From contig CAJVXS010000001.1 of assembly GCA_913009235.1 (NCBI GenBank), positions 186,001 through 250,000 of the forward strand: DNA of 64,000 nucleotides, in the 5' to 3' direction. This DNA is from an uncultured Methylophilaceae bacterium (GTDB lineage Bacteria > Pseudomonadota > Gammaproteobacteria > Burkholderiales > Methylophilaceae). Under the pieces are notes generated by a model, which saw nothing but the letters and a program-made list of their open reading frames with translations, did no database searches and was not told the DNA's origin. Below are positions 1 to 64,000 of this stretch, in pieces. The position numbers and the translations under genes were made by a program. Every line of letters begins with the position of its first letter. The stretch's first letter is position 1.

Positions 1-566
1 TGCATTTAATTGCCGATGAAATTGCAGTGGGCTTTGGGCGAGCAGGGACGATGTTTGCTTGCGAGCAGGCAGGTATTAGGCCTGATTTTATTTGTTTGTC
101 TAAAGGGATTACTGGTGGTTATTTGCCACTATCGACCGTGCTGATGACGGATGATGTTTACGCTGCGTTCTACGATGATAGTACGACCAAAGCATTTTTA
201 CACAGCCATAGCTACACAGGAAATCCGCTGGCATGTAGTGCGGCATTGGCGACCTTAGCGATATTTGAGGTGGATGATGTAGTTAACAAAAATAAACAAA
301 CAGCCGCGACTATTAACGATAAAATGAAAGTGCTGACTGATTTACCAATTAAGCATTTACGCAGCCAAGGGATGATGTTTGCATTTGATGTGAAGACAGA
401 GAGTGCAGCCTTTGCTAATACTTTTTACCAGCAGTCGCTTGAACATGGTTTGCTGGTGCGTCCAATCGGCAACACCATTTATTTTATGCCGCCTTATGTG
501 ATTAATGAAGCTGAAATTGATTTCTTGGTGCAAACAACAAAGTTATCAATAGAAGCCTCTTTATGA
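1..566 (+). CDS. bioA: Adenosylmethionine-8-amino-7-oxononanoate aminotransferase, C-terminal part
   Basis: This is the 3' part of BioA, the PLP enzyme that moves an amino group from S-adenosylmethionine to 8-amino-7-oxononanoate in biotin synthesis. The reading frame is open from the window edge (first full codon at position 3), so the gene begins outside. The first residues give the family signature ADEIAVGFGRAGTMF, followed by the PLP-lysine segment LSKGITGGYLPLS and the SYTGNPLACSAAL segment typical of class III aminotransferases. The stop overlaps the dacB start as ATGA, which suggests translational coupling. Family assignment is secure from these motifs. The N-terminal half cannot be judged. 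Confidence 0.93.
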   Translation, partial: HLIADEIAVGFGRAGTMFACEQAGIRPDFICLSKGITGGYLPLSTVLMTDDVYAAFYDDSTTKAFLHSHSYTGNPLACSAALATLAIFEVDDVVNKNKQTAATINDKMKVLTDLPIKHLRSQGMMFAFDVKTESAAFANTFYQQSLEHGLLVRPIGNTIYFMPPYVINEAEIDFLVQTTKLSIEASL

Positions 567-1969
567 AAAAATTACTTATCTCTTTCTGCTTAACCTTAGC
601 CAGTAATTTTGCGCAAGCAGCACTACCAGAATCGGTTGCAGTCGCGCTCAAAGAAGCAGGGATTCCTGAGTCTGGCACAGCGGTTTATGTGCAGCCTGTT
701 GGTGGTCGTCACTCTCAGTTAAGTCTCAATGCGAACAAGCCGATGAATCCGGCCTCGGTGATGAAACTAGTGACAACTTATGCGGCTTTGGATTTATTGA
801 AGCCGACGTTTCGATGGAAGACTGAGGTGTATCGTGATGCCGTGATGGAAGGTGGCATATTGCATGGCAATTTAATTATTAAGGGCTATGGTGACCCTAG
901 CTTTAAAGCGGATGAATTTAGGCGTTTATTAGGGAGTTTGCGTCAACAAGGATTGAAAAAGATTACCGGCGATTTGATTATCGATAAAAGCTATTTCGCC
1001 ACTAGTACTGGTCATCATAAAGTCTTTGATAGTGAAAAATGGCGCTCTTATAACGCTTTGCCTAGTGCCTTTCTAGTCAATGGTCGTCACACCAGTTTTA
1101 AATTTACGGTGCATGAGGGTAAAGTGAATATTTTGCAAGAAGTTGAACTGCCTGAAGTTCAAATTGTAAACAATATGACGCTAGCCAAAAATGGTTGTGG
1201 CAGTTGGCGTAACCGTCTTACTTATGATGTGAATGCCTCTAAAACTAAGGCAACGGTTACTTTTGGCGGTAAATTTTCTTCACGATGTGGTAAGCGGTAT
1301 TTAGAGTTGAGTTTGTTTGATGATGAGCATTACGCTTACTTCATGTTTAGAAGCCTTTGGCGACAATTAGGCGGTGTTTTTAATGGTAAGCTGAGAAGTC
1401 AAACTAAAATGCCATTGCAAGCGGTTAAATTAGTAGTGCAAGGTTCTCAACCTTTGGCCAATATTGTGCGTGATACGAATAAGTGGAGTAATAATGTGAT
1501 GGCGAGACAAATCTTGCTCACAGTTGCGGCCAATTATCATAATAAACCAGCCAGTGAAGTGCGCGGGATGTTAGCCGTGAAATTATGGATGGCCAATAAC
1601 GGGCGTAATGCCGATAATTGGGTCATCGAAAATGGTTCTGGATTGTCACGTACTGAGCGCGTGACAGCGAAAGGCTTGGGGGAAATGTTGTTGGATGCTT
1701 ATGATGGCCCGTTGATGTCAGAGTTAATGTCTTCATTGCCGGTACTATCTTTAGATGGGACGTTGAGCAGGCGCCTAAGAAAAAAAGCAGTGAGTGGTAG
1801 GGCTCATATAAAAACAGGCTCAATTAAAGGCGTTAGAGCCATCGCTGGTTATGTATTAGATGCAAAAAATAGACGCAATGTGGTGGTGATGATTGTGAAT
1901 CACGCCAAAGCTTCGTCAAGTAGAAAAGCACAGGATGCGTTGATTGAGTGGGTTTATAATCGACCTTAA
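563..1969 (+). CDS. dacB: D-alanyl-D-alanine carboxypeptidase/endopeptidase (PBP4 family)
   Basis: A class C penicillin-binding protein that trims or cuts peptidoglycan cross-links in the periplasm. The first 19 residues form a signal peptide ending FAQA. The three active-site motifs of the S13 family are visible: SVMK at residues 65-68, SNN at 309-311 and KTG at 417-419. Length (468 residues) fits DacB. The central insertion between SxxK and SxN contains two Cys pairs' worth of cysteines. The start overlaps the bioA stop by 4 bases. Nothing in the sequence suggests inactivation. Confidence 0.93.
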   Translation: MKKLLISFCLTLASNFAQAALPESVAVALKEAGIPESGTAVYVQPVGGRHSQLSLNANKPMNPASVMKLVTTYAALDLLKPTFRWKTEVYRDAVMEGGILHGNLIIKGYGDPSFKADEFRRLLGSLRQQGLKKITGDLIIDKSYFATSTGHHKVFDSEKWRSYNALPSAFLVNGRHTSFKFTVHEGKVNILQEVELPEVQIVNNMTLAKNGCGSWRNRLTYDVNASKTKATVTFGGKFSSRCGKRYLELSLFDDEHYAYFMFRSLWRQLGGVFNGKLRSQTKMPLQAVKLVVQGSQPLANIVRDTNKWSNNVMARQILLTVAANYHNKPASEVRGMLAVKLWMANNGRNADNWVIENGSGLSRTERVTAKGLGEMLLDAYDGPLMSELMSSLPVLSLDGTLSRRLRKKAVSGRAHIKTGSIKGVRAIAGYVLDAKNRRNVVVMIVNHAKASSSRKAQDALIEWVYNRP

Positions 1970-2042
1970 TGCATAAGGGTTTTCGAACTAAATGCAATTT
2001 GCAGTATCATACTGGCTTAACTTTAATTAACGACTTTTTTGA

Positions 2043-2516
2043 ATGGCGAATATGAAAAAATCAAAATCTTTAATCGCAGCGTTATGTTTTTTAGCATTAA
2101 CTGCATGTCAAACTGAACCCGGCAATGTTGCTGCAAACAATAAGGAAACGATAGAAATGATACAAAACATAACTGAACTGGTTAAGAATGATACCGTTGT
2201 AGGCGAAGGCCGAGAAGCTGAAATTGGTTTTATGGTATCTGTACACTACACAGGTTGGTTATTCGATGAAAATGCCTCCGATCATAAAGGTAAAAAATTT
2301 GATAGTTCAGTCGATAGAGGGACGCCATTTGAATTTAACTTAGGCGCGGGCCAAGTGATCCAAGGCTGGGACCAAGGCTTTGCTGGGATGAAAATTGGCG
2401 GCAAACGTACATTAATTATTCCACCTGAAATGGGCTACGGGTCACGTGGTGCTGGTGGTGCGATTCCACCTAATGCGACATTGATCTTTGATGTTGAATT
2501 GCTGGATGTGAAATAA
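2043..2516 (+). CDS. FKBP-type peptidyl-prolyl isomerase, predicted lipoprotein
   Basis: A proline cis-trans isomerase of the FK506-binding family, probably an envelope folding factor. The N-terminus is a lipoprotein signal with lipobox LTAC at residues 19-22 (taking the first ATG; a second ATG three codons on, at 2052, is equally possible because neither has a clear ribosome site). One FKBP domain follows from about residue 55, with [34 protein letters not shown] and the closing [14 protein letters not shown], all hallmark segments. No second domain is present. Acylation and localisation are inferred from the lipobox. Confidence 0.88.
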
Positions 2517-2647
2517 AAACATAAGCTTCTAAATCAAACAAGACGTGAGCAGAAAGCCAGGCCGCTGCATATGCTCTTAATATGTAAGGGCTGATTTTTT
2601 GTGAATAACGTTGGCTGATGGCGAAGATTATATTTTAGGAGAATGGT

Positions 2648-3070
2648 TTGAAAGTAAGGGTTAAATGGATTGAAGACGTCGCCTTTATGGGAGAGTCTGA
2701 AACAGGGCATGCTGTCGTATTAGATGGCGCACCTGAAAATGGTGGCCGTAACATTGGTATGCGTCCAATGGAAATGCTGTTAATCGGTATGGGTGGTTGC
2801 ACGTCTTTTGATGTGGTGACGATACTGAAAAAGTCACGTCAGCCAGTAGTCGATTGTGTGGCTGATATTACGGCTGAACGCCTTGATGAAATTCCAAAAG
2901 TGTTTACTAAGATTCACGTACATTTTGTGATTACTGGTGATAACTTGAATGAGAAGCAAGTGGCGCGAGCTGTCGAGCTGTCAGCCGAAAAATATTGCTC
3001 AGCTTCTATTATGTTGAGTAAGAGTGTTGAGATTACCCATGGCTTTGAGATTAAAGCGGTAGGGGAATAG
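2648..3070 (+). CDS. OsmC family protein (YhfA-like)
   Basis: A small OsmC/Ohr-superfamily protein of 140 residues. The superfamily includes thiol-dependent peroxide reductases. The two redox cysteines of the fold are present in GGCTSFDVV (around residue 52) and EKYCSAS (around residue 118). The layout is closer to the YhfA group than to Ohr or OsmC proper, so the substrate is unknown. Translation most likely begins at TTG 2648, because an AGGAG sequence lies about 7 bases upstream and the nearer ATG at 2643 runs into a stop after one more codon. It is followed after 2 bases by the VOC gene, so the two are probably co-transcribed. Confidence 0.82.
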   Translation: MKVRVKWIEDVAFMGESETGHAVVLDGAPENGGRNIGMRPMEMLLIGMGGCTSFDVVTILKKSRQPVVDCVADITAERLDEIPKVFTKIHVHFVITGDNLNEKQVARAVELSAEKYCSASIMLSKSVEITHGFEIKAVGE

Positions 3071-3072
3071 CA

Positions 3073-3474
3073 ATGACTAAACCGCAAGGCATGGTAGGAC
3101 TGCGTCATGTAGCCTTATTTGTTCAAGAGCTGGATATTGCAATCGATTTTTATACGCGGATCATGGACATGCAGATTGAATGGCAGTCAGATGCTGATAA
3201 TGTGTACCTGACCAATGGCGGAGATGTATTTGCAATGCACCGCGTCGATTACACGCCGCAAGTGCAACAGCGTTTAGATCACATTGGCTTTGTCTTGGAT
3301 AGTGTTGATGCAGTTGATGCTTGGTATGACCACTTTGTAAAAGAAGGTGTGCGGATTACTGCAGCACCTAAAACCCATCGAGATGGATCTCATGGGTTTT
3401 ATTGCTTGGATGCGGTTGGGCATTTATTAGAACTGATCTACCATCCGCCGATTGTTAAGTTGTCAAAGCAGTAA
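3073..3474 (+). CDS. VOC (glyoxalase/dioxygenase fold) family protein
   Basis: A single vicinal-oxygen-chelate protein of 133 residues. It opens with GLRHVALFVQELDIAIDFY, a standard first beta-alpha unit of the glyoxalase fold, with a candidate metal His at HVALF. Further family features are LDHIGFVLDSV in the middle and GHLLELIYHPP at the end, where the Glu is a usual metal ligand. The substrate cannot be told from sequence. It directly follows the OsmC-like gene. Thiol or aldehyde detoxification is a possible joint role but this is only inference. Confidence 0.82.
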   Translation: MTKPQGMVGLRHVALFVQELDIAIDFYTRIMDMQIEWQSDADNVYLTNGGDVFAMHRVDYTPQVQQRLDHIGFVLDSVDAVDAWYDHFVKEGVRITAAPKTHRDGSHGFYCLDAVGHLLELIYHPPIVKLSKQ

Positions 3475-3499
3475 GGTTTTAAGGCTTAATAAAAAGCCC

Positions 3500-3814
3500 T
3501 TAAGCCATTGTCACTTTAACGGTTAATGGATTGGCATCGTTAATGATATTAAATAGACGGTCAATGTTCGGGTGTTTGCCTGGATTTTCTTTAGCATCAG
3601 CCGTATGCTCTGAAAACATAGCAAGTCCTTCTTTAGCCGCTTCTACACTAATACTCCCAAATTGCTGATATAAATGATAGTACACCCTTATTGAGCCAGT
3701 TTTCCCTGGCTGATTTTTAATGTTGCCAGCAGCTTCATTGCCGTCAAAAAGCGCAATCTCTTGTACGCTCTTAGCCGACTCTATTTTAAGTAGTACATCA
3801 CTAAATTGTTGCAT
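3500..3814 (-). CDS. DUF2322 family protein
   Basis: A 104-residue soluble protein of unknown function. It contains the segments NQPGKTGSIRVYYHLYQQFG and NPGKHPNIDRLFNII, which I associate with the DUF2322 family of beta- and gammaproteobacteria. It has no signal peptide, membrane segment or cysteine. It lies 17 bases downstream of coq7 on the same strand and is probably in its transcript. The family name is from memory of these motifs. No function can be assigned. Confidence 0.65.
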   Translation of the reverse strand: MQQFSDVLLKIESAKSVQEIALFDGNEAAGNIKNQPGKTGSIRVYYHLYQQFGSISVEAAKEGLAMFSEHTADAKENPGKHPNIDRLFNIINDANPLTVKVTMA

Positions 3815-3831
3815 TTTCTAACACCTCTAAT

Positions 3832-4455
3832 TTAAAAATAATAAGCAGTCTTTGTCATGATTGCTGATGAGATCTTCATCATCTTTTTGACTGGGGTAGG
3901 TAGCTCTACTGCACCTAGATCCTGTGCTTCTTTCGCATGTGCGGTTTCATCTATATGCATTTGTTCGATGATGGCTCGTGTCTTGACATCTTCAACTGGC
4001 AACTTTTTTAAATGACTGGATAAATGCGCGCTGACCTGCTGCTCAGTTTCTGCTAAGAAGCTAAGGTTCCATTTGTCACTAATCGCACCAGTAGTAACGC
4101 CCAAGGCGAAGCTTCCGATATACCATATGGGGTTAAGAAAACTCTTTCTACCGCCTAACTCATGAATGCGAGATTCACACCAAGCGAGGTGATCTGTTTC
4201 TTCTGCTGCAGCCTCTTTTAATGCCTCTACAATAACTGGGTTGCGAGAGGTGAATGCCTGCCCGCTATACAGCGCTTGTGCACAGACCTCACCCACATGG
4301 TTGATGCGCATCAGCGCTGCCACTTTTAGCTTCTGGTTATCAGGAATGGTATCTTCTAATACCCAATTATCAGGCCGTGAACGGCTAGGCATTGCCTCTG
4401 CAAAGACAGTGCGCAGTGCAGAATCAAAAGTATTAATTAAGTTGTCCATTAACAT
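3832..4455 (-). CDS. coq7: Demethoxyubiquinone hydroxylase (2-polyprenyl-3-methyl-6-methoxy-1,4-benzoquinone monooxygenase)
   Basis: A di-iron carboxylate enzyme that adds the last ring hydroxyl in ubiquinone synthesis. Visible iron-ligand motifs are RINHVGEVCAQALY, EETDHLAWCESR, the glutamate in AETEQQV, and HIDETAHA, giving the ferritin-like E...EXXH...E...EXXH pattern. Length (207 residues) is right for the proteobacterial form. Two in-frame starts, 4455 and 4449, are close together and neither has a strong ribosome site. Ubiquinone produced here would serve the dld dehydrogenase encoded elsewhere in the window and the respiratory chain that feeds the oxidase; that link is inference. Confidence 0.93.
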   Translation of the reverse strand: MLMDNLINTFDSALRTVFAEAMPSRSRPDNWVLEDTIPDNQKLKVAALMRINHVGEVCAQALYSGQAFTSRNPVIVEALKEAAAEETDHLAWCESRIHELGGRKSFLNPIWYIGSFALGVTTGAISDKWNLSFLAETEQQVSAHLSSHLKKLPVEDVKTRAIIEQMHIDETAHAKEAQDLGAVELPTPVKKMMKISSAIMTKTAYYF

Positions 4456-4537
4456 GCAACCAGTTTAATTAGAATTGACAGCAAAGCCAATTATTTTTGT
4501 GTATTTTGATGATTTTATTGGATATGAAAGAGTTAAA

Positions 4538-4579
4538 AACCCTACGGGGCCTGCCTTTAAAGCAGGTCTTTGTAGGGTT
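4538..4579 (-). terminator. Rho-independent terminator after ctpA
   Basis: A hairpin with outer arms AACCCTAC (4538-4545) and GTAGGGTT (4572-4579) and an inner GCCTGC/GCAGGT stem. On the minus strand it lies about 25 bases past the ctpA stop and is followed by a T run, as expected for a terminator of ctpA. Confidence 0.8.
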
Positions 4580-4603
4580 GAGTTTGTACGCGGTTAATGA
4601 CTG

Positions 4604-6082
4604 CTATTTTGTTGTTGTTTCTTCTTTTTTAATTGGCTCTCTAGGCGCCTCTTCAACAGGCAAGCCTTTCAATACATTCATCGCTTGTACAAATTGAAAG
4701 TCATCCTTGGATGCTGGTTTAATAGGCCCTTTAGGTTCAGCAAACTTTTTCTCTGTAGCTTCTTTAAGTGCTGCCGCTTTTTTGGCCTCTTCCTCAGCAG
4801 CTGTTTTTCTCATTTCAGTAGGTTTAGATTTTAAATCATTAGTTTTTGTATCTTTAGCATCAGAATCATCTTTAGGGTTGGACAGGTGGCCTGCTAAATC
4901 CGCTTCATAAATGCGGTATGAGTCATCAGATCCATCACCAACATTAATATCAGGCTCAATCCCTTTCGCTTGAATTGAACGGCCGTTTGGTGTGAAATAG
5001 CGTGCTGTGGTGAGCTTGATTGCACTGCCATTAATCATTGGCAAGATGGTTTGCACCGAGCCTTTACCAAAGCTCTTAACACCTAAAATAGTGGCGCGCT
5101 TATGGTCTTGTAATGCACCGGCAACAATCTCAGATGCTGATGCTGACCCGGCATTTAATAGCACAACTATTTTCGTAGTCTTGTAGCTGTCAGGTACGTT
5201 TCTTAGATAGTCTGATTGTCCACGATGTGCATAATCCCTAGCGTTTGTTTTCAAATTCATTTTGGAATCCGCTATGCGACCTTCGGTATAAACTACCAAT
5301 TTATCTTTTGGTAAGAATGCTGCTGAAACACCGACAGCGGCATCCAGTAACCCCCCTGGATTATTACGTAAATCAAGCACCAAGCCTTTAAGTGGTTGTT
5401 CGTTTTCTTTTTCTAGCGCAATCAGAGCTTTCGCTAAATCTTCACCAGTGTGATCTTGGAACCGTGTAATACGAACATAGCCATAATCTTTTTCTATGTA
5501 TTTGTTTTTAACGCTTTCTGATTTAATGATGTCGCGTTTAATCGTAAATATTAATGGTTTATCGACTTTTTTGCGAAGGATGGTTAACACTATTTCTGTG
5601 CCAGGCTTGCCACGCATGATTTTAACTGCATCGTTGAGTGACATGCCTCTGACCTGTTTGTCGTCCAATTTCATCACTAGATCGCCAGACTTTAAACCAA
5701 CTTTATAAGCTGGGCTATCATCAATTGGAGTGACGACTTTAACGAGGCCGTCTTCCATCGTGACTTCAATCCCTAAACCACCAAACTCACCGCTTGTGCC
5801 AGCTTGCAAGTCTTTATAGGCATCTTTATCCATGTAGGCTGAGTGAGGATCCAGCCCTTTCAACATGCCTTTTAAGGCCTCATCGATGAGTTTTTTGTCG
5901 GCTACTAGCTCCACATAGTCGCTTTTTACTTTGCCGTAGACTTCAGCAAAAACGCGCAAGTCATCAACTGGTAAATCAGGGACGCCTAATTTCTCAGCCA
6001 GTGCGGTTAAATTCAGGCTAATCAGTAACCCAAGTAAAATGCCTAAGGAGACTAAGCCAAATTTTTTAAATGTCGCGTGCAT
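4604..6082 (-). CDS. ctpA: Carboxy-terminal processing protease (S41 family)
   Basis: A periplasmic serine protease of the CtpA/Prc type that removes or trims C-termini of exported proteins. An N-terminal signal anchor (about residues 8-28) is followed by a PDZ domain (about 95-180, GGLGIEVTMEDG) and the S41 catalytic domain, with the Ser in NAGSASASEIVAGAL and the catalytic Lys in SFGKGSVQT. After the protease core there is a C-terminal tail of some 90 residues rich in Lys, Glu and Ala. The gene stands alone between a terminator and a divergent promoter region (6083-6228) that is very AT-rich. Confidence 0.92.
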   Translation of the reverse strand: MHATFKKFGLVSLGILLGLLISLNLTALAEKLGVPDLPVDDLRVFAEVYGKVKSDYVELVADKKLIDEALKGMLKGLDPHSAYMDKDAYKDLQAGTSGEFGGLGIEVTMEDGLVKVVTPIDDSPAYKVGLKSGDLVMKLDDKQVRGMSLNDAVKIMRGKPGTEIVLTILRKKVDKPLIFTIKRDIIKSESVKNKYIEKDYGYVRITRFQDHTGEDLAKALIALEKENEQPLKGLVLDLRNNPGGLLDAAVGVSAAFLPKDKLVVYTEGRIADSKMNLKTNARDYAHRGQSDYLRNVPDSYKTTKIVVLLNAGSASASEIVAGALQDHKRATILGVKSFGKGSVQTILPMINGSAIKLTTARYFTPNGRSIQAKGIEPDINVGDGSDDSYRIYEADLAGHLSNPKDDSDAKDTKTNDLKSKPTEMRKTAAEEEAKKAAALKEATEKKFAEPKGPIKPASKDDFQFVQAMNVLKGLPVEEAPREPIKKEETTTK

Positions 6083-6228
6083 GTATTGCCTTTTTATTGA
6101 TATAGAATGTTAAATATTACATTCAGTTTATAGGAATAAATAATCATATAAGTAGGTTCATATATCTTATATATTTAAAATGCATTATATCGCTGAATAG
6201 GTAAAACAATTGTTAATTGGGGGATTTA

Positions 6229-6519
6229 GTGGCAAATACATATCATGTTGAAATTGAATATTGTACGCAATGCCGCTGGCTATTACGTGCGAGTTGGATG
6301 GCGCAGGAGCTATTAACGACTTTTGACACGGATTTAACAGCTGTATCGTTAACGCCAGGTACAGGGGGTATTTTCGAGGTGCGTTTGAATAATGTTATTT
6401 TATTTGCTAGAAAGACAATGGGACGCTTTCCTGAATCAAAAGAATTAAAGCAACTGATTCGTGACCATATTGACCCAGAGAGAAGCCTCGGCCACAGTGA
6501 CAAGCCAATAGCCTCATAG
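6229..6519 (+). CDS. SelT/SelW/SelH (Rdx) family thioredoxin-fold protein
   Basis: A small protein of the Rdx family, whose members carry a CxxC or CxxU redox motif in a thioredoxin-like fold. The motif here is CTQC in IEYCTQCRWLLRASW, near the N-terminus, and the family ending FPESKELKQLIRDHI is present. It is a cysteine form, so no selenocysteine is needed. I place the start at GTG 6229 rather than TTG 6217, because the GGGG at 6219-6222 then sits 6 bases upstream as a ribosome site. The physiological partner is unknown. Confidence 0.85.
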   Translation: MANTYHVEIEYCTQCRWLLRASWMAQELLTTFDTDLTAVSLTPGTGGIFEVRLNNVILFARKTMGRFPESKELKQLIRDHIDPERSLGHSDKPIAS

Positions 6520-6535
6520 TGTGAAGCTAGTAGAT

Positions 6536-6715
6536 TTAGTGCCCGCTTGCTTCTTTCGCGCATTTGCCATAATTAAAACATTGTTTCCAGTAACTAGTAT
6601 TGATACTTTCGACTCTGACATTGCCACCTGTGCGCGGCGCATGAATAGATTCAGCCTCGCCAAGATAGATGCCAACAATACAAAGTAAGTGAGCATTTCC
6701 ATGGGATAATTCGGC
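6536..6715 (-). pseudogene. NlpC/P60 peptidase, C-terminal remnant
   Basis: On the minus strand an open stretch of 59 codons ending in TAA reads GIYLG, IHAPRTGG and VRVESINTSYW, the typical C-terminal part of NlpC/P60 (C40) cell-wall peptidases. The catalytic Cys region is missing altogether, and the position of the catalytic His just before GIYLG reads Cys-Ile-Val instead of His-Val, so the enzyme is dead. No start codon or ribosome site is visible and the 5' side is cut off by the helicase gene starting at 6718. I read it as a truncated relic. Confidence 0.7.
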
Positions 6716-6717
6716 CT

Positions 6718-8715
6718 ATGTCTGAGATTAAAAATCTAAAAGTTCAAAATAAAAATAGCGAAAATCCAAATCGTGGAAGTCAAAATAATAAATTAAGCCA
6801 AGTGTTCGCAGGGAAAGGCGCTTTAGCGACAGCGATTGATGGTTACACTGAGCGAGATGAGCAAGTGCGCATGGCGCAGGCGATTGCTGATGCGATTGAT
6901 GGTAATAACCAATTGGTGGCAGAAGCAGGGACGGGAACTGGTAAAACCTTTGCTTACCTTGTCCCTGCGCTGCTATCTGGGGGAAAAGTAATTATTTCAA
7001 CGGGTACAAAAACCTTGCAAGATCAACTGTTTAACCGTGATTTTCCGAATGTGAGAGATGCACTCAAAGTGCCAGTCACGGCTAGCATGCTAAAAGGGCG
7101 TGCTAACTATGTGTGTCACTACCACTTAGAAAATTCTGAAAAAGAAGGTCGCTTTGCCTCGCGCGAGGATGCTAAGTATATCCATGTCATTAAGGACTTT
7201 GCTGAACATAACAAAACGGGTGATAAAGCAGAGTTAACCGATGTGCCAGAAAATGCGATGATTTGGTCAAGTGTCACCTCCACGAGAGATAACTGTTTAG
7301 GCCAGGATTGCAATTATTACAAGGAGTGCTTTGTAATGGAGGCGCGCAAAAAGGCATTGGCCTCTGATGTGGTCGTGGTGAACCATCATCTGTTCTTTGC
7401 AGATGTGATGCTGCGAGATGAGGGTGTGGCAGAGCTGCTACCTAGCGCCAACACGGTGATTTTTGATGAGGCGCATCAGCTGCCAGATGTGGCGGGTTTA
7501 TTTTTTGGTGAAGATGTTTCGACGAATCAAGTATTAGAGCTTTGTCGTGATAGTACTTCAGCTTACCTTACTTTGGCGAAAGACTGCATTGCATTGAGTG
7601 AGGCGGTGTCACCATTAGAAAAAGCGGTAAAAGATTTTAGATTGATTTTCGCTTATGAAGGTGCGCGGATGCCAGTCAAAAAGGCATTGGTATTAAAAGG
7701 TTTTGAAGAGGCTTATAGCCAGATACAAGAACAATTAGCGGCATTAACTAAAGTACTGGAAAGTCAAGCTGCTCGTGCCCCTATGCTAGAGAAGTGTTGG
7801 CAACGCGGTGAAGAGTTGTTGATACAACTCAGCCGTTGGCATAAAGCAGAAGATAGTAATTTAGTGCGTTGGATAGAAGTGTTTACGCAATCGGTGCAGC
7901 TGCACGCCACGCCACTTAGTGTGGCTGATGGCTTCGGTAAACAATTGAATGCAGAGCCAAGAGCATGGATTTTCACCTCTGCAACTTTAGCTGTGAAAAG
8001 TGACTTCAGCCATTATCAGTCACAAATGGGCTTGTCGGAAGCTGAGACACTTTATTTGCAAAGCCCATTTGATTATGCGCAGCAAGCCTTGCTCTATGCG
8101 CCAGCGAACATGCCAGACCCGAATACCCCTGATTATATTGAGGCTGTCGCTAAAGCAGCATTGCCTGTGATACAAGCCAGTCAAGGCCGCACATTTGTTT
8201 TATGTACATCACTGCGCGCCATGCGTGAAATTTACGCATTATTAAAAGGTGCGTTTGCGCTGAACGGGATGGAGTATCCAATACTATTACAGGGCGACAG
8301 CACGCGCACTGAATTGTTAGATCGCTTCCGTACACATGGGAGTGCCGTGCTAGTCGGTTCGCAAAGCTTTTGGGAAGGTGTTGATGTGCGTGGCGAAGCG
8401 TTAAGTACCGTTATTATCGACAAACTTCCGTTCTCACCACCTGACGATCCGGTGCTATCCGCGCGGATTGATCAACTCACTGCCGAAGGAAAAAATGCCT
8501 TTATGGAGTATCAATTACCTTATTCCGTGATTACCTTAAAGCAGGGCGCTGGTCGTTTAATTCGCGATGAAACAGATAGAGGCGTGCTAATGATTTGCGA
8601 TCCTCGCCTGATAACTAAATCTTACGGCAAGCGCATTTGGCAAAGTCTACCGCCATTTAGAAGAACAAAGGTATTGGCGGATGTGGAAGCGTTTTTTAAC
8701 GAGTTAGATAATTAG
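6718..8715 (+). CDS. yoaA: ATP-dependent DNA helicase, DinG/YoaA family
   Basis: An XPD-like superfamily 2 helicase with an iron-sulfur cluster. It has Walker A GTGTGKT at residues 71-77, four cysteines placed for a 4Fe-4S cluster (one in NYVCHYH near 132 and three in CLGQDCNYYKEC near 193-204), DEAH at 250-253 and the late motif QGAGRLIRDETDRG. Length (665 residues) and motif spacing fit YoaA, a repair helicase linked to the replisome in E. coli, better than long DinG forms. It is followed at once by arfB (1 base gap). Which of the two paralogue names applies is not certain. Confidence 0.9.
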   Translation: MSEIKNLKVQNKNSENPNRGSQNNKLSQVFAGKGALATAIDGYTERDEQVRMAQAIADAIDGNNQLVAEAGTGTGKTFAYLVPALLSGGKVIISTGTKTLQDQLFNRDFPNVRDALKVPVTASMLKGRANYVCHYHLENSEKEGRFASREDAKYIHVIKDFAEHNKTGDKAELTDVPENAMIWSSVTSTRDNCLGQDCNYYKECFVMEARKKALASDVVVVNHHLFFADVMLRDEGVAELLPSANTVIFDEAHQLPDVAGLFFGEDVSTNQVLELCRDSTSAYLTLAKDCIALSEAVSPLEKAVKDFRLIFAYEGARMPVKKALVLKGFEEAYSQIQEQLAALTKVLESQAARAPMLEKCWQRGEELLIQLSRWHKAEDSNLVRWIEVFTQSVQLHATPLSVADGFGKQLNAEPRAWIFTSATLAVKSDFSHYQSQMGLSEAETLYLQSPFDYAQQALLYAPANMPDPNTPDYIEAVAKAALPVIQASQGRTFVLCTSLRAMREIYALLKGAFALNGMEYPILLQGDSTRTELLDRFRTHGSAVLVGSQSFWEGVDVRGEALSTVIIDKLPFSPPDDPVLSARIDQLTAEGKNAFMEYQLPYSVITLKQGAGRLIRDETDRGVLMICDPRLITKSYGKRIWQSLPPFRRTKVLADVEAFFNELDN

Positions 8716-8716
8716 T

Positions 8717-9115
8717 ATGTTGGAAATTTTCAATATTAAGTATGAGCTCACTGCGATTCGCGCTCAAGGCGCTGGTGGCCAAAATGTGAATAAAGTCTCT
8801 AGCGCAATTCATTTGCGTTTTGATATTCATGCTTCTAACTTAAGTGGCTTGCTTAAAATACGGTTATTAGATAGTAAAGATAAACGTATTACGACTGAGG
8901 GTGTGCTGGTGATTAAAGCACAGCAGTTTCGCACACAAGAGGCGAATAAACGTGATGCCATTAAACGATTGCATGAAATTTTGAATGCAGCAAATCGTGT
9001 GCTCCCAACGCGCCGCGCAACGCGCCCAACTTACGGTTCTCGAAGGCGCAGATTAGAAAGCAAAACGCAGCGCGGACGGATTAAAGCCTTACGTGGTCGG
9101 ATTAGTGATGATTGA
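8717..9115 (+). CDS. arfB: Alternative ribosome-rescue factor / peptidyl-tRNA hydrolase ArfB
   Basis: A release-factor-like protein that frees ribosomes stalled without a stop codon by hydrolysing the peptidyl-tRNA. The catalytic GGQ is in AQGAGGQNVNKVSSA (about residues 17-31), and the C-terminus is a basic tail (SRRRRLESKTQRGRIK) that enters the empty mRNA channel in the known family. Length (132 residues) matches YaeJ/ArfB and no codon-recognition domain is present. It begins 1 base after the helicase stop. Confidence 0.93.
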   Translation: MLEIFNIKYELTAIRAQGAGGQNVNKVSSAIHLRFDIHASNLSGLLKIRLLDSKDKRITTEGVLVIKAQQFRTQEANKRDAIKRLHEILNAANRVLPTRRATRPTYGSRRRRLESKTQRGRIKALRGRISDD

Positions 9116-9175
9116 TGGTATTTCTGAGGCCATTATTTCAAGCGCACATGACGTTTTGATGTCAAAATAACACTT

Positions 9176-9865
9176 ATGAAATTATTAGCTTTTGATGCAT
9201 CAACTGAGTTTTTATCAATTGCACTACGTGCAGATGAGCAGACTTATAAAATCGATTTAAAGGCGGGGCAAACCTCTTCACAATTGATTTTGCCGCAAAT
9301 TCAAACTTTATTAGATGATGCGGAACTTGCATTAGTAGATTTGGATGGCATTGCTTTTGGTGCAGGTCCAGGCTCGTTTACGGGTGTGCGTATTGCTTGT
9401 GGTGTGGCGCAGGGTCTTGCCTTCGGCGCGAACTTGCCTGTGGTCGGCGTGAATGTGCTGATGGCGTTGGCTGAAGCGAGTGGCGCTGAACGTGTGATAG
9501 CTGCATCAGATGCGCGCATGGGTGAGGTTTATCATGCTGTTTTTGTAAGTGAAAGTGATCAGTGGACTGAGGTGCGTGCGGCGGGTGTTTATAAACCGAA
9601 TGCGGTGCCCGTAGTCGAAGGTGATGGCTGGGTTGGTGTGGGTACAGCTTGGAGCGTGTATGGCGAGGAGTTGTATCAGCAATATGAGAACCAAGTTACC
9701 AGTGCGCGGCCTGAAATGACGCCAACGGGGGAAGCAATTTTGGCTTTAGCCACGCCGATATTTGAACGCGGTGAAGCGCTGCCAGCTAGCGAAGCTAAGC
9801 CTGTTTACATTCGCAACCGTGTTGCATTGACATCAAAAGAGCGTGAACAAGGTTTGCGCTTGTGA
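9176..9865 (+). CDS. tsaB: tRNA threonylcarbamoyladenosine biosynthesis protein TsaB
   Basis: A partner of TsaD and TsaE in making the t6A modification at position 37 of ANN-decoding tRNAs. It opens with LLAFDASTEFLSIAL and has the ASKHA-fold segment GAGPGSFTGVRIACGVAQG, both signatures of TsaB. Length is 229 residues. The stop overlaps the rimI start as GTGA, the usual tsaB-rimI arrangement. Confidence 0.92.
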   Translation: MKLLAFDASTEFLSIALRADEQTYKIDLKAGQTSSQLILPQIQTLLDDAELALVDLDGIAFGAGPGSFTGVRIACGVAQGLAFGANLPVVGVNVLMALAEASGAERVIAASDARMGEVYHAVFVSESDQWTEVRAAGVYKPNAVPVVEGDGWVGVGTAWSVYGEELYQQYENQVTSARPEMTPTGEAILALATPIFERGEALPASEAKPVYIRNRVALTSKEREQGLRL

Positions 9866-10353
9866 GTGTGGTGCTGACAGGCTATCAGTTTAGAGTGATG
9901 CAAGAGAGCGACTTGAATGCAGTGGTGCAGATTGAGCCGACGATTTATTCACACCCTTGGACGCGGGGTAATTTTAACGATTCGCTCAAGTCTCGGCATG
10001 AAGCATGGGTGTTGACGCAGCAAGGTGAGATTATTGGCTATGCGCTGGCGGTGGTGATTTTAGATGAGGCGGAGTTGTTGAATATTAGTGTTGCCTTACC
10101 GTATCAAAAGCAAGGGTTGGGACGAATGGTGTTGATGCAGATGATAGACCGTGCAAAGTCTTTAGGGGCGACAACGATGTTTTTAGAGGTGAGGGCGAGC
10201 AATGTTGCTGCCATTGCTTTATATGAGCACAGTGGGTTTGTTGAGGTGAATGCACGTCGCGGCTATTACCCTGTTGAAAATGGGCGAGAAGATGCTGTGA
10301 TCATGAGGCGGGGCTATAATAGGCATGATGAATCAAGAAGACGTACTACGTGA
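9862..10353 (+). CDS. rimI: Ribosomal protein S18-alanine N-acetyltransferase
   Basis: A GNAT acetyltransferase of the RimI type that acetylates the N-terminus of S18. Family segments are IEPTIYSHPWTRGNF near the N-terminus, the acetyl-CoA loop PYQKQGLGRMVL and the closing EHSGFVEVNARRGYYP, with NGREDAVIM at the end. The start is GTG, overlapping the tsaB stop. Its own 3' end overlaps the next gene by 29 bases. Confidence 0.92.
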   Translation: MSVVLTGYQFRVMQESDLNAVVQIEPTIYSHPWTRGNFNDSLKSRHEAWVLTQQGEIIGYALAVVILDEAELLNISVALPYQKQGLGRMVLMQMIDRAKSLGATTMFLEVRASNVAAIALYEHSGFVEVNARRGYYPVENGREDAVIMRRGYNRHDESRRRTT

Positions 10354-10852
10354 ATTAGAACTATTGCCTGTATGGCAGTTGCGCCTGCCTGCTACAAAAG
10401 CACCAATAGAAACGACAGCAGCAGTGGCTCCAGCAGAAGTTAACACACATGAAGAGGTGGGAGCACCACCTTATGCCTTCAGATGTATTGTGAGTGAAGA
10501 TGCGCAATGGTTGTTTGTGCTACAGCAGCAACAGAGCGAAGAAGCTGAGTCTTTGCTACAAAACATGATGAAAGCAGTTTCTGTGAAAGTAGGACAAAAT
10601 ATCGAACAAGCAGATGTGTCCGCAGTTAGTCAATTCGCAAGTAAAGTGATTGTTGTCATGGGCGAAGAAGCAGCACAGCAATTGTTAACCGTTACTCAGT
10701 CGTTAGCTGAGTTGCGTGGCCAACCACATTTGTTGAGCGATATTCCAGTTGTTACAACGTATTCCCCAGAGGGCCTGTTAGGGAGTTCGGCAGATAAATC
10801 AAAGGCCTGGGAGGACTTGTGCCTAGCAAAATTTACAATTACTAACTTGTAA
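10325..10852 (+). CDS. Putative DNA polymerase III psi (HolD)-like protein with Udg4-like C-terminus
   Basis: A 175-residue protein overlapping the end of rimI by 29 bases. Its N-terminus, LRELELLPVWQLRLP (residues 8-22), resembles the LxxLGIxxWxLRxP segment of the E. coli psi subunit, whose gene also adjoins rimI. Its C-terminal part (LAELRGQ, IPVVTTYSPEGLL, SKAWEDLCLA) resembles the end of family 4 uracil-DNA glycosylases, which are also often found beside rimI. The glycosylase catalytic core and the cluster cysteines are missing, and the usual YHP is YSP. I infer a catalytically inactive clamp-loader accessory protein of the psi type. The call rests on short motifs and context. Confidence 0.55.
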   Translation: MMNQEDVLRELELLPVWQLRLPATKAPIETTAAVAPAEVNTHEEVGAPPYAFRCIVSEDAQWLFVLQQQQSEEAESLLQNMMKAVSVKVGQNIEQADVSAVSQFASKVIVVMGEEAAQQLLTVTQSLAELRGQPHLLSDIPVVTTYSPEGLLGSSADKSKAWEDLCLAKFTITNL

Positions 10853-10975
10853 AAAGGCACGTTCTAGTGCTGGCGGTATTTAAATGGCACCCGAACTGTT
10901 AAGCGACCCAGTAGCGACGGCTCAATTTCAAGCTGTCCAAGGGTGAATGAGTAGTGCATTATTACGACTGAAGTG

Positions 10976-11125
10976 ATGCGTGAGTTGGCAACGGGAGAGC
11001 GATTTTCCTTGGGTAGTTGGTTTTACGATAACGGGCATGCTCCAACAATCGTGCCGTTTAAAGTGTGGAAAGCCAATTTTCAGCCTGAAGATAGCCCTGC
11101 TGGTAAGCCAATAGGTGGTGATTAG
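10976..11125 (+). other. Unrecognised 49-codon reading frame in the 10853-11208 gap
   Basis: The gap between the psi-like gene and proS holds no full gene. One frame from ATG 10976 (or GTG 10973) to TAG 11123 gives 49 residues, including LGSWFYDNGHAPTIVPF and a proline/glycine-rich end. The composition looks protein-like, but no ribosome site precedes the start and I recognise no family. It may be a gene tail left by deletion. No other feature is visible in the gap. Confidence 0.3.
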
Positions 11126-11208
11126 TCATCTACATTAGCACAAGCTATTAGCTGACTTATCGTGCATTTCGCGCTAAAATCCATCCTCTTTCAATGATTG
11201 GCCAGATT

Positions 11209-12933
11209 ATGCGTAGCTCACAATTTTTTATCTCTACTCAAAAAGAAGCACCAAGCGATGCGGAGCTGATGAGTCATCAGTTGATGGTGCGTGCTGGCTT
11301 AATTAAAAAGCTAGGCAGCGGATTATATAGCTGGATGCCTTTGGGGCTGCGCGTGCTTCGAAAAGTGGAGGCTATCGTGCGCGATGAAATGAATAAAGCT
11401 GGGGCGCTAGAGTTGTTAATGCCAGCAGTGCAGCCAAGGGAGCTGTGGGAGGAAACTGGCCGTTGGGCTGTGTTTGGCCCCCAGATGTTAAAGATTCAAG
11501 ATCGTCATGAACGTGAGTTTTGTTTTGGCCCGACGCATGAGGAGGTGATTACCGATATTGCGCGTAAAGAAATTAATAGTTATAAGCAGTTGCCACTGAC
11601 TTTTTATCAAGTGCAAACTAAATTCCGGGATGAGATTCGTCCACGCTTTGGTGTGATGCGCGCCCGTGAGTTTTTGATGAAGGATGCTTACTCCTTTCAT
11701 GCTGATCACGAAAGTTTGGAAAATACGTATCAGCAGATGCATGAAGCATATACCAATATCTTTACAAGGCTGGGTTTGAAGTTCCGTGCAGTAAGGGCGG
11801 ATTCTGGCGCCATTGGTGGCGATGGTTCACAAGAGTTTCATGTGCTAGCCGATAGTGGTGAAGATGGTTTGGCTTATTGCGAAAACTCAGGTTATGCGGC
11901 TAACGTGGAAATGGCAGAGGCTGTTGTGAGTGGCACACGTGCTGGGTCGACTGAAACCATGCAAGACGTCGATACCCCTAAACAAACTGCTTGCGAAGAT
12001 GTGGCTAAGTTATTAGGCGTTGGGGTCGAGCGCACGGTAAAAGCCATCGCACTGATGCTAAAAGATGAAGAGGGTAATGAGTCGTTCTGTTTGGCATTGT
12101 TGCGTGGGGATCACCACTTAAATGAGGTGAAGCTTACAAAGGTAGATGGCTGTAGCGACTTTAGGTTTGCGGTAGAAGCAGAAATACGTGAGCATCTTAA
12201 CAATTGCCCACCTGGCTTTATCGGACCTGTTGGGGTCGCTGACAATGTGAAAGTGGTGGCTGATAAAACTGTCGCTAATATGAGTGATTTTGTTTGCGGT
12301 GCGAATAAGCCGAAGTTCCACTTAAGTGGCGTTAACTTTGGGCGAGATTTATCTGAGCCAAGTGCTGTTGCGGATATCCGTGATGTGGTTAAAGGAGACG
12401 CAAGCCCAGATGGTAAAGGAACGCTTTCATTATGCCGCGGTGTTGAAGTTGGCCATATTTTCCAATTAGGTTCTAAATATTCAGAGGTGATGAATGCGGC
12501 GTATTTAGATGAGAATGGTAAAAGCCAATTCATGGAAATGGGTTGTTATGGAATTGGTGTGTCACGTATTATCGGCGCTGCGATTGAACAAGCTAGTGAT
12601 GAAAAAGGTATTATCTTTCCATTGAGTATGGCGCCATTTGCAGTTGTGATTTGTCCAATTGGCTTCCACAAGAGCGAAGCGGTGAAAGCGGCTGCGAATG
12701 CTTTGTATCAAGATCTGCTGCAGAGTGGAGTTGATGTGCTGTTAGATGACCGTGCTGAGCGCCCAGGCGTGATGTTTGCTGAGAGTGACTTAATGGGTAT
12801 TCCACATCGTGTTGTGATAGGCGATCGTGGCTTGGCCGATAGTCAGGTTGAATACAAAGCACGTCAACAATCAGAAGCGCATAATGTTAGTTTAACTGAG
12901 ATTAAACAACATATATTGACGCAATTAAATTGA
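11209..12933 (+). CDS. proS: Proline--tRNA ligase
   Basis: The class II synthetase that charges tRNA-Pro, bacterial type with an editing insertion. Visible parts are motif 2 ([21 protein letters not shown]), a YbaK-like editing domain in the middle third, motif 3 ([13 protein letters not shown]) and the anticodon-binding domain at the C-terminus. I prefer ATG 11209, because the protein then begins [10 protein letters not shown] as in the family. An upstream in-frame ATG at 11194 would add five residues. Neither has a clear ribosome site. A hairpin terminator follows. Confidence 0.93.
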
Positions 12934-12962
12934 AGCCATTCCTAATAAGTCGTTTTATTGGT

Positions 12963-13002
12963 AGCAGGGCTAACAATTTCTTTTCGTTAGCCTGCTGTTT
13001 TG
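12963..13002 (+). terminator. Terminator after proS
   Basis: A hairpin with arms AGCAGGGCTAAC (12963-12974) and GTTAGCCTGCT (12986-12996), one base bulged, followed by GTTTTGG. It lies about 30 bases past the proS stop. Confidence 0.75.
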
Positions 13003-13009
13003 GTAACAC

Positions 13010-13057
13010 ATGTTTATGCAGGTGATGCCATTTCGGGTCAAAACGATCGGACATTGA
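13010..13057 (+). pseudogene. Lytic transglycosylase (SLT) remnant
   Basis: A very short in-frame stretch reads MQVMPFRVKTIGH and then stops. This matches the conserved segment after the catalytic Glu in SLT-type lytic transglycosylases (typically GLMQVMP plus a Trp/Lys helix). The catalytic Glu region is missing and nothing recognisable continues. It overlaps the area just past the proS terminator. The remainder of the 12934-13384 gap shows no gene except the promoter of the next one. Evidence is a single short motif. Confidence 0.4.
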
Positions 13058-13327
13058 GTATATTTATCCCGCGTACTGGTTGTTGCAAAGGTGGTTTAGG
13101 TAAAGTTAAATTGCCTAGTTTGGTTATTTATAAAATATAAATTAAGTACTTGTATTTAAAATAAATAATCCAAATTTTACGGTCAGAAACCTGCCGGAAC
13201 TGTTGTGGTGTTAACGCCGTACAATTAGATTGGGTGAAATAAAAAGTTGCACATTACCTTCAAATAGGCATAACATGCGTTGTCGGTTTGATTTTGATTG
13301 GTATATCCAAATATGATTTCCAATCAA

Positions 13328-13356
13328 TTGACAGTAGTTCCGTAACATTTTTTTAT
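13328..13356 (+). promoter_or_regulatory. Candidate promoter of the DUF1097 gene
   Basis: A perfect -35 TTGACA at 13328-13333 is followed after 17 bases by TTTTAT at 13351-13356, an imperfect -10. A second possible -10, TATAGT at 13354-13359, would need a 20-base spacer. A ribosome site AGGGAG lies just before the ATG at 13385. Confidence 0.45.
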
Positions 13357-13384
13357 AGTAAGTAATTAATCAGGGAGATTTAAC

Positions 13385-13888
13385 ATGTCGAAGTTAATAG
13401 CATTAGCAGTAAGTATTGCAGTATTAGGTGGAGTATGGGCATTTCTAGCATTCAATCCATTAGCAGCAGTGGCTTTGGTTTGGGTTGGTTTTATTTCTTG
13501 GGGCTGCTACTTCCATACAGGGGGTGACAATGCAGCATTGCAAAAAACAATCGCAGGAATGTCTTTTGGTGCAGTAATGGCTGGTATCGCATTGGCTTTG
13601 GTTAGTGGTGGTGCATTATCTGGCTTAGGTGTTTTAGCAGCGCCAGTTATTATCGGAGTGACTGTATTTCCATTAGTTGCAATGTCAGGTTCTAACTTGC
13701 TTTCAGTTGTGCCGGCAAATGTATATGGTTATGCTGCAACTGCAGGCCTAGCCTTGACAGCGAGTACTGCTGGTAACGTTACGGCAGTAGATTTAACAAA
13801 CCCAGTATTGCTGGTGATTATTTCAACAGTAATTGGTGCTTTGTTTGGTGTGGCTTCAGGTATGCTTGCAGGTAAGTTAGGCAAGTAA
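13385..13888 (+). CDS. DUF1097 family inner-membrane protein
   Basis: A strongly hydrophobic protein of 167 residues with about five to six membrane segments. The opening, with ALVWVGFISWGCYFHTGGD and then KTIAGMSFGAVMAGIAL, matches the DUF1097 (YcdZ-like) family. The function is unknown. It has its own promoter and a strong terminator, so it is a single-gene unit. Small residues (Gly, Ala, Ser) dominate the helices. Confidence 0.78.
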   Translation: MSKLIALAVSIAVLGGVWAFLAFNPLAAVALVWVGFISWGCYFHTGGDNAALQKTIAGMSFGAVMAGIALALVSGGALSGLGVLAAPVIIGVTVFPLVAMSGSNLLSVVPANVYGYAATAGLALTASTAGNVTAVDLTNPVLLVIISTVIGALFGVASGMLAGKLGK

Positions 13889-13901
13889 TCTTCCTTGAAG
13901 T

Positions 13902-13930
13902 AAAAAGCCGCGCAATTGCGCGGCTTTTTA
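13902..13930. terminator. Bidirectional terminator between convergent genes
   Basis: A perfect palindrome, AAAAAGCCGCGCAATTGCGC followed by its complement ending in TTTTT. The symmetrical A and T runs allow it to end both the DUF1097 gene (+) and the exported-protein gene (-). Confidence 0.9.
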
Positions 13931-13961
13931 TGGCCTATTGAAAGTGGATGTTTTGATAGGC

Positions 13962-14852
13962 CTATTTGATGATTTGGTAGCCGTGGTAAGTGCCAAATTC
14001 ACTCTCTTTTTCATTGTAAAGAAAAAATAGATTATTGGTATATCCTAAGCCGTTGTAATAGTTTTTTGCACGCAATTTAATGCCTTTAGGAATGGCGCTC
14101 CTAGCGATAAACTTCCCTGTTAAATCAAACACCAAGAATGCTTTGTGGTCTAAATCTAACAATACTAATTCTTCACCTTTAGATCCAGTGTATGCCACAA
14201 AATTATCGCTGATGTCGTCAAGTTTTGCTCCGGCTGAGGCTATATCTAATGTGATTTCTCCAATTGGCTCTTCATCTTTCTGGGTCACAATGCGCACTAT
14301 ATTACTTCGCTGCTGTTTAGCAAAATAACGGTCATTATCCGCATCATAAGATGGCATGGTGAATGAATCCCCGAATGCAGAGTGGAACTGCATAATTTGC
14401 TTAGATGAATCTTTTATTTTTCCAGTTTCAGACATCTCTAACCCGTACATGCCCGTATTCGGCGCAAAACCATACGCACTGGAAATGTTATAGGTGATGG
14501 TTTCTATATTACTTGTATTGGCATTGTAATAAATTGAACGGTTGTCATAACCCGGTGCTGCGGAGTTGATGTATTTCCCCGTGCTGTCGAATGCATGTAC
14601 TTGTGATTTAGATGTGGGGGCAGACCATTCGCTACCCATTGGCGCTAATCCGCCATCAGCTACGTAGTAGTGCATCAGTATAGGATGGTAGGCGACTGTC
14701 ATTGGCCGAGACGTTGGCTCTTTTGCCATTGGTATTTTTATTGTTAATTTGGCTTCTGGTAAAACTGCAGCTTGTAATGTTGAAGCAAATAAAGCCCCAG
14801 AAAGTGCAATGCTGGCTTTTGCTTTAAGTTGATACATATTGAGTTGGGTCAT
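13962..14852 (-). CDS. Exported protein of unknown function
   Basis: A secreted or periplasmic protein I do not recognise. I start it at 14852, because GGAAG lies 7 bases upstream and the protein then begins with a signal peptide (hydrophobic core SIALSGALFAST, cleavage near LQAA). A longer frame to 14903 exists but would put the signal inside. The mature chain is about 265 residues and has repeated short beta-like stretches (VHAFDSTGKYIN, AFLVFDLTGKFIAR) that suggest a beta-propeller. No catalytic motif is seen. It converges on the DUF1097 gene. Confidence 0.6.
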   Translation of the reverse strand: MTQLNMYQLKAKASIALSGALFASTLQAAVLPEAKLTIKIPMAKEPTSRPMTVAYHPILMHYYVADGGLAPMGSEWSAPTSKSQVHAFDSTGKYINSAAPGYDNRSIYYNANTSNIETITYNISSAYGFAPNTGMYGLEMSETGKIKDSSKQIMQFHSAFGDSFTMPSYDADNDRYFAKQQRSNIVRIVTQKDEEPIGEITLDIASAGAKLDDISDNFVAYTGSKGEELVLLDLDHKAFLVFDLTGKFIARSAIPKGIKLRAKNYYNGLGYTNNLFFLYNEKESEFGTYHGYQIIK

Positions 14853-14944
14853 CTTTAAACTTCCGTTGATTATTGTAATGTTGCAAGCCGTTATACTGTG
14901 CATCTTAGTCTTAATGCTGTTGAGTTTGTTCAGTCGATATGCTT

Positions 14945-16003
14945 TTAGATTCTCTTCTCTAATAACATAGCATCGCCATAACTAAAAAAACGATACTCTT
15001 TCTCGATGGCGTATTGGTAAGCGTTCTTAATATTATCAAACCCAGCAAAAGCAGACACTAACATGAGTAGCGTGCTTTTGGGTAGGTGGAAGTTTGTGAG
15101 TAGCCTGTCAACCACTTTAAATGTATAGCCTGGAGTGATGAAAATATTAGTCTCCTGACGCCCGGCGGATAACTGTCCAGATTGCGCTGCGCTTTCTAAC
15201 GCTCTCAGCACGGTCGTGCCTACCGCAGTTACCTTTCCACCTGATGTTTGCGTTTGCTCTATAGATTTAATCGTTTCTTCAGGAATATGGTAGGCCTCAC
15301 TATGCATTTTGTGTTCTGCAATGTTGTCAACATTGACAGGTTTAAATGTACCCGCCCCAACGTGCAATGTAATATACGCGATTTGAACACCTTTCTTTTT
15401 CAGATGTTTGATCATTGCTTCATCGAAATGTAAGCCAGCTGTCGGCGCAGCAACTGCACCAGCATTCTTTGCATATACCGTTTGGTAGCGGGTTTCATCC
15501 GAGCTACCCGCATCATGGGTAATGTAAGGTGGCAGTGGTAGTTTGCCATATTGTTCCAATAAATCTAACACAGGTGTTTGATGCAAGAATTTAAGGTGAA
15601 ACAGATCGTCATCTCGCCCAATCATTTGCACATCAAAAGCATTGGCCAGCGTCATGATGCTGCCTGCTTTTGGTGCGCGTGAGGCACGTACTAAAGCATA
15701 AACTTCATGATTATTTACTACCCGCTCAACGAACACCTCAACATTGCCTCCAGAGGCTTTATGTCCCAACAAGCGAGCTTTAATTACACGCGTGTCATTG
15801 AAAATCAACAGGTCATTTTTTGATAGATGATTGGGTAAATCCAGAAAGGTGTTGTCCGTTGGCTCGCCTGAAGAAGCACCTAGATGGAGTAGGCGACTAG
15901 CATTGCGTTCAGTGGTTGGGTGCTGTGCAATTAAGTGTTGGGGTAAGTCAAAGTCGAAGTCTTGGGTTTTGACATGCTTAGTTTTTAAATCATGGGTTTT
16001 CAT
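14945..16003 (-). CDS. queA: S-adenosylmethionine:tRNA ribosyltransferase-isomerase
   Basis: It transfers and isomerises the ribosyl part of SAM onto 7-aminomethyl-7-deazaguanine in tRNA, giving epoxyqueuosine. Family segments are [45 protein letters not shown] and the ending [21 protein letters not shown]. Length (352 residues) is normal. Its start faces tRNA-Leu, and the short region between them must hold divergent promoters. Confidence 0.94.
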
Positions 16004-16056
16004 AAAGTATGTGAGTGATTGTGAATATTTGGTTTCGCAATTGATAGAGAGCTTGC

Positions 16057-16062
16057 TATAAT
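16057..16062 (+). promoter_or_regulatory. Candidate -10 box of tRNA-Leu
   Basis: A perfect TATAAT lies about 41 bases before the tRNA. No convincing -35 hexamer is seen at the usual distance, so this is a weak call. Confidence 0.35.
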
Positions 16063-16103
16063 TGCGCCGTTACAATTATACAGCAATGTATAACTCCAAA
16101 TAA

Positions 16104-16190
16104 GCCGGGATGGCGGAATTGGTAGACGCACGGGACTCAAAATCCCGCGTTGGTGACAACGTGGGGGTTCGATTCCCCCTCCCGGCACCA
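16104..16190 (+). tRNA. tRNA-Leu (anticodon CAA)
   Basis: An 87-base class II tRNA with a seven-pair acceptor stem (GCCGGGA with TCCCGGC), an anticodon loop CTCAAAA giving anticodon CAA, a long variable arm, a T loop TTCGATT and an encoded CCA end. It reads UUG codons. Confidence 0.96.
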
Positions 16191-16482
16191 CAAGAGTTCC
16201 TGGGTTTCCTAGGAAGGAGTAAAGAAATACAGTTTATTTGTTATATTTTTCTTGATAAGGATAAGTCGGTATGCTAAATTTACGCAAATTTCGGATTTAC
16301 TTGATTTAGTTTTTCGTTGTAAATTCATATTTAGTCGTCAATTTTTAAAAAAATAAAAAACACGTAGATATGTAACGCGTGTTAGTTGCCAGTAAAATCC
16401 TGCAACGGTATATTGGTGGGTTTATTGGTTTTATCATTATTTAAGTATTTAAGTTGTTCACATTTTTGGGGTGGATTCAGTT

Positions 16483-17592
16483 ATGATCAAGAGAACAATT
16501 CTCTCTTTAGGCGCAGCATTTTTATCAATGTTTGCCGTCAATTCTCATGCAGCATATGCATTAAATTTAAGAGCGCCAGCGACAGAAATAGCAAGCCAAA
16601 TTTATGACTTGCATATGCTGATCTTATGGGTCTGTATTGGTATTTTTGTTGTCGTGTTTGGGTTCATGTTTTATTCAATTTTTAAGCATCGTAAGTCCGT
16701 AGGACATAAAGCCGTACAATTCCATGAGAATCACTTGTTAGAAGTGGTCTGGACAATTATTCCGGTTATTATTCTTGCGAGTATGGCTTATCCAGCAACA
16801 AAAACAATTTTTGCAATGAAGGATACTAGCGCTGCCGATATGAGCGTTATCGTGACTGGCTCTCAGTGGAAGTGGGCTTATAACTATCAAGGTGAGGACG
16901 TTAAGTTCATCAGTACTTTATCGACACCACAAGATCAAGTGCAAAATAAAGCTGAAAAAGGTGAAAACTACTTATTAGAAGTAGATAACCCAATGGTTGT
17001 GCCTGTTGGTAAGAAAGTTAAGGTTCTACTAACTGCCTCTGATGTGATTCACTCATGGTGGGTGCCAGCATTTGGTGTGAAACAAGATGCGATTCCTGGT
17101 TTCGTGAGAGAAACATGGTTTAAAGCTGATAAAGTGGGTACATACCGCGGACAGTGTGCTGAGCTATGTGGTAAAGATCACGGCTTTATGCCAATTGTTG
17201 TAGAAGTGAAAGCGCAGGCTGATTATGACGCTTGGTTGTCTGCACAAAGAGATGCAGCAGCAGCAGCTAGCGCAGGTGCGGATAAAGAGTGGGCTAAAGA
17301 TGATTTAGTCGCTAAAGGTAAAACTGTTTATAACAAGAGTTGTGCGATGTGTCATGGATCTACTGGTGCAGGTATTCCGCCAGCTTTCCCAGCAATGACA
17401 GGTAGTGCAGTAGCGACAGGCCCAATTGAAGGTCACTTGGAAACCGTCATGAATGGTAAAAACATGATGCCGGCTTGGAAAGATGTATTGGATGATACGG
17501 ATATTGCAGCTGTGATTGCTTATGAGCGTAATGCTTTAGGTAACAGCTCTGGTGATTTTGTTCAGCCTTCTGCAGTGAAAGCTGCACGCTAA
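16483..17592 (+). CDS. ctaC: Cytochrome c oxidase subunit II with fused cytochrome c domain
   Basis: Subunit II of an aa3-type oxidase with a C-terminal haem c domain (caa3 type). It has a signal peptide, two membrane helices, and the CuA site: the His in SDVIHSWWVPAFG and the cluster CAELCGKDHGFM. After an Ala-rich linker comes a cytochrome c domain with CAMCH near residue 290 and an axial Met in MMPAW. I start at ATG 16483; an upstream GTG at 16471 is in frame but would lengthen the signal peptide. The 292-base region before it holds no gene and is AT-rich. Confidence 0.95.
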   Translation: MIKRTILSLGAAFLSMFAVNSHAAYALNLRAPATEIASQIYDLHMLILWVCIGIFVVVFGFMFYSIFKHRKSVGHKAVQFHENHLLEVVWTIIPVIILASMAYPATKTIFAMKDTSAADMSVIVTGSQWKWAYNYQGEDVKFISTLSTPQDQVQNKAEKGENYLLEVDNPMVVPVGKKVKVLLTASDVIHSWWVPAFGVKQDAIPGFVRETWFKADKVGTYRGQCAELCGKDHGFMPIVVEVKAQADYDAWLSAQRDAAAAASAGADKEWAKDDLVAKGKTVYNKSCAMCHGSTGAGIPPAFPAMTGSAVATGPIEGHLETVMNGKNMMPAWKDVLDDTDIAAVIAYERNALGNSSGDFVQPSAVKAAR

Positions 17593-17657
17593 GCTAGCAA
17601 TACGAATTTAACTTTTTAGAAGTATTAGAAATAAGCTTTAGTTTTTAGGAGAAACTG

Positions 17658-19241
17658 ATGAGTACAACAACTGCAACACATCACGATGATCATGGAGATC
17701 ATGGGCATCCTACTGGCGTTATGCGCTGGGTTGCATCTACTAACCATAAAGATATTGGTACGATGTATCTGTGGTTCAGCCTGTTTATGTTTTTCTTTGC
17801 GGGTGCTTTGGCATTGGGTATTCGTGCTGAGCTGTTTCAGCCTGGTTTGCAATTTATGGAGCCAGAGAACTTTAATAGACTAACCACACTACATGGTTTA
17901 ATCATGATTTTCGGCGCGATTATGCCGGCCTTTGTTGGCTTTGCTAACTGGATGATCCCGTTGATGATTGGAACTTCAGACTTGGCTTTCCCGAGATTGA
18001 ATAACATGAGCTTCTGGTTAATGGTCCCAGCAGCTATTTTGTTGATTGCCTCTATATTTGTACCGGGTGGTGCGATTGCAGGTGGTTGGACAATGTACCC
18101 TCCTTTATCTGTGCAGAACCCATCGATGGCAGTTGATATGTCTATCCTTGCTTTGCATATCTTGGGCATTTCTTCGATTGTTGGTTCTATTAACATTATT
18201 ACAACCATCTTAAATATGCGTGCTCCTGGCATGACATTAATGAAAATGCCGTTATTTGTATGGACATGGTTAATTACTGCATTCTTACTGATTGCCTCAA
18301 TGCCAGTATTAGCAGGTGCATTAACAATGTTATTAACAGATCGCCATTTCGGTACTGCATTCTTTGATGCTGCTGGTGGTGGTGACCCTGTATTGTTCCA
18401 ACACGTATTCTGGTTCTTTGGTCATCCAGAAGTGTATATTTTGATTTTGCCTGCATTTGGCTTGGTTTCTACCATGATCCCAACATTTGCTCGCAAGCCA
18501 CTATTCGGTTACGCGTCCATGGTGTATGCGACAGCAGCGATTGCTTTACTTTCATTCGTTGTATGGGCTCACCATATGTTTACAACAGGCATGCCAGTTG
18601 CTGGGCAGCTGTTCTTTATGTATAGCACGATGTTGATTTCTATTCCCACGGGTGTGAAAGTGTTTAACTGGATTGCAACAATGTGGCAAGGGTCGATGAC
18701 TTTTGAAACACCAATGTTGTTCTCAATTGCGTTTGTATTCTTATTTACCCTTGGCGGTTTTAGTGGTTTGGTATGTGCGATACTACCAGTTGATATTCAA
18801 GTGCAAGATACCTATTATGTGGTTGCTCACTTCCATTATGTATTATTCTCTGGTGCTGCAATGGCAATTATGGGTGCAGTGTATTACTGGCTGCCAAAAT
18901 GGACAGGTTTCATGTATGACGAAACTTTAGGTAAATGGCACTTTTGGTTAACAACAATTGCATTTAACATTACCTTCTTCCCAATGCACTTTACAGGGCT
19001 GGCAGGGATGCCACGCCGTGTACCAGACTATGCATTGCAATTTGCTGAGTTCAATATGATTTCTTCAATCGGTGCGTTTGCATTGGGTGTTAGTCAGTTA
19101 TTGTTCTTGTATGTAGTGATAAAAGCGATCCGTGGTGGTAAGCCAGCGGGTGATAACCCATGGGAAGCAGAAGGTCTTGAATGGACAGTAGCCTCTCCAG
19201 CACCATTCCACACATTCGAAACACCTCCTACAGTTAAGTAA
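17658..19241 (+). CDS. ctaD: Cytochrome c oxidase subunit I
   Basis: The catalytic subunit, carrying haem a and the haem a3-CuB centre. Twelve membrane helices are expected and the sequence is rich in them. Key ligands are the haem a His in [11 protein letters not shown], the CuB His with cross-linked Tyr in [15 protein letters not shown], the His pair in [13 protein letters not shown], and the haem ligands in [12 protein letters not shown] strong ribosome site (TAGGAG) precedes the start. It lies 65 bases after ctaC. Confidence 0.97.
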
Positions 19242-19283
19242 GCTAACTGTTAGAAATAATTGACAAAGAAATAGGGAGATAAC

Positions 19284-20114
19284 ATGAGTCAGAATACAAA
19301 TAACTATTACCTGCCAGCACCATCACTATGGCCGTTAATAGCATCCATTGCATTATTCATGATGGCAGGTGGTCTTGCCATGGATCTGAATGATATTGCT
19401 TCGGGTAACTATGTGCTCATAGCAGGCACCTTAGTGTTTATTTACTTGCTATTTGGCTGGTTTAAAGAAGTGATTACAGAAAGCTTGTCAGGATTCTATA
19501 ATAAGCAAGTCGATACCTCTTTCCGTTGGGGCATGGGCTGGTTCATCTTCTCAGAGGTTATGTTCTTTGCTGGTTTCTTCGGTGCGCTTTTCTATATCCG
19601 TACATTTGCATTAAAGTGGATTAGTCAATCAACAATAGTGTGGCCAGATTTTGCTGGCACATGGCCAACTTCAGGCCCTGCTGCTACGCAAGCACTTGAA
19701 GCAATGGCGCCTTGGGGATTGCCAGCTTACAATACTTTGATTTTGTTAATCTCTGGTGCGACATTGACTTACGCACATTGGGGTTTGATGAAAGATAACC
19801 GTAAGCAAACGATTATTGGCTTGGCGTTAACCGTTGCATTAGGTGCAGTATTCTTATACTTGCAAGTGCATGAATATGCTGAAGCTGCTTTTACGATGGA
19901 TTCAGGCATTTACGGATCAACATTCTATATGCTGACTGGTTTCCATGGTTTGCATGTAACAATGGGTACCATTATGTTGCTGATTATTCTTTTTAGGGTA
20001 ATTAAGGGTCATTTCAGCTCTAAAGACCATTTCGGTTTCGAAGCTGTTGCATGGTACTGGCACTTTGTTGATGTGGTCTGGTTATTCTTGTTTGTATTTG
20101 TTTACTGGCTGTAA
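19284..20114 (+). CDS. ctaE: Cytochrome c oxidase subunit III
   Basis: The third core subunit, with seven predicted membrane helices. Family segments are FRWGMGWFIFSEVMFFAGFFG, YLQVHEYAEAAFTMDSGIYG, TGFHGLHVTMGTIML and the ending EAVAWYWHFVDVVWLFLFVFVYW. In many betaproteobacteria cox11 comes between subunits I and III; here subunit III follows directly and cox11 is downstream. A ribosome site GGGAG precedes the ATG, and a terminator follows the stop. Confidence 0.96.
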   Translation: MSQNTNNYYLPAPSLWPLIASIALFMMAGGLAMDLNDIASGNYVLIAGTLVFIYLLFGWFKEVITESLSGFYNKQVDTSFRWGMGWFIFSEVMFFAGFFGALFYIRTFALKWISQSTIVWPDFAGTWPTSGPAATQALEAMAPWGLPAYNTLILLISGATLTYAHWGLMKDNRKQTIIGLALTVALGAVFLYLQVHEYAEAAFTMDSGIYGSTFYMLTGFHGLHVTMGTIMLLIILFRVIKGHFSSKDHFGFEAVAWYWHFVDVVWLFLFVFVYWL

Positions 20115-20140
20115 GCTTAAGCTAGGCGTCAGATAATAAT

Positions 20141-20179
20141 AGCGCCACTAGGTTAGTTCCTGGTGGCGTTATTTTTTTG
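20141..20179 (+). terminator. Terminator after ctaE
   Basis: A 12-base stem (GCGCCACTAGG with CCTGGTGGCGTT, two wobble pairs) is followed by ATTTTTTT. It separates the structural subunits from the assembly genes. Confidence 0.85.
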
Positions 20180-20286
20180 TGGGATCAATAGCGATGCTCT
20201 TGATAGCTGGTCTACCTAAAGTGATAACCTGTTATATTAAAAGATGTGTTGTTAATATTGAAATGAAGTGACTTAGGAGGATGGAA

Positions 20287-20400
20287 ATGGCAGACAACAA
20301 AAAACGTGACCGAAATAATAAATTGATTGGTATGGTGATTGGTATTCTTGCCATTATCTTCTTTGTTACATCATTTTATTTGGGGGCGGGTGTACATTAA
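20287..20400 (+). CDS. Cytochrome oxidase small assembly protein
   Basis: A 37-residue protein with a charged N-terminus (MADNKKRDRNNK) and one membrane helix (LIGMVIGILAIIFFVTSFYL). Tiny proteins of this design precede cox11 in betaproteobacterial oxidase clusters. ATG 20287 is chosen because AGGAGG at 20275-20280 sits 6 bases upstream; the nearer ATG at 20281 would abut it. The stop overlaps the cox11 start by one base (TAATG), which implies coupled translation. Confidence 0.8.
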   Translation: MADNKKRDRNNKLIGMVIGILAIIFFVTSFYLGAGVH

Positions 20401-20951
20401 TGTCGGTTAGTGATAATAAAAGCCTGGCGATTAAGCTGGCTGTTGTTGTTGTGGCAGGGCTTGCCTTTGGCTTTGCGTTAGCGCCACTATACGATGTTGT
20501 TTGTAGTGTTATCGGCATTAATGGTAAAGCGGATGTAACGGCTACTGATGTTTCAAAAAGTCTAATGGTCGACAAATCACGAACAGTGACGATTATATTT
20601 ACTGGTCAAACTATGCCGGGGTTAGACTGGAGTTTTGAGTCGAATCAAAAGAGCATGCAAGTCCACCCAGGTGAAATTACACTCACATCGTATACAGCGA
20701 CAAATAATAGTGATAAGCCTATCGTTGGCACCGCAGTGCCAAGTGTTGTGCCTGAAGTGGCTGCATTACATTTTAAAAAGATTGAGTGTTTTTGTTTTAG
20801 CAACCAGACATTACAGCCTGGAGAGGTGAAAGATATGCCAATTCGTTATTACATCAACCCAGATTTACCAAAAAGCATTGATACCGTCACCTTATCTTAT
20901 GCTTTTTATAAGGCCAATGATCAAGCTGGAATAACCGCCGAAAATAATTAA
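20400..20951 (+). CDS. ctaG: Cytochrome c oxidase assembly protein Cox11
   Basis: A copper chaperone that delivers copper to the CuB site of subunit I. It has one N-terminal membrane anchor (about residues 10-32, ending LAPLYDVVCSVIG) and a periplasmic immunoglobulin-like domain. The copper-binding motif CFCF is in KKIECFCFSNQTLQPGE, and YYINPDLP is also typical. Length (183 residues) fits. It starts within the stop codon of the small assembly gene. Confidence 0.94.
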   Translation: MSVSDNKSLAIKLAVVVVAGLAFGFALAPLYDVVCSVIGINGKADVTATDVSKSLMVDKSRTVTIIFTGQTMPGLDWSFESNQKSMQVHPGEITLTSYTATNNSDKPIVGTAVPSVVPEVAALHFKKIECFCFSNQTLQPGEVKDMPIRYYINPDLPKSIDTVTLSYAFYKANDQAGITAENN

Positions 20952-20971
20952 CTGATTAGCAGCTAACCATT

Positions 20972-21169
20972 TTATATTCTGACAATCACACCTGTGTAGA
21001 AGCCTAGCATTAATAGTGAAAATAAGAGAATTGAAAGCCCAACACGCCAAGTTAGCGACTTAATCATTTTTGGATCGTGCTGCTTTCCTTTCATCATGTG
21101 GTAAAGAGCAGAAAATAAGTTATATCCAATTAAAAGCAACATACAAATGACAATGATTTTGAACAACAT
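20972..21169 (-). CDS. DUF2909 twin-transmembrane protein
   Basis: A 65-residue protein with two membrane helices joined by a basic loop (MMKGKQHDPKMIKSLTWRVG). DUF2909 proteins occur near SURF1 in oxidase clusters of betaproteobacteria. Here it is on the opposite strand, converging on cox11 and divergent from SURF1, so it has been inverted relative to the usual direction or moved. A role in oxidase assembly is inferred only from location. Confidence 0.75.
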   Translation of the reverse strand: MLFKIIVICMLLLIGYNLFSALYHMMKGKQHDPKMIKSLTWRVGLSILLFSLLMLGFYTGVIVRI

Positions 21170-21263
21170 AATGCATCTCCAAACAATTTATACGACATTA
21201 TGCGATTTGTATTGATTGTTTGCAATGAAGATACAAGTGCTAAACTAAATTAAGCAACTATTG

Positions 21264-22007
21264 ATGAAAAAATACCAGTTTAAACCTAAGTTATTGATGA
21301 CGATTACCACCTTGCTAGTGATGGCCTTATGTATTCGTTCGGGTTTTTGGCAATATGGTAAAGCACAAGCGCGAATCGTAGCGCAACAGCAGATTGATCA
21401 AGGCTTAGCACAAGCGCCAGTGCAGCTAACTGCTCGCATCAGGGACAATGATCAGTGGCGGTTTAAACGCATCACATTTAAAGGCGTTTATATGCCTGAA
21501 TATGAAATAGTTTTAGATAACCGCGTGCATGCTGGGAAAGCGGGTTATCAAATTATGACCCCTGTTAAAGTGGAGGGTGATGAAGAATATGTGTTAGTCA
21601 ACCGTGGGTGGATAGAAGGAAACTTAAACCGAGAGGCGCCTGTTTATGAAACGCCAGCAGGGGAGCATACATTCGTAGGAGATTTATTTTTTCCATTAGA
21701 TAAAGTTTTTACTTTGGAGGCTGAGCATGATCTCAATGCGGAATGGGAGCCACTTTGGCAGCATATTGATATGCCGCGTTATCAATCACTTGTGCCTTTT
21801 AAGGTGAGGCCGTATATAGTGCGTTTAGCTCTTAGTAATGGGGCAGGTGGCTTTGTACGTGAATGGCCAGTACCGAAGAATCGTATCACTTTACATTTAG
21901 GGTATGCATATCAGTGGTTTGGGTTTGCATTTACTTTCTTTGTTATCTATGTCGTATTGAATTTAAAGCAATTAAAAAAAGGAAATAGAAATAATGAGCA
22001 ACCATAA
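21264..22007 (+). CDS. SURF1 family oxidase assembly protein
   Basis: A membrane protein that helps insert haem a into subunit I. It has one helix near each end, as usual in the family, and the segments RSGFWQYGKAQAR, VLDNRVHAGKAGYQ, VLVNRGWIEG and the ending GYAYQWFGFAFTFFVIY. The start is ATG 21264, with a TTG codon just before it. Its stop overlaps the start of the next gene by 14 bases. Confidence 0.92.
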   Translation: MKKYQFKPKLLMTITTLLVMALCIRSGFWQYGKAQARIVAQQQIDQGLAQAPVQLTARIRDNDQWRFKRITFKGVYMPEYEIVLDNRVHAGKAGYQIMTPVKVEGDEEYVLVNRGWIEGNLNREAPVYETPAGEHTFVGDLFFPLDKVFTLEAEHDLNAEWEPLWQHIDMPRYQSLVPFKVRPYIVRLALSNGAGGFVREWPVPKNRITLHLGYAYQWFGFAFTFFVIYVVLNLKQLKKGNRNNEQP

Positions 22008-22599
22008 TTCTGCTGAAGTTAAAGCAGTAAAAGGCAGAAAGATGTTTTTGTTATTAGCACTCGTGTTTGTGCTGCCATTTACCATCGCCTACACTTTACA
22101 CGCGTTGGATGTCAGGCCCGGCGGTCAAAGTTTTGGCAATCTGATTACTCCTGTCGTTGAGTTGGAAATCCCTGCATTAGATGACACGAAGGGCGATAGT
22201 TTCTCTGGTGAGCAGTGGAACAAAATTTGGAGTATCGTCATGGTAGTGGAGGCTGGTTGTAATACAGCCTGTGAACAGAGTGTTGATAAGTTAAACAGGG
22301 TTCAGCGGTCACTACATAAAGAAAAAGGCCGTGTGCAGCGCATACTCATTTTAAAAAATGAATTTGATGTTGAACAGATTAACCAACTACAAGAAAAGTT
22401 CCCTCAATTAATTGTATTAACCGTAAAAGAAGCGGTGCAACAGCAGTATGTTCAGACGTTTGAGCAGACGGCAGCTCAAGGCAGTATTTACTTGGTCGAT
22501 CCGCTTAACAACCTAATGATGTACTACCCACAAGATGTAGGGCCAAAGGAGCTACGTCACGATATTATGCGCTTGTTGAAAAACTCTTGGGGAGGGTAA
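21994..22599 (+). CDS. Sco-like membrane-anchored thioredoxin-fold protein of the oxidase cluster
   Basis: A 201-residue protein with an N-terminal membrane anchor (about residues 17-37) and a soluble domain. The sequence EAGCNTACEQS gives a CxxxC pair as in Sco1/SenC copper chaperones, but the usual downstream copper His is not obvious and the remainder is divergent. Such genes lie between SURF1 and cox15 in related clusters. It may be the CuA-site assembly factor here, since no standard Sco gene follows ctaB. That role is inference. Confidence 0.65.
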   Translation: MSNHNSAEVKAVKGRKMFLLLALVFVLPFTIAYTLHALDVRPGGQSFGNLITPVVELEIPALDDTKGDSFSGEQWNKIWSIVMVVEAGCNTACEQSVDKLNRVQRSLHKEKGRVQRILILKNEFDVEQINQLQEKFPQLIVLTVKEAVQQQYVQTFEQTAAQGSIYLVDPLNNLMMYYPQDVGPKELRHDIMRLLKNSWGG

Positions 22600-22601
22600 G
22601 T

Positions 22602-23573
22602 ATGTTTAAACGATTAGCTTACACTGCAACGGTTTTAACATTACTTGTGGTGGTGTTAGGTGCTTATGTGCGTCTTTCAGATGCGGGTTTAGGCTGTCCT
22701 GATTGGCCAGGCTGTTATGGTACGTTAACGGTGCCACAAAGTGCTGAGGCGTTAACCGATGCACATGCCATTTATCCAGATTCACCAGTAGAGCATGTAA
22801 AGGCATGGAAAGAAATGGTGCATCGCTATTTGGCAGGGATATTAGGCTTGTTAGTGTTGGCACTTTTTGTGCAAGCATGGCGTGAACGAGAAAGCATTAA
22901 CATCACACCCTGGTTACCAACAGCTTTGATTGGGATTGTCGGTTTTCAAGCCATGTTAGGCATGTGGACAGTCACCATGCTGTTAAAACCAGCCATCGTT
23001 ACCATGCATTTAATGGGTGGAATGACGACGCTAGCGATCTTGACGTGGATAACACATCGACACTGGGGCGCATCATCGACTAACTTTTTGTTATCAAGTA
23101 GTATGCGACGCTTTGTACGGTTTGCACTTCTTATTCTAATTGCACAGATATTCTTGGGTGGTTGGACTAGTAGTAACTATGCAGCATTAGCCTGTACAGA
23201 CTTTCCAACTTGTCATGGTGAGTGGGTGCCAAGCATGGATTTTGCCAATGCGTTTCATTGGTTCCGTGAGTTGGGTGAAAACCTAGATGGTCAGCCCTTA
23301 AGCCTGGCTGCCTACGTTGCGATTCAGTGGATCCATCGTGTGGGTGCATTAATTACATTTCTCTACGTGGGTCTATTAGGCTTAACACTGCTTAGACAGA
23401 AGCAATTAAGGGGTTTGGCGAGCATCATGCTAGTATTATTAGTTGTCCAAATCGGTTTAGGTATCGCCAATTTGTTGTTATACCTACCTACTGTATTGGC
23501 TGTGGCGCATAACATGGTGGCGGCATTGCTCTTGATGTCCGTAGTTATGATAAACTCCAAAATTACAGAGTAA
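22602..23573 (+). CDS. ctaA: Haem A synthase (Cox15)
   Basis: A membrane enzyme that oxidises the C8 methyl of haem O to make haem A. Eight helices are predicted. Conserved parts are VVLGAYVRLSDAGLGCPDWPGC, the His in EMVHRYLAG, TMHLMGG, ALACTDFPTCHGEW and IHRVGALITFL, which include the haem-ligand histidines. I use ATG 22602, where GAGGG lies 6 bases upstream; a GTG-type start farther up would overlap the previous gene. Confidence 0.93.
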   Translation: MFKRLAYTATVLTLLVVVLGAYVRLSDAGLGCPDWPGCYGTLTVPQSAEALTDAHAIYPDSPVEHVKAWKEMVHRYLAGILGLLVLALFVQAWRERESINITPWLPTALIGIVGFQAMLGMWTVTMLLKPAIVTMHLMGGMTTLAILTWITHRHWGASSTNFLLSSSMRRFVRFALLILIAQIFLGGWTSSNYAALACTDFPTCHGEWVPSMDFANAFHWFRELGENLDGQPLSLAAYVAIQWIHRVGALITFLYVGLLGLTLLRQKQLRGLASIMLVLLVVQIGLGIANLLLYLPTVLAVAHNMVAALLLMSVVMINSKITE

Positions 23574-23629
23574 ATCAGCCACGCTATTTTGCGTAGGTGG
23601 TTTTAAGTGAATTATTAAAAGGTTATTGG

Positions 23630-24538
23630 ATGAGTGCAACAACAGGAATGAACCCATTTGGAACAAAGGCAGACTTCAGTAGTTTCTTTGCCTTATGTAA
23701 ACCACGTGTTACCGGCTTAATTGTTTTTACAGCAATCATTGGTATGTTTTTGGCAACACCAGGCATGGTGCCCCTTAGGGTTCTATTGGCCGGCACGATT
23801 GGCATTGCGATGGCATCTGGTGCGGCTGCCGCGTTCAATCATTTGGTCGAGCAAAAAATTGATGCAAAAATGGCACGAACCAGAGGCCGTCCATTACCAA
23901 CAGGGCAGATTAATTCAAAACAAACCTTCGTCTTTGCAACTATCGTAGCGCTAGTGGGCTTGTCCATTTTGTATTTCTTTGTGAACCCACTCACCATGTG
24001 GCTCACCTTTGCCACTTTCCTTGGTTATGCTGTGGTTTACACTATCTTTCTTAAGCCAGCAACACCACTTAATATTGTCATTGGTGGCCTTTCTGGCGCC
24101 ATGCCACCAGCTTTAGGCTGGGCGGCAGTCACAGGTGCTGTTTCTGCGGAGGCATGGATACTGGTTTTGATTATTTTTGCTTGGACACCACCACACTTCT
24201 GGGCATTAGCCCTTTACCGTCGTGAAGAATATGCAAAATCAGGCTTGCCAATGTTGCCAGTTACGCATGGTGAAATGTATACCAGATTACACATCTTACT
24301 CTATACCATTATCTTGGTCGCCGTTACATTGATTCCATTTGCAATGCGCATGAGCGGCATGATTTATTTGGTTTCTGTACTCATGCTAGATGCTGTCTTT
24401 ATGGGTTATGCTATCAAGCTGTATAAGGCCTACTCAGACGAGCTGGCAAAAAGCACTTTCAAGTACTCTATACTGTACTTAATGCTGCTCTTTTTAGCAC
24501 TAGTGATTGACCACTATTGGACAATACTACCGCACTAA
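23630..24538 (+). CDS. ctaB: Haem O synthase (protohaem IX farnesyltransferase)
   Basis: A UbiA-family prenyltransferase that adds farnesyl to haem B. The metal-pyrophosphate motif is in [21 protein letters not shown] and the second in [15 protein letters not shown]. Nine helices are predicted. ATG 23630 is preceded by AAAGG and gives the usual N-terminus; a GTG at 23597 would add 11 residues. With ctaA it provides haem A for the oxidase. Confidence 0.94.
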
Positions 24539-24650
24539 CCGCATTAGCATGGGCGCAGTGGCTGAATCAAAAAAAGACACCGATGGAGCTTTGTCTCAAT
24601 AGCATAATGTTAAGCACAAGAACCACCCCATAATAAATAACTTAAATTCG

Positions 24651-24680
24651 AAGACCTGCATGGAAGTGTGGGTCTTTTTT
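24651..24680 (+). terminator. Terminator after the oxidase cluster
   Basis: Arms AAGACC and GGTCTT around a 14-base loop, followed by TTTT. The remaining sequence from 24539 to 24866 shows no gene on either strand. Confidence 0.6.
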
Positions 24681-24866
24681 ATGCCTATTTTGTATCTGAC
24701 TAGGTACTATTAATTAGGTATGTTGGTTTTACCTCTACCCCTTCAGCTTGTTAAGCTGAGAGCTTCAACTTTTCACACCCAGAGGTGAATCTGTATAGTT
24801 TTTGACATAAAGCACGGTATAATCAACCCTCTTCTTTCGTAAATATACCAAGCACTTACAAGAAGT

Positions 24867-24943
24867 GTGCCTGTAGCTCAGTTGGATAGAGTACCAGTTT
24901 CCGAAACTGGGGGTCACAGGTTCGATTCCTGTCAGGCGCACCA
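24867..24943 (+). tRNA. tRNA-Arg (anticodon CCG)
   Basis: A 77-base tRNA with acceptor stem GTGCCTG/CAGGCGC (one wobble pair), D loop AGTTGGATAGA, an anticodon stem CCAGT/ACTGG enclosing TTCCGAA, a T arm with GGTTCGATTCC and an encoded CCA. It reads the CGG codon. Confidence 0.96.
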
Positions 24944-25060
24944 ATGCTTACATACTAAATACTAATACCCCTATGAGAGTTATTCACACTAAGCCCAGTG
25001 TTGATGCACCAAAAGGTGCTGGTATAATTATTTCATTCAATTTAATATGGATTTACTAAG

Positions 25061-25570
25061 ATGAGTAGCGATACGCCTGCGACACAGAATGTCAGTCTAG
25101 TACAAAAAACGATTATTTTATTGGGCGGTATTATCGTGCCTATTTTTGTTATTTTTACCATTACGAAGTCACCTGAAGGTGAGATGAAGAAGCCTGCTGT
25201 AGTTGATAGAACAGCCATCATCAAAAACATTGCACCTTTGGCGCAGGTTGAACTTGCCGCGGTCAGTGATGGACCAAAAGCAGAAAAGAGCGGTGAAGTA
25301 GTTGTGAATCAATCCTGTGCAGCATGTCATGGGACTGGGGTAATGAACTCACCTAAGCTCGGTGATGCTAGCGCTTGGTCTGCACGAATTGCACAAGGCT
25401 ATGAGACATTAACTCAGCATGCTATTGAAGGCATTCGTGGTATGCCTGCACGTGGTGGTAATGCTGACTTGACTGATAATGAAGTGGCAAAAGCTGTTGC
25501 CTATATGGCAAATCAAGCTGGTGCTAATTTTGAGGCGCCTGCGCCAGCTGGGCCTGAAGCTGCAGAGTGA
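25061..25570 (+). CDS. Cytochrome c5-type c-type cytochrome
   Basis: A membrane-anchored monohaem cytochrome of 169 residues. One helix (about 14-36) is followed by a linker and a class I haem domain with CAACH near residue 86 and the axial Met in GMPARGG. The end is a short Ala/Pro-rich tail. It is the family often used as a periplasmic electron carrier. It could feed the caa3 oxidase encoded just upstream, but that is inference. apaH follows. Confidence 0.88.
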   Translation: MSSDTPATQNVSLVQKTIILLGGIIVPIFVIFTITKSPEGEMKKPAVVDRTAIIKNIAPLAQVELAAVSDGPKAEKSGEVVVNQSCAACHGTGVMNSPKLGDASAWSARIAQGYETLTQHAIEGIRGMPARGGNADLTDNEVAKAVAYMANQAGANFEAPAPAGPEAAE

Positions 25571-25598
25571 TTCTTAACCTGTTGTTGAAAGTACGCGT

Positions 25599-26432
25599 AT
25601 GGCGACCTATGCAATAGGGGATATTCAAGGTTGTTACCATGCGTTTCAAGCGCTGTTAAAACGCATTAAGTTTAACCTTGAAGAGGATACGTTGTGGCTG
25701 GCTGGCGATATCATTAATCGCGGTAGTGGGTCACTAGCAGTATTGCGGTGGTGCTATCAGTATCGGGATCATATTCAAATGGTTTTAGGTAACCATGATT
25801 TGCATGCGATTGCCATAGCGCATGGGATTCGAAAATTAAGTCGTAGTGATACCTTGCAGCCTATCTTTGATGCGCCAGATGCAGATGTGTTATTAACTTG
25901 GTTGCGTCATCAGCCATTGATGGTGGCGAATGATGATTATGTGATGGTGCATGCAGGCCTATTGCCGCAATGGCAATTAAGCGATGCGTTGGCTTATGCT
26001 AAAGAAGTTGAGGCGGCATTACAGGGTAATGCTTACGTGAATTTTTTAGCTAATATGTATGGCAATTCACCGAATGTTTGGCATAACCACTTGAGGGGTT
26101 ATTGTCGGCTGCGCGCGATTACCAATGCGATGACCCGGATGCGGGTTTGTACGGAAGGTGGGGCACTCGATTTTGACTTTAAAGGTCAGTTGGCTGATGT
26201 ACCAGAGGGGCTTGTGCCTTGGTTTGATTTGCCTGGCCGGGCATCCAGAAATCAACAATTGATAGTTGGGCATTGGTCGGCATTGGGGTTGTATCAACGT
26301 GAAAATATTACTGCACTCGATACGGGCTGTTTGTGGGGCGGCAAGTTAACGGCGATGTGTTTAGAAACTAAGAAAATTATGCAGGTGGATTCGCAGAGTA
26401 AAGATCAGGCTAGCAAAAACCAAATGACCTAG
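25599..26432 (+). CDS. apaH: Bis(5'-nucleosyl)-tetraphosphatase, symmetrical
   Basis: It splits diadenosine tetraphosphate into two ADP and so limits alarmone levels and Np4 RNA caps. The metallophosphatase motifs are GDIQGCY near the start, GDIINRG, GNHD, and the later WHNHLRG and GHWSALG. Length (277 residues) is standard. It is not in the usual ksgA-apaG-apaH group here. It converges on plsC with a 1-base gap. Confidence 0.94.
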   Translation: MATYAIGDIQGCYHAFQALLKRIKFNLEEDTLWLAGDIINRGSGSLAVLRWCYQYRDHIQMVLGNHDLHAIAIAHGIRKLSRSDTLQPIFDAPDADVLLTWLRHQPLMVANDDYVMVHAGLLPQWQLSDALAYAKEVEAALQGNAYVNFLANMYGNSPNVWHNHLRGYCRLRAITNAMTRMRVCTEGGALDFDFKGQLADVPEGLVPWFDLPGRASRNQQLIVGHWSALGLYQRENITALDTGCLWGGKLTAMCLETKKIMQVDSQSKDQASKNQMT

Positions 26433-26433
26433 A

Positions 26434-27204
26434 TTAAACCGCTTCGATTTGGCCGAGTAGATTTAATTGCTTCGCAATGCTTTCAAATGTCATTTGTGTC
26501 AGTTCTTGCCTATTACCTGTCTGCGGATTGATCGGCGCTAAGAAGTGCAACTCCACAACAGGTGCTTTCTGCTTTAATACGTTCATCATCGACTCTCCCA
26601 TCGTGGTTTCTCCGGTGTATGCCATAAGCGTGTTAATACTACCGTTGGGGAGTGGATAGCGGATGGCAACAGGATAAAGCATGGTGTTAGCATCAATGGC
26701 TGCTTGCACAATACTACTTTTAAAGCGAGCGAGCATTGTTCCATCTGTTGTCGTTCCTTCAGGGAAAACCCCAACATTACCACCTGGGATTAAATGGCCT
26801 GCTGTTGTTTTGACAATGCGTGCAGTATCTTTTCTGCTATTTCTATCGATAAAAATCGTGCCTGACTTTCTAACAAGATAACCCAATATTGGCCAATTAT
26901 TAATGTCGGATTTTGCGATAAATTGTAATGGGATAACGCTATTCAGTGCATAGATATCGGCCCAAGAAATATGGTTGGCTAAAAACATACTATTGGACAA
27001 GCTGGTTTCAGGTAACTTACCAGTAGTAATGAGTTTAATATTAAAGCAGTTTAATAGCTTGTTGCACCACCACTTGGTAAGTTTAGCCCGCGTCTTTGTA
27101 GCAGCAAAAGGCCAAGTGATCGCGGTAATCGATATCCCCAGGATGACGTGTATGAAGATGCGAAGGATACGGTAGCTGCGTGTGAATAGATTGGTTTGTT
27201 GCAA
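26434..27204 (-). CDS. plsC: Lysophospholipid (1-acylglycerol-3-phosphate) acyltransferase
   Basis: A PlsC-family acyltransferase at the inner membrane that adds the second acyl chain in phospholipid synthesis, or an OlsA-like relative for ornithine lipids. Motif I is NHISWADIY (HX4D) and motif III is FPEGTTTDG. One N-terminal helix is predicted. A remnant of an OlsB-like acyltransferase lies directly upstream on the same strand, so the ancestral unit may have been an ornithine-lipid pair. Whether the substrate today is lysophosphatidate or lyso-ornithine lipid cannot be told. Confidence 0.85.
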   Translation of the reverse strand: MQQTNLFTRSYRILRIFIHVILGISITAITWPFAATKTRAKLTKWWCNKLLNCFNIKLITTGKLPETSLSNSMFLANHISWADIYALNSVIPLQFIAKSDINNWPILGYLVRKSGTIFIDRNSRKDTARIVKTTAGHLIPGGNVGVFPEGTTTDGTMLARFKSSIVQAAIDANTMLYPVAIRYPLPNGSINTLMAYTGETTMGESMMNVLKQKAPVVELHFLAPINPQTGNRQELTQMTFESIAKQLNLLGQIEAV

Positions 27205-27227
27205 ATGTTATTTTAAGAAGTGCGAGG

Positions 27228-27362
27228 CTACCTTCTATTCACCTCAGATAATGACAACATTTCCCGTATATCGACCGTATTAAAACAGCTATCCCATACT
27301 GGCTCACCACAAATTTTCTCACCTAATCTTAAATAGCCTTTAATTAAGGTTGGAAACCTCAT
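27228..27362 (-). pseudogene. OlsB-like GNAT N-acyltransferase, C-terminal remnant
   Basis: A 44-codon frame from ATG 27362 to TAG reads LIKGYLRLGEKICGEP and WDSCFNTVDI. This is the characteristic C-terminal segment of OlsB-like N-acyltransferases (usually PPLIKGYLRLGA.VCGEPAWD..FNTAD). The catalytic N-terminal four-fifths are absent. AGGA lies 6 bases before the ATG, so a short peptide could still be made, but it could not be an enzyme. The place just before plsC fits the known GNAT-plsC gene pair. Confidence 0.75.
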
Positions 27363-27402
27363 GGTTTATCCTGTTAATTTAAATGGGTTAAGGGTTAAAA
27401 GT

Positions 27403-28356
27403 TTAGGTCGTTTTCTCTTTGTCAGTTTCTTCGCTGATGAGCGCCTGACTGTAAATATTCTCAATTTCTTCGCGGCTGGGTTTGTGGTTTTGACCACCGC
27501 GACTAGCAATTTTAATGGCGCCCATTGTTGCAGCTAGTCTGCCGCAAGTGACCCAGTCCCACTTTCTAACAATACCATACAACAAGCCCGCACGATAAGC
27601 ATCACCACAGCCAGTTGGATCAACAACTGCAGTAGGTTTAACGGCTGGGATATCATGACGTTGGCCATTTGCGTAAATATGTGAGCCTTCAGCACCCAGT
27701 GTGACGATAAGCGCGCCTACTTTTTCTGCTAACTGGTCCAAAGTGAGACCAGTTTTATCTTGGAGTACTTGCGCCTCATAATCGTTCACTGCTAAGTAGC
27801 TTGCCATCTCGATAAAGTGCATAAGTTCTTCACCATTAAACATCGGCAAGCCTTGCCCAGGGTCAAACATAAATGGAATCTTGGCATCAAAACACTCTTT
27901 TGCGTGCTGGAACATACCATCGCGACCATCAGGCGCAATAATCGCCACATCAATATCTTTTGCGTCATTGACGCTATTTTGATGTGATTCCATCATCGCG
28001 CCAGGGTGGAAAGCCGTGATTTGATTGTCATCTAAATCGGTGGTGATAAATGCTTGTGCCGTAAAGGTGTTTGGAATAATTTTGATATGTTGGCTTGATA
28101 GTTTATTTTCATCTATCCATGTTTGATAGTTTGAAAAGTCTTCGCCGACCGTTGCCATGATTAATGGCTCGCACTCAAGCAATTGCAAGTTGTAAGCAAT
28201 ATTTCCTGCGGTGCCACCAAACTCTTTACGCATTTCTGGTACGAAAAACGCAACGTTGAGTTTGTGAATTTGGTCCTGTAGGATATGATTTTTAAATTGG
28301 TCCTGAAACACCATAATGGTGTCGAAAGCGAGAGAGCCGCAAATAAGTGTTTGCAT
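27403..28356 (-). CDS. PfkB-family carbohydrate kinase (adenosine kinase-like)
   Basis: A ribokinase-fold sugar or nucleoside kinase. The opening LICGSLAFDTIM, the substrate segment EFGGTAGNIAYNLQLL and the anion-hole motif DPTGCGDAYRAGLLYG with catalytic Asp are all visible. The TGCGDxxR form and overall layout resemble bacterial adenosine-kinase-like members rather than fructokinases. Length is 317 residues. The exact substrate is not settled by sequence. It precedes the olsB relic and plsC on the same strand, probably by rearrangement. Confidence 0.85.
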   Translation of the reverse strand: MQTLICGSLAFDTIMVFQDQFKNHILQDQIHKLNVAFFVPEMRKEFGGTAGNIAYNLQLLECEPLIMATVGEDFSNYQTWIDENKLSSQHIKIIPNTFTAQAFITTDLDDNQITAFHPGAMMESHQNSVNDAKDIDVAIIAPDGRDGMFQHAKECFDAKIPFMFDPGQGLPMFNGEELMHFIEMASYLAVNDYEAQVLQDKTGLTLDQLAEKVGALIVTLGAEGSHIYANGQRHDIPAVKPTAVVDPTGCGDAYRAGLLYGIVRKWDWVTCGRLAATMGAIKIASRGGQNHKPSREEIENIYSQALISEETDKEKTT

Positions 28357-28424
28357 AAGAATAATGGTTGAGTTTAGTTAAAACTACATTATCTTTTAGC
28401 TGGGGGTGTTCTTGCAAGTTAAAA

Positions 28425-28835
28425 CTAGAAAGGTTTGACAACCGCTAGAATTACAACGGCTGTTAATATGAGCATGGGCACTTCATTGAACAAACGAAAC
28501 CAAATATGGCTGCGTTTGTTTTTTCCTGTCTTGAGGTCGCGCATGATTTTCCCGCAATACCAATGGTAAGTAATTAAACCAAGCACTAAAGTTAGTTTCG
28601 GATGCATCCACTTTCCTGAGGTGCCGTAGCCAAGCCATAACCATAGACCAAAGCCCAGCGCTAACACAGCTAACGGTAACATAAAGCGATACAGCTTTTG
28701 CTCCATGAGCATTAAGCGTTGAATCACTTCAGAATTGGTTTCCATGGTGTGATTCACAAAAATCCGTGGCAAATAAAATAAACCAGCAAACCAACTGGTG
28801 ACAAAAATAATATGAAAAGCTTTAACCCACAACAT
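28425..28835 (-). CDS. hemJ: Protoporphyrinogen oxidase HemJ
   Basis: A membrane protein (four helices, 136 residues) that oxidises protoporphyrinogen IX in haem synthesis in bacteria without HemG or HemY. The family His is in KAFHIIFVTSWFAGLFYLPR, and a conserved Lys is in WMHPKLTLVL; RLFNEVPMLIL near the end is also typical. It follows the TlpA-like gene with no gap (start directly after its stop). Haem supply fits with the nearby oxidase genes, which is context only. Confidence 0.9.
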   Translation of the reverse strand: MLWVKAFHIIFVTSWFAGLFYLPRIFVNHTMETNSEVIQRLMLMEQKLYRFMLPLAVLALGFGLWLWLGYGTSGKWMHPKLTLVLGLITYHWYCGKIMRDLKTGKNKRSHIWFRLFNEVPMLILTAVVILAVVKPF

Positions 28836-29357
28836 TTAATTTGTTCCTTTATTTATTAGCTCTTTATCGAGAAGTGCATGTAGTTTCTTAAAATCCAAGG
28901 TGCCAACGACACGCTGTATACGCTTGCCATCTTTATTGTAAAGGTAAGTCGTTGGCGTTACGTTAACGCTGCCAAATTGGCGCGTGATGGCGCCGTAACC
29001 ATCATGCATCACAGGGAAGGGCAGGTGCTTCTGTTCAGAAAATGCGACTACTTGTGCAGGCGGATCATAAGGCATCGCGACCGCGACGATTTCAAAGTCT
29101 TTATCTTGATATTGTTTATAGGTTTGGATAAGTTCTGGCATTTCTGCGACACAGCTTCTGCAGCTAGTTGCCCAAAAGTTAACCAGCACCACTTTGCCTT
29201 GCAGTGATGTCATGCTGAACGTATCACCTTTAAGCGTCGTGAAGGTTGCATTCGGTGTTTCTGGGGTGGCAGACAGCCTGTAACCGAAGCCGGCAATCGC
29301 AGTGAGCAGCAGAATCAAAATCGATGCTTTTTTAAGCCTTTTGATGGTTGGTTGCAT
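28836..29357 (-). CDS. TlpA-like membrane-anchored thioredoxin-fold protein
   Basis: A periplasmic thiol-disulfide protein anchored by one helix (about residues 12-28). The redox motif CRSC is in NFWATSCRSCVAEMPEL, and the cis-Pro region is SVNVTPTTYLYNKDG. Length is 173 residues. It belongs with TlpA/ResA reductases, which act in cytochrome c or oxidase maturation. That function is likely here, but the partner is unknown. It abuts hemJ. Confidence 0.87.
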   Translation of the reverse strand: MQPTIKRLKKASILILLLTAIAGFGYRLSATPETPNATFTTLKGDTFSMTSLQGKVVLVNFWATSCRSCVAEMPELIQTYKQYQDKDFEIVAVAMPYDPPAQVVAFSEQKHLPFPVMHDGYGAITRQFGSVNVTPTTYLYNKDGKRIQRVVGTLDFKKLHALLDKELINKGTN

Positions 29358-29538
29358 GGTTAGATTGTAACGTTTTTACTGTCTTTTTCATATGCGGATG
29401 ATGTTGCTACGTATGTAAGCTGCCTATTTTTCACATGTACCCACATGCTATAATTGCTTTTTTGTTTTTAGTGAACATTCTCTAATGAATGTACTCCTAC
29501 TAAACCATACGAATTTGTGCTGAAAATGCCGAGATAAC

Positions 29539-31245
29539 ATGTCCGAACATAACCCCAATATAGAGTTAATTGATGAACTGAAAGCCATCGTTGGCGCATC
29601 GTATACCATCACGAGCGCCTCGAAAATGGAGCCATACAGTAAAGGCTTTCGTTTCGGATCAGGGGGTGCATTGGCCGTCGCGCGACCAGCGACCTTGGTT
29701 GAAATTTGGAAAGTGCTGCAAGCTTGTGGGAAGGCCGGTGTAGCTATTATTATGCAAGCAGCCAATACCGGTCTAACTGGCGGCTCAACCCCTGACGGTA
29801 ACGACTATGATCGCTCTATTGTCATTGTGAACACCATGCGTATCGATCAAATCCAATTGATTGATGATGCTAAACAAATTATTGGTTTGCCGGGTAGTAC
29901 CTTGTTTGGATTAGAAGAAATATTGAAGCCTTATGGTCGTGAGCCGCATTCAGTTATTGGTTCGTCTTGTATTGGTGCTTCTATCGTTGGCGGTGTATGT
30001 AATAACTCAGGTGGTGCACTGGTGCAACGTGGCCCAGCCTATACCGAACTATCACTATTCGCACAAATTGATGCCAATGGTGAGCTGAGCTTGGTGAATA
30101 ACTTAGGGATTGATCTTGGTGATACCCCGGAAGATATTCTGACAAACTTGCAGAAGAAAAACTACAAGCAAGCGGATATTCAATATCCCAATAAACTGGC
30201 TTCCGATAATGTCTATCATGAACGCGTGCGAGAGGTCGATGCCGATACACCAGCGCGTTTTAATAATGATGGTCGCCGTTTGTATGAGTCTGCTGGCTGT
30301 GCGGGTAAGTTGGCGGTGTTTGCAGTTCGTGTTGATACCTACCCACTAGAAAAGCAGCAAGTGTTCTATGTGGGCACTAACGATGATGCTGTGCTGGCCA
30401 CCATGCGCCGCGATATTTTGACTAAGTTTAAAACACTACCTGTTTCAGGCGAGTATTTAGACCGCGAGTGCTATGCGGTGACCAAAAAATACGGCAAAGA
30501 TACGTTTGTGGTGATTGATAAACTAGGCTCAAAATATATCCCTAAACTGTTTGCTATCAAACGCACGGTTGACCGTTTCGCGAGCAACTTCTTATTTTTA
30601 CCAAGCAAGCTGTCAGAGGTGGTCATGCAATGGCTGAGTTGCTTACTGCCTAGTCACCTGCCTAAACGCATGGATGATTATCACGAGCAATATCAGCATC
30701 ACTGGATTTTAGAAATGAGTGGGGATGGCATCGCAGAGGCGCGTGCCTACCTCGCTGAGTTCTTTAAAACGAATGAAGGCAACTACTTTGAATGTACGCA
30801 AGAAGAAGGTGAAAAAGCCATTTTGCATCGTTTTGTTGCAGGCGGTGCAATCGGTCGTTACAAAGTGCTCAAAGGTGATGCAGTAGGTGCAATGATGACT
30901 GTTGATGTTGCCCTGCGCCGTAATGAGGTTAAATGGTTTGAGCAGTTACCGGCTGAGATAGACGACTTAATTGATGTTAAATTTTACTATGGTCATTTAT
31001 TCTGCCATGTCATGCATCAAAACTACGTGCTAAAGAAAGGCGTGGATGCCAAAGCTCTGAAACAGAAGATTCTGGACTCATTTGATGCGCGTGGCGCAGA
31101 ATACCCAGCTGAGCATAATGTTGGGCATGAGTATGCTGCAAAAGATGCGCTTAAAACCTTTTACCGTAAGTTAGACCCAACCAATACCTTTAACCCTGGG
31201 ATTGGTAAGACTAGCAAGTTGAGAAATTGGGCTAAAACGAAATAG
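29539..31245 (+). CDS. dld: Quinone-dependent D-lactate dehydrogenase
   Basis: An FAD enzyme at the membrane that oxidises D-lactate to pyruvate and reduces quinone. The FAD-binding domain is at the N-terminus, with GSGGALAVARPATLVEIW, MQAANTGLTGGSTPDG and GSSCIGASIVGGVCNNSGGA. The E. coli-type membrane-binding and cap domains follow, with HNVGHEYAAKDALKTFYR near the end. Length (568 residues) is right. It is a single transcription unit divergent from tlpA-hemJ. Confidence 0.93.
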   Translation: MSEHNPNIELIDELKAIVGASYTITSASKMEPYSKGFRFGSGGALAVARPATLVEIWKVLQACGKAGVAIIMQAANTGLTGGSTPDGNDYDRSIVIVNTMRIDQIQLIDDAKQIIGLPGSTLFGLEEILKPYGREPHSVIGSSCIGASIVGGVCNNSGGALVQRGPAYTELSLFAQIDANGELSLVNNLGIDLGDTPEDILTNLQKKNYKQADIQYPNKLASDNVYHERVREVDADTPARFNNDGRRLYESAGCAGKLAVFAVRVDTYPLEKQQVFYVGTNDDAVLATMRRDILTKFKTLPVSGEYLDRECYAVTKKYGKDTFVVIDKLGSKYIPKLFAIKRTVDRFASNFLFLPSKLSEVVMQWLSCLLPSHLPKRMDDYHEQYQHHWILEMSGDGIAEARAYLAEFFKTNEGNYFECTQEEGEKAILHRFVAGGAIGRYKVLKGDAVGAMMTVDVALRRNEVKWFEQLPAEIDDLIDVKFYYGHLFCHVMHQNYVLKKGVDAKALKQKILDSFDARGAEYPAEHNVGHEYAAKDALKTFYRKLDPTNTFNPGIGKTSKLRNWAKTK

Positions 31246-31281
31246 CTTTTGGTGTTTTCAATGGAAGTGCTTAAGGTTTTG

Positions 31282-32511
31282 TTAGTACAATAACCTTAAA
31301 CGAATCGTACCTTCCTCTTTATCCAAGTGATCAAACGCTTGTTGTGAATCTGTATCAGCAACGTCCACGACCAAGTAACCAACATCATTACTGGTCATTA
31401 GGCTTTGCGCCAGAATGTTAATATTTTTTTCTGCAAACAATTGATTCACTTTTGATAGCACACCTGGTTGGTTATGGTGAATGTGCAGTAATCGGTGTGT
31501 ATTCGCTTGTTGTGGCATACTGATGTGTGGGAAGTTAACGGCTGAAGCGGTTGTGCCGCTATTCGCGTATTGCACAAACTTTTCACTGACTTCTAAACCA
31601 ATGTTGGCTTGTGCTTCAGCGGTTGAACCACCAATGTGTGGTGTCAAAATCACATTATCAAAGCCACGTAATGGCGAGTCTAAAGGCTCGGCATTTGATT
31701 TTGGTTCAATTGGAAATACGTCAATCGCAGCGCCTCTTAGTTTTCCATTTTCAATCACTTCCGCTAAGTCTTCAATTTGCACACAAGTACCACGTGCTGC
31801 ATTGATGAAGATAGAGCCTTTTTTCATTTGCTCAAATTCGCTTTTCGCCATCATGTTTTTAGTCGATGGTAACTCAGGTACATGTAGTGTTACGACATCA
31901 GCGGTGTTGAGTAGCTCTTTCAAGGTGTTGACTTGTCTTGCATTACCTAGTGGCAACTTCGTGATCACATCATAGTAAATCACTTGCATGCCTAGGCTTT
32001 CAGCCAGTACAGATAGTTGTGAGCCAATACTGCCGTAGCCAACGATACCCAATGTTTTACCGCGGGCTTCGTTAGAGTCTTTAGCAGACTTCGGCCAGCT
32101 GCCTTTGTGCACTTGTTTGCTTTTAGCAGGAATGCTACGTAACAATAGAATTAATTGGCCAATCACAAGCTCAGCTACTGAACGTGTGTTTGAGTATGGT
32201 GCGTTAAAGACTGGAATGCCTTTTTCGCGCGCCGCGTCTAAATCGACTTGGTTAGTACCAATGCAGAAGCAACCAATTGCAGTTAATCTTTCTGCAGCAT
32301 CTAATACTTTTTTGGTCAGTTGTGTTCTTGAACGAATACCAACAAAACGTGCGTCTTTGATTTTTTCAATTAAAACGTCTTCGTCTAAGGCATGCGTAAT
32401 ATATTCAACATTTTCAAAGCCAGCTTTGTTAAGCGTGTCGACGACATTCTGATGAACGCCTTCTAATAATAGAAATCGGGTAGATGATTTAATATTTGCT
32501 TGTAATTCCAT
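31282..32511 (-). CDS. serA: D-3-phosphoglycerate dehydrogenase
   Basis: The first enzyme of serine synthesis. It has a substrate-binding domain, a Rossmann domain with LGIVGYGSIGSQLSVLAESLG (about residues 152-172), the catalytic His in LTPHIGGST and a C-terminal ACT domain (about 335-409) for feedback by serine. Length (409 residues) matches the E. coli form. In a serine-cycle or C1 organism it would also feed glycine and formyl-folate, which is context only. The ribosome site region is short and the 5' side is 183 bases from slmA. Confidence 0.94.
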   Translation of the reverse strand: MELQANIKSSTRFLLLEGVHQNVVDTLNKAGFENVEYITHALDEDVLIEKIKDARFVGIRSRTQLTKKVLDAAERLTAIGCFCIGTNQVDLDAAREKGIPVFNAPYSNTRSVAELVIGQLILLLRSIPAKSKQVHKGSWPKSAKDSNEARGKTLGIVGYGSIGSQLSVLAESLGMQVIYYDVITKLPLGNARQVNTLKELLNTADVVTLHVPELPSTKNMMAKSEFEQMKKGSIFINAARGTCVQIEDLAEVIENGKLRGAAIDVFPIEPKSNAEPLDSPLRGFDNVILTPHIGGSTAEAQANIGLEVSEKFVQYANSGTTASAVNFPHISMPQQANTHRLLHIHHNQPGVLSKVNQLFAEKNINILAQSLMTSNDVGYLVVDVADTDSQQAFDHLDKEEGTIRLRLLY

Positions 32512-32694
32512 GGTTGATGAATTCTCGATTAAGATGGTTTAAGTTAGGCCACTGTTAACCTTAGGGTTAAAAATGAAGACAGGGATTCTAACATACTCAA
32601 GCACTTGTTTTGTGAGCAGATGTTATTGGTTTGTAAGCTGGCTCTGCTTGTGTGTTTGCAACGTTAAGTGCAGTAAGCATTAATGACTATGGCG

Positions 32695-33252
32695 CTAAAT
32701 CATACTCGCTAATTGTTGCTGCACATACTCTAGTGGCTTGCGCTTAAAGCCGCTCTTCACGTATTGATGCCAACGACCAACGACAAAACACAGCATCATA
32801 TTGGCTTGGCTTTCCGGCTGAATTTCTTTGCCAGATTCGGCAATGGCCACTTTTAAACACTGCTTTAATGAAACTTCGATGCGATCATAAAGTTGGTTAA
32901 TGCGTTCTTGCAGTCTTTCGTTTTCATTGACGAGTGCATCGCCAATCAGCACGCGGGTCATGCCAGGGTTTTTTTCTGCAAATCTAAGCAACATGCTCAC
33001 AATCAGTAAAATCTGCTTGCTACCATCTTCTTCTTCTTTGGTGATTTTGTTAATTACGCCGAAAATGCTGGTTTCGATAAACTCAATCAAGCCTTCAAAC
33101 ATTTGTGCTTTTGTCGCAAAGTGACGGTAAAGCGCAGCTTCTGATACGCCTAACTTTGCAGCTAATGCAGCCGTTGTGATTTTTTCACGTTTAGGGTTTT
33201 CTAACATTTTTGCTAAGGCTTCTAGAATTTGTTTCTTACGTTCACCTGCCAT
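32695..33252 (-). CDS. slmA: Nucleoid occlusion factor SlmA (TetR fold)
   Basis: A DNA-binding FtsZ antagonist that keeps the division ring off the nucleoid. The TetR helix-turn-helix is ITTAALAAKLGVSEAALYRH (about residues 24-43), followed by SlmA-type FEGLIEFIETSI, NPGMTRVLIGDAL and LQERINQLYDRIE. Length is 185 residues. The argB-HAD-slmA order is a conserved neighbourhood. A generic TetR repressor is a less likely alternative. Confidence 0.88.
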   Translation of the reverse strand: MAGERKKQILEALAKMLENPKREKITTAALAAKLGVSEAALYRHFATKAQMFEGLIEFIETSIFGVINKITKEEEDGSKQILLIVSMLLRFAEKNPGMTRVLIGDALVNENERLQERINQLYDRIEVSLKQCLKVAIAESGKEIQPESQANMMLCFVVGRWHQYVKSGFKRKPLEYVQQQLASMI

Positions 33253-33291
33253 ACTCGCCCCTAAAATATTCTTTAATATGTGTTGGTTTTA

Positions 33292-33936
33292 TTATAGCTT
33301 AAGGTTGGCGAGTGCAGATACCTTACTTAATCTAAAATCAACAAAATTTGGTTTGGCGAGACCTTTGCTTATCCAAATCGTTTGCATTCCAAGCCGTTTT
33401 GCGGTCATTAATGCTGCGAGGTTGTCTTCTAACATGATGCAATCGCTAGGTTTTGCTTTAATTCTTTTCAATAAACCTTGAAACCCACGCACTGAGGGCT
33501 TTGCGTGGAACTTGGTTGATTCCACACTAAAAACCAATTCAAACAAGTCGGTAATATCGAGCAAATTTAATACGGAGATTGCGTATCTACGTGGTGCATT
33601 TGTGTAAATAACTTTACGCCCTGATAGGCTTTTTATGAGGTGGCGCAATCGTTTAGTTTGTACGATCAGCTCAGGTAGGTTTCTAAACTGATGTGTTTCA
33701 TGCAAAAAATGATGCGGGTTCGTGCCGTGGTGCCGCATCAGCCCCTTAAGGGTTGCACCATAAGCTTGCCAGTAATGTTGGCGTAAATGATGGGCTTTAT
33801 CTTCATCCATGTCCAGTTGGTCTTGGATATATTGTGTCATTGCACGATTCATCACGGGAAAGATATGCGTAGAGGCATCGTGCAGTGTATCGTCTAAATC
33901 AAATATCCAGACCTTAGACATTAAGCTTGGTTGCAA
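33292..33936 (-). CDS. HAD-superfamily pyrimidine 5'-nucleotidase
   Basis: A haloacid-dehalogenase hydrolase of the pyrimidine 5'-nucleotidase (YjjG/SDT1-like) group. Motif I is IFDLDDTLHDAS with the nucleophile Asp, motif II is VIYTNAPRRYA, and motif IV is CIMLEDNLAALMTAKRLGM. The cap insert is helical. It lies between argB and slmA on the same strand, a conserved arrangement, but is not itself an arginine enzyme. Substrate range is inferred from family. Confidence 0.87.
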   Translation of the reverse strand: MQPSLMSKVWIFDLDDTLHDASTHIFPVMNRAMTQYIQDQLDMDEDKAHHLRQHYWQAYGATLKGLMRHHGTNPHHFLHETHQFRNLPELIVQTKRLRHLIKSLSGRKVIYTNAPRRYAISVLNLLDITDLFELVFSVESTKFHAKPSVRGFQGLLKRIKAKPSDCIMLEDNLAALMTAKRLGMQTIWISKGLAKPNFVDFRLSKVSALANLKL

Positions 33937-34010
33937 TAATGCCGCAAGCTTTATGTAGCAAACCTTGTGGCATGTGGTGTTTGTCGAAAAGAATAACTGT
34001 TGGCTTTAAT

Positions 34011-34925
<915 letters not shown>

Positions 34926-34943
34926 TTAGATTGTATATAAAAG

Positions 34944-36515
34944 TTAGAGCTTTTTCACAAACACTTTAGATTTTCTTTGTAAATTGTAAAGCGCTTGTTT
35001 AGATTTTGGCAGTTTTTCAAGTGCTAATAAGCTAAATCCGCGCTCTAAGAACCAATGTTCTGTCCGTGTGGTTAAGCAAAATAGCTTATTAAAGCCCAAT
35101 TTCTTCGCTTGCATTTGACAATAATTAAACAGTTTATCACCGCGGCCGCTACCTCTATATTGTGGATCAATGGCTAAGCAGGCAAGCTCTGCCATTTTGG
35201 CGTCAATATAAGTGTGTAATGAAGCGCAACCTATGATTCTACTGTCATGTTCCATGACATAAAAATGCTGAATATCCATTTCGATCTGCTCGCGCCCACG
35301 CCGGACTAAAATGCCTTGGTTTTCTAGTGGCTCAATCAGCATTAAAATACCACCTAGGTCATCAATGGTTGCTTGGCGCATGGCTTCTAATGGCAGTTCA
35401 GTCACCATGGTGCCAATGCCGCTAGCGGTAAATAGCTCTTGAATAATGGCACCATCGATATGCCTAGAGATTAAATGCGTCCGCGTCATGCCATCTTCGC
35501 TCGCTTTTGCTGCTGCATTTAAGTAATACTCAATATCTTCTGGAAAGTGTTTTGGCGCATCATTTTCATTAGCATTTTTAAGCAGATTTCTAGCTTTATG
35601 CGTTGTCATTTCCCGCAGGAGTTCACCGCGCAAGTTTTTAACACCACCGGTATCCATTAAGAAAATCAACTTCTCGGCTTGCAAAGCAATCGCTGCACTA
35701 GAAGCCACATTTTCTAGTGTTAAGTTGAACGTTTCACCGGTAGGGGAATAACCCACTGGTGAAAGCAAAACGAGCTCGCCATCATCCAGCCGCTTTTGGA
35801 TGCTGGCTGCATCAATTTTTCGGACTTCCCCTGTATGTTGTAAGTCCACACCATCAATCACACCTAATGGCTTTGCGGTGATAAAGTTACCACTAGCCAC
35901 ACGAATGTCAGAGCCTGCCATGGGCGAGTTTGCAATACCCATCGATAGTAATGCTTCTATTTCTACCCGCATGGATCCGTTAGCTTCTTTCACTGCTTCC
36001 ATAGCAGTATCGTCGGTAATGCGGAGGCCGTGATGGTAAGCAGGTTTTAAGTTCTCCCTAATTAACCGTTTCTCAACCTGTGGTCGCAAGCCATGCACAA
36101 GCACCAACCTGACATCGAGGCTAGCTAGCAGGTTGAGGTCGTGAGAAAGTGCAATGAATTGTTGCTCACTCACCACTTCACCACCAAAGGCAATGATAAA
36201 TGTCCGCCCTCTAAATGCATGGATATAAGGCGCAGCAGAACGGAACCAGTGCACAAAGTCCATGGGGTTCTCAAGTGGGGATTCGGTGGCGGCACCGACA
36301 ACGGTCGGGCTATCCGCATCGCTTTCAGTAAATAAGCTTGCTGGCGTGGTATTAAGCGCACTCGCAACCTTCCGAATTTGCACCTCAGAGATACCCATCT
36401 CACCACGTTCAATACGCGACAAATTTCCCGCATCAGACTCAATCGCTTTTGCGAGTGTATCCAAGGTCATTTTTGCGGCTAAACGACGATTTCGTATGAT
36501 GTTTCCGAGGAGCAT
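34944..36515 (-). CDS. argA: N-acetylglutamate synthase with N-terminal XRE helix-turn-helix domain
   Basis: ArgA makes N-acetylglutamate from glutamate and acetyl-CoA, the first step of arginine synthesis. Residues 89-370 are the amino-acid-kinase-like domain (FRGRTFIIAFGGEVV, LVLVHGLRPQVEKRL) that binds arginine in the family, and 378-523 are the GNAT domain with acetyl-CoA loop PQYRGSGRGDKL (451-462). Classical ArgA is about 440 residues; here 523. The extra first 64 residues are a Cro/CI-type helix-turn-helix (RRLAAKMTLDTLAKAIESDA, then NLSRIERGEMGIS). The frame is unbroken. An old start might be Met85 (36263). Palindromes upstream make self-regulation plausible. Confidence 0.92.
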   Translation of the reverse strand: MLLGNIIRNRRLAAKMTLDTLAKAIESDAGNLSRIERGEMGISEVQIRKVASALNTTPASLFTESDADSPTVVGAATESPLENPMDFVHWFRSAAPYIHAFRGRTFIIAFGGEVVSEQQFIALSHDLNLLASLDVRLVLVHGLRPQVEKRLIRENLKPAYHHGLRITDDTAMEAVKEANGSMRVEIEALLSMGIANSPMAGSDIRVASGNFITAKPLGVIDGVDLQHTGEVRKIDAASIQKRLDDGELVLLSPVGYSPTGETFNLTLENVASSAAIALQAEKLIFLMDTGGVKNLRGELLREMTTHKARNLLKNANENDAPKHFPEDIEYYLNAAAKASEDGMTRTHLISRHIDGAIIQELFTASGIGTMVTELPLEAMRQATIDDLGGILMLIEPLENQGILVRRGREQIEMDIQHFYVMEHDSRIIGCASLHTYIDAKMAELACLAIDPQYRGSGRGDKLFNYCQMQAKKLGFNKLFCLTTRTEHWFLERGFSLLALEKLPKSKQALYNLQRKSKVFVKKL

Positions 36516-36527
36516 GATGATAGTTTA

Positions 36528-36542
36528 TTGTAAATAATACAA
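36528..36542. promoter_or_regulatory. Candidate operator 1 upstream of argA
   Basis: The 15-base TTGTAAATAATACAA is a palindrome with five-base arms (TTGTA/TACAA) around AATAA. It begins 13 bases above the argA start. On the minus strand it contains TATTAT, a possible -10 box, so a bound protein would block transcription. It shares 13 of 15 bases with operator 2. Confidence 0.5.
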
Positions 36543-36557
36543 AATTTTAATAAACTT

Positions 36558-36572
36558 TTGTAAAAAAAACAA
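36558..36572. promoter_or_regulatory. Candidate operator 2 upstream of argA
   Basis: TTGTAAAAAAAACAA matches operator 1 in 13 of 15 positions, with the same TTGT-N7-ACAA frame. It lies exactly 30 bases from it, near three helical turns, which would put the two on one face of the DNA. The run of A lowers specificity, so chance cannot be excluded. Confidence 0.45.
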
Positions 36573-36688
36573 TATTTTTATTGCTTATGCTTATTTTACT
36601 TTGAAATAGCAAGGGAAATATATTTGTTTATACGGCGGAGTAAAATTAAAAAATCTAACAATCAAGCTGTTTACCAGCAAGATTACTG

Positions 36689-36703
36689 TTGCAAAAAAAA
36701 CAG
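36689..36703. promoter_or_regulatory. Candidate distal operator-like copy between rsmE and argA
   Basis: TTGCAAAAAAAACAG differs from operator 2 at two positions and lies inside a larger inverted repeat, TACTGTT-N8-AACAGTA (36684-36705). It is about 130 bases above operator 2 and just past the rsmE stop. It could also act as a weak hairpin at the rsmE end. Confidence 0.3.
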
Positions 36704-36710
36704 TATTTTT

Positions 36711-37445
36711 CTAAAAGTCTCCCCACACCGCTTGCATGCTAGCTATTGCAGCTAACGCGGCTGTTTCAGTTCTTAAAATCCGAGGCCCCAAAATGACCGA
36801 CTGGAAACCATTAGTTCTGGCCATGTCAATTTCATTCGGACTTAAACCACCTTCTGCGCCAATCAGCAATTGAATTTCACCATTTGGCTTTACTAGCTTG
36901 GCTAATCGCACTGTGCCGATAGGGTTGAGCAATATGCGGGCGATATTGTTTTGTGGATGATTGGCTAGCCATTTGTTTAGTGATGTTGGTGTAGTTATTT
37001 GAGGTACAACAGCACGGCCGGACTGTTCACAAGCTGCATGTACGACACTTTGCCAATGGGCTAAACGTTTCGTAGCACGTGCTGGATTCAGTTTAACGAC
37101 GCTACGCTCGGTAGCAATGGGCTGGATATGGTTCACACCTAGCTCCACCGCTTTTTGAATTGTATAGTCCATGCGGTCGCCACTAGAGATGCCTTGTAAT
37201 AAAGTAATGTTGAGCGGCGATTCATTTTCTACAGCAGTACTGCCGGTAACTTGAGCAAGTACAGCGCTTTTTTTAACAGAAGTTAATATGCAAGCATAAT
37301 CAACCCCATCACCATTAAATAAAATGGCGCTGTCACCTTCTGTCATACGCAATACGCGTGCAGCATGAATGGCGGCAGATTCTGGTAATTTGACAGTAAC
37401 ACCAAGCGCTAATTGTTCTGGGCTATAAAAGCGATTTTTCGGCAT
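36711..37445 (-). CDS. rsmE: 16S rRNA (uracil(1498)-N(3))-methyltransferase
   Basis: A SPOUT methyltransferase that methylates U1498 in the decoding region of 16S rRNA. Family segments are MPKNRFYSPEQL at the start, IQKAVELGVNHIQPIATERSV, ACEQSGRAVVPQI, the knot loop LLIGAEGGLSPNEI and LGPRILRTETAALAAI. Length is 244 residues. It precedes argA by 195 bases. Confidence 0.94.
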   Translation of the reverse strand: MPKNRFYSPEQLALGVTVKLPESAAIHAARVLRMTEGDSAILFNGDGVDYACILTSVKKSAVLAQVTGSTAVENESPLNITLLQGISSGDRMDYTIQKAVELGVNHIQPIATERSVVKLNPARATKRLAHWQSVVHAACEQSGRAVVPQITTPTSLNKWLANHPQNNIARILLNPIGTVRLAKLVKPNGEIQLLIGAEGGLSPNEIDMARTNGFQSVILGPRILRTETAALAAIASMQAVWGDF

Positions 37446-37503
37446 GTGGTTGCATATTAAAAAGTGATAGTATTAAGATTATAAATTGTTTTAGGAGTTC
37501 GTG

Positions 37504-38055
37504 ATGGCGAGCATTCATCCGCCCGTTTGTGAGTTTGGTTGGCAGGCACCAGATTTTAGCTTGAAAAACATTGATGGTACGACATTATCCCGCGATATGT
37601 TAATGGGTAAAAATGGTTTACTAGTAATGTTTATTTGTAATCACTGCCCTTATGTTAAGTCTATATTACCGCGCCTAGTTGCGGATGTAGTAGAGTTAAA
37701 AGTGTTAGGTATTAATGCCGTTGCTGTTATGTCGAATGATCCAACTGACTACCCAGAGGATAGCTTTGAGAATATGCAGCTAATTGCTGATGAAATGGAC
37801 TTCCCATTCCCGTACTTAATAGACCCTACGCAAGCAGTCGCTAAAAACTATGATGCAGTCTGTACGCCAGATTTTTTTGGGTTTAACAATCAAGGCGAGT
37901 TACAATATCGTGGTCGTTTTGATGAAAGTAGAAAAGAGGCTGCATCAGATAGTACGCGTGATTTATTTCATGCAATGAAGTTGGTGGCAGAAGCTGGAAA
38001 AGGACCTGAAGAACAGGTTCAAAGTATTGGCTGTAGTATTAAATGGATGGCTTAG
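37504..38055 (+). CDS. Thioredoxin-fold protein of the AhpC/TSA (PRX-like) group
   Basis: A cytoplasmic protein of 183 residues with a peroxiredoxin-like fold. The active region is MFICNHCPYVKSI, with a single Cys followed by Pro and no second Cys of a CxxC pair. Other family parts are FSLKNIDGTTL near the start, AVMSNDPTDYPEDSF and YDAVCTPDFFGFN. A late GCSIKWM completes the pattern. The catalytic role is unproven. I start at ATG 37504, because AGGAG ends 6 bases before it. Confidence 0.82.
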   Translation: MASIHPPVCEFGWQAPDFSLKNIDGTTLSRDMLMGKNGLLVMFICNHCPYVKSILPRLVADVVELKVLGINAVAVMSNDPTDYPEDSFENMQLIADEMDFPFPYLIDPTQAVAKNYDAVCTPDFFGFNNQGELQYRGRFDESRKEAASDSTRDLFHAMKLVAEAGKGPEEQVQSIGCSIKWMA

Positions 38056-38076
38056 TAAGGCGTTTATGTCAGCACG

Positions 38077-38229
38077 TTAAACCAAGTGGTTAATGTGCCA
38101 AGGCAGGATGTGTGTTGGGGCAACGCGTTTCCACGCGACGCCGATGGCAATCAGTGCTGACATTTGTAACATTACAAAGAACACGTAAATGACCTTAGAA
38201 GGAAGCGAAAGCTTGATGGTAGCACGGGA
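38077..38229 (-). pseudogene. Tail of an unidentified membrane protein
   Basis: Directly after mnmD on the minus strand, an open frame of 50 codons reads SKVIYVFFVMLQMSALIAIG, a likely membrane helix, then VAWKRVAPTHILPW and a stop. No start codon is found before the helix, and the upstream side is closed by a TAG. It looks like the C-terminal end of a lost membrane protein. I do not recognise the family, and chance is possible. Confidence 0.35.
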
Positions 38230-38240
38230 CTATTACAACC

Positions 38241-38933
38241 TTAGGGAAAAACACCACAAAGCATTTCCCGTTTTCTGCCAAAGCCGGTGACTTTTTTTAC
38301 GTCATATCCAATGGCTTGCAGATTGCGCCTTACTTGTCCTGCGCTGGTGAATGTAGCAAAAGTGGTGTTGGTTTGCGATAAGCGTGCGACTTCTTGGAAC
38401 AGTGTTTCAGACCACATGTCGTCATTTTTTGAGGGTGTAAAACCATCTAAGAACCATGCGTCAGCTGGAGTTCGCATTTGTGGCAATGTGTCGCTGACAT
38501 CGCCAATCCATAAGTCTAGCTTGATACGACCACCACAACAATTTAGCTCGTTTAGCCCTTTTGATAATTGGGTGTAAGTACTTGTTAACTGTTTAACCAT
38601 TTGGTCGAAGATACGCCAGTGTCGGTTGGCTTTTATAAAATCGTCTAGTGTTAATGGAAAACGTTCAGTCGATATAAATTGTAAGCTTGCATTTTCTGGT
38701 GCGTGAGCTAGAAAATGTTGTGCCGCACAAAAGAAGTTTAGCCCAGTGCCAAAGCCTGTTTCTATAATCGTGAAGGATGCACTTTCTAACTGCTTAAATC
38801 GCTCGGTGAGTTGGCTGTGTTGAATAAACACATAATCAGTCTCGGCTAAACCATTACCGAGTGAGTAATAGACATCGTCAAAATCGAGCGAGCAAGGTTG
38901 TTGGTTGATCCATTTCAGTTTGGAAAATTGCAT
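38241..38933 (-). CDS. mnmD: tRNA (5-methylaminomethyl-2-thiouridine)(34)-methyltransferase MnmD
   Basis: The SAM-dependent methyltransferase that completes mnm5s2U at the wobble base. Family segments are FDDVYYSLGNGLAETDYVF, the SAM loop IIETGFGTGLNFF, ADAWFLDGFTPSKNDDMWS and the ending KVTGFGRKREMLCG. It is 230 residues, so only the MnmD half of the bifunctional MnmC of E. coli is present. The FAD-dependent MnmC half is not in this window. A possible membrane-protein relic follows. Confidence 0.9.
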   Translation of the reverse strand: MQFSKLKWINQQPCSLDFDDVYYSLGNGLAETDYVFIQHSQLTERFKQLESASFTIIETGFGTGLNFFCAAQHFLAHAPENASLQFISTERFPLTLDDFIKANRHWRIFDQMVKQLTSTYTQLSKGLNELNCCGGRIKLDLWIGDVSDTLPQMRTPADAWFLDGFTPSKNDDMWSETLFQEVARLSQTNTTFATFTSAGQVRRNLQAIGYDVKKVTGFGRKREMLCGVFP

Positions 38934-38971
38934 ATTGAGACCGTCTTTTACTCCATATTAAACTAAAGGCT

Positions 38972-39001
38972 TTGAATGACACTTTTTATGCATTGTATAA
39001 T
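38972..39001 (+). promoter_or_regulatory. Promoter of the Gfo/Idh gene
   Basis: TTGAAT (38972-38977), an 18-base spacer and a perfect TATAAT (38996-39001). It lies 36 bases before ATG 39038 and would be inside the gene if the longer in-frame start were used, so it helps decide the start. Confidence 0.65.
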
Positions 39002-39037
39002 GTTTTAATTAATTCAATCATTCACTCGAGGGTAGTC

Positions 39038-40066
39038 ATGAGCGACAAAAAGCTAAAGTGGGGAATCTTAGGTGCGGCACGTGTGAATCAACGGTTATTG
39101 CCAGCGATTATGGAAGCGCCTAATTCACAATTAGTGGCGATTGCGAGCCGTCGCGCTGGCGCAGCAAAAGCAGCCTTAGAAAAATACGCCTCTATACCCA
39201 ATTATGCCAATGTGACTTGTTATGACGACTTGGAAAGTTTGATTATAGATGACAATATTGAGGCTGTTTATTGCCCAATGGCGAATGAAGAGCATGCGGA
39301 ATGGGCGGTTATGGCGATTAATGCGGGTAAGCATGTGTTGATTGAAAAACCAATGACAACCAGTTTGGTTGATATGCTGAAGCTTGAATGCGCAGCGAAA
39401 GAAAATAACGTGACAGTGATGGAAGGCTTTATGTATCGCTTCCACCCTCAACACAATAAGCTCCACGATATGATTAATCAAGGTTTGATTGGCGACGTGC
39501 TTTCAGCGAGGGCTAGCTTTTCTTTTTTGATGAAGCCTGCACGGATGTATCGGATTAATCGCAGCATGGCCGATGGTGGTGGCGCGTTATGGGATATCGG
39601 ACCTTATGCGATTCATGCTTTACGCTGGTGCTTTCAAGAAGGTGGACTGCCCATAAACCCGAAAGAGGTTGTTGCACATGCCAAGCTCAACGCACATGGT
39701 GCGGATGTCGTCACGAGCGGTGTCTTGGACTTTGGGGAAGATGCAAAAGGGCGTGCGCGCTTTGGTCATTTTGATATTAGTTTCGAGCGGAGTCGCAAAG
39801 CGGAGTATGAAATTATTGGCGATAAAGGTTGGATTAAGTGTCACAATGCTTGGGCTTATAGCACGGATGTGCCTGTCATTAGTTGGGAAACCGAAGATGG
39901 TCAAAGCGGTGAAGAAAAGCTACCAATGAGCAATCACTTCAAGTTGGAAATTGAACACTTTAGTGGTTGTGTTTTAAATGATTTGGTGCCGTTACTCTCT
40001 TTTGATGATGCAAAGGGAAATTGCATGGCAACTGAAGCGGTGATTGAGTCTATTGTCGTAGAGTAA
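39038..40066 (+). CDS. Gfo/Idh/MocA family NAD(P)-dependent oxidoreductase
   Basis: A Rossmann-fold dehydrogenase of the glucose-fructose oxidoreductase group. The nucleotide loop is KWGILGAARVNQRLLPAI, and the catalytic-domain signature is HVLIEKPMTTSL; EGFMYRFHPQHNKL is also typical. Length is 342 residues from ATG 39038, which has GAGGG 5 bases upstream. The sugar or cyclitol substrate cannot be inferred. It is a single transcription unit with its own promoter. Confidence 0.88.
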   Translation: MSDKKLKWGILGAARVNQRLLPAIMEAPNSQLVAIASRRAGAAKAALEKYASIPNYANVTCYDDLESLIIDDNIEAVYCPMANEEHAEWAVMAINAGKHVLIEKPMTTSLVDMLKLECAAKENNVTVMEGFMYRFHPQHNKLHDMINQGLIGDVLSARASFSFLMKPARMYRINRSMADGGGALWDIGPYAIHALRWCFQEGGLPINPKEVVAHAKLNAHGADVVTSGVLDFGEDAKGRARFGHFDISFERSRKAEYEIIGDKGWIKCHNAWAYSTDVPVISWETEDGQSGEEKLPMSNHFKLEIEHFSGCVLNDLVPLLSFDDAKGNCMATEAVIESIVVE

Positions 40067-40177
40067 GGCTTAGTGAGGCGGCAACCATATTTGCATAGGT
40101 GATTTATGTGATGCTGGCCGGATTCCGATTTCTTGCATATTTCCTAAGGGGCTCTTGCCCAAAAAGGCAATTTAAGC

Positions 40178-40211
40178 AATAATTACACCTTTGTGAAAAA
40201 GTGTAATTATT
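40178..40211. promoter_or_regulatory. Perfect inverted repeat upstream of tkt
   Basis: Arms AATAATTACAC (40178-40188) and GTGTAATTATT (40201-40211) match over 11 bases around a 12-base loop. It lies about 80 bases before the tkt start. It could be an operator for a regulator or a leader hairpin. No T run follows, so a terminator is unlikely. Confidence 0.5.
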
Positions 40212-40289
40212 TCGCACTTTTTCAGTATTTAAAATTGGCTTCATGCTGTTTATGCAGCCAATAAACAATGATCGATTAGGGAGATATCA

Positions 40290-42272
40290 ATGGCAACACG
40301 TGCAGATCTATGCAATGCCATCCGTGCGCTAAGTATGGACGCAGTTCAAAAAGCAAAATCTGGCCACCCAGGCGCGCCTATGGGCATGGCAGAAATTGCA
40401 GAAGTAGTTTGGAATAACAACATGAAACACAACCCAAACAACGCTGACTGGGCTGATCGTGATCGCTTTGTGTTGTCTAACGGCCATGGTTCTATGTTGA
40501 TCTATTCACTATTGCACCTTACAGGCTATGACTTGCCAATGGAGCAGTTAGCTTCATTTCGTCAGTTGCATTCTAAATGTGCTGGTCACCCAGAATATGG
40601 TTATGCACCAGGTATTGAGACAACGACTGGTCCTTTAGGCCAAGGCATCTCAAACGGTGTCGGTTTTGCGATGGCTGAGAAGTTAATGGCTGACCAATTC
40701 AACAAGCCAGGTCACGACATTGTTGATCACTATACTTATGTGTTCTTAGGTGACGGCTGTATGATGGAAGGTGTATCTCACGAAGCTTGTGCTTTAGCTG
40801 GTACATGGGGTCTTGGTAAGTTAGTTGCATTCTGGGATGACAACGGCATTTCTATCGATGGTCATATCGAAGGATGGTATACAGACGATACAGTTGGTCG
40901 CTTTGAATCATACGGCTGGCATGTTGTTTCAGTAGACGGCCACGATGCTGATGCAATTCAGAACGCAATTAACGAGTCAAAGGCTGTTACAGATAAACCA
41001 TCGTTAATCTGCTGTAAAACAATCATTGGTAAAGGCTCGCCAAATAAATCTGGTTCACACGATTGTCACGGTGCTGCATTAGGTGATGATGAAGTTGCTT
41101 TGGTACGTGAAGAAATTAACTGGCCACATGATCCATTCGTTATCCCTCAAGATGTATATGATGGTTGGAATCAGAAAGATAAAGGTGCTGCTAAAGAAGC
41201 TGCTTGGAACGACAAGTTCGCTGCTTATGCTGCTGCATTCCCAGCTGAAGCTAAAGAGTTCACGCGCCGTATGGCAAGTGAGTTACCAGCTGACTGGAAA
41301 TCAGTAACAGACAAAATTATTGCTGAAACAAATGAAAAAGCTGAAAAAGTGGCAACACGTAAAGCTTCTCAAAATGCAATTACTGCACTGGCGCCAACAT
41401 TGCCTGAATTCTTAGGTGGTTCTGCTGATTTAACTGGTTCAAACCTTACTGCTGCATCTAGCTTCAAACACGTCAGTGGTAAAGAAGCTGGCAACTACAT
41501 CTCATACGGTGTACGTGAGTTCGGTATGGCTGCAATCATGAACGGTGTTGCATTGCACGGTGGTTTCTTACCATACGGCGGGACATTCCACATGTTCTCT
41601 GACTACATGAAGAGCGGTATGCGTATGGCTGCTTTGATGCACCAGCGTGTTGTTTATGTATTAACACATGACTCTATCGGCCAAGGTGAGGATGGTCCTA
41701 CACATCAACCAGTAGAAAACACATCTGGTCTACGTTATATCCCGAATATGGATGTATGGCGCCCATCTGATTCAACAGAAACAACAATTGCTTGGGTTGC
41801 GGCTGCTGAACGTAATGATGGTCCTTCAAGCTTAGTATTAAGTCGTCAAGGCGTTCCTGGTGTGAACCATGATGCCAAAGACTTCGACCTGATACGTAAG
41901 GGTGGTTATGTATTCTCTGATGCTGCTAACGTTGATGTCATCATCATCGCTAATGGTTCGGAGTTAAGCCTGGCTGTTGAGGCGGCTGCAGAATTAACTG
42001 CTACTGGCACGAAAGTACGTGTGGTTTCAATGCCATCAACTAACGTATTTGATCGTCAAGACCAAGCTTATAAAGATAGCGTATTAACACCGGGTGTTAA
42101 ACGTGTTGCTGTTGAAGCTGCGCACCCAGACTTCTGGCGTAAATATGTTGGTTTAGACGGTGCTGTTGTTGGTATCGATACATTTGGTGAATCAGCGCCT
42201 GGCGGCGAAGTGATGAAGCACTTCGGCTTCACAGTTGAGAATGTAGTGAAAACAGTTAAATCAATTCTTTAA
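40290..42272 (+). CDS. tkt: Transketolase
   Basis: A thiamine-diphosphate enzyme that moves two-carbon units between sugar phosphates, in the pentose phosphate and ribulose monophosphate or Calvin pathways. Segments are [32 protein letters not shown], the ThDP motif [12 protein letters not shown], and [17 protein letters not shown] in the pyrimidine domain. Length is 660 residues. A good ribosome site (GGGAG) precedes it. It heads the tkt-gap-pgk run. Confidence 0.96.
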
Positions 42273-42297
42273 ATTGCTAAGTAGTTGATATAACTTT

Positions 42298-42330
42298 AAG
42301 AGGGCTCCTGTATGGGGCCTTCTTTTTTGG
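42298..42330 (+). terminator. Terminator after tkt
   Basis: Arms AAGAGGGCTCC and GGGGCCTTCTT with a short loop, followed by TTTTTT. It implies that gap can be transcribed separately. Confidence 0.8.
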
Positions 42331-42372
42331 TAAAATTAATGTAATAAAACACAACAGTGATTAAGAGGGTAT

Positions 42373-43380
42373 ATGGCTATTCGGGTTGGAATTAATGGGT
42401 TTGGTCGAATTGGTCGCATGGCATTGCGTGCGGCTGTTCAAGAAGCTGAGTTTAATGATATTGAAGTGGTTGCGATTAACTGTTCATATGACACGGCTTA
42501 TATGGCTTATATGTTGCAGTACGACTCAGTGCATGGTCGTTTGAATGTGGATGTGAATACCGATAATGATGCATTTGTCGTGAATGGTAAAAGAATCCAG
42601 ATTACAGCAGAACGTGATCCTTCAAAAATTGACTGGTCTGTAGTGAATGTTGATGTAGTCGTTGAATCAACAGGTGTATTCTTAACACAAGAATCTTGTC
42701 AGCCACATATTGATGGGGGTGCGAAAAAAGTGGTGCAGTCAGCCCCGAGTAAAGACCATACACCAATATACGTATACGGTGTTAACCATGAGGAATACAA
42801 GGGTCAAGCCATAGTTTCAGCAGCTTCATGTACGACTAACGCTTTGGCACCACTGGCTAAAGTGCTGCAAGATAACTTTGGCATTAAGCGTGGCTTAATG
42901 ACGACGGTACATGCGGCAACTGCTTCACAACAAACGGTCGATAGCACGTCCAAAAAGGACTGGCGTGGTGGGCGTGGTGTTTTTGAAAACATCATTCCAT
43001 CTAGTACAGGTGCTGCTGAAGCCGTAGGTAAAGTAATTCCAACACTCAATAAAAAATTAACCGGGATGTCGATGCGTATACCATCAGCGAATGTATCGGT
43101 AGTTGATCTAACAGTGGAGCTAGAAAAAGAAACGACTTATGACGCTATTTGTGATGCAATGAAAAAAGCCTCAGAATCAGGCCTGTTAAAAGGAGTGCTT
43201 GGTTATACCAATGAGAAAGTCGTTTCGACAGATTTTAGAGGCTGTCCAGCAGGTGGTGTGTTTGATGCGGATGCCGGCATTATGCTTGATAGCACCTTTG
43301 TGAAGGTGATTGGTTGGTATGATAATGAGTATGGCTATACATGTAATATGATGCGCTTAGTACAGCACGTTTCTAAATAG
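42373..43380 (+). CDS. gap: Glyceraldehyde-3-phosphate dehydrogenase, type I
   Basis: It interconverts glyceraldehyde 3-phosphate and 1,3-bisphosphoglycerate. The NAD loop is [16 protein letters not shown], the catalytic Cys is in [15 protein letters not shown], and the ending is [15 protein letters not shown]. Length is 335 residues. It is 28 bases upstream of pgk, consistent with one operon. Confidence 0.96.
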
Positions 43381-43407
43381 ACTGTCGCGATTCAGACAGG
43401 GAATAGT

Positions 43408-44604
43408 ATGCAATTTATTAAAATGACAGATTTAGATTTGCGCGGTAAACGCGTATTTATTCGTGCTGATTTGAATGTGCCTGTAGCAGGTGCAAAAGTG
43501 ACTTCAGATGCGCGGATTACTGCTTCTATGCCAACCATTGAGTTCGCATTAAAAGCGGGGGCAAAGGTCATGGTGACTTCTCACTTAGGTCGCCCCGAAG
43601 AAGGTGTTTATTCAGAAGAAAATTCATTGCAACCCGTTGCTGATGTGATGTCTGAACAGCTTGGTCAGCCAGTGCGTTTGGTTAAGCATTGGCTGAGTGA
43701 TGATGCGCCTGAAGGTAGTTTGACGACTAAAGATGGTCAATTGGTACTATTAGAAAACTGTCGCTTTAATGTCGGCGAGGAAAAGAACGATGATTCGCTT
43801 GCTAGAAAATATGCCGCATTATGCGATATATTTGTCATGGATGCCTTTGGTACAGCACATCGCGCACAAGCGAGTACACATGGCATTGCAAAGCATGCTC
43901 CAGTTGCTTGTGCTGGTATTTTATTGGCAGATGAGTTGGAAGCATTAACTAAAGCGTTATTAAGCCCTGCGTTGCCGATGGTTGCGATTGTTGGCGGCTC
44001 TAAAGTGTCTACAAAACTCACTGTGTTAGAGAGTCTGTCAGAAAAAGTAGATCAAATGGTCGTTGGCGGCGGGATTGCGAATACCTTTTTAAAAGCAGAT
44101 GGTTTCGAGGTGGGTAATTCATTATGTGAAGATGACTTGGTGCCTACTGCTAAAGTGTTAATGGGAAAGATGAGTGCACGTGGTGCAGCAGTGCCAATCG
44201 CGACCGATGTCGTGTGTGGTAAGAAATTTGACTCTAATGAGCCCGCTGTTATAAAGCAAGCCTCAGAAGTTGAAGTCGATGATATGATTTTTGATATTGG
44301 TCCCGACTCAGCGCAAGAGTTGGCTGATATCATTAAGCAAGCAGGCACCGTGATTTGGAATGGGCCTGTAGGTGTATTTGAATTCGACCAGTTTGGTGAA
44401 GGCACCAAGAAGATTGCAGAAGCGATTGCGGAAACTAATGCATTTACTTTAGCTGGTGGTGGTGACACGATTGCGGCCATTCAAAAGTACGATGTTTTTG
44501 ATCAAATCAGTTACATCTCGACAGCTGGTGGTGCTTTCTTAGAATTCTTAGAAGGCAAAACCTTACCGGCAGTTGAAATACTAGAGCAGCGTGCGAAAAA
44601 TTAA
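43408..44604 (+). CDS. pgk: Phosphoglycerate kinase
   Basis: It transfers phosphate between 1,3-bisphosphoglycerate and ADP. Segments are [39 protein letters not shown], the linker [22 protein letters not shown] and the ATP loop [11 protein letters not shown]. Length is 398 residues. purC begins 1 base after its stop, where related clusters often carry pyk and fba. Confidence 0.96.
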
Positions 44605-44605
44605 A

Positions 44606-45502
44606 ATGAGTCAGCCATTATTAGAAACCAATATTAAGAGCCTTAAACGCATTCATCAAGGTAAGGTGCGTGATATATATTCGATTGATGATAAAACAAT
44701 GCTACTGGTTAGTAGTGACCGTCTGTCAGCATTTGATGTGATATTACCAACAGGGGTTGAAAATAAAGGTGCGATGTTAACGCAAATGGCTAACTTTTGG
44801 TTTGAAAAGCTCAAGCATATTGTGCCGAACCACTTAACTGGAATAGAGCCAGACTCGGTTGTGAGTGACCCTGCCGAAAAGGCGCAGTTAGGTAGTCGTG
44901 CCGTTGTGGTTAAGAAGCTAACACCATTGCCGATTGAGGCGATTGTGCGTGGCTATATTATCGGCAGCGGTTGGAAAGAATATCAGGTTAAAGGAACCAT
45001 TTGTGATATTCCATTGCCAGCAGGATTGCAGATTGCTGATCAGTTAGCCGCGCCACTGTTTACTCCATCTAGCAAGGCGGATGTAGGCGGGCATGATGAG
45101 AATATTAGTGTTGCTAAAGTAGAGGCGTTGATTGGCAAAGATATGGCAGCACAAGTCGCGAAGGTGGCTATTCAACTGTACACAGAAGCGGCTGAATACG
45201 CATTAACAAAAGGCATTATCATTGCTGACACTAAGTTTGAATTTGGTTTGGATAGGCAGGGTGTTTTACATGTTATGGATGAAGTGCTGACACCAGATTC
45301 ATCAAGATTCTGGCCGTTAGAAAGCTATCAGGCTGGTAGCAACCCCCCTAGTTACGATAAGCAGTTCGTGCGGGATTGGTTGGAAAGTACCGGTTGGGAT
45401 AAAATGCACCCAGCCCCAGTATTGCCAGCGGAAGTTGCTAAAAAGACCAGTGAAAAATATATGGAAGTTTATACAAAGCTGACGGGTAAGGTGCTTAGTT
45501 AA
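44606..45502 (+). CDS. purC: Phosphoribosylaminoimidazole-succinocarboxamide synthase
   Basis: SAICAR synthetase of purine synthesis, in the larger (about 300-residue) type seen in betaproteobacteria and yeast. Segments are HQGKVRDIYSI, VSSDRLSAFDVILPTG, PIEAIVRGYIIGSGWKEY and IADTKFEFGLDRQG, then VLTPDSSRFWP. I use ATG 44606; the in-frame GTG 44591 would overlap pgk. It lies in the carbon cluster without a clear metabolic link, an arrangement also seen in relatives. Confidence 0.94.
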   Translation: MSQPLLETNIKSLKRIHQGKVRDIYSIDDKTMLLVSSDRLSAFDVILPTGVENKGAMLTQMANFWFEKLKHIVPNHLTGIEPDSVVSDPAEKAQLGSRAVVVKKLTPLPIEAIVRGYIIGSGWKEYQVKGTICDIPLPAGLQIADQLAAPLFTPSSKADVGGHDENISVAKVEALIGKDMAAQVAKVAIQLYTEAAEYALTKGIIIADTKFEFGLDRQGVLHVMDEVLTPDSSRFWPLESYQAGSNPPSYDKQFVRDWLESTGWDKMHPAPVLPAEVAKKTSEKYMEVYTKLTGKVLS

Positions 45503-45528
45503 ATCGTGTTTGATCAATTTATAAAGCC

Positions 45529-45771
45529 TTGCAAAACGGATTAATCAAGAGCTTGCACTATATCGGCTTATCGCCAGACATCCTGATACGTCTGGTTAGT
45601 AAAATGTGCTTAGGGCTAGCCATTGGCTATTTGTTGTTACCATTCGATTTAATTCCTGACTTTATTTCGGCACTTGGTCCATTAGATGACTTGGTGATTA
45701 TTCCCTTCCTTGTTTACGCTGTATTGAAAATGACGCCAAATACAGCCATCGAAAGTTGTCGGCCGAAATAA
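45529..45771 (+). CDS. DUF1232 (YkvA-like) membrane protein, start uncertain
   Basis: An 80-residue protein with the DUF1232 core SKMCLGLAIGYLLLPFDLIP and DFISALGPLDDLVI. This core is a short membrane hairpin found in YkvA-like proteins. No ATG or GTG lies in frame upstream of the core; TTG 45529 is the first usable codon, with no ribosome site, and a TGA closes the frame at 45511. The protein may be shortened at its N-terminus by a frameshift. Function unknown. Confidence 0.6.
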   Translation: MQNGLIKSLHYIGLSPDILIRLVSKMCLGLAIGYLLLPFDLIPDFISALGPLDDLVIIPFLVYAVLKMTPNTAIESCRPK

Positions 45772-45846
45772 ATTAATAGTGTTTGTAATGCTTTTGTTGC
45801 AAGCTCTTGCTATAATCCGCACCTTAAAAATATTGGAAGTTATGAC

Positions 45847-46395
45847 ATGTCATTGAATTTAGTCCCTTCAGGTAAAGATTTACCTAACGATTTTAATGTG
45901 ATCATTGAAATCCCAGCGAATGGTGACCCAGTTAAATATGAGGTTGATAAAGATAGCGGTTCTCTATTTGTGGACCGATTTATGGGTACCTCTATGCAAT
46001 ACCCATGTAACTATGGCTATATCCCGCACACATTAGGTGGTGATGGTGACCCTGTTGATATTTTAGTGGTGACACCCGTGCCATTGTTGCCAGGTGTGGT
46101 TGTCCGTTGTCGTGCGCTAGGCATGCTCAATATGGAAGATGAAGCCGGTGATGATGCAAAAGTGTTAGCTGTGCCAGTTGAAAAAGTATGTCCTTTATAT
46201 GCTTTTCAAAAGACGTATAAAGATGTTTCGCCTTGGCGTTTAAATATGATCTCTCACTTCTTTGAACATTACAAAGATTTGGATAAAGATAAGTGGGTTA
46301 AGATTTTAGGTTGGGAAGATATTAGTGCTGCACATAAAGAAATTATGGATGGTGTAGGTCGTTATAATTCTGCAAAAGTTAAGCCAGCATTCTAA
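45847..46395 (+). CDS. ppa: Inorganic pyrophosphatase (family I, soluble)
   Basis: It hydrolyses pyrophosphate and so drives biosynthetic reactions. Segments are NVIIEIPANGDPVKYEVD, VDRFMGTSMQYPCNYGYIP and the metal site GDGDPVDILVVTP, plus DEAGDDAKVLAVP. Length is 182 residues. A strong terminator follows. A membrane pyrophosphatase is encoded about 0.5 kb downstream on the other strand. Confidence 0.95.
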   Translation: MSLNLVPSGKDLPNDFNVIIEIPANGDPVKYEVDKDSGSLFVDRFMGTSMQYPCNYGYIPHTLGGDGDPVDILVVTPVPLLPGVVVRCRALGMLNMEDEAGDDAKVLAVPVEKVCPLYAFQKTYKDVSPWRLNMISHFFEHYKDLDKDKWVKILGWEDISAAHKEIMDGVGRYNSAKVKPAF

Positions 46396-46410
46396 GTCGT
46401 ATTAAGAATG

Positions 46411-46440
46411 AAAAAAGCGTGGTTACCCACGCTTTTTTAT
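46411..46440 (+). terminator. Terminator after ppa
   Basis: Stem GCGTGG/CCACGC with a tiny loop, flanked by A and T runs of six, 15 bases past the ppa stop. Confidence 0.88.
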
Positions 46441-46471
46441 TGCCTATTGATTGTTTAGTTTTATCCAGCCA

Positions 46472-46645
46472 TCACGCTAAATAATTGCCTATTATTGTTG
46501 TGGCTGCCACGCCGATGGCAAGGCTGGCGGTGGAAGCAATGCCACCGATATGTAAAAACACAAGTAGCAGGGTTGGATTAACAAAGGTTTCGTGTGTTTC
46601 TTCCCAAAATCCATCGCCTGTTTCATTCCTGTGTGTTAGCGGCCT
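46472..46645 (-). pseudogene. Cytochrome b561-like protein, C-terminal remnant
   Basis: On the minus strand a frame ending in TGA reads GDGFWEETHE and then TLLLVFLHIGG. This matches the end of cytochrome b561-like (cytochrome b/b6 domain) proteins, usually DxFxEELHExLANxTLLLVxLHxxGV. The rest of the gene, with the haem histidines of the earlier helices, is absent. The terminal residues after the helix have drifted. It lies in the decayed gap between ppa and hppA. Confidence 0.6.
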
Positions 46646-46676
46646 GTTAAGACAGGGGCTTAAACAATTCTAATGG

Positions 46677-46881
46677 GTGGCAAATGACGAAGCTGAAATA
46701 CAGGTTGGCATGTTAATGCTCAAAGGTTTGAGTCATCAAGATAGTGCAGACGTAAGAGCAATTAGTGAGCGTACTATTCGAGCACAAGCGCGGGCTGTTT
46801 ATCGCAAGTCTAGGTTGTTTGGGCGATCGGAACTTATGGTTTTTTATAGAAGACCTGTTGCCACCGCATGAAGGTGTCTAA
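46677..46881 (+). pseudogene. LuxR-type regulator, C-terminal HTH remnant with frameshift
   Basis: From GTG 46677 the frame reads LKGLSHQD, then SERTIRAQARAVYRK and GRSEL, the DNA-binding end of a LuxR-family regulator. The sensor half is missing, and a TAA lies two codons upstream. After GRSEL the frame is lost in a run of six T (46843-46848). If one T is removed it continues IEDLLPPHEGV and stops at 46881, the usual family ending. So it is both truncated and frameshifted. Confidence 0.7.
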
Positions 46882-46887
46882 TATGAC

Positions 46888-46915
46888 AAAAAACCAGCGA
46901 CATGCGCTGGTTTTA
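46888..46915 (-). terminator. Terminator after hppA
   Basis: Arms AAACCAGCG and CGCTGGTTT around a 5-base loop with flanking A and T runs, about 22 bases past the hppA stop on the minus strand. Confidence 0.8.
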
Positions 46916-46935
46916 GGGTTAAGCTAAAGGTTGAT

Positions 46936-48966
46936 TTAGCCTAGCAAAGGAACAATCAATAGCGCCACAATATTCATAATTTTAATAAGTGGGTTAATCG
47001 CTGGCCCAGCGGTGTCTTTGTATGGGTCACCTACTGTGTCGCCAGTCACTGCAGCTTTATGTGCCACAGAGCCTTTACCACCATGGTTGCCATCCTCGAT
47101 GTATTTTTTAGCATTATCCCAAGCACCACCACCAGTACACATTGAAATGGCGACAAATAATCCTGTAATAATGGTACCCATCAGCATACCACCCAGTGCC
47201 ACAGGCCCTAGTAGCAAGCCGACGGCAATTGGCACAGCAATTGGTAGCAGTGAAGGCAGCATCATTTCTTTAATGGCTGCTGTCGTTAGCATATCAACCG
47301 CTTTACCGTACTCTGGCTTGCCAGTGCCATCCATAATGCCTTTGATGTCACGGAACTGACGACGCACTTCCTCAACAACAGCACCTGCAGCACGACCAAC
47401 CGCTTCCATGGCCATCGCAGCAAACAAGAATGGAATCAGGCCGCCAATAAATAAACCAATAATGACCATTGGATCACTTAAGTCAAAGCTGGCTACGATA
47501 CCTTGTGCATCTAATTTATGCGTGTAATCTGCAAACAAAACTAATGCAGCCAACCCGGCAGAGCCAATGGCATAGCCTTTCGTCACTGCTTTTGTTGTGT
47601 TGCCGACAGCATCTAATGGATCAGTCACATCACGTACGCTGCTTGGCAACTTTGCCATTTCAGCAATCCCACCAGCATTGTCTGTTATTGGGCCGTAAGC
47701 ATCTAATGCAACTACAATACCTGCCATGCTTAACATGGCAGTTGCTGCAATGGCAATGCCATATAAGCCAGCCAACGCAAATGAAGCCCAAATAGCTAGA
47801 CATACTGAAAGGACAGGCCAAGCGGTTGATTTCATTGATACGCCAATACCTGCAATGATGTTGGTTGCATCGCCCGTACTAGACGCTTGCGCAATGTGCC
47901 TAACAGGTGCGTATTCTGTACCTGTGTAATATTCAGTAATCCAAACAAGCAAGCCTGTTAAGATTAAACCAACAGCACAAGTACCAAACAAAGCATTGGC
48001 TGAATAGAAGTCACCTGCTTCCGTCGTAATGCCATGAGGGAAGACCTGTATCGTGACGAAGTAAAATGCTGCAAGAGATAGCAACCCAGCAACGGCTAAG
48101 CCTCGGTATAAGGCGGGCATCACATTTTTCATGTCTGGTGTTGCCTTAACAAAAAAGCAGCCAATAATGGATGCGACGATAGACACTGCGCCCAAAAGTA
48201 TTGGGTAAATAATCCCATTTGAGCTGGTAGTGAGCATTAATTGACCTAGTACCATGGTTGCAATCAGTGTAACCGCATAGGTTTCAAATAAATCAGCAGC
48301 CATGCCAGCGCAATCACCTACGTTGTCACCCACGTTGTCAGCAATCACAGCTGGGTTTCTAGGGTCATCTTCTGGGATGCCAGCTTCTACTTTACCAACT
48401 AAGTCAGCACCAACATCTGCACCTTTGGTGAAGATGCCGCCACCAAGGCGTGCAAAAATAGAAATAAGAGAAGAGCCAAATGCTAGGCCAATGAGTGGAT
48501 TCAAGCTTTCAGCATTTTCAGCACCTAAATACCAATAGAAGCCTGCAACGCCTAATAAGCCTAGACCAACCACTAACATGCCTGTAATCGCACCACCTTT
48601 AAAGGCGACATCAAATGCGGGCACAATGCCATTTGTCGCAGCTTGTGCGGTACGTACATTCGCTTTAACAGAAACGTTCATGCCAATAAAGCCGCATAGA
48701 CCTGATAGGACGGCGCCAATAACAAAACCAATTGCCGTCGTGGTGTTTAGTAAGAAAACAATAGCAGCGGTCAGGACGAGGCCGACAATCGCAATTGCTT
48801 TATATTGCCGTGCCAGATAAGCAGCAGCCCCTTGTTGAATCGCACCTGCAATCTCTTGCATACGGGTATTACCTGCGGGTAGATTCGAAATCCATTTACT
48901 CATTACCAAGCCATATAGCACTGCTAAAACTGCAGCAGTTATGGCGATGATTAATTCAACTGACAT
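46936..48966 (-). CDS. hppA: Membrane-bound proton-pumping pyrophosphatase
   Basis: It couples pyrophosphate hydrolysis to proton transport. Sixteen membrane helices are expected. The substrate site includes [20 protein letters not shown] and [19 protein letters not shown], and the late [16 protein letters not shown]. The segment [15 protein letters not shown] has Lys where potassium-dependent forms have Ala, so a potassium-independent proton pump is predicted. Length is 676 residues. It stands alone on its strand with the soluble ppa nearby. Confidence 0.95.
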
Positions 48967-49200
48967 AACCTCTCCTAATGTTTTTGATACATTTTAACTA
49001 TAATTATGTATAAATATAAAGCATGTGAAAGCCGCTACAGAATGTAAATGATTTGTAACGACTGCGGCATTATGGCACTAATGTTGAAACGGAACAAGGC
49101 TTTAATTTTTGTCTAATTTATCTATGTAAATCAATATATTGGATGTTTATTGTTGGCGAGCTTGACTTGCTATAGTGGCGAAAATATTGCCGTGTAGATG

Positions 49201-49656
49201 TTAGGCATTGTCAGCTAATCGATTGAGTTTATCGGCGAGTGTAGAGTCACCAAGATCTTTTGCTAATTTTCTTAGTGATATAGCTGCACTACTAGAAAGT
49301 GTGCGAAGCTCGGGAGTTACATGCTTTTGTTGAGATTTCACTTGCACTTTTACCTTAATTCCAGTAACTTTACATTGCTGGTAAATAGGGTCTTCTTTTT
49401 GCAAATTTTGTAATTGAGTCAATAAGCTGGCGTTAGATAATTTGATTTTTGTTGCAACACCGCTATTGTGTGCAAAAATGGTCAGCAGTCCGTTATTTAA
49501 GCTGCTTGCGAAACTGGATTGACTGATGGCGGCTGGTGCAATGGCTTGCCAGAATTGTTGAAGGTTGAGATGTGCGTCTGCCTGAGTAACTAATCGGTTA
49601 AATTGGTTGTCAGAATCTTTTTTGTTTCGATTGAGTAATGCATTTATTTTTTGCAT
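49201..49656 (-). CDS. dciA: DciA-like replicative-helicase loader (DUF721)
   Basis: A 151-residue protein with a DUF721-type domain: LNLQQFWQAIAP, a middle part FASSLNNGLLTIFAHNSGVA and KLSNASLLTQLQNL. DciA proteins load DnaB in bacteria lacking DnaC. The location beside a membrane M23 peptidase and secA is a common neighbourhood for this family. It is divergent from the peptidase by 34 bases. Sequence similarity is moderate, so the call leans on context. Confidence 0.75.
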   Translation of the reverse strand: MQKINALLNRNKKDSDNQFNRLVTQADAHLNLQQFWQAIAPAAISQSSFASSLNNGLLTIFAHNSGVATKIKLSNASLLTQLQNLQKEDPIYQQCKVTGIKVKVQVKSQQKHVTPELRTLSSSAAISLRKLAKDLGDSTLADKLNRLADNA

Positions 49657-49690
49657 AAGTTTATTTTAAAGAGTATTTAATTATTATACG

Positions 49691-50578
49691 ATGAATATTA
49701 TCCTAGTTCCTAATAACTTGGCAAAGCCTAGAACGTTGTCAAGCTTTCATGTGCGGGTAATTTTGGTCGGGTTTGTTGTGCTGGCCTGTCTTGTCACTGC
49801 GGTGCTTCTGTCTGAAAAAAACAATATCAAGCGCCAAGCAGCTCAATTAGAAAAGTCCATTAACCTCTCTCAAATGAATTTAGATGCCTACGCCAAACAA
49901 ATTGGCGGGTTGCAAGCACGAATTATGCGCTTGGATGCGCAAAATAAACGATTGGTAAAATTGGCAGGGATTGAAACGGAGAAAAAGGTTGCTAAAAATA
50001 TTGACTTGAAGCCAGTCGAGACTTTGAGTGCTTTGGGTATTGGCGGACCATTGGTTAATACAGCACCGATGACGGAGCCTGATTTGCAAGCTGCGATTGC
50101 AGAGTTGGCGATTGCTGTTGGTCATCGTGACGAGTATATGAATTTTGTTGAGGCAGACGTATTACAAAGCAGCGTGCTTAAAGAGATGTTGCCGAATATT
50201 ACCCCCGTGTCATCTGCGTATCGTTCATCTGGCTATGGCTGGCGTATTGATCCGATTAGAGGAGGTAAAGCTTTTCATGAAGGTTTAGACTTTTCTGCTG
50301 TTAGGGGCGCGTCCATCTATGCCGCAGGTGATGGTATTGTGACCACTGCAGGGCGAACACATAATTATGGAAAACTAGTTAAGGTTAACCATGGTTCTGG
50401 CTTGGAAACCCGTTATGCACATGCCTCAAAACTACTGGTAAAAATTGGAGAGCGTGTGGTTAAAGGCCAAGTGATTGCGCTAGTCGGCAGTTCAGGACGT
50501 TCTACTGGCCCACATTTGCATTATGAAATTCGTTTAAATGGTAGGTCATTAGACCCAAGAAAATATCTAAGAAACTAA
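49691..50578 (+). CDS. Membrane-anchored M23 family metallopeptidase
   Basis: A peptidoglycan peptidase or activator of 295 residues. One N-terminal helix (about 25-43) is followed by a coiled-coil stretch (about 44-100) and a LytM/M23 domain. Zinc ligands are visible in AFHEGLDFSA (HxxxD) and GPHLHYEIRLNGR (HxH), so the enzyme should be active, unlike EnvC-type activators. The gene precedes secA by about 110 bases. Confidence 0.9.
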   Translation: MNIILVPNNLAKPRTLSSFHVRVILVGFVVLACLVTAVLLSEKNNIKRQAAQLEKSINLSQMNLDAYAKQIGGLQARIMRLDAQNKRLVKLAGIETEKKVAKNIDLKPVETLSALGIGGPLVNTAPMTEPDLQAAIAELAIAVGHRDEYMNFVEADVLQSSVLKEMLPNITPVSSAYRSSGYGWRIDPIRGGKAFHEGLDFSAVRGASIYAAGDGIVTTAGRTHNYGKLVKVNHGSGLETRYAHASKLLVKIGERVVKGQVIALVGSSGRSTGPHLHYEIRLNGRSLDPRKYLRN

Positions 50579-50687
50579 TTAAAATTAGTTGTGATTGCTC
50601 TTGAATTACAAAATAACATCCCCAGCTTAGCTAAAATCCAATCTAACTTTTAAGGTTTCCGTATGTTCGGAAAATCGGTGTCGTTTC

Positions 50688-53402
50688 ATGTTATCTAAGA
50701 TGTTCAGAAAAATAGTCGGTAGTCGTAACGATCGGCTAGTCAAAAATTATACGCAAATAGCTAAAAAAATTAATGAATTAGAGCCTAGCATGCAAGCTCT
50801 GTCAGATGATGAGTTGCGTGCAAAGACAGCAGAATTCAAACAGCGTTTTAATGATGGCGAGTCATTAGACAGTTTATTGCAAGAGGCCTTTGCTGTCGTG
50901 CGTGAAGGTGGTGTACGTGCATTAGGCATGCGTCATTTTGATGTGCAGTTGATTGGCGGGATGGTGCTAAATGCTGGGAAAATTGCTGAGATGCGCACAG
51001 GTGAAGGCAAGACCTTTGTCGCGACCTTGCCAGTGTACTTAAATGCACTTGCAGGGAAAGGTGTACATGTCGTCACGGTTAATGATTATTTGGCAAAGCG
51101 TGATGCGGAATGGATGGCTAAGTTATATAACTTCTTAGGCCTAACCGTTGGTATCAACCTGTCGCAAATTCCACCAGATGAAAAGCAAGCTGCTTACGCT
51201 GCCGATATTACTTACGGTACGAATAATGAGTTTGGTTTTGATTACCTACGCGACAATATGGTTGATAGTGCAGAACAGCGCACTCAGCGCACGATGAGTT
51301 ATGCGCTAGTCGATGAGGTTGATTCGATTTTAATTGATGAAGCGCGTACGCCATTGATTATTTCAGGCCAAGCTGAAGGTGATATTGAGGAATATACACA
51401 AATTAATGCAGTGGCTAAAAAGCTGATTAAACAAGAATCCGAAGAAGGTGAAGGCGACTTCTGGGTCGATGAGAAAGGTCAATCAGTTAACTTTTCTGAA
51501 GCAGGACATGAACATGCTGAAGCCTTCTTAGAAGCCTCAGGATTATTGCCAGCAGGCTCTAGCTTATATGAGTCAGGTAACATTAGTTTGGTGCACCACT
51601 TAAACGCGGCATTGCGTGCCATTAACTTATTCCACTTGGACCAGCATTATGTTGTCCGTGATGGTGAAATTGTGATTGTGGATGAATTCTCTGGCCGCAT
51701 GATGCCAGGACGCCGTTGGTCTGATGGTTTACATCAGGCGGTTGAAGCAAAAGAGGGTGTTGAGATTCAAAAAGAGAACCAAACGCTGGCTTCTATTACC
51801 TTCCAGAATTATTTCCGCATGTACGAAAAACTAAGCGGTATGACAGGTACTGCAGATACGGAAGCTTACGAGTTCAATCAGATTTATGGTTTAGAAACCG
51901 TTGTGATTCCGACACACCGTCCAATGCAACGTAAGGATGCCATGGATAAAGTCTATCGCACTCCAAAAGAAAAATATAATGCGGTGATTGAAGATATTAA
52001 AGAATGTCAGAAACGTGGGCAACCAGTATTGGTCGGCACTACATCAATTGAGAATTCAGAAATCATTTCAACAGCATTGACCGCTGCTAAATTAGACCAC
52101 CAAGTGCTGAATGCAAAGCAACATGAGCGTGAAGCGCATATTATTACGCAGGCGGGTCAACCTAGTATGATTACCATTGCAACCAATATGGCTGGACGTG
52201 GCACTGATATTGTTTTGGGCGGTAATTTTGAGCCAGAAATTCTCACGGTAGAAGCGGATGGAAAATTAACTGATGCACAAAAAATAACTAAGATAGCTGG
52301 GATTAAAGTGAATGCAGAGAAGCTGCATGAGCAAGTGCTTGCCGCAGGTGGCTTGCATATTATCGGTACAGAGCGCCATGAATCACGTCGTGTTGATAAT
52401 CAACTACGTGGTCGTTCAGGTCGTCAAGGTGACCCTGGATCAAGTCGTTTTTACTTATGCCTAGAAGATCAACTATTACGAATTTTCTCAGGGGATCGCG
52501 TAGCGTCCATTATGGAGCGCTTAAAAATGCCAGAAGGCGAAGCGATTGAGCATTCTATGGTGACGCGTGCAATTGAAAATGCACAACGTAAAGTAGAGGG
52601 TCGCAACTTCGATATTCGTAAGCAGCTACTAGAGTTTGATGATGTGTCTAATGATCAGCGTAAAGTGATTTATGAGCAACGTAATGAGTTGTTGGAAGCG
52701 ACAGATGTTGGAGAGACAGTAACAGTAATGCGTTATGACGTTTTGTCCGATTTGATTTCGACTTATGTTCCACCAGGCAGTATTGAAGAATTATGGGAAA
52801 TTCCTGAGCTTGAGAATGCTGTTGAAGCAGAAACAGGTTTGGAGTTGCCGATTGCACAGTGGTTAGAAGAGAATCCAGATTTGCATGAAGAAACATTACG
52901 CGAACGTGTAACGACAGCAGCAGATGAATCTTATGCAGAGAAAGAAATGTTGGCTAGTGCTAGAAATATGCGCCAATTTGAGCGCTCAGTAATGTTGCAA
53001 AGTATCGATAACCACTGGCGTGAGCATTTGTCTGCTTTAGATCATTTGCGTCAAGGTATTCATTTACGCTCTTATGCACAGAAGAATCCGAAGCAAGAAT
53101 ATAAACGCGAAGCGTTTGAACTATTCGGAGGTTTGTTGAATATAATTAAGTCTGAAGTCACCAAAGTCACCATGTTAGTGCAGATTAAAACGCAAGAAGA
53201 TGTGGGGGTAGTAGAGCCATCAGAAGGTGTTGAAAACGTGCAATATCAACATGCAGACTATAATGAGGCATTAAAAGGCGGTGATGAAGCCCCTTCTTCT
53301 GCGCAACCCGTGGTACGAGAAGGTATTAAAGTCGGACGTAATGATGCCTGCCCATGTGGGTCTGGTAAAAAATATAAACAATGTCATGGTGCGTTAGTCT
53401 AG
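50688..53402 (+). CDS. secA: Protein translocase subunit SecA
   Basis: The ATPase that drives proteins through the SecYEG channel. Walker A is [14 protein letters not shown] (about residues 101-114), the DEAD-like box is [13 protein letters not shown], the preprotein cross-linking region follows, and motif VI is [15 protein letters not shown]. The C-terminus ends in the zinc motif [17 protein letters not shown], which binds SecB. Length is 904 residues. A terminator follows. Confidence 0.97.
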
Positions 53403-53480
53403 GTTACTGGTGGTTTGGTTGGATATAACCAATGGCTGAAATTAATACAGATTCTCAAGGTGAGGAGGTGCAGTCTCCTT

Positions 53481-53512
53481 AATGTAAAACCAGATTAAGC
53501 TGGTTTTACATT
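53481..53512. terminator. Bidirectional terminator between secA and yccF
   Basis: Perfect 13-base arms, AATGTAAAACCAG and CTGGTTTTACATT, around six bases. It lies between convergent genes. Confidence 0.8.
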
Positions 53513-53520
53513 ACCTTGTT

Positions 53521-53925
53521 TTATGAGTTTTTGATAGGCGCTATCGTTTTCCCAATTGGAAAAACAGCTAACTCAGCTAGCTTTAAATGCTGCAAGCCAA
53601 ATGGGATGCCGATAATAGTAACAAAGCAGGCCAGTGCGGAAATCAGGTGGCCAATAGCCAACCACCAGCCAGCTAAGGTAAACCAAACCACATTACCTAA
53701 GACGCCTAGCGCACCTGTACCAACATCTTCTTTTTTTGATAATTCATTACGTGCTACTGCTTTTTTACCAAATGGAAAGAATGAAAACTGACCGATGACA
53801 AAGCAGGCTTTTGCCCATGGAATCCCAATAATTGTGATTAAGGCAATTAAGCCAACTAACCACCAGGCCAAGCCCATGAGAGCGCCGCTTAAAATAAACC
53901 ACAAAATATTACCAAGTGTACGCAT
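53521..53925 (-). CDS. YccF family inner-membrane protein
   Basis: A 134-residue protein with a duplicated membrane module. Each half has NILWFILSG or NVVWFTLAG at its start, then a helix pair and TIIGIPWAKACF or TIIGIPFGLQHL, and each ends with FPFGK or FPIGK. This repeat is the hallmark of YccF. Function is unknown. It is probably a single unit or shares a transcript with the transporter upstream (38 bases). Confidence 0.9.
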   Translation of the reverse strand: MRTLGNILWFILSGALMGLAWWLVGLIALITIIGIPWAKACFVIGQFSFFPFGKKAVARNELSKKEDVGTGALGVLGNVVWFTLAGWWLAIGHLISALACFVTIIGIPFGLQHLKLAELAVFPIGKTIAPIKNS

Positions 53926-53963
53926 ATCGACCTTAAATTATTATTGAGTTGAAAGCTTGTCAG

Positions 53964-55259
53964 CTATTTCCATTTTAACCATGCCATCGCACCAAAGAAA
54001 GCTAGTGCGGCAAGTAGTGTCAGAATAGTGAGTGGCTTGTTTGCATGTTTTCCGAGTAGGTCGCGTTTGCTATTCAATATTAATAAAGCTAACGCTAATA
54101 GTGGAATAAACATAGCGCCAATCACGGCATATAGTTTTTGCACTTCTTTAAAAGGCATCCATAGCCCCAAGATGGGGATGAATGTGATGAAAATCAAGTA
54201 GAAATGGTAGGGTGTTATCTTGGCTACGCGGCTTGATAATGGTTGGTTATTTTGATTGAAAAACAAATGCCACACATCCGCAAACAAGTAAGGCACGGCT
54301 TGCCATACCCCAAGTAAGCTACTAAAGATAGCGCTAAAAGCCCCTGCCAAAAATAACCAACGACCAGTTAACCCTAACGGCGCTTCTAAACTATCCGCTA
54401 AGGTGACGAGTAAGTCAGCACCTTTGCCATCAATGCTTATGGTGCTGCCGATAATGACCATGCCTAGCCCAAACAGGATAGTCATCAAATAACCAGCTGC
54501 TAAATCAATGCGACAAGTTTTGATTGCAGCGGCGCCTTCTCGGCTAAGTTCTTTAATCCAGTATCCATAACATAGGATGGTTAGCGTGCCGCCAACGCCA
54601 CCAATTAAAGCCACTGTCCATGTAATGCCTACGCCTGGCGCGTCTGGAATGCTTGGAATAAATAAACCTGAAAGCACTGCTGTTGTGCTTGGCCAAAGTA
54701 AGATGGCGGTGACCATGACTGTGATAAACATCACACCAATACAAACGGCCATGACCTTTTCAAATAACTTAAAGCCACCTATTAAGACGAGTAGAAAACC
54801 AACTAAACTACATAATATCCCATAAACTATTTTATCCGTTGCATCATCAAATATCGGAAACATGGCATGTAGTGTTGCGCCACAAGCACTCATTAATGCA
54901 GAGGCAACAAAAAATGTCCACAGCAAGAGGTAAGGCAAAAATAGCCAGCCTGTGACACGACCAAAATGCTGTTCAACGCCCTCAAGAAAACTAGTGCCCG
55001 TCACCAACTGCCAACGTGCTAAACCTTCCGTTAAGGTGAATTTTAATAACCCACCAACCACCACTGCCCATAAAACAGTTAAACCCAATTGGCTACCGGA
55101 AAAACTGGCGGTAGCTAAATCGCCAGCACCAACTCCTGTTGCGGCTACAAGTATGCCGGGCATTAATATGGCAAATAAACTGAGTGATTTTGATTTCTTC
55201 ACAGAGGCTATTGTAGAGGTAAAATGAACGCCATGGTAAAGCAACGTAAAATAATTCAC
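53964..55259 (-). CDS. Nramp-superfamily transporter, divergent metal site
   Basis: A membrane transporter of about 430 residues with eleven helices in the LeuT/Nramp fold. The first helix reads MPGILVAATGVGAGDLATAS. In true Nramp manganese/iron transporters this place is DPGN; here it is GAGD. The MPH motif of helix 6 is also replaced (GTLTILCYGYW). So it belongs to a divergent clade and its substrate is uncertain. The ATG at 55259 lies inside the divergent dinB relic. A GTG at 55202 would give a more usual N-terminus (VKKSKSLSLFAI). Confidence 0.8.
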   Translation of the reverse strand: MNYFTLLYHGVHFTSTIASVKKSKSLSLFAILMPGILVAATGVGAGDLATASFSGSQLGLTVLWAVVVGGLLKFTLTEGLARWQLVTGTSFLEGVEQHFGRVTGWLFLPYLLLWTFFVASALMSACGATLHAMFPIFDDATDKIVYGILCSLVGFLLVLIGGFKLFEKVMAVCIGVMFITVMVTAILLWPSTTAVLSGLFIPSIPDAPGVGITWTVALIGGVGGTLTILCYGYWIKELSREGAAAIKTCRIDLAAGYLMTILFGLGMVIIGSTISIDGKGADLLVTLADSLEAPLGLTGRWLFLAGAFSAIFSSLLGVWQAVPYLFADVWHLFFNQNNQPLSSRVAKITPYHFYLIFITFIPILGLWMPFKEVQKLYAVIGAMFIPLLALALLILNSKRDLLGKHANKPLTILTLLAALAFFGAMAWLKWK

Positions 55260-55365
55260 ACCGATATGGATGCCTTCCTGTATCAGTCAAATAGTGTGAC
55301 CAACCCGAATATCAAAGGAAACTACTCATTGTAGGTGGCCAGCTTAATAGTCGGCGTGTAGTGGT
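55224..55365 (+). pseudogene. DNA polymerase IV (dinB), N-terminal remnant
   Basis: From ATG 55224, preceded by AGAGG, the frame reads RKIIHTDMDAF and then TNPNIKG, the opening of DinB (typically RKIIHIDMDAFYASVE...NPELRGKP). The frame stops at 55334. In the next frame it continues LIVGGQLNSRRVVV, again DinB-like (IVGG...GVV). The polymerase body is absent. So it is the first 45-50 codons of dinB, frameshifted and cut off. It overlaps the 5' end of the longest transporter frame. Confidence 0.75.
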
Positions 55366-55383
55366 TTTACTACTGTTGCTTAT

Positions 55384-55803
55384 TTATTTTGGCAACTCAT
55401 AAGCATGGCCTTTATTCGTGATTTCTTCAGAACCATCGTTATTAAAGAACACCACCTGCACCACTTTGTCATTGAGGAAGTCTAATTCTGTAGCCTCGTA
55501 ATATTTTCCATTCTCATCGGTGTTGATATTGTGATAGTGCCAAATAGAAGCAACAATACGATTGGAACCTTTAATTCTTACATCCTCCGCTTTGGCAGGC
55601 TCACCCAGTTGGGCAATGATAGATCTTTTATCATGCTGTTCAATTGCCTTTACAAAGGCTTTTTCCTTAGTCGGAAATATCACTTTAGTGTTGCTAGTGG
55701 ATGGTGCCTCTGCGGGTTCAGATGGCTTAGTACTCACCGAAGAGCAAGCCGTACAAAAGGCCAGTAAGGTAAAGGTAATTAACAGATTTATGTTCAAATC
55801 CAT
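55384..55803 (-). CDS. Predicted lipoprotein of unknown function
   Basis: A 139-residue protein with a lipoprotein signal (lipobox FCTAC, Cys at about residue 20), a Ser/Pro-rich linker and a small soluble domain. The domain reads IIAQLGEPAKAEDVRIKG and ASIWHYHNI, then LDFLNDKVVQVVFF, which recalls the SmpA/BamE-like or DUF-type fold that pairs LGxP with a Trp-Tyr strand. I do not assign a family. The C-terminal end overlaps the tail of the dinB relic. Confidence 0.65.
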   Translation of the reverse strand: MDLNINLLITFTLLAFCTACSSVSTKPSEPAEAPSTSNTKVIFPTKEKAFVKAIEQHDKRSIIAQLGEPAKAEDVRIKGSNRIVASIWHYHNINTDENGKYYEATELDFLNDKVVQVVFFNNDGSEEITNKGHAYELPK

Positions 55804-55857
55804 GCGTGTCCCCTTAAGTGATTTAAGTTAAGGTTATGTTGATTGGATTGGTTCAGC

Positions 55858-56709
55858 TCAGTCAGGTGCCATAGGTAGCACTTCAACCAAAATGGAATGT
55901 AAGCGTCTACTATCGGCACGCACAATGGTAATGCTTAAATCTTCAATCTGGATATGGTCATCCCGTTTTGGTAAGTGACCAAATTTATTCACGACTAAAC
56001 CGCCAATGGTTGAAAACTCTTCATGGCTAAAGGCGGTGCCTAATGTTTCGTTGACGTCTTCAATTTCTGTGAGCGCTTTAATACGGTATTTGATTGGCGA
56101 CTGTTGAATAATATTATCTTCGTCTTCGTCATAGTCATACTCATCTTCAATATCCCCTACAATTTGCTCAAGCACATCTTCAATCGTGACCATGCCAGCG
56201 ACGCCACCATATTCATCGACGACCATGGCAATATGGTTACGGTTGCTTCTAAATTCTTTGAGTAAGACATTCAGGCGTTTAGATTCCGGGATAAATACAG
56301 CAGGGCGTAGCATCTCGCGGACTTCGAACTTTTCCCCCGCATAATAGCGGAGTAAATCCTTTGCAAGCAAAATGCCAATCACATCATTTTTATCGTCTTC
56401 AATCACAGGGAAGCGACTATGGGCCGTTTCAATGACATGCGGGATAAACGTTTGGGGGGGGGCTGTGATGTCGATCACATCCATTTTTGAACGTGGAATC
56501 ATGATGTCTCGGACTTGCATTTCACTTACTTGCAATACGCCTTCTATCATAGCAAGGGAGTCACCATCCATTAACTGGTTTTCATATGCACTATGTAACA
56601 ACCCAACAAGCTGCTCGTGATCTTCCGGTTCGCGTAATAAAAAGTGACTTAGGCGTTCTAATAAACCTGGTTTGTTACTTGTTTCCGGCTCGGGATCCAT
56701 GCAGGACAC
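55858..56709 (-). CDS. corC: CorC/HlyC family protein (CBS domains)
   Basis: A cytoplasmic protein of 283 residues with two CBS domains (about 65-185) and a CorC_HlyC domain at the C-terminus (about 200-280). Segments are QVRDIMIPRSKMDVID, HSRFPVIEDDKNDVIG, MVVDEYGGVAGMVTIEDVLE and TIGGLVVNKFGHLPKRDD. It is the last gene of the miaB-phoH-ybeY-corC run; the usual next gene, lnt, is not found. A nine-base C run lies in the coding strand at the codons for Ala-Pro-Pro (56454-56462). Confidence 0.92.
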   Translation of the reverse strand: MSCMDPEPETSNKPGLLERLSHFLLREPEDHEQLVGLLHSAYENQLMDGDSLAMIEGVLQVSEMQVRDIMIPRSKMDVIDITAPPQTFIPHVIETAHSRFPVIEDDKNDVIGILLAKDLLRYYAGEKFEVREMLRPAVFIPESKRLNVLLKEFRSNRNHIAMVVDEYGGVAGMVTIEDVLEQIVGDIEDEYDYDEDEDNIIQQSPIKYRIKALTEIEDVNETLGTAFSHEEFSTIGGLVVNKFGHLPKRDDHIQIEDLSITIVRADSRRLHSILVEVLPMAPD

Positions 56710-56712
56710 ACC

Positions 56713-57150
56713 CTATGTAATAAGATAGGGGTTAGGATACCCTAAATTGAGTAATGTGGACACTTCAATAGACTCCATTAAACCCGCTTGATCATCGTTT
56801 AAATGATCATATCCATGCAAGTGTAGCGTACCGTGTACAGCTAAATGTGCAAAGTGCGCTTCAACGGTTTTATGCTGTTCTTTAGCTTCTCTAATCACCA
56901 CCGGCGCGCAGATAATAATGTCACCTACTAAGCAAGGTTCTTCAGTCAATGGAAAGGCCAATACATTAGTTGCATAGCCTTTCCCACGGTAGGCTAGGTT
57001 GAGTGCATGGCCTTCTGCTTCATCGACAATGCGGATAGTCATTTCAGTGTCGACTCGTAAGGTCGCTTTAGCCCACTTTCTAAATTGGGCTTTTGTCGGT
57101 AGGTTGCCTAAATCACTGGCATTTTGGAAGTTGAACTGAATGTTAGGCAT
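56713..57150 (-). CDS. ybeY: Endoribonuclease YbeY
   Basis: A metal-dependent ribonuclease for 16S rRNA 3'-end maturation and ribosome quality control. The zinc site is AVHGTLHLHGYDHLND (HxxxHxxxxxH), and NVLAFPLTEE precedes it. Length is 145 residues. It lies between phoH and corC, 3 bases before corC, the standard operon order. Confidence 0.93.
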   Translation of the reverse strand: MPNIQFNFQNASDLGNLPTKAQFRKWAKATLRVDTEMTIRIVDEAEGHALNLAYRGKGYATNVLAFPLTEEPCLVGDIIICAPVVIREAKEQHKTVEAHFAHLAVHGTLHLHGYDHLNDDQAGLMESIEVSTLLNLGYPNPYLIT

Positions 57151-57308
57151 GATTAATTATATAATTAAATCTATGATTGATTTAGGTTCTAGTTTCTCCG
57201 GGCAGTTCTGGCTATAGCAGTCAAAAAAGGCTGCTTGGCATGAGAGTAATACCGTGGATGTGACGTTGAGGATTGATATTTAATTGACTACACATATAGA
57301 TAATGCTT

Positions 57309-58256
57309 TTACTCGTTTTTTTCTTCATATTGCTCATAGGCATTTACAATCTTTTGCACCAGTGGATGGCGCACAACATCTTGAGATAAGAAATTCGTCA
57401 TCGCAATGCCTTTGATGTCTTGTAATATTTTTTTCGATTCAACTAAGCCACTTTTCTTGCCGCGTTGCAAATCAATCTGCGTCACATCGCCAGTGATGAC
57501 GGCTTTTGTGCCAAAGCCAATACGGGTTAAAAACATTTTCATTTGCTCTGGCGTCGTATTTTGCGCTTCATCCAAAATGATAAAGCTTTGATTTAATGTG
57601 CGGCCACGCATATAGGCCAATGGTGCGACTTCAATAGCATTGCGTTCAAACATTTTATTCGCCGTGTCATAACCAGCTAAGTCATACAAGGCATCGTAAA
57701 GCGGGCGTAAGTAAGGGTCAACCTTTTGGCTTAAATCACCAGGCAAAAAGCCTAAGCGTTCACCAGCCTCTACCGCCGGGCGAACAAGCACGATACGCTT
57801 AACACGGTCACGTGTTATGGCATCCACTGCGCTAGCAACCGCTAAATAAGTCTTGCCCGTACCAGCGGGGCCGATACCAAAAGTAATGTCATGGCCTTGA
57901 ATTTGTTTTAAGTATTCTACTTGGCGTGGGGTGCGGCCATGTAGATCGCCACGTCTAGTCATTAATGCTGGCATATCTGTGCTAGAATTTAATTCATCAG
58001 GAGTCAGTTTCTCAACTTGGACTAAGCCGAGTTGTACATCTTCTAGTTCAATGGGTTTTTTAGCGCGGATGTAGAAGTTCTCTATGATTTGCGCTGCTAT
58101 CCGCATATTTTCTTTTTTCCCTGTAATGCTAAATGTAGCACCGCGGCGATTGACGTTCACTTCAAGTACCGTTTCGATTTGCTTTATATTTTCATCAAGC
58201 GGGCCGCAAAGGTTGGCTAGGCGGGTATTGTCTTCAGGTTGTAGTGTAATTTCCAT
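57309..58256 (-). CDS. phoH: PhoH-like ATPase (YbeZ)
   Basis: A P-loop ATPase that partners YbeY in RNA metabolism. Walker A is FGIGPAGTGKTYLAVA (about residues 127-142), Walker B is SFIILDEAQNTTPEQM, and the segment RLGFLPGDLSQKVDPYLRPL is typical. An N-terminal KH-like part carries ITGKKENMRIAAQIIENFY. Length is 315 residues. It is 51 bases after miaB. A 158-base gap to ybeY shows no gene. Confidence 0.93.
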   Translation of the reverse strand: MEITLQPEDNTRLANLCGPLDENIKQIETVLEVNVNRRGATFSITGKKENMRIAAQIIENFYIRAKKPIELEDVQLGLVQVEKLTPDELNSSTDMPALMTRRGDLHGRTPRQVEYLKQIQGHDITFGIGPAGTGKTYLAVASAVDAITRDRVKRIVLVRPAVEAGERLGFLPGDLSQKVDPYLRPLYDALYDLAGYDTANKMFERNAIEVAPLAYMRGRTLNQSFIILDEAQNTTPEQMKMFLTRIGFGTKAVITGDVTQIDLQRGKKSGLVESKKILQDIKGIAMTNFLSQDVVRHPLVQKIVNAYEQYEEKNE

Positions 58257-58307
58257 AATCTTAATTCTGCAGTCTAATTCTATAGTCTTGAATCGTTTTG
58301 CTTATTG

Positions 58308-59642
58308 TTAAATCAATTCGCCTTGTAAGCGCCTTGGATTGTCTGTGTTAGTAATCTTAACGTTAACAAAGTGACCAGTTAACGCCTCATTTTTAGCGAT
58401 GGTCACAATGCGATTGTTATCTGTTTTTCCAACCATCTCATCTGTTTTTTTTCTAGAAACACCTTCAATCAATACGCGTTGGCTGGTGCCTAACATGGAG
58501 CGGCTAATCGCCTCGCCTAGGGATGTATTAATAGCTTGCAGTCTGCTTAAGCGGTCGAGCTTGGTTTGGTGCGGTGTACTGTCTTCGATAAACGCTGCTG
58601 GCGTACCAGGGCGTGGGCTATATAAGAAGCTAAAGCTGTAATCAAAGCCAACATCTTCCATTAGTTTGACCGTCGCTTCAAAGTCTTTTTCCGTTTCACC
58701 TGGAAAGCCAATAATGAAGTCAGAAGTAAGTGTGATGTTCGGGCTGGCAGCCTTTAGTTTGCGAATAATGCTTTTATATTGCAACACGGTGTGATTGCGT
58801 TTCATTGACATTAAAATGCGGTCGCTCCCCGCTTGCACGGGTAGGTGAAACTGTCCGGCCAACTTCGGTACATTGGCAAAGCAATCAATGAGTCGATCAC
58901 TCATTTCGTTCGGATGACTAGTCGTAAAGCGGATGCGTTCAATTTGCGGGATCTCAGCAATGGTTTCAATGAGCATTGCTAAATCAGCTTCTACGTCTTC
59001 ATAGGCTGTACGGTAAGCGTTGACGTTTTGACCTAGTAATGTAATTTCTTTCACACCTTGCTCAGCCAGTTGAATCGACTCGGTCAGAATATCTTCAAAA
59101 GGTCGTGACACTTCTTCTCCACGGGTATATGGGACGACGCAAAAGCTGCAATATTTACTACAGCCTTCCATAATGCTTAGGAATGCGCTAGCACCCTCTA
59201 CTTTTGGTGGCGGCAAGTGGTCGAACTTCTCTATTTCAGGAAAGCTGATATCGACTTGTGATTCGCCTGAATCTTGCTTGTTTTTAATCATGTCAGGCAG
59301 GCGGTGGATGGTTTGCGGCCCAAAGACAATATCAACATAAGGCGCGCGCTTAATAATGTTGTCGCCCTCTTGCGTAGCTACGCAGCCACCAACGCCAATC
59401 ACTAAATCAGGATTTTTTTCTTTCAGCGGAATAAAGCGACCGAGGTGGCTAAACACTTTATCTTCGGCCTTTTCACGAATCGAACAAGTGTTTAGCAAAA
59501 TCACATCTGCGTCTTCTGGTGTGTCGGTCTCTACCATATCATCAGTGGAGCCAAGCATATCTTTCATGCGCGCAGAATCGTAGGTATTCATTTGGCAGCC
59601 GAAGGATTTCACAAATAATTTTTTTGATGTGGAGTTTGTCAC
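58308..59642 (-). CDS. miaB: tRNA-2-methylthio-N6-dimethylallyladenosine synthase
   Basis: A radical-SAM methylthiotransferase acting on i6A37 in tRNA. The N-terminal MTTase domain has the three cluster cysteines ([30 protein letters not shown]). The radical-SAM motif is [16 protein letters not shown] (CxxxCxxC), and a TRAM domain ends the protein. Length is 444 residues. It heads the operon. Confidence 0.95.
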
Positions 59643-59771
59643 TGGTTTTTATATTCGCTAGCAGATTGGTTAATCCGACATTTTAACGCATTTGGCAATA
59701 CTTAAGGTAAATTGGGGGAAAGCTTAGCTAGCAAGGTAAAATGGTATTGTCCTAATTAAAAAAAGCGTTAT

Positions 59772-61160
59772 ATGCAAGCACTACCGATTTTTATTAATAT
59801 TATTAACCATCACTGTGTTGTGATTGGAGGGGGAGAAATCGCCACACGTAAAGTGCTGATGCTGTTAAAAGCACAGGCTGCAATCACTTTGGTTTCACCA
59901 GATGTTAATCATGATATCCAAGCTCTGATTGATAATGGGAGAATTAAACATTTAAAAGCTAACTTTTCGCCAGTGCAGTTAGACAGTGCGAGATTAATCA
60001 TTGCAGCGACAGCTGATGAATCTGTGAATAAAGCCGTTTCTATTGCGGCTCAAGCAGCTAATATCCCTGTCAACGTGGTCGATGCACCAGCGTTATGTAC
60101 GTTTACGATGGGGTCAATTATTGAACGTAGCCCGATTGTGATTGCAGTCAGCTCTGAAGGAAATGCACCAGTTCTCGCGCGTTATATTCGCACGAAAATT
60201 GAAACGATGTTGCCAGCAGCTTATGGGCGAATTGCAGGGATTTTAGGTGATTTCCGTAATCAAGTGAAGGCTAAGTTCACGACGATACAAGCGCGTCGTA
60301 TTTTTTGGGAGGGGATATTACAAGGGCCGTTTGTTGAGAGAGTATTATCTGGGCAAGAACAAGCGGCACGTGTTTTTCTTAAAGAATCGCTAGAGCAAGC
60401 CGATAACAAAACGCAACAAGGCGAGGTGTACCTAGTTGGCGGTGGTCCTGGCGACCCTGATTTGCTTACCTTTAGAGCATTAAGATTGATGCAGCAATGC
60501 GATGTCTGTGTGTACGATAAGCTGGTGAGTCCTGAAGTGATGGAGCTAGTGCGGCGTGATGCAGAGTTGATTTATGTCGGTAAAGCGCGAGGTCAACATA
60601 CCATGCAGCAAGAAGATATTAATGCTTTGTTAGCAAGGCTGGCACTTAAAGGTAGGCGAGTATTACGGTTAAAAGGCGGTGACCCTTTCATTTTTGGACG
60701 TGGTGGAGAGGAAATTGAAACGCTGATGCAACATGGCGTTCCATTCCAAGTTGTACCAGGCATCACTGCTGCCAGTGGTGTTGCTAGTTATGCGGGTATT
60801 CCGCTAACGCATAGAGACTACGCGCAGGCTTGTTTATTTATAACAGGGCATCTAAAAGATGGTTCTGTCGATTTGGATTGGGATGCGATGATGCGGCCCA
60901 ACCAAACATTAGTGATTTATATGGGGTTAATTGGCTTAGAGACTATTTGCCAGCAATTAATTAAAAATGGAATGTTAGCAACTATGCCGATAGCCATCGT
61001 TCAGCAAGGAACAACACAGCGGCAGCGTGTCGTCGTCGGGACGTTATTAGATATGCCAGATAAGGTTAAGCTGGCGGAATTGAAAGCACCCTGTTTAACG
61101 ATCATTGGTGAAGTTGTTCAATTAAGAGAAAAATTAAATTGGTTCAACCCGGAAATATAA
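59772..61160 (+). CDS. cysG: Siroheme synthase (trifunctional)
   Basis: It makes sirohaem from uroporphyrinogen III, for sulfite and nitrite reductases. The N-terminal half (about 1-210) is the precorrin-2 dehydrogenase/ferrochelatase, with VIGGGEIATRKVLMLL and NVVDAPALCTFTMGSIIER. The C-terminal half (about 218-462) is the uroporphyrinogen methyltransferase, with VGGGPGDPDLLTFRALRL, VLRLKGGDPFIFGRGGEE and VPGITAASGVASYAGIPLTHR. It is a single-gene unit convergent on envZ. Confidence 0.95.
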   Translation: MQALPIFINIINHHCVVIGGGEIATRKVLMLLKAQAAITLVSPDVNHDIQALIDNGRIKHLKANFSPVQLDSARLIIAATADESVNKAVSIAAQAANIPVNVVDAPALCTFTMGSIIERSPIVIAVSSEGNAPVLARYIRTKIETMLPAAYGRIAGILGDFRNQVKAKFTTIQARRIFWEGILQGPFVERVLSGQEQAARVFLKESLEQADNKTQQGEVYLVGGGPGDPDLLTFRALRLMQQCDVCVYDKLVSPEVMELVRRDAELIYVGKARGQHTMQQEDINALLARLALKGRRVLRLKGGDPFIFGRGGEEIETLMQHGVPFQVVPGITAASGVASYAGIPLTHRDYAQACLFITGHLKDGSVDLDWDAMMRPNQTLVIYMGLIGLETICQQLIKNGMLATMPIAIVQQGTTQRQRVVVGTLLDMPDKVKLAELKAPCLTIIGEVVQLREKLNWFNPEI

Positions 61161-61228
61161 GTTTTATTTATTCCTCAAGATACACTCAATGAGTGAGGTT
61201 GTTGGCGCTGGAGGTGCATTTGGCATTT

Positions 61229-62548
61229 CTACCGATGTTTAATAGGTATAGGTAGTGATAACCGCACTTCTAGTCCACCAGCTTCACGGTTAATCAGTTG
61301 CAATTTGCCGTGATGCAGTTTTGCAATACGGTTGCAGATAGCTAGTCCTAACCCGCTGCCACCTTCATTTTTAGTGCGCGCGCTATCTAGGCGCTCAAAT
61401 GGCCTGAGCAAACGTTCTGTTTGACCTTTAGGAATACCAGGCCCACGATCTAATACGCTAATGATAACCATATCTGCTGTGATTTCACTTTCAACCACCA
61501 CTTCACCTTTCGTGTAAGCATAGGCGTTGCCGACCAAGTTATCGAGCAAGCGCTGCATTGCTAATGGACGAAGCGGGATGTAGTAGTTAGGGCTTAATTT
61601 AAGCCTAAGTTGTCGACCTGCGCGTGCTTGGCGTTCGGCAAGCGATGTTAACAACACGTTGATATCCACCATCTGGGAAGATTCGCCTTCAACGCCACGG
61701 ACAAAGTCTAGAAACTGATGAATGATATTGTCCATGTCTGCAATATCGTCAATCATGCCTTCTTTCATCTGGGCAGATTCATCCTCTGATAGCATTTCTA
61801 CGGCAAGACGCAAACGGGCTAATGGGGTGCGGATGTCATGCGAAACTCCAGCCAGCAATAAGTTGCGCTCACTATCGAGTCTGACCAAAGCATCTGCCAT
61901 TTCATTAAAGGTTTGGTTCACCTCACTTAACTCATCCAAGCTGTCCTCAGGCAACCTAGGAGCGGGTTCTCCATTACGCAATTTATCTGCTGCATGTGCT
62001 AGAAAGTTCAGTGGGCGATTGATGCGGCCCGCCGTAATATAGGCGCCTACTAGGGATAGTAATCCAATTAATGCACCCCAGCCTAACCAATGCCACGGGA
62101 GAGGGCGGTCTGCTTGAATATTAGGGATCACCACCCAAAAATCATCCAGCTCCACATTAAAGCTAATCCACAAACCTGGAATACCGTAATGATTAACGGT
62201 AATAATGGTTTCCACCCCTAAACGTTGCCGTATTTTTTGCGTAAGGAGCTGCGCAAATGGGTCATTAGGCATTGGCTCTACTTGCTCCATGAAATCGGCG
62301 GAATAAACGCGCACGCCCTCACGACCAGATAGCTCAGAAAGCAGTGCGCCTCTTCTGTTCTCATGAGATGCAATGAGTGATGCACGGGTGTAATTAACAA
62401 TGGTAACCGCTTGTAGGGCGGCCATCTCCGCACGTGGTTCGCGCCCAAAATAATCAAATATTTTTAGCGAGCCATAAATGCTAACTGCCAACAGAATAGC
62501 AATGAGTAGCATCAGCCTAGCTAAAATTGTGCGGGGTAGTAGTCTCAA
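61229..62548 (-). CDS. envZ: Sensor histidine kinase EnvZ
   Basis: The membrane sensor partner of OmpR. Two helices (about 10-28 and 152-172) flank a periplasmic domain of about 125 residues. A HAMP domain, the phosphorylated His in GVSHDIRTPLARLRLA, the N box LLDNLVGNAYAYTKG and the G2 box GGSGLGLAICNRI follow. Length is 439 residues. It is 39 bases after ompR on the same strand. The signal is unknown here. Confidence 0.9.
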   Translation of the reverse strand: MRLLPRTILARLMLLIAILLAVSIYGSLKIFDYFGREPRAEMAALQAVTIVNYTRASLIASHENRRGALLSELSGREGVRVYSADFMEQVEPMPNDPFAQLLTQKIRQRLGVETIITVNHYGIPGLWISFNVELDDFWVVIPNIQADRPLPWHWLGWGALIGLLSLVGAYITAGRINRPLNFLAHAADKLRNGEPAPRLPEDSLDELSEVNQTFNEMADALVRLDSERNLLLAGVSHDIRTPLARLRLAVEMLSEDESAQMKEGMIDDIADMDNIIHQFLDFVRGVEGESSQMVDINVLLTSLAERQARAGRQLRLKLSPNYYIPLRPLAMQRLLDNLVGNAYAYTKGEVVVESEITADMVIISVLDRGPGIPKGQTERLLRPFERLDSARTKNEGGSGLGLAICNRIAKLHHGKLQLINREAGGLEVRLSLPIPIKHR

Positions 62549-62587
62549 TTTAACTATTTATATGACGTTAGCAATAAACCAAAATGT

Positions 62588-63310
62588 TTAAGCGCTATCT
62601 TCACCATCAGGAATAAACACATAGCCAAATCCCCACATGGTTCTCAAAAATCTAGGCTGCGCTGGGCTTGGTTCGATTAAGCGACGTAAACGTGATACTT
62701 GCACATCAATACTACGGTCAAAAACATCCAGCTCTCGTCCCCGTGCCAGTTGCATTAAACGATCGCGTGATAGCGGTTGTCTAGGATGCTCAGTAAATAC
62801 TTTTAATAAAGTAAATTCACCGCTAGTAATGGTGATATTGACACCATTTTTACTTAAGCTGCGATTCTCTGCATTAAACACAAAATCACCAAAAGGGAAT
62901 GTTTCTTGTGTGGCTGCTCCATGTAGTTGTGAGTTTTGGCCATGGCGGCGCATAACCGCATTAATACGTGCCAAAAGCTCACGGGGGTTAAATGGCTTAG
63001 GCAAGTAATCATCAGCACCCATTTCCAAACCAATAATCCTATCCACTTCATCTCCACGTGCCGTAAGCATAATAATAGGTGTATTAATGTTGTTTCCACG
63101 CAGTCTGCGGCATATCGCCAAGCCATCTTCACCAGGCAACATTAAATCTAATACTAATAAGTCAAATTTCTCGGCTTTTAGTACGGTATCCATCGCTGCC
63201 GAATCAGACACCGTTTTAATACTAAAGCCTTGTTCCGTTAGGTAGCGTTGTAACAATTCACGCATGCGTAAATCATCATCAACCATTAATATTTTTTTAT
63301 ATTCAGACAC
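62588..63310 (-). CDS. ompR: Response regulator OmpR
   Basis: A two-component transcription factor. The receiver domain has the acidic pair VDDD, phosphorylated Asp in LLVLDLMLPGEDG and Lys in DYLPKPFNPREL. The C-terminal winged helix ends with FDRSIDVQVSRLRRLIE and TMWGFGYVFIPD. Length is 240 residues. It precedes envZ and is divergent from the EF-hand-like gene by 261 bases. Confidence 0.92.
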   Translation of the reverse strand: MSEYKKILMVDDDLRMRELLQRYLTEQGFSIKTVSDSAAMDTVLKAEKFDLLVLDLMLPGEDGLAICRRLRGNNINTPIIMLTARGDEVDRIIGLEMGADDYLPKPFNPRELLARINAVMRRHGQNSQLHGAATQETFPFGDFVFNAENRSLSKNGVNITITSGEFTLLKVFTEHPRQPLSRDRLMQLARGRELDVFDRSIDVQVSRLRRLIEPSPAQPRFLRTMWGFGYVFIPDGEDSA

Positions 63311-63431
63311 TTTGATTGTCTACCATGCGTTAGTTAGGTTGTACTAGAATTAAACAATGGTCTAGTATAGGTGTTCATTGAGGATAAATCTATAATTTGG
63401 AATAGCTTTTATGTATAATTTTTTCAAATTA

Positions 63432-63445
63432 TTGACGTTGATCAA
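63432..63445. promoter_or_regulatory. FNR/ANR-like box
   Basis: TTGAC-GTTG-ATCAA differs from the FNR consensus (TTGAT-N4-ATCAA) at one base. It lies between divergent ompR and the EF-hand-like gene, about 127 bases before the latter and 121 before the former. An oxygen- or nitric-oxide-responsive regulator could act here. Confidence 0.5.
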
Positions 63446-63571
63446 CAAACTACCAAGTTACAATTTTTTACAATTAGGTTTTTTAATGAAACATTCCACT
63501 TACATAGTTGATTCATGATGCCAATCCACAGTTGAGATTAAGTAGACTGATTTGGATATAAAACAACGAAT

Positions 63572-64000
63572 ATGCTAACAAATAAACTCTTTTTTTGGTC
63601 GAAAATGACATTGCTCATAGTATTGAGCGTGGTCTTTATTTCTCCATCATTTGCTGATTCAAGCACAGTTTTAGAAGTTAATGATGGAGCACCAGAGTTG
63701 TTAGATGCAGACGACCCTCAATCTGGCTTAAGAAAAACACTTGAATCTAATTTTAGTCCTGTTGATCGTGCGCGATTGCGCAAAGCATTAATTGACTATG
63801 CTAGAAACAACGACCCCGAACATATTAAAATTAAAAAACAACGTAAGTTGATGCGAGACAGCCTAAAACAACGATTTATCCGATGTAATAATGATTTGGA
63901 TGACTCCTTAGACCGTCAAGAAGTGACCGAATGTTTACCGCAAATAGCACGACATTTTAATGATGTAGATATCGGCGAAGATAACGTAATTACATTTGAA
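63572..64000 (+). CDS. Exported EF-hand-like protein, N-terminal part
   Basis: The frame is open from ATG 63572 to the window edge (143 codons), so the gene is partial at its 3' end. A signal peptide (MTLLIVLSVVFISPSFA) is followed by a charged helical stretch and a sequence with EF-hand features: NNDLDDSLDRQEVTECLP and DVDIGEDNVITFE, each with acidic residues at alternating positions. A calcium-binding exported protein is likely. A second Met at codon 12 (63605) is an alternative start. No family name can be given. Confidence 0.6.
   Translation, partial: MLTNKLFFWSKMTLLIVLSVVFISPSFADSSTVLEVNDGAPELLDADDPQSGLRKTLESNFSPVDRARLRKALIDYARNNDPEHIKIKKQRKLMRDSLKQRFIRCNNDLDDSLDRQEVTECLPQIARHFNDVDIGEDNVITFE

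Follow-up and report, generated by a model that had tools for sequence, protein, structure and literature searches.

Gene and domain organization at the argA locus

The window, which is the whole 64,000-nucleotide stretch of DNA analyzed here from an uncultured Methylophilaceae bacterium, carries an argA gene that is read as a single uninterrupted frame of 523 codons (Table 1). No start codon other than its ATG occurs between the preceding stop and the segment encoding a helix-turn-helix (HTH). Pfam analysis of the gene product, referred to as HTH-ArgA, reports HTH_3 (PF01381) at residues 7-59 (28.5 bits for a cut-off of 23, E-value 1.6e-6), AA_kinase (PF00696) at residues 105-319, and a GNAT domain at residues ~411-494. 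NCBIfam assigns residues 83-523 to the amino-acid N-acetyltransferases (NF003641, 665.8 bits for a cut-off of 344), and TIGR01890 is also over its cut-off (571.8 bits vs 202.85). The protein is laid out as an XRE/HTH_3 domain, followed by a variable linker and a full-length classical N-acetylglutamate synthase (NAGS). The original prediction of an unbroken frame joining an HTH to a full-length NAGS is correct in its coordinates, strand, and frame, with both HTH_3 and NF003641 over cut-off, and the ~80 residues by which the protein was said to exceed classical ArgA agree with the 441 positions of the NF003641 profile, as compared with 523 residues here. Within the window's own genome (746,529 bases, a 48%-complete assembly), HTH-ArgA is the sole full-length match; the second match is argB, with 30% identity over residues 93-372, which is possibly co-transcribed with argA in the window.

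Table 1. Features of the argA locus, with positions counted along the forward strand of the window
Feature	Position	Strand	Basis
argA with N-terminal XRE/HTH_3, 523 residues	34944..36515	-	ORF and profile matches
HTH domain, residues 1-64	36324..36515	-	Pfam, AF2 model, residue-operator scan
Hypervariable linker, residues 65-86	36258..36323	-	Alignment and AF2 model
Amino-acid-kinase-like domain, residues 87-372; K282, E360, ELFTASGIGT (360-369)	35400..36257	-	Pfam, alignment
GNAT acetyltransferase domain, residues 380-523	34947..35378	-	Pfam, structure alignment
argB (acetylglutamate kinase), 45 bp downstream of argA, same strand	34011..34898	-	
Candidate operator dyad 1, ATTGTTTTTTTTACAAA, 10/12 to TTTGYA-N5-TRCAAA	36557..36573	-	
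Candidate operator dyad 2, TTTGTATTATTTACAAT, 11/12 to TTTGYA-N5-TRCAAA, directly downstream of putative -10	36527..36543	-	
Putative -10 hexamer TAAAAT	36544..36549	-	Sequence reading

The AF2 model of HTH-ArgA (58 sequences) has a mean pLDDT of 84.8. Its HTH domain comprises five helices (residues 2-13, 18-24, 29-36, 44-53, and 58-67; block pLDDT 83-88), the third of which is taken as the putative recognition helix, while residues 68-81 of the linker have a pLDDT below 50. The NAGS body of the model aligns with the arginine-bound gonococcal NAGS 3d2p (VIA Z 40.4, rmsd 2.3, 421 residues). The nearest solved HTH relatives by sequence are C.AhdI for the window's domain, the P22 c2 repressor for a related domain, and 434 Cro, all of which are stand-alone regulators, unlike HTH-ArgA. 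The catalytic and NAG-binding residues of Neisseria gonorrhoeae NAGS (ngNAGS) and its arginine-site motif are named in the available text of the NAGS family review PMC4490483. The arginine-site residues K282 and E360 (gonococcal K201 and E270) are kept in 81 of 81 relatives, as are the arginine motif E-(L/I)-(F/M)-(T/S)-x-x-G-x-G-T (here E-L-F-T-x-x-G-x-G-T) and the NAG-site/catalytic residues R406, E443, R514, and S516 (ngNAGS R316, E353, R425, and S427). The proposed general acid S392 of ngNAGS is replaced by T482, again in 81/81. By profile, by fold (3d2p), and by its arginine and NAG sites, the segment spanning residues 83-523 is a full member of the classical ArgA family (N. gonorrhoeae structures 3d2p and 2r8v), from which HTH-ArgA differs by the N-terminal extension carrying the XRE HTH. 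The words "DNA", "helix-turn-helix", and "transcription" are not used in the main text of PMC4490483.

The HTH is conserved in a manner distinct from that of the linker. The recognition-helix residues are the best conserved of the domain, N31, L32, S33, and E36 being invariant in 81/81 sequences and R34, I35, and R37 present in 98%, whereas in the linker the majority residue has a mean frequency of 0.29 (residues 64-86), and linker length varies as well. Median omega over 22 pairs of relatives is lowest in the kinase-like domain (0.014), followed by GNAT (0.034), the HTH (0.047), and the linker (0.069); these are rough figures, as saturated values were left out, the linker being affected most often. 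Judged by these ratios, purifying selection on the HTH is strong, and on the usual criteria of sequence comparison the domain would be a working part of the protein. Met85 was rejected as the true start, methionine being kept at this position in only 4 of the 81 relatives. An in-frame ATG occurs anywhere in the linker in 9/81, and any of ATG, GTG, or TTG in 61/81.

Distribution of the fusion and of ArgR

The genome set comprises 80 genomes of the order, 48 from Methylophilaceae (the window's included) and 32 from other families. The HTH, amino-acid-kinase, and GNAT architecture, for which the original prediction suggested a search, is encoded in frame in 47 of the 48 Methylophilaceae genomes (all 48 loci were read), and an HMM of this HTH returned no hit at argA in the 32 genomes of other families, one of which (locus L200) has just 171 bp before the contig end. 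In the window, neither a stop nor a frameshift lies between residues 64 and 85. In the 48th family genome (G036, locus L110; G036:C11:65500-69500), the HTH is present in another frame (HMM E-value 4.7e-35). A run of N separates the HTH from ArgA at this locus, where an assembly error and a recent break are indistinguishable. HTH_3 is over cut-off in four out of four divergent family members tested (35.7-44.0 bits). Only this single disrupted genome speaks for an artefact, in which a misread start or an assembly error would join an upstream HTH gene to argA. The same fusion is common to single-contig and draft genomes, isolates and MAGs alike, its start position is mostly conserved, and Met85 is rare; the artefact, refuted by the family-wide conservation of the fusion, has a negligible probability.

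Beyond these 80 genomes, the sampling consists of a second collection and of 369 genomes of the class. In the second collection, the HTH is found at 43 of 67 argA loci, the titles of which read Methylophilaceae, Methylophilales, Methylotenera, Methylophilus, or only Betaproteobacteria/Pseudomonadota. The remaining 24 loci match from residue 77 or later only, and none of them is titled Methylophilaceae, Methylophilales, Methylotenera, or Methylophilus. Of the single loci, L092 is titled as a Klebsiella pneumoniae MAG; its argA is 43% identical to the query and resembles loci of uncultured gammaproteobacteria (L091, L093), and the title may be wrong. The class-wide search with this protein gave matches in at least 310 of the 369 genomes and, among the matches listed, only the window's own gene begins before residue 51, the one beginning at residue 51 containing stops. 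The HTH-less set of argA loci is made up of 18 class loci (long upstream frames or early starts) and 56 others, and was scanned with the HMM of this HTH alone, which a different DNA-binding domain could escape; the N-terminal extensions of 32 loci were additionally read by eye. A query made of the 66-residue HTH (E-value ≤1e-5) matches argA only, in 24 of 25 family genomes (G019 lying below threshold). No donor gene for the HTH was found, the same query being without match in 16 other-family genomes at this threshold. The simplest account of this distribution is probably that the HTH was gained at the base of Methylophilaceae.

Regarding ArgR, an unrelated protein which controls arginine synthesis at the gene level, as HTH-ArgA would, the profile search reports no match over cut-off in the 80 genomes of the order, with two sub-threshold partial matches (G028 and G021). 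In the control search, 9 of 14 control genomes give a match, E. coli included, 8 of them over cut-off. The lack of ArgR matches over cut-off in the 80 genomes agrees with the available text of PMC5343134, which describes ArgR as conserved among many groups of gammaproteobacteria and as missing from other classes. Arg_repressor (PF01316) is absent from the Pfam matches of HTH-ArgA. Given that none is over cut-off in 80 genomes, ArgR was rejected as the regulator of argA.

Paired dyads upstream of argA and HTH residue 40

Two 17-bp dyads of consensus TTTGYA-N5-TRCAAA, mostly spaced 30 bp from start to start and flanking a -10-like hexamer, precede argA in Methylophilaceae, and this paired arrangement is new here. 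Both candidate dyads of the window are located within the 36516-36710 segment that the original prediction proposed as target DNA. The -10 column reads TAWWAT across the family loci. In the window, the left half of dyad 1, TTGTTT (36567-36572), is separated from the -10 by 17 bp and, taken as a -35, would be weak; the conservation of this half, which doubles as -35, may be partly that of the promoter. The proposed argA promoter is not among the predictions of the promoter scanner. With TAWWAT and the TTGYA of dyad 1 separated by 17 bp, the -35 would be covered by one dyad and the start point by the other, from which we infer a repressor's positions.

Dyads were scored in the 120 bp before argA against the mean of 20 shuffles. 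Of 83 family loci, 54 have one or more dyads scoring 10/12 or better (shuffles 8.3), and 29 have two such dyads at a distance of 28-36 bp (shuffles 0.05); no dyad of 10/12 is present at 29/83 loci, C-type operators (see below) being degenerate. Lowering the threshold to 9/12 yields a single dyad at 76/83 loci and a pair at 48/83 (shuffles 41.9 and 2.45, respectively). In contrast, HTH-less argA is preceded by a single dyad at 2/73 loci (shuffles 0.9) and by a pair at 0/73, a contrast weakened by the far GC-richer composition of these regions (mean AT 0.47 vs 0.70). Locus L179 is outside these 73 as it has too little upstream DNA. Taken before the match start of HTH-less argA, the counts are 2/74 single dyads and 0/74 pairs. 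Among HTH-less loci with an AT content of at least 60% (n=15), there is neither a single dyad nor a pair, and family loci of medium AT content (0.55-0.75) have a dyad in 32/57 cases and a pair in 15/57 (shuffles 5.6 and 0).

As the consensus had first been read by eye off the scored sequences themselves, a consensus-free test was run. Among 76 non-redundant loci, 27 contain perfect inverted repeats of 5 bp separated by a 5-bp spacer (shuffles 9.0, z 7.3), this spacer being the strongest of the 15 tested, and the odd spacers 3, 7, and 9 are raised too, matching the prediction for a longer palindrome. The evidence for the dyads is comparative, since single dyads are at chance level in the window alone (25 with at most two mismatches, 28 expected); the argA pair is the only one ~30 bp apart among these 25.

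The candidate operators are of a T type (TTGTA..TACAA) or of a C type (TTGC..GCAA, often degenerate). Eighty loci were scored, from which seven mixed ones were dropped (L007, L009, L014, L024, L030, L101, and L109); L067, L079, and L111 (truncated loci), L037 (too little upstream DNA), and L110 are unscored. Residue 40 of the HTH separates the operator classes in 73/73 scored loci (mutual information 1.0), a figure inflated by relatedness: L or M goes with the T type (34/34), and Q, I, or V with the C type (39/39). The next best of the 523 alignment columns, A159, reaches a mutual information of 0.72. The mixed operators occur with L40 (L007 and L009) and with Q40 (the other five). In the AF2 model, residue 40 follows the third helix (29-36), at a position that presumably contacts bases in controller proteins. 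In a tree built from the catalytic part (83 rows from the family plus 6 outgroups; a quick method with many weak forks), there are two changes of the Q vs L/M trait and three of the operator class. Both independent Q-to-L changes accompany matching operator changes (sign test p 0.5 for two pairs), and the third operator change is that of Methylophilus, with I or V at residue 40 and S at residue 30 in most. Because no other of the 523 columns does as well as residue 40, its match with the operators argues for a functional relationship. This co-variation is the strongest argument that the HTH reads the argA dyads, and residue 40 appears to set the operator type.

At the Methylophilus loci L040, L042, L045, L046, L050, L061, and L095, the right half-sites are mostly lost, and TTTGCA left halves are kept together with a -10 resembling TATTAT, as might be seen after a change in the mode of binding. 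The dropped Methylophilus locus L009 combines L40 with TTTGTA in dyad 2.

If the HTH has instead lost DNA binding and contributes to oligomerization or stability, the dyads would belong to another regulator. This would fit the out-of-frame HTH in one of the 48 genomes (L110), and the binding of the dyads by the HTH is a prediction from sequence. However, the run of N near the L110 shift means that the latter may be an assembly error, residue 40 tracks the operator type in every scored locus and does so best of all columns, the domain is best conserved at its recognition-helix residues, and no dyad pair precedes the HTH-less argA genes examined. A non-binding HTH is therefore very improbable.

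The T-type pattern TTGTAWWWWWTACAW occurs at one place, argA, in 6/6 genomes of the genus (four of them at least 86% complete), and the reversed-pattern control at one place each in G000, G003, and G004. Four genomes of two other genera (G043, G031, G041, and G026) have extra T-type places. These are in or at a coding region that we take from its translation to be metX/metW-like in G043, G031, and G041; in G026, one is between frames near presumed response-regulator-like genes and one inside a presumed receptor-like frame. A coding constraint is likely behind the metX/metW-region sites. At L144, L145, L151, and L153, a T-type dyad is found in the metX/metW-like region of three family genomes, L144 having two T-type sites 42 bp apart. 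The looser TTTGYA-N5-TRCAAA pattern has 1, 1, 7, 6, 5, and 3 places in G000, G003, G005, G023, G026, and G043, as compared with 2, 2, 0, 1, 1, and 2 for its reversed version, an excess in three genomes. Of these 23 places, 16 were examined: 15 are inside frames of at least 100 residues, and the sole intergenic one is that of argA. The strict pair pattern finds argA in G004 and G005, misses it in the other four genus genomes, the window's included, and matches G004 a second time, within a frame that resembles a ribosomal protein gene. The looser pair pattern matches argA alone in G019 and G037 and is without match in G017, G035, and G046. From these scans, argA is probably the main or only target, and there may be a small extra regulon, more so in C-type genomes.

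Proposed mechanism and relation to known systems

We propose, with a probability of roughly 0.74, that HTH-ArgA is an autoregulatory trigger enzyme, the HTH of which, probably gained at the family base, would bind the dyads of its own promoter and repress argA. A classical feedback-inhibited NAGS would have acquired an XRE-type HTH that binds one dyad over the -35 and another over the transcription start of the argA promoter, and the bound protein would repress argA and, in this genus, probably also argB behind it. The positions of the sites point to direct, repressing binding. If true, this would be a one-protein end-product control of arginine synthesis at two levels. Of the one-protein feedback switch put forward in the original prediction, the gene-level half gains strong support of a comparative kind from the dyad pair, the residue 40 match, and the single T-type place in six genus genomes, and the enzyme-level half rests on the intact arginine and catalytic residues.

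Arginine would be the co-effector, acting via the mobile N-terminal helix joined to the HTH (residues 84-93 in the AF2 model). According to the available text of PMC4490483, arginine moves the N-terminal helix of gonococcal NAGS, the N-terminal helices of neighboring subunits interlace, and the arginine-bound hexamer contracts by ~20 Å along its axis while the ring widens by ~10 Å. As the HTH is joined to the helix that arginine moves, arginine could set the arrangement of HTH pairs, and by analogy with the gonococcal structures an arginine control of DNA binding is plausible. Tentatively, and at somewhat less than even odds, the arginine shift of the NAGS ring would be used twice, shutting the acetyltransferase and setting the paired HTHs, with the arginine-bound ring clamping two operators ~30 bp (about three turns) apart. 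If so, one allosteric event would amount to both enzyme inhibition and gene repression, in a lineage without ArgR.

Two other modes of repression have to be weighed. HTH-ArgA may be a simple autorepressor, self-limiting by protein concentration, in which the linker decouples the two halves and no arginine signal reaches DNA binding. The linker is indeed hypervariable in sequence and length, with low pLDDT at residues 68-81, and the target is apparently mainly argA, as pure autoregulation predicts. However, the HTH adjoins the N-terminal helix, which in gonococcal NAGS is displaced by arginine (PMC4490483, available text), and genomes without ArgR would be making strange use of a ready sensor if any effect of arginine were lost. 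This makes the option unlikely, if the most serious of the competing ones. Trigger enzymes act as transcription factors in the absence of their substrates, according to the available text of PMC8249747, and HTH-ArgA could behave as PutA does, binding DNA when idle and leaving it when glutamate or acetyl-CoA is bound, so that repression follows the enzyme state and not arginine. Such behavior is less likely still, as it is the N-terminal end, responsive to arginine, that carries the HTH, and the GNAT active site is distant from it in the sequence.

Proteins that are both enzyme and DNA-binding regulator are already known as a kind. In the E. coli trigger enzymes BirA, NadR, and PutA, both functions reside in one chain (PMC8249747, available text); these differ from HTH-ArgA by enzyme and pathway, and in the latter the sensor would be a feedback-inhibited ring enzyme, with argA as its seemingly main target. 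An N-terminal XRE HTH fused to a metabolic-kinase-like domain is known in BoxR/BzdR of Betaproteobacteria, which, in the available text of PMC6449761, are benzoate-pathway repressors with a shikimate-kinase-like domain. HTH-ArgA instead combines an amino-acid-kinase fold with a GNAT domain, its catalytic residues being kept, and no shikimate-kinase-like domain is found in it, NF006015 covering residues 3-71 only (20 bits for a cut-off of 204). No published description of an HTH-NAGS fusion was found in open-access full texts, subscription journals and preprints being outside this search, in keeping with the original prediction, which knew of no described ArgA of this type. The system can be tested directly: the allosteric ring and the effector site are known, a candidate operator pair has been mapped, and one HTH residue is linked to the operator type.

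The fusion is kept across the family, including genomes of ~1.3 Mb, in an order in which ArgR was not found (80 genomes).

Lastly, two loci, L115 (G037) and L116 (G019), belong to a reduced-genome lineage with an ArgA of ~40% identity and a very long branch. Despite this divergence, both retain the HTH, the arginine motif, and the argA dyad pair, the dyads being 42 bp apart and not 30.
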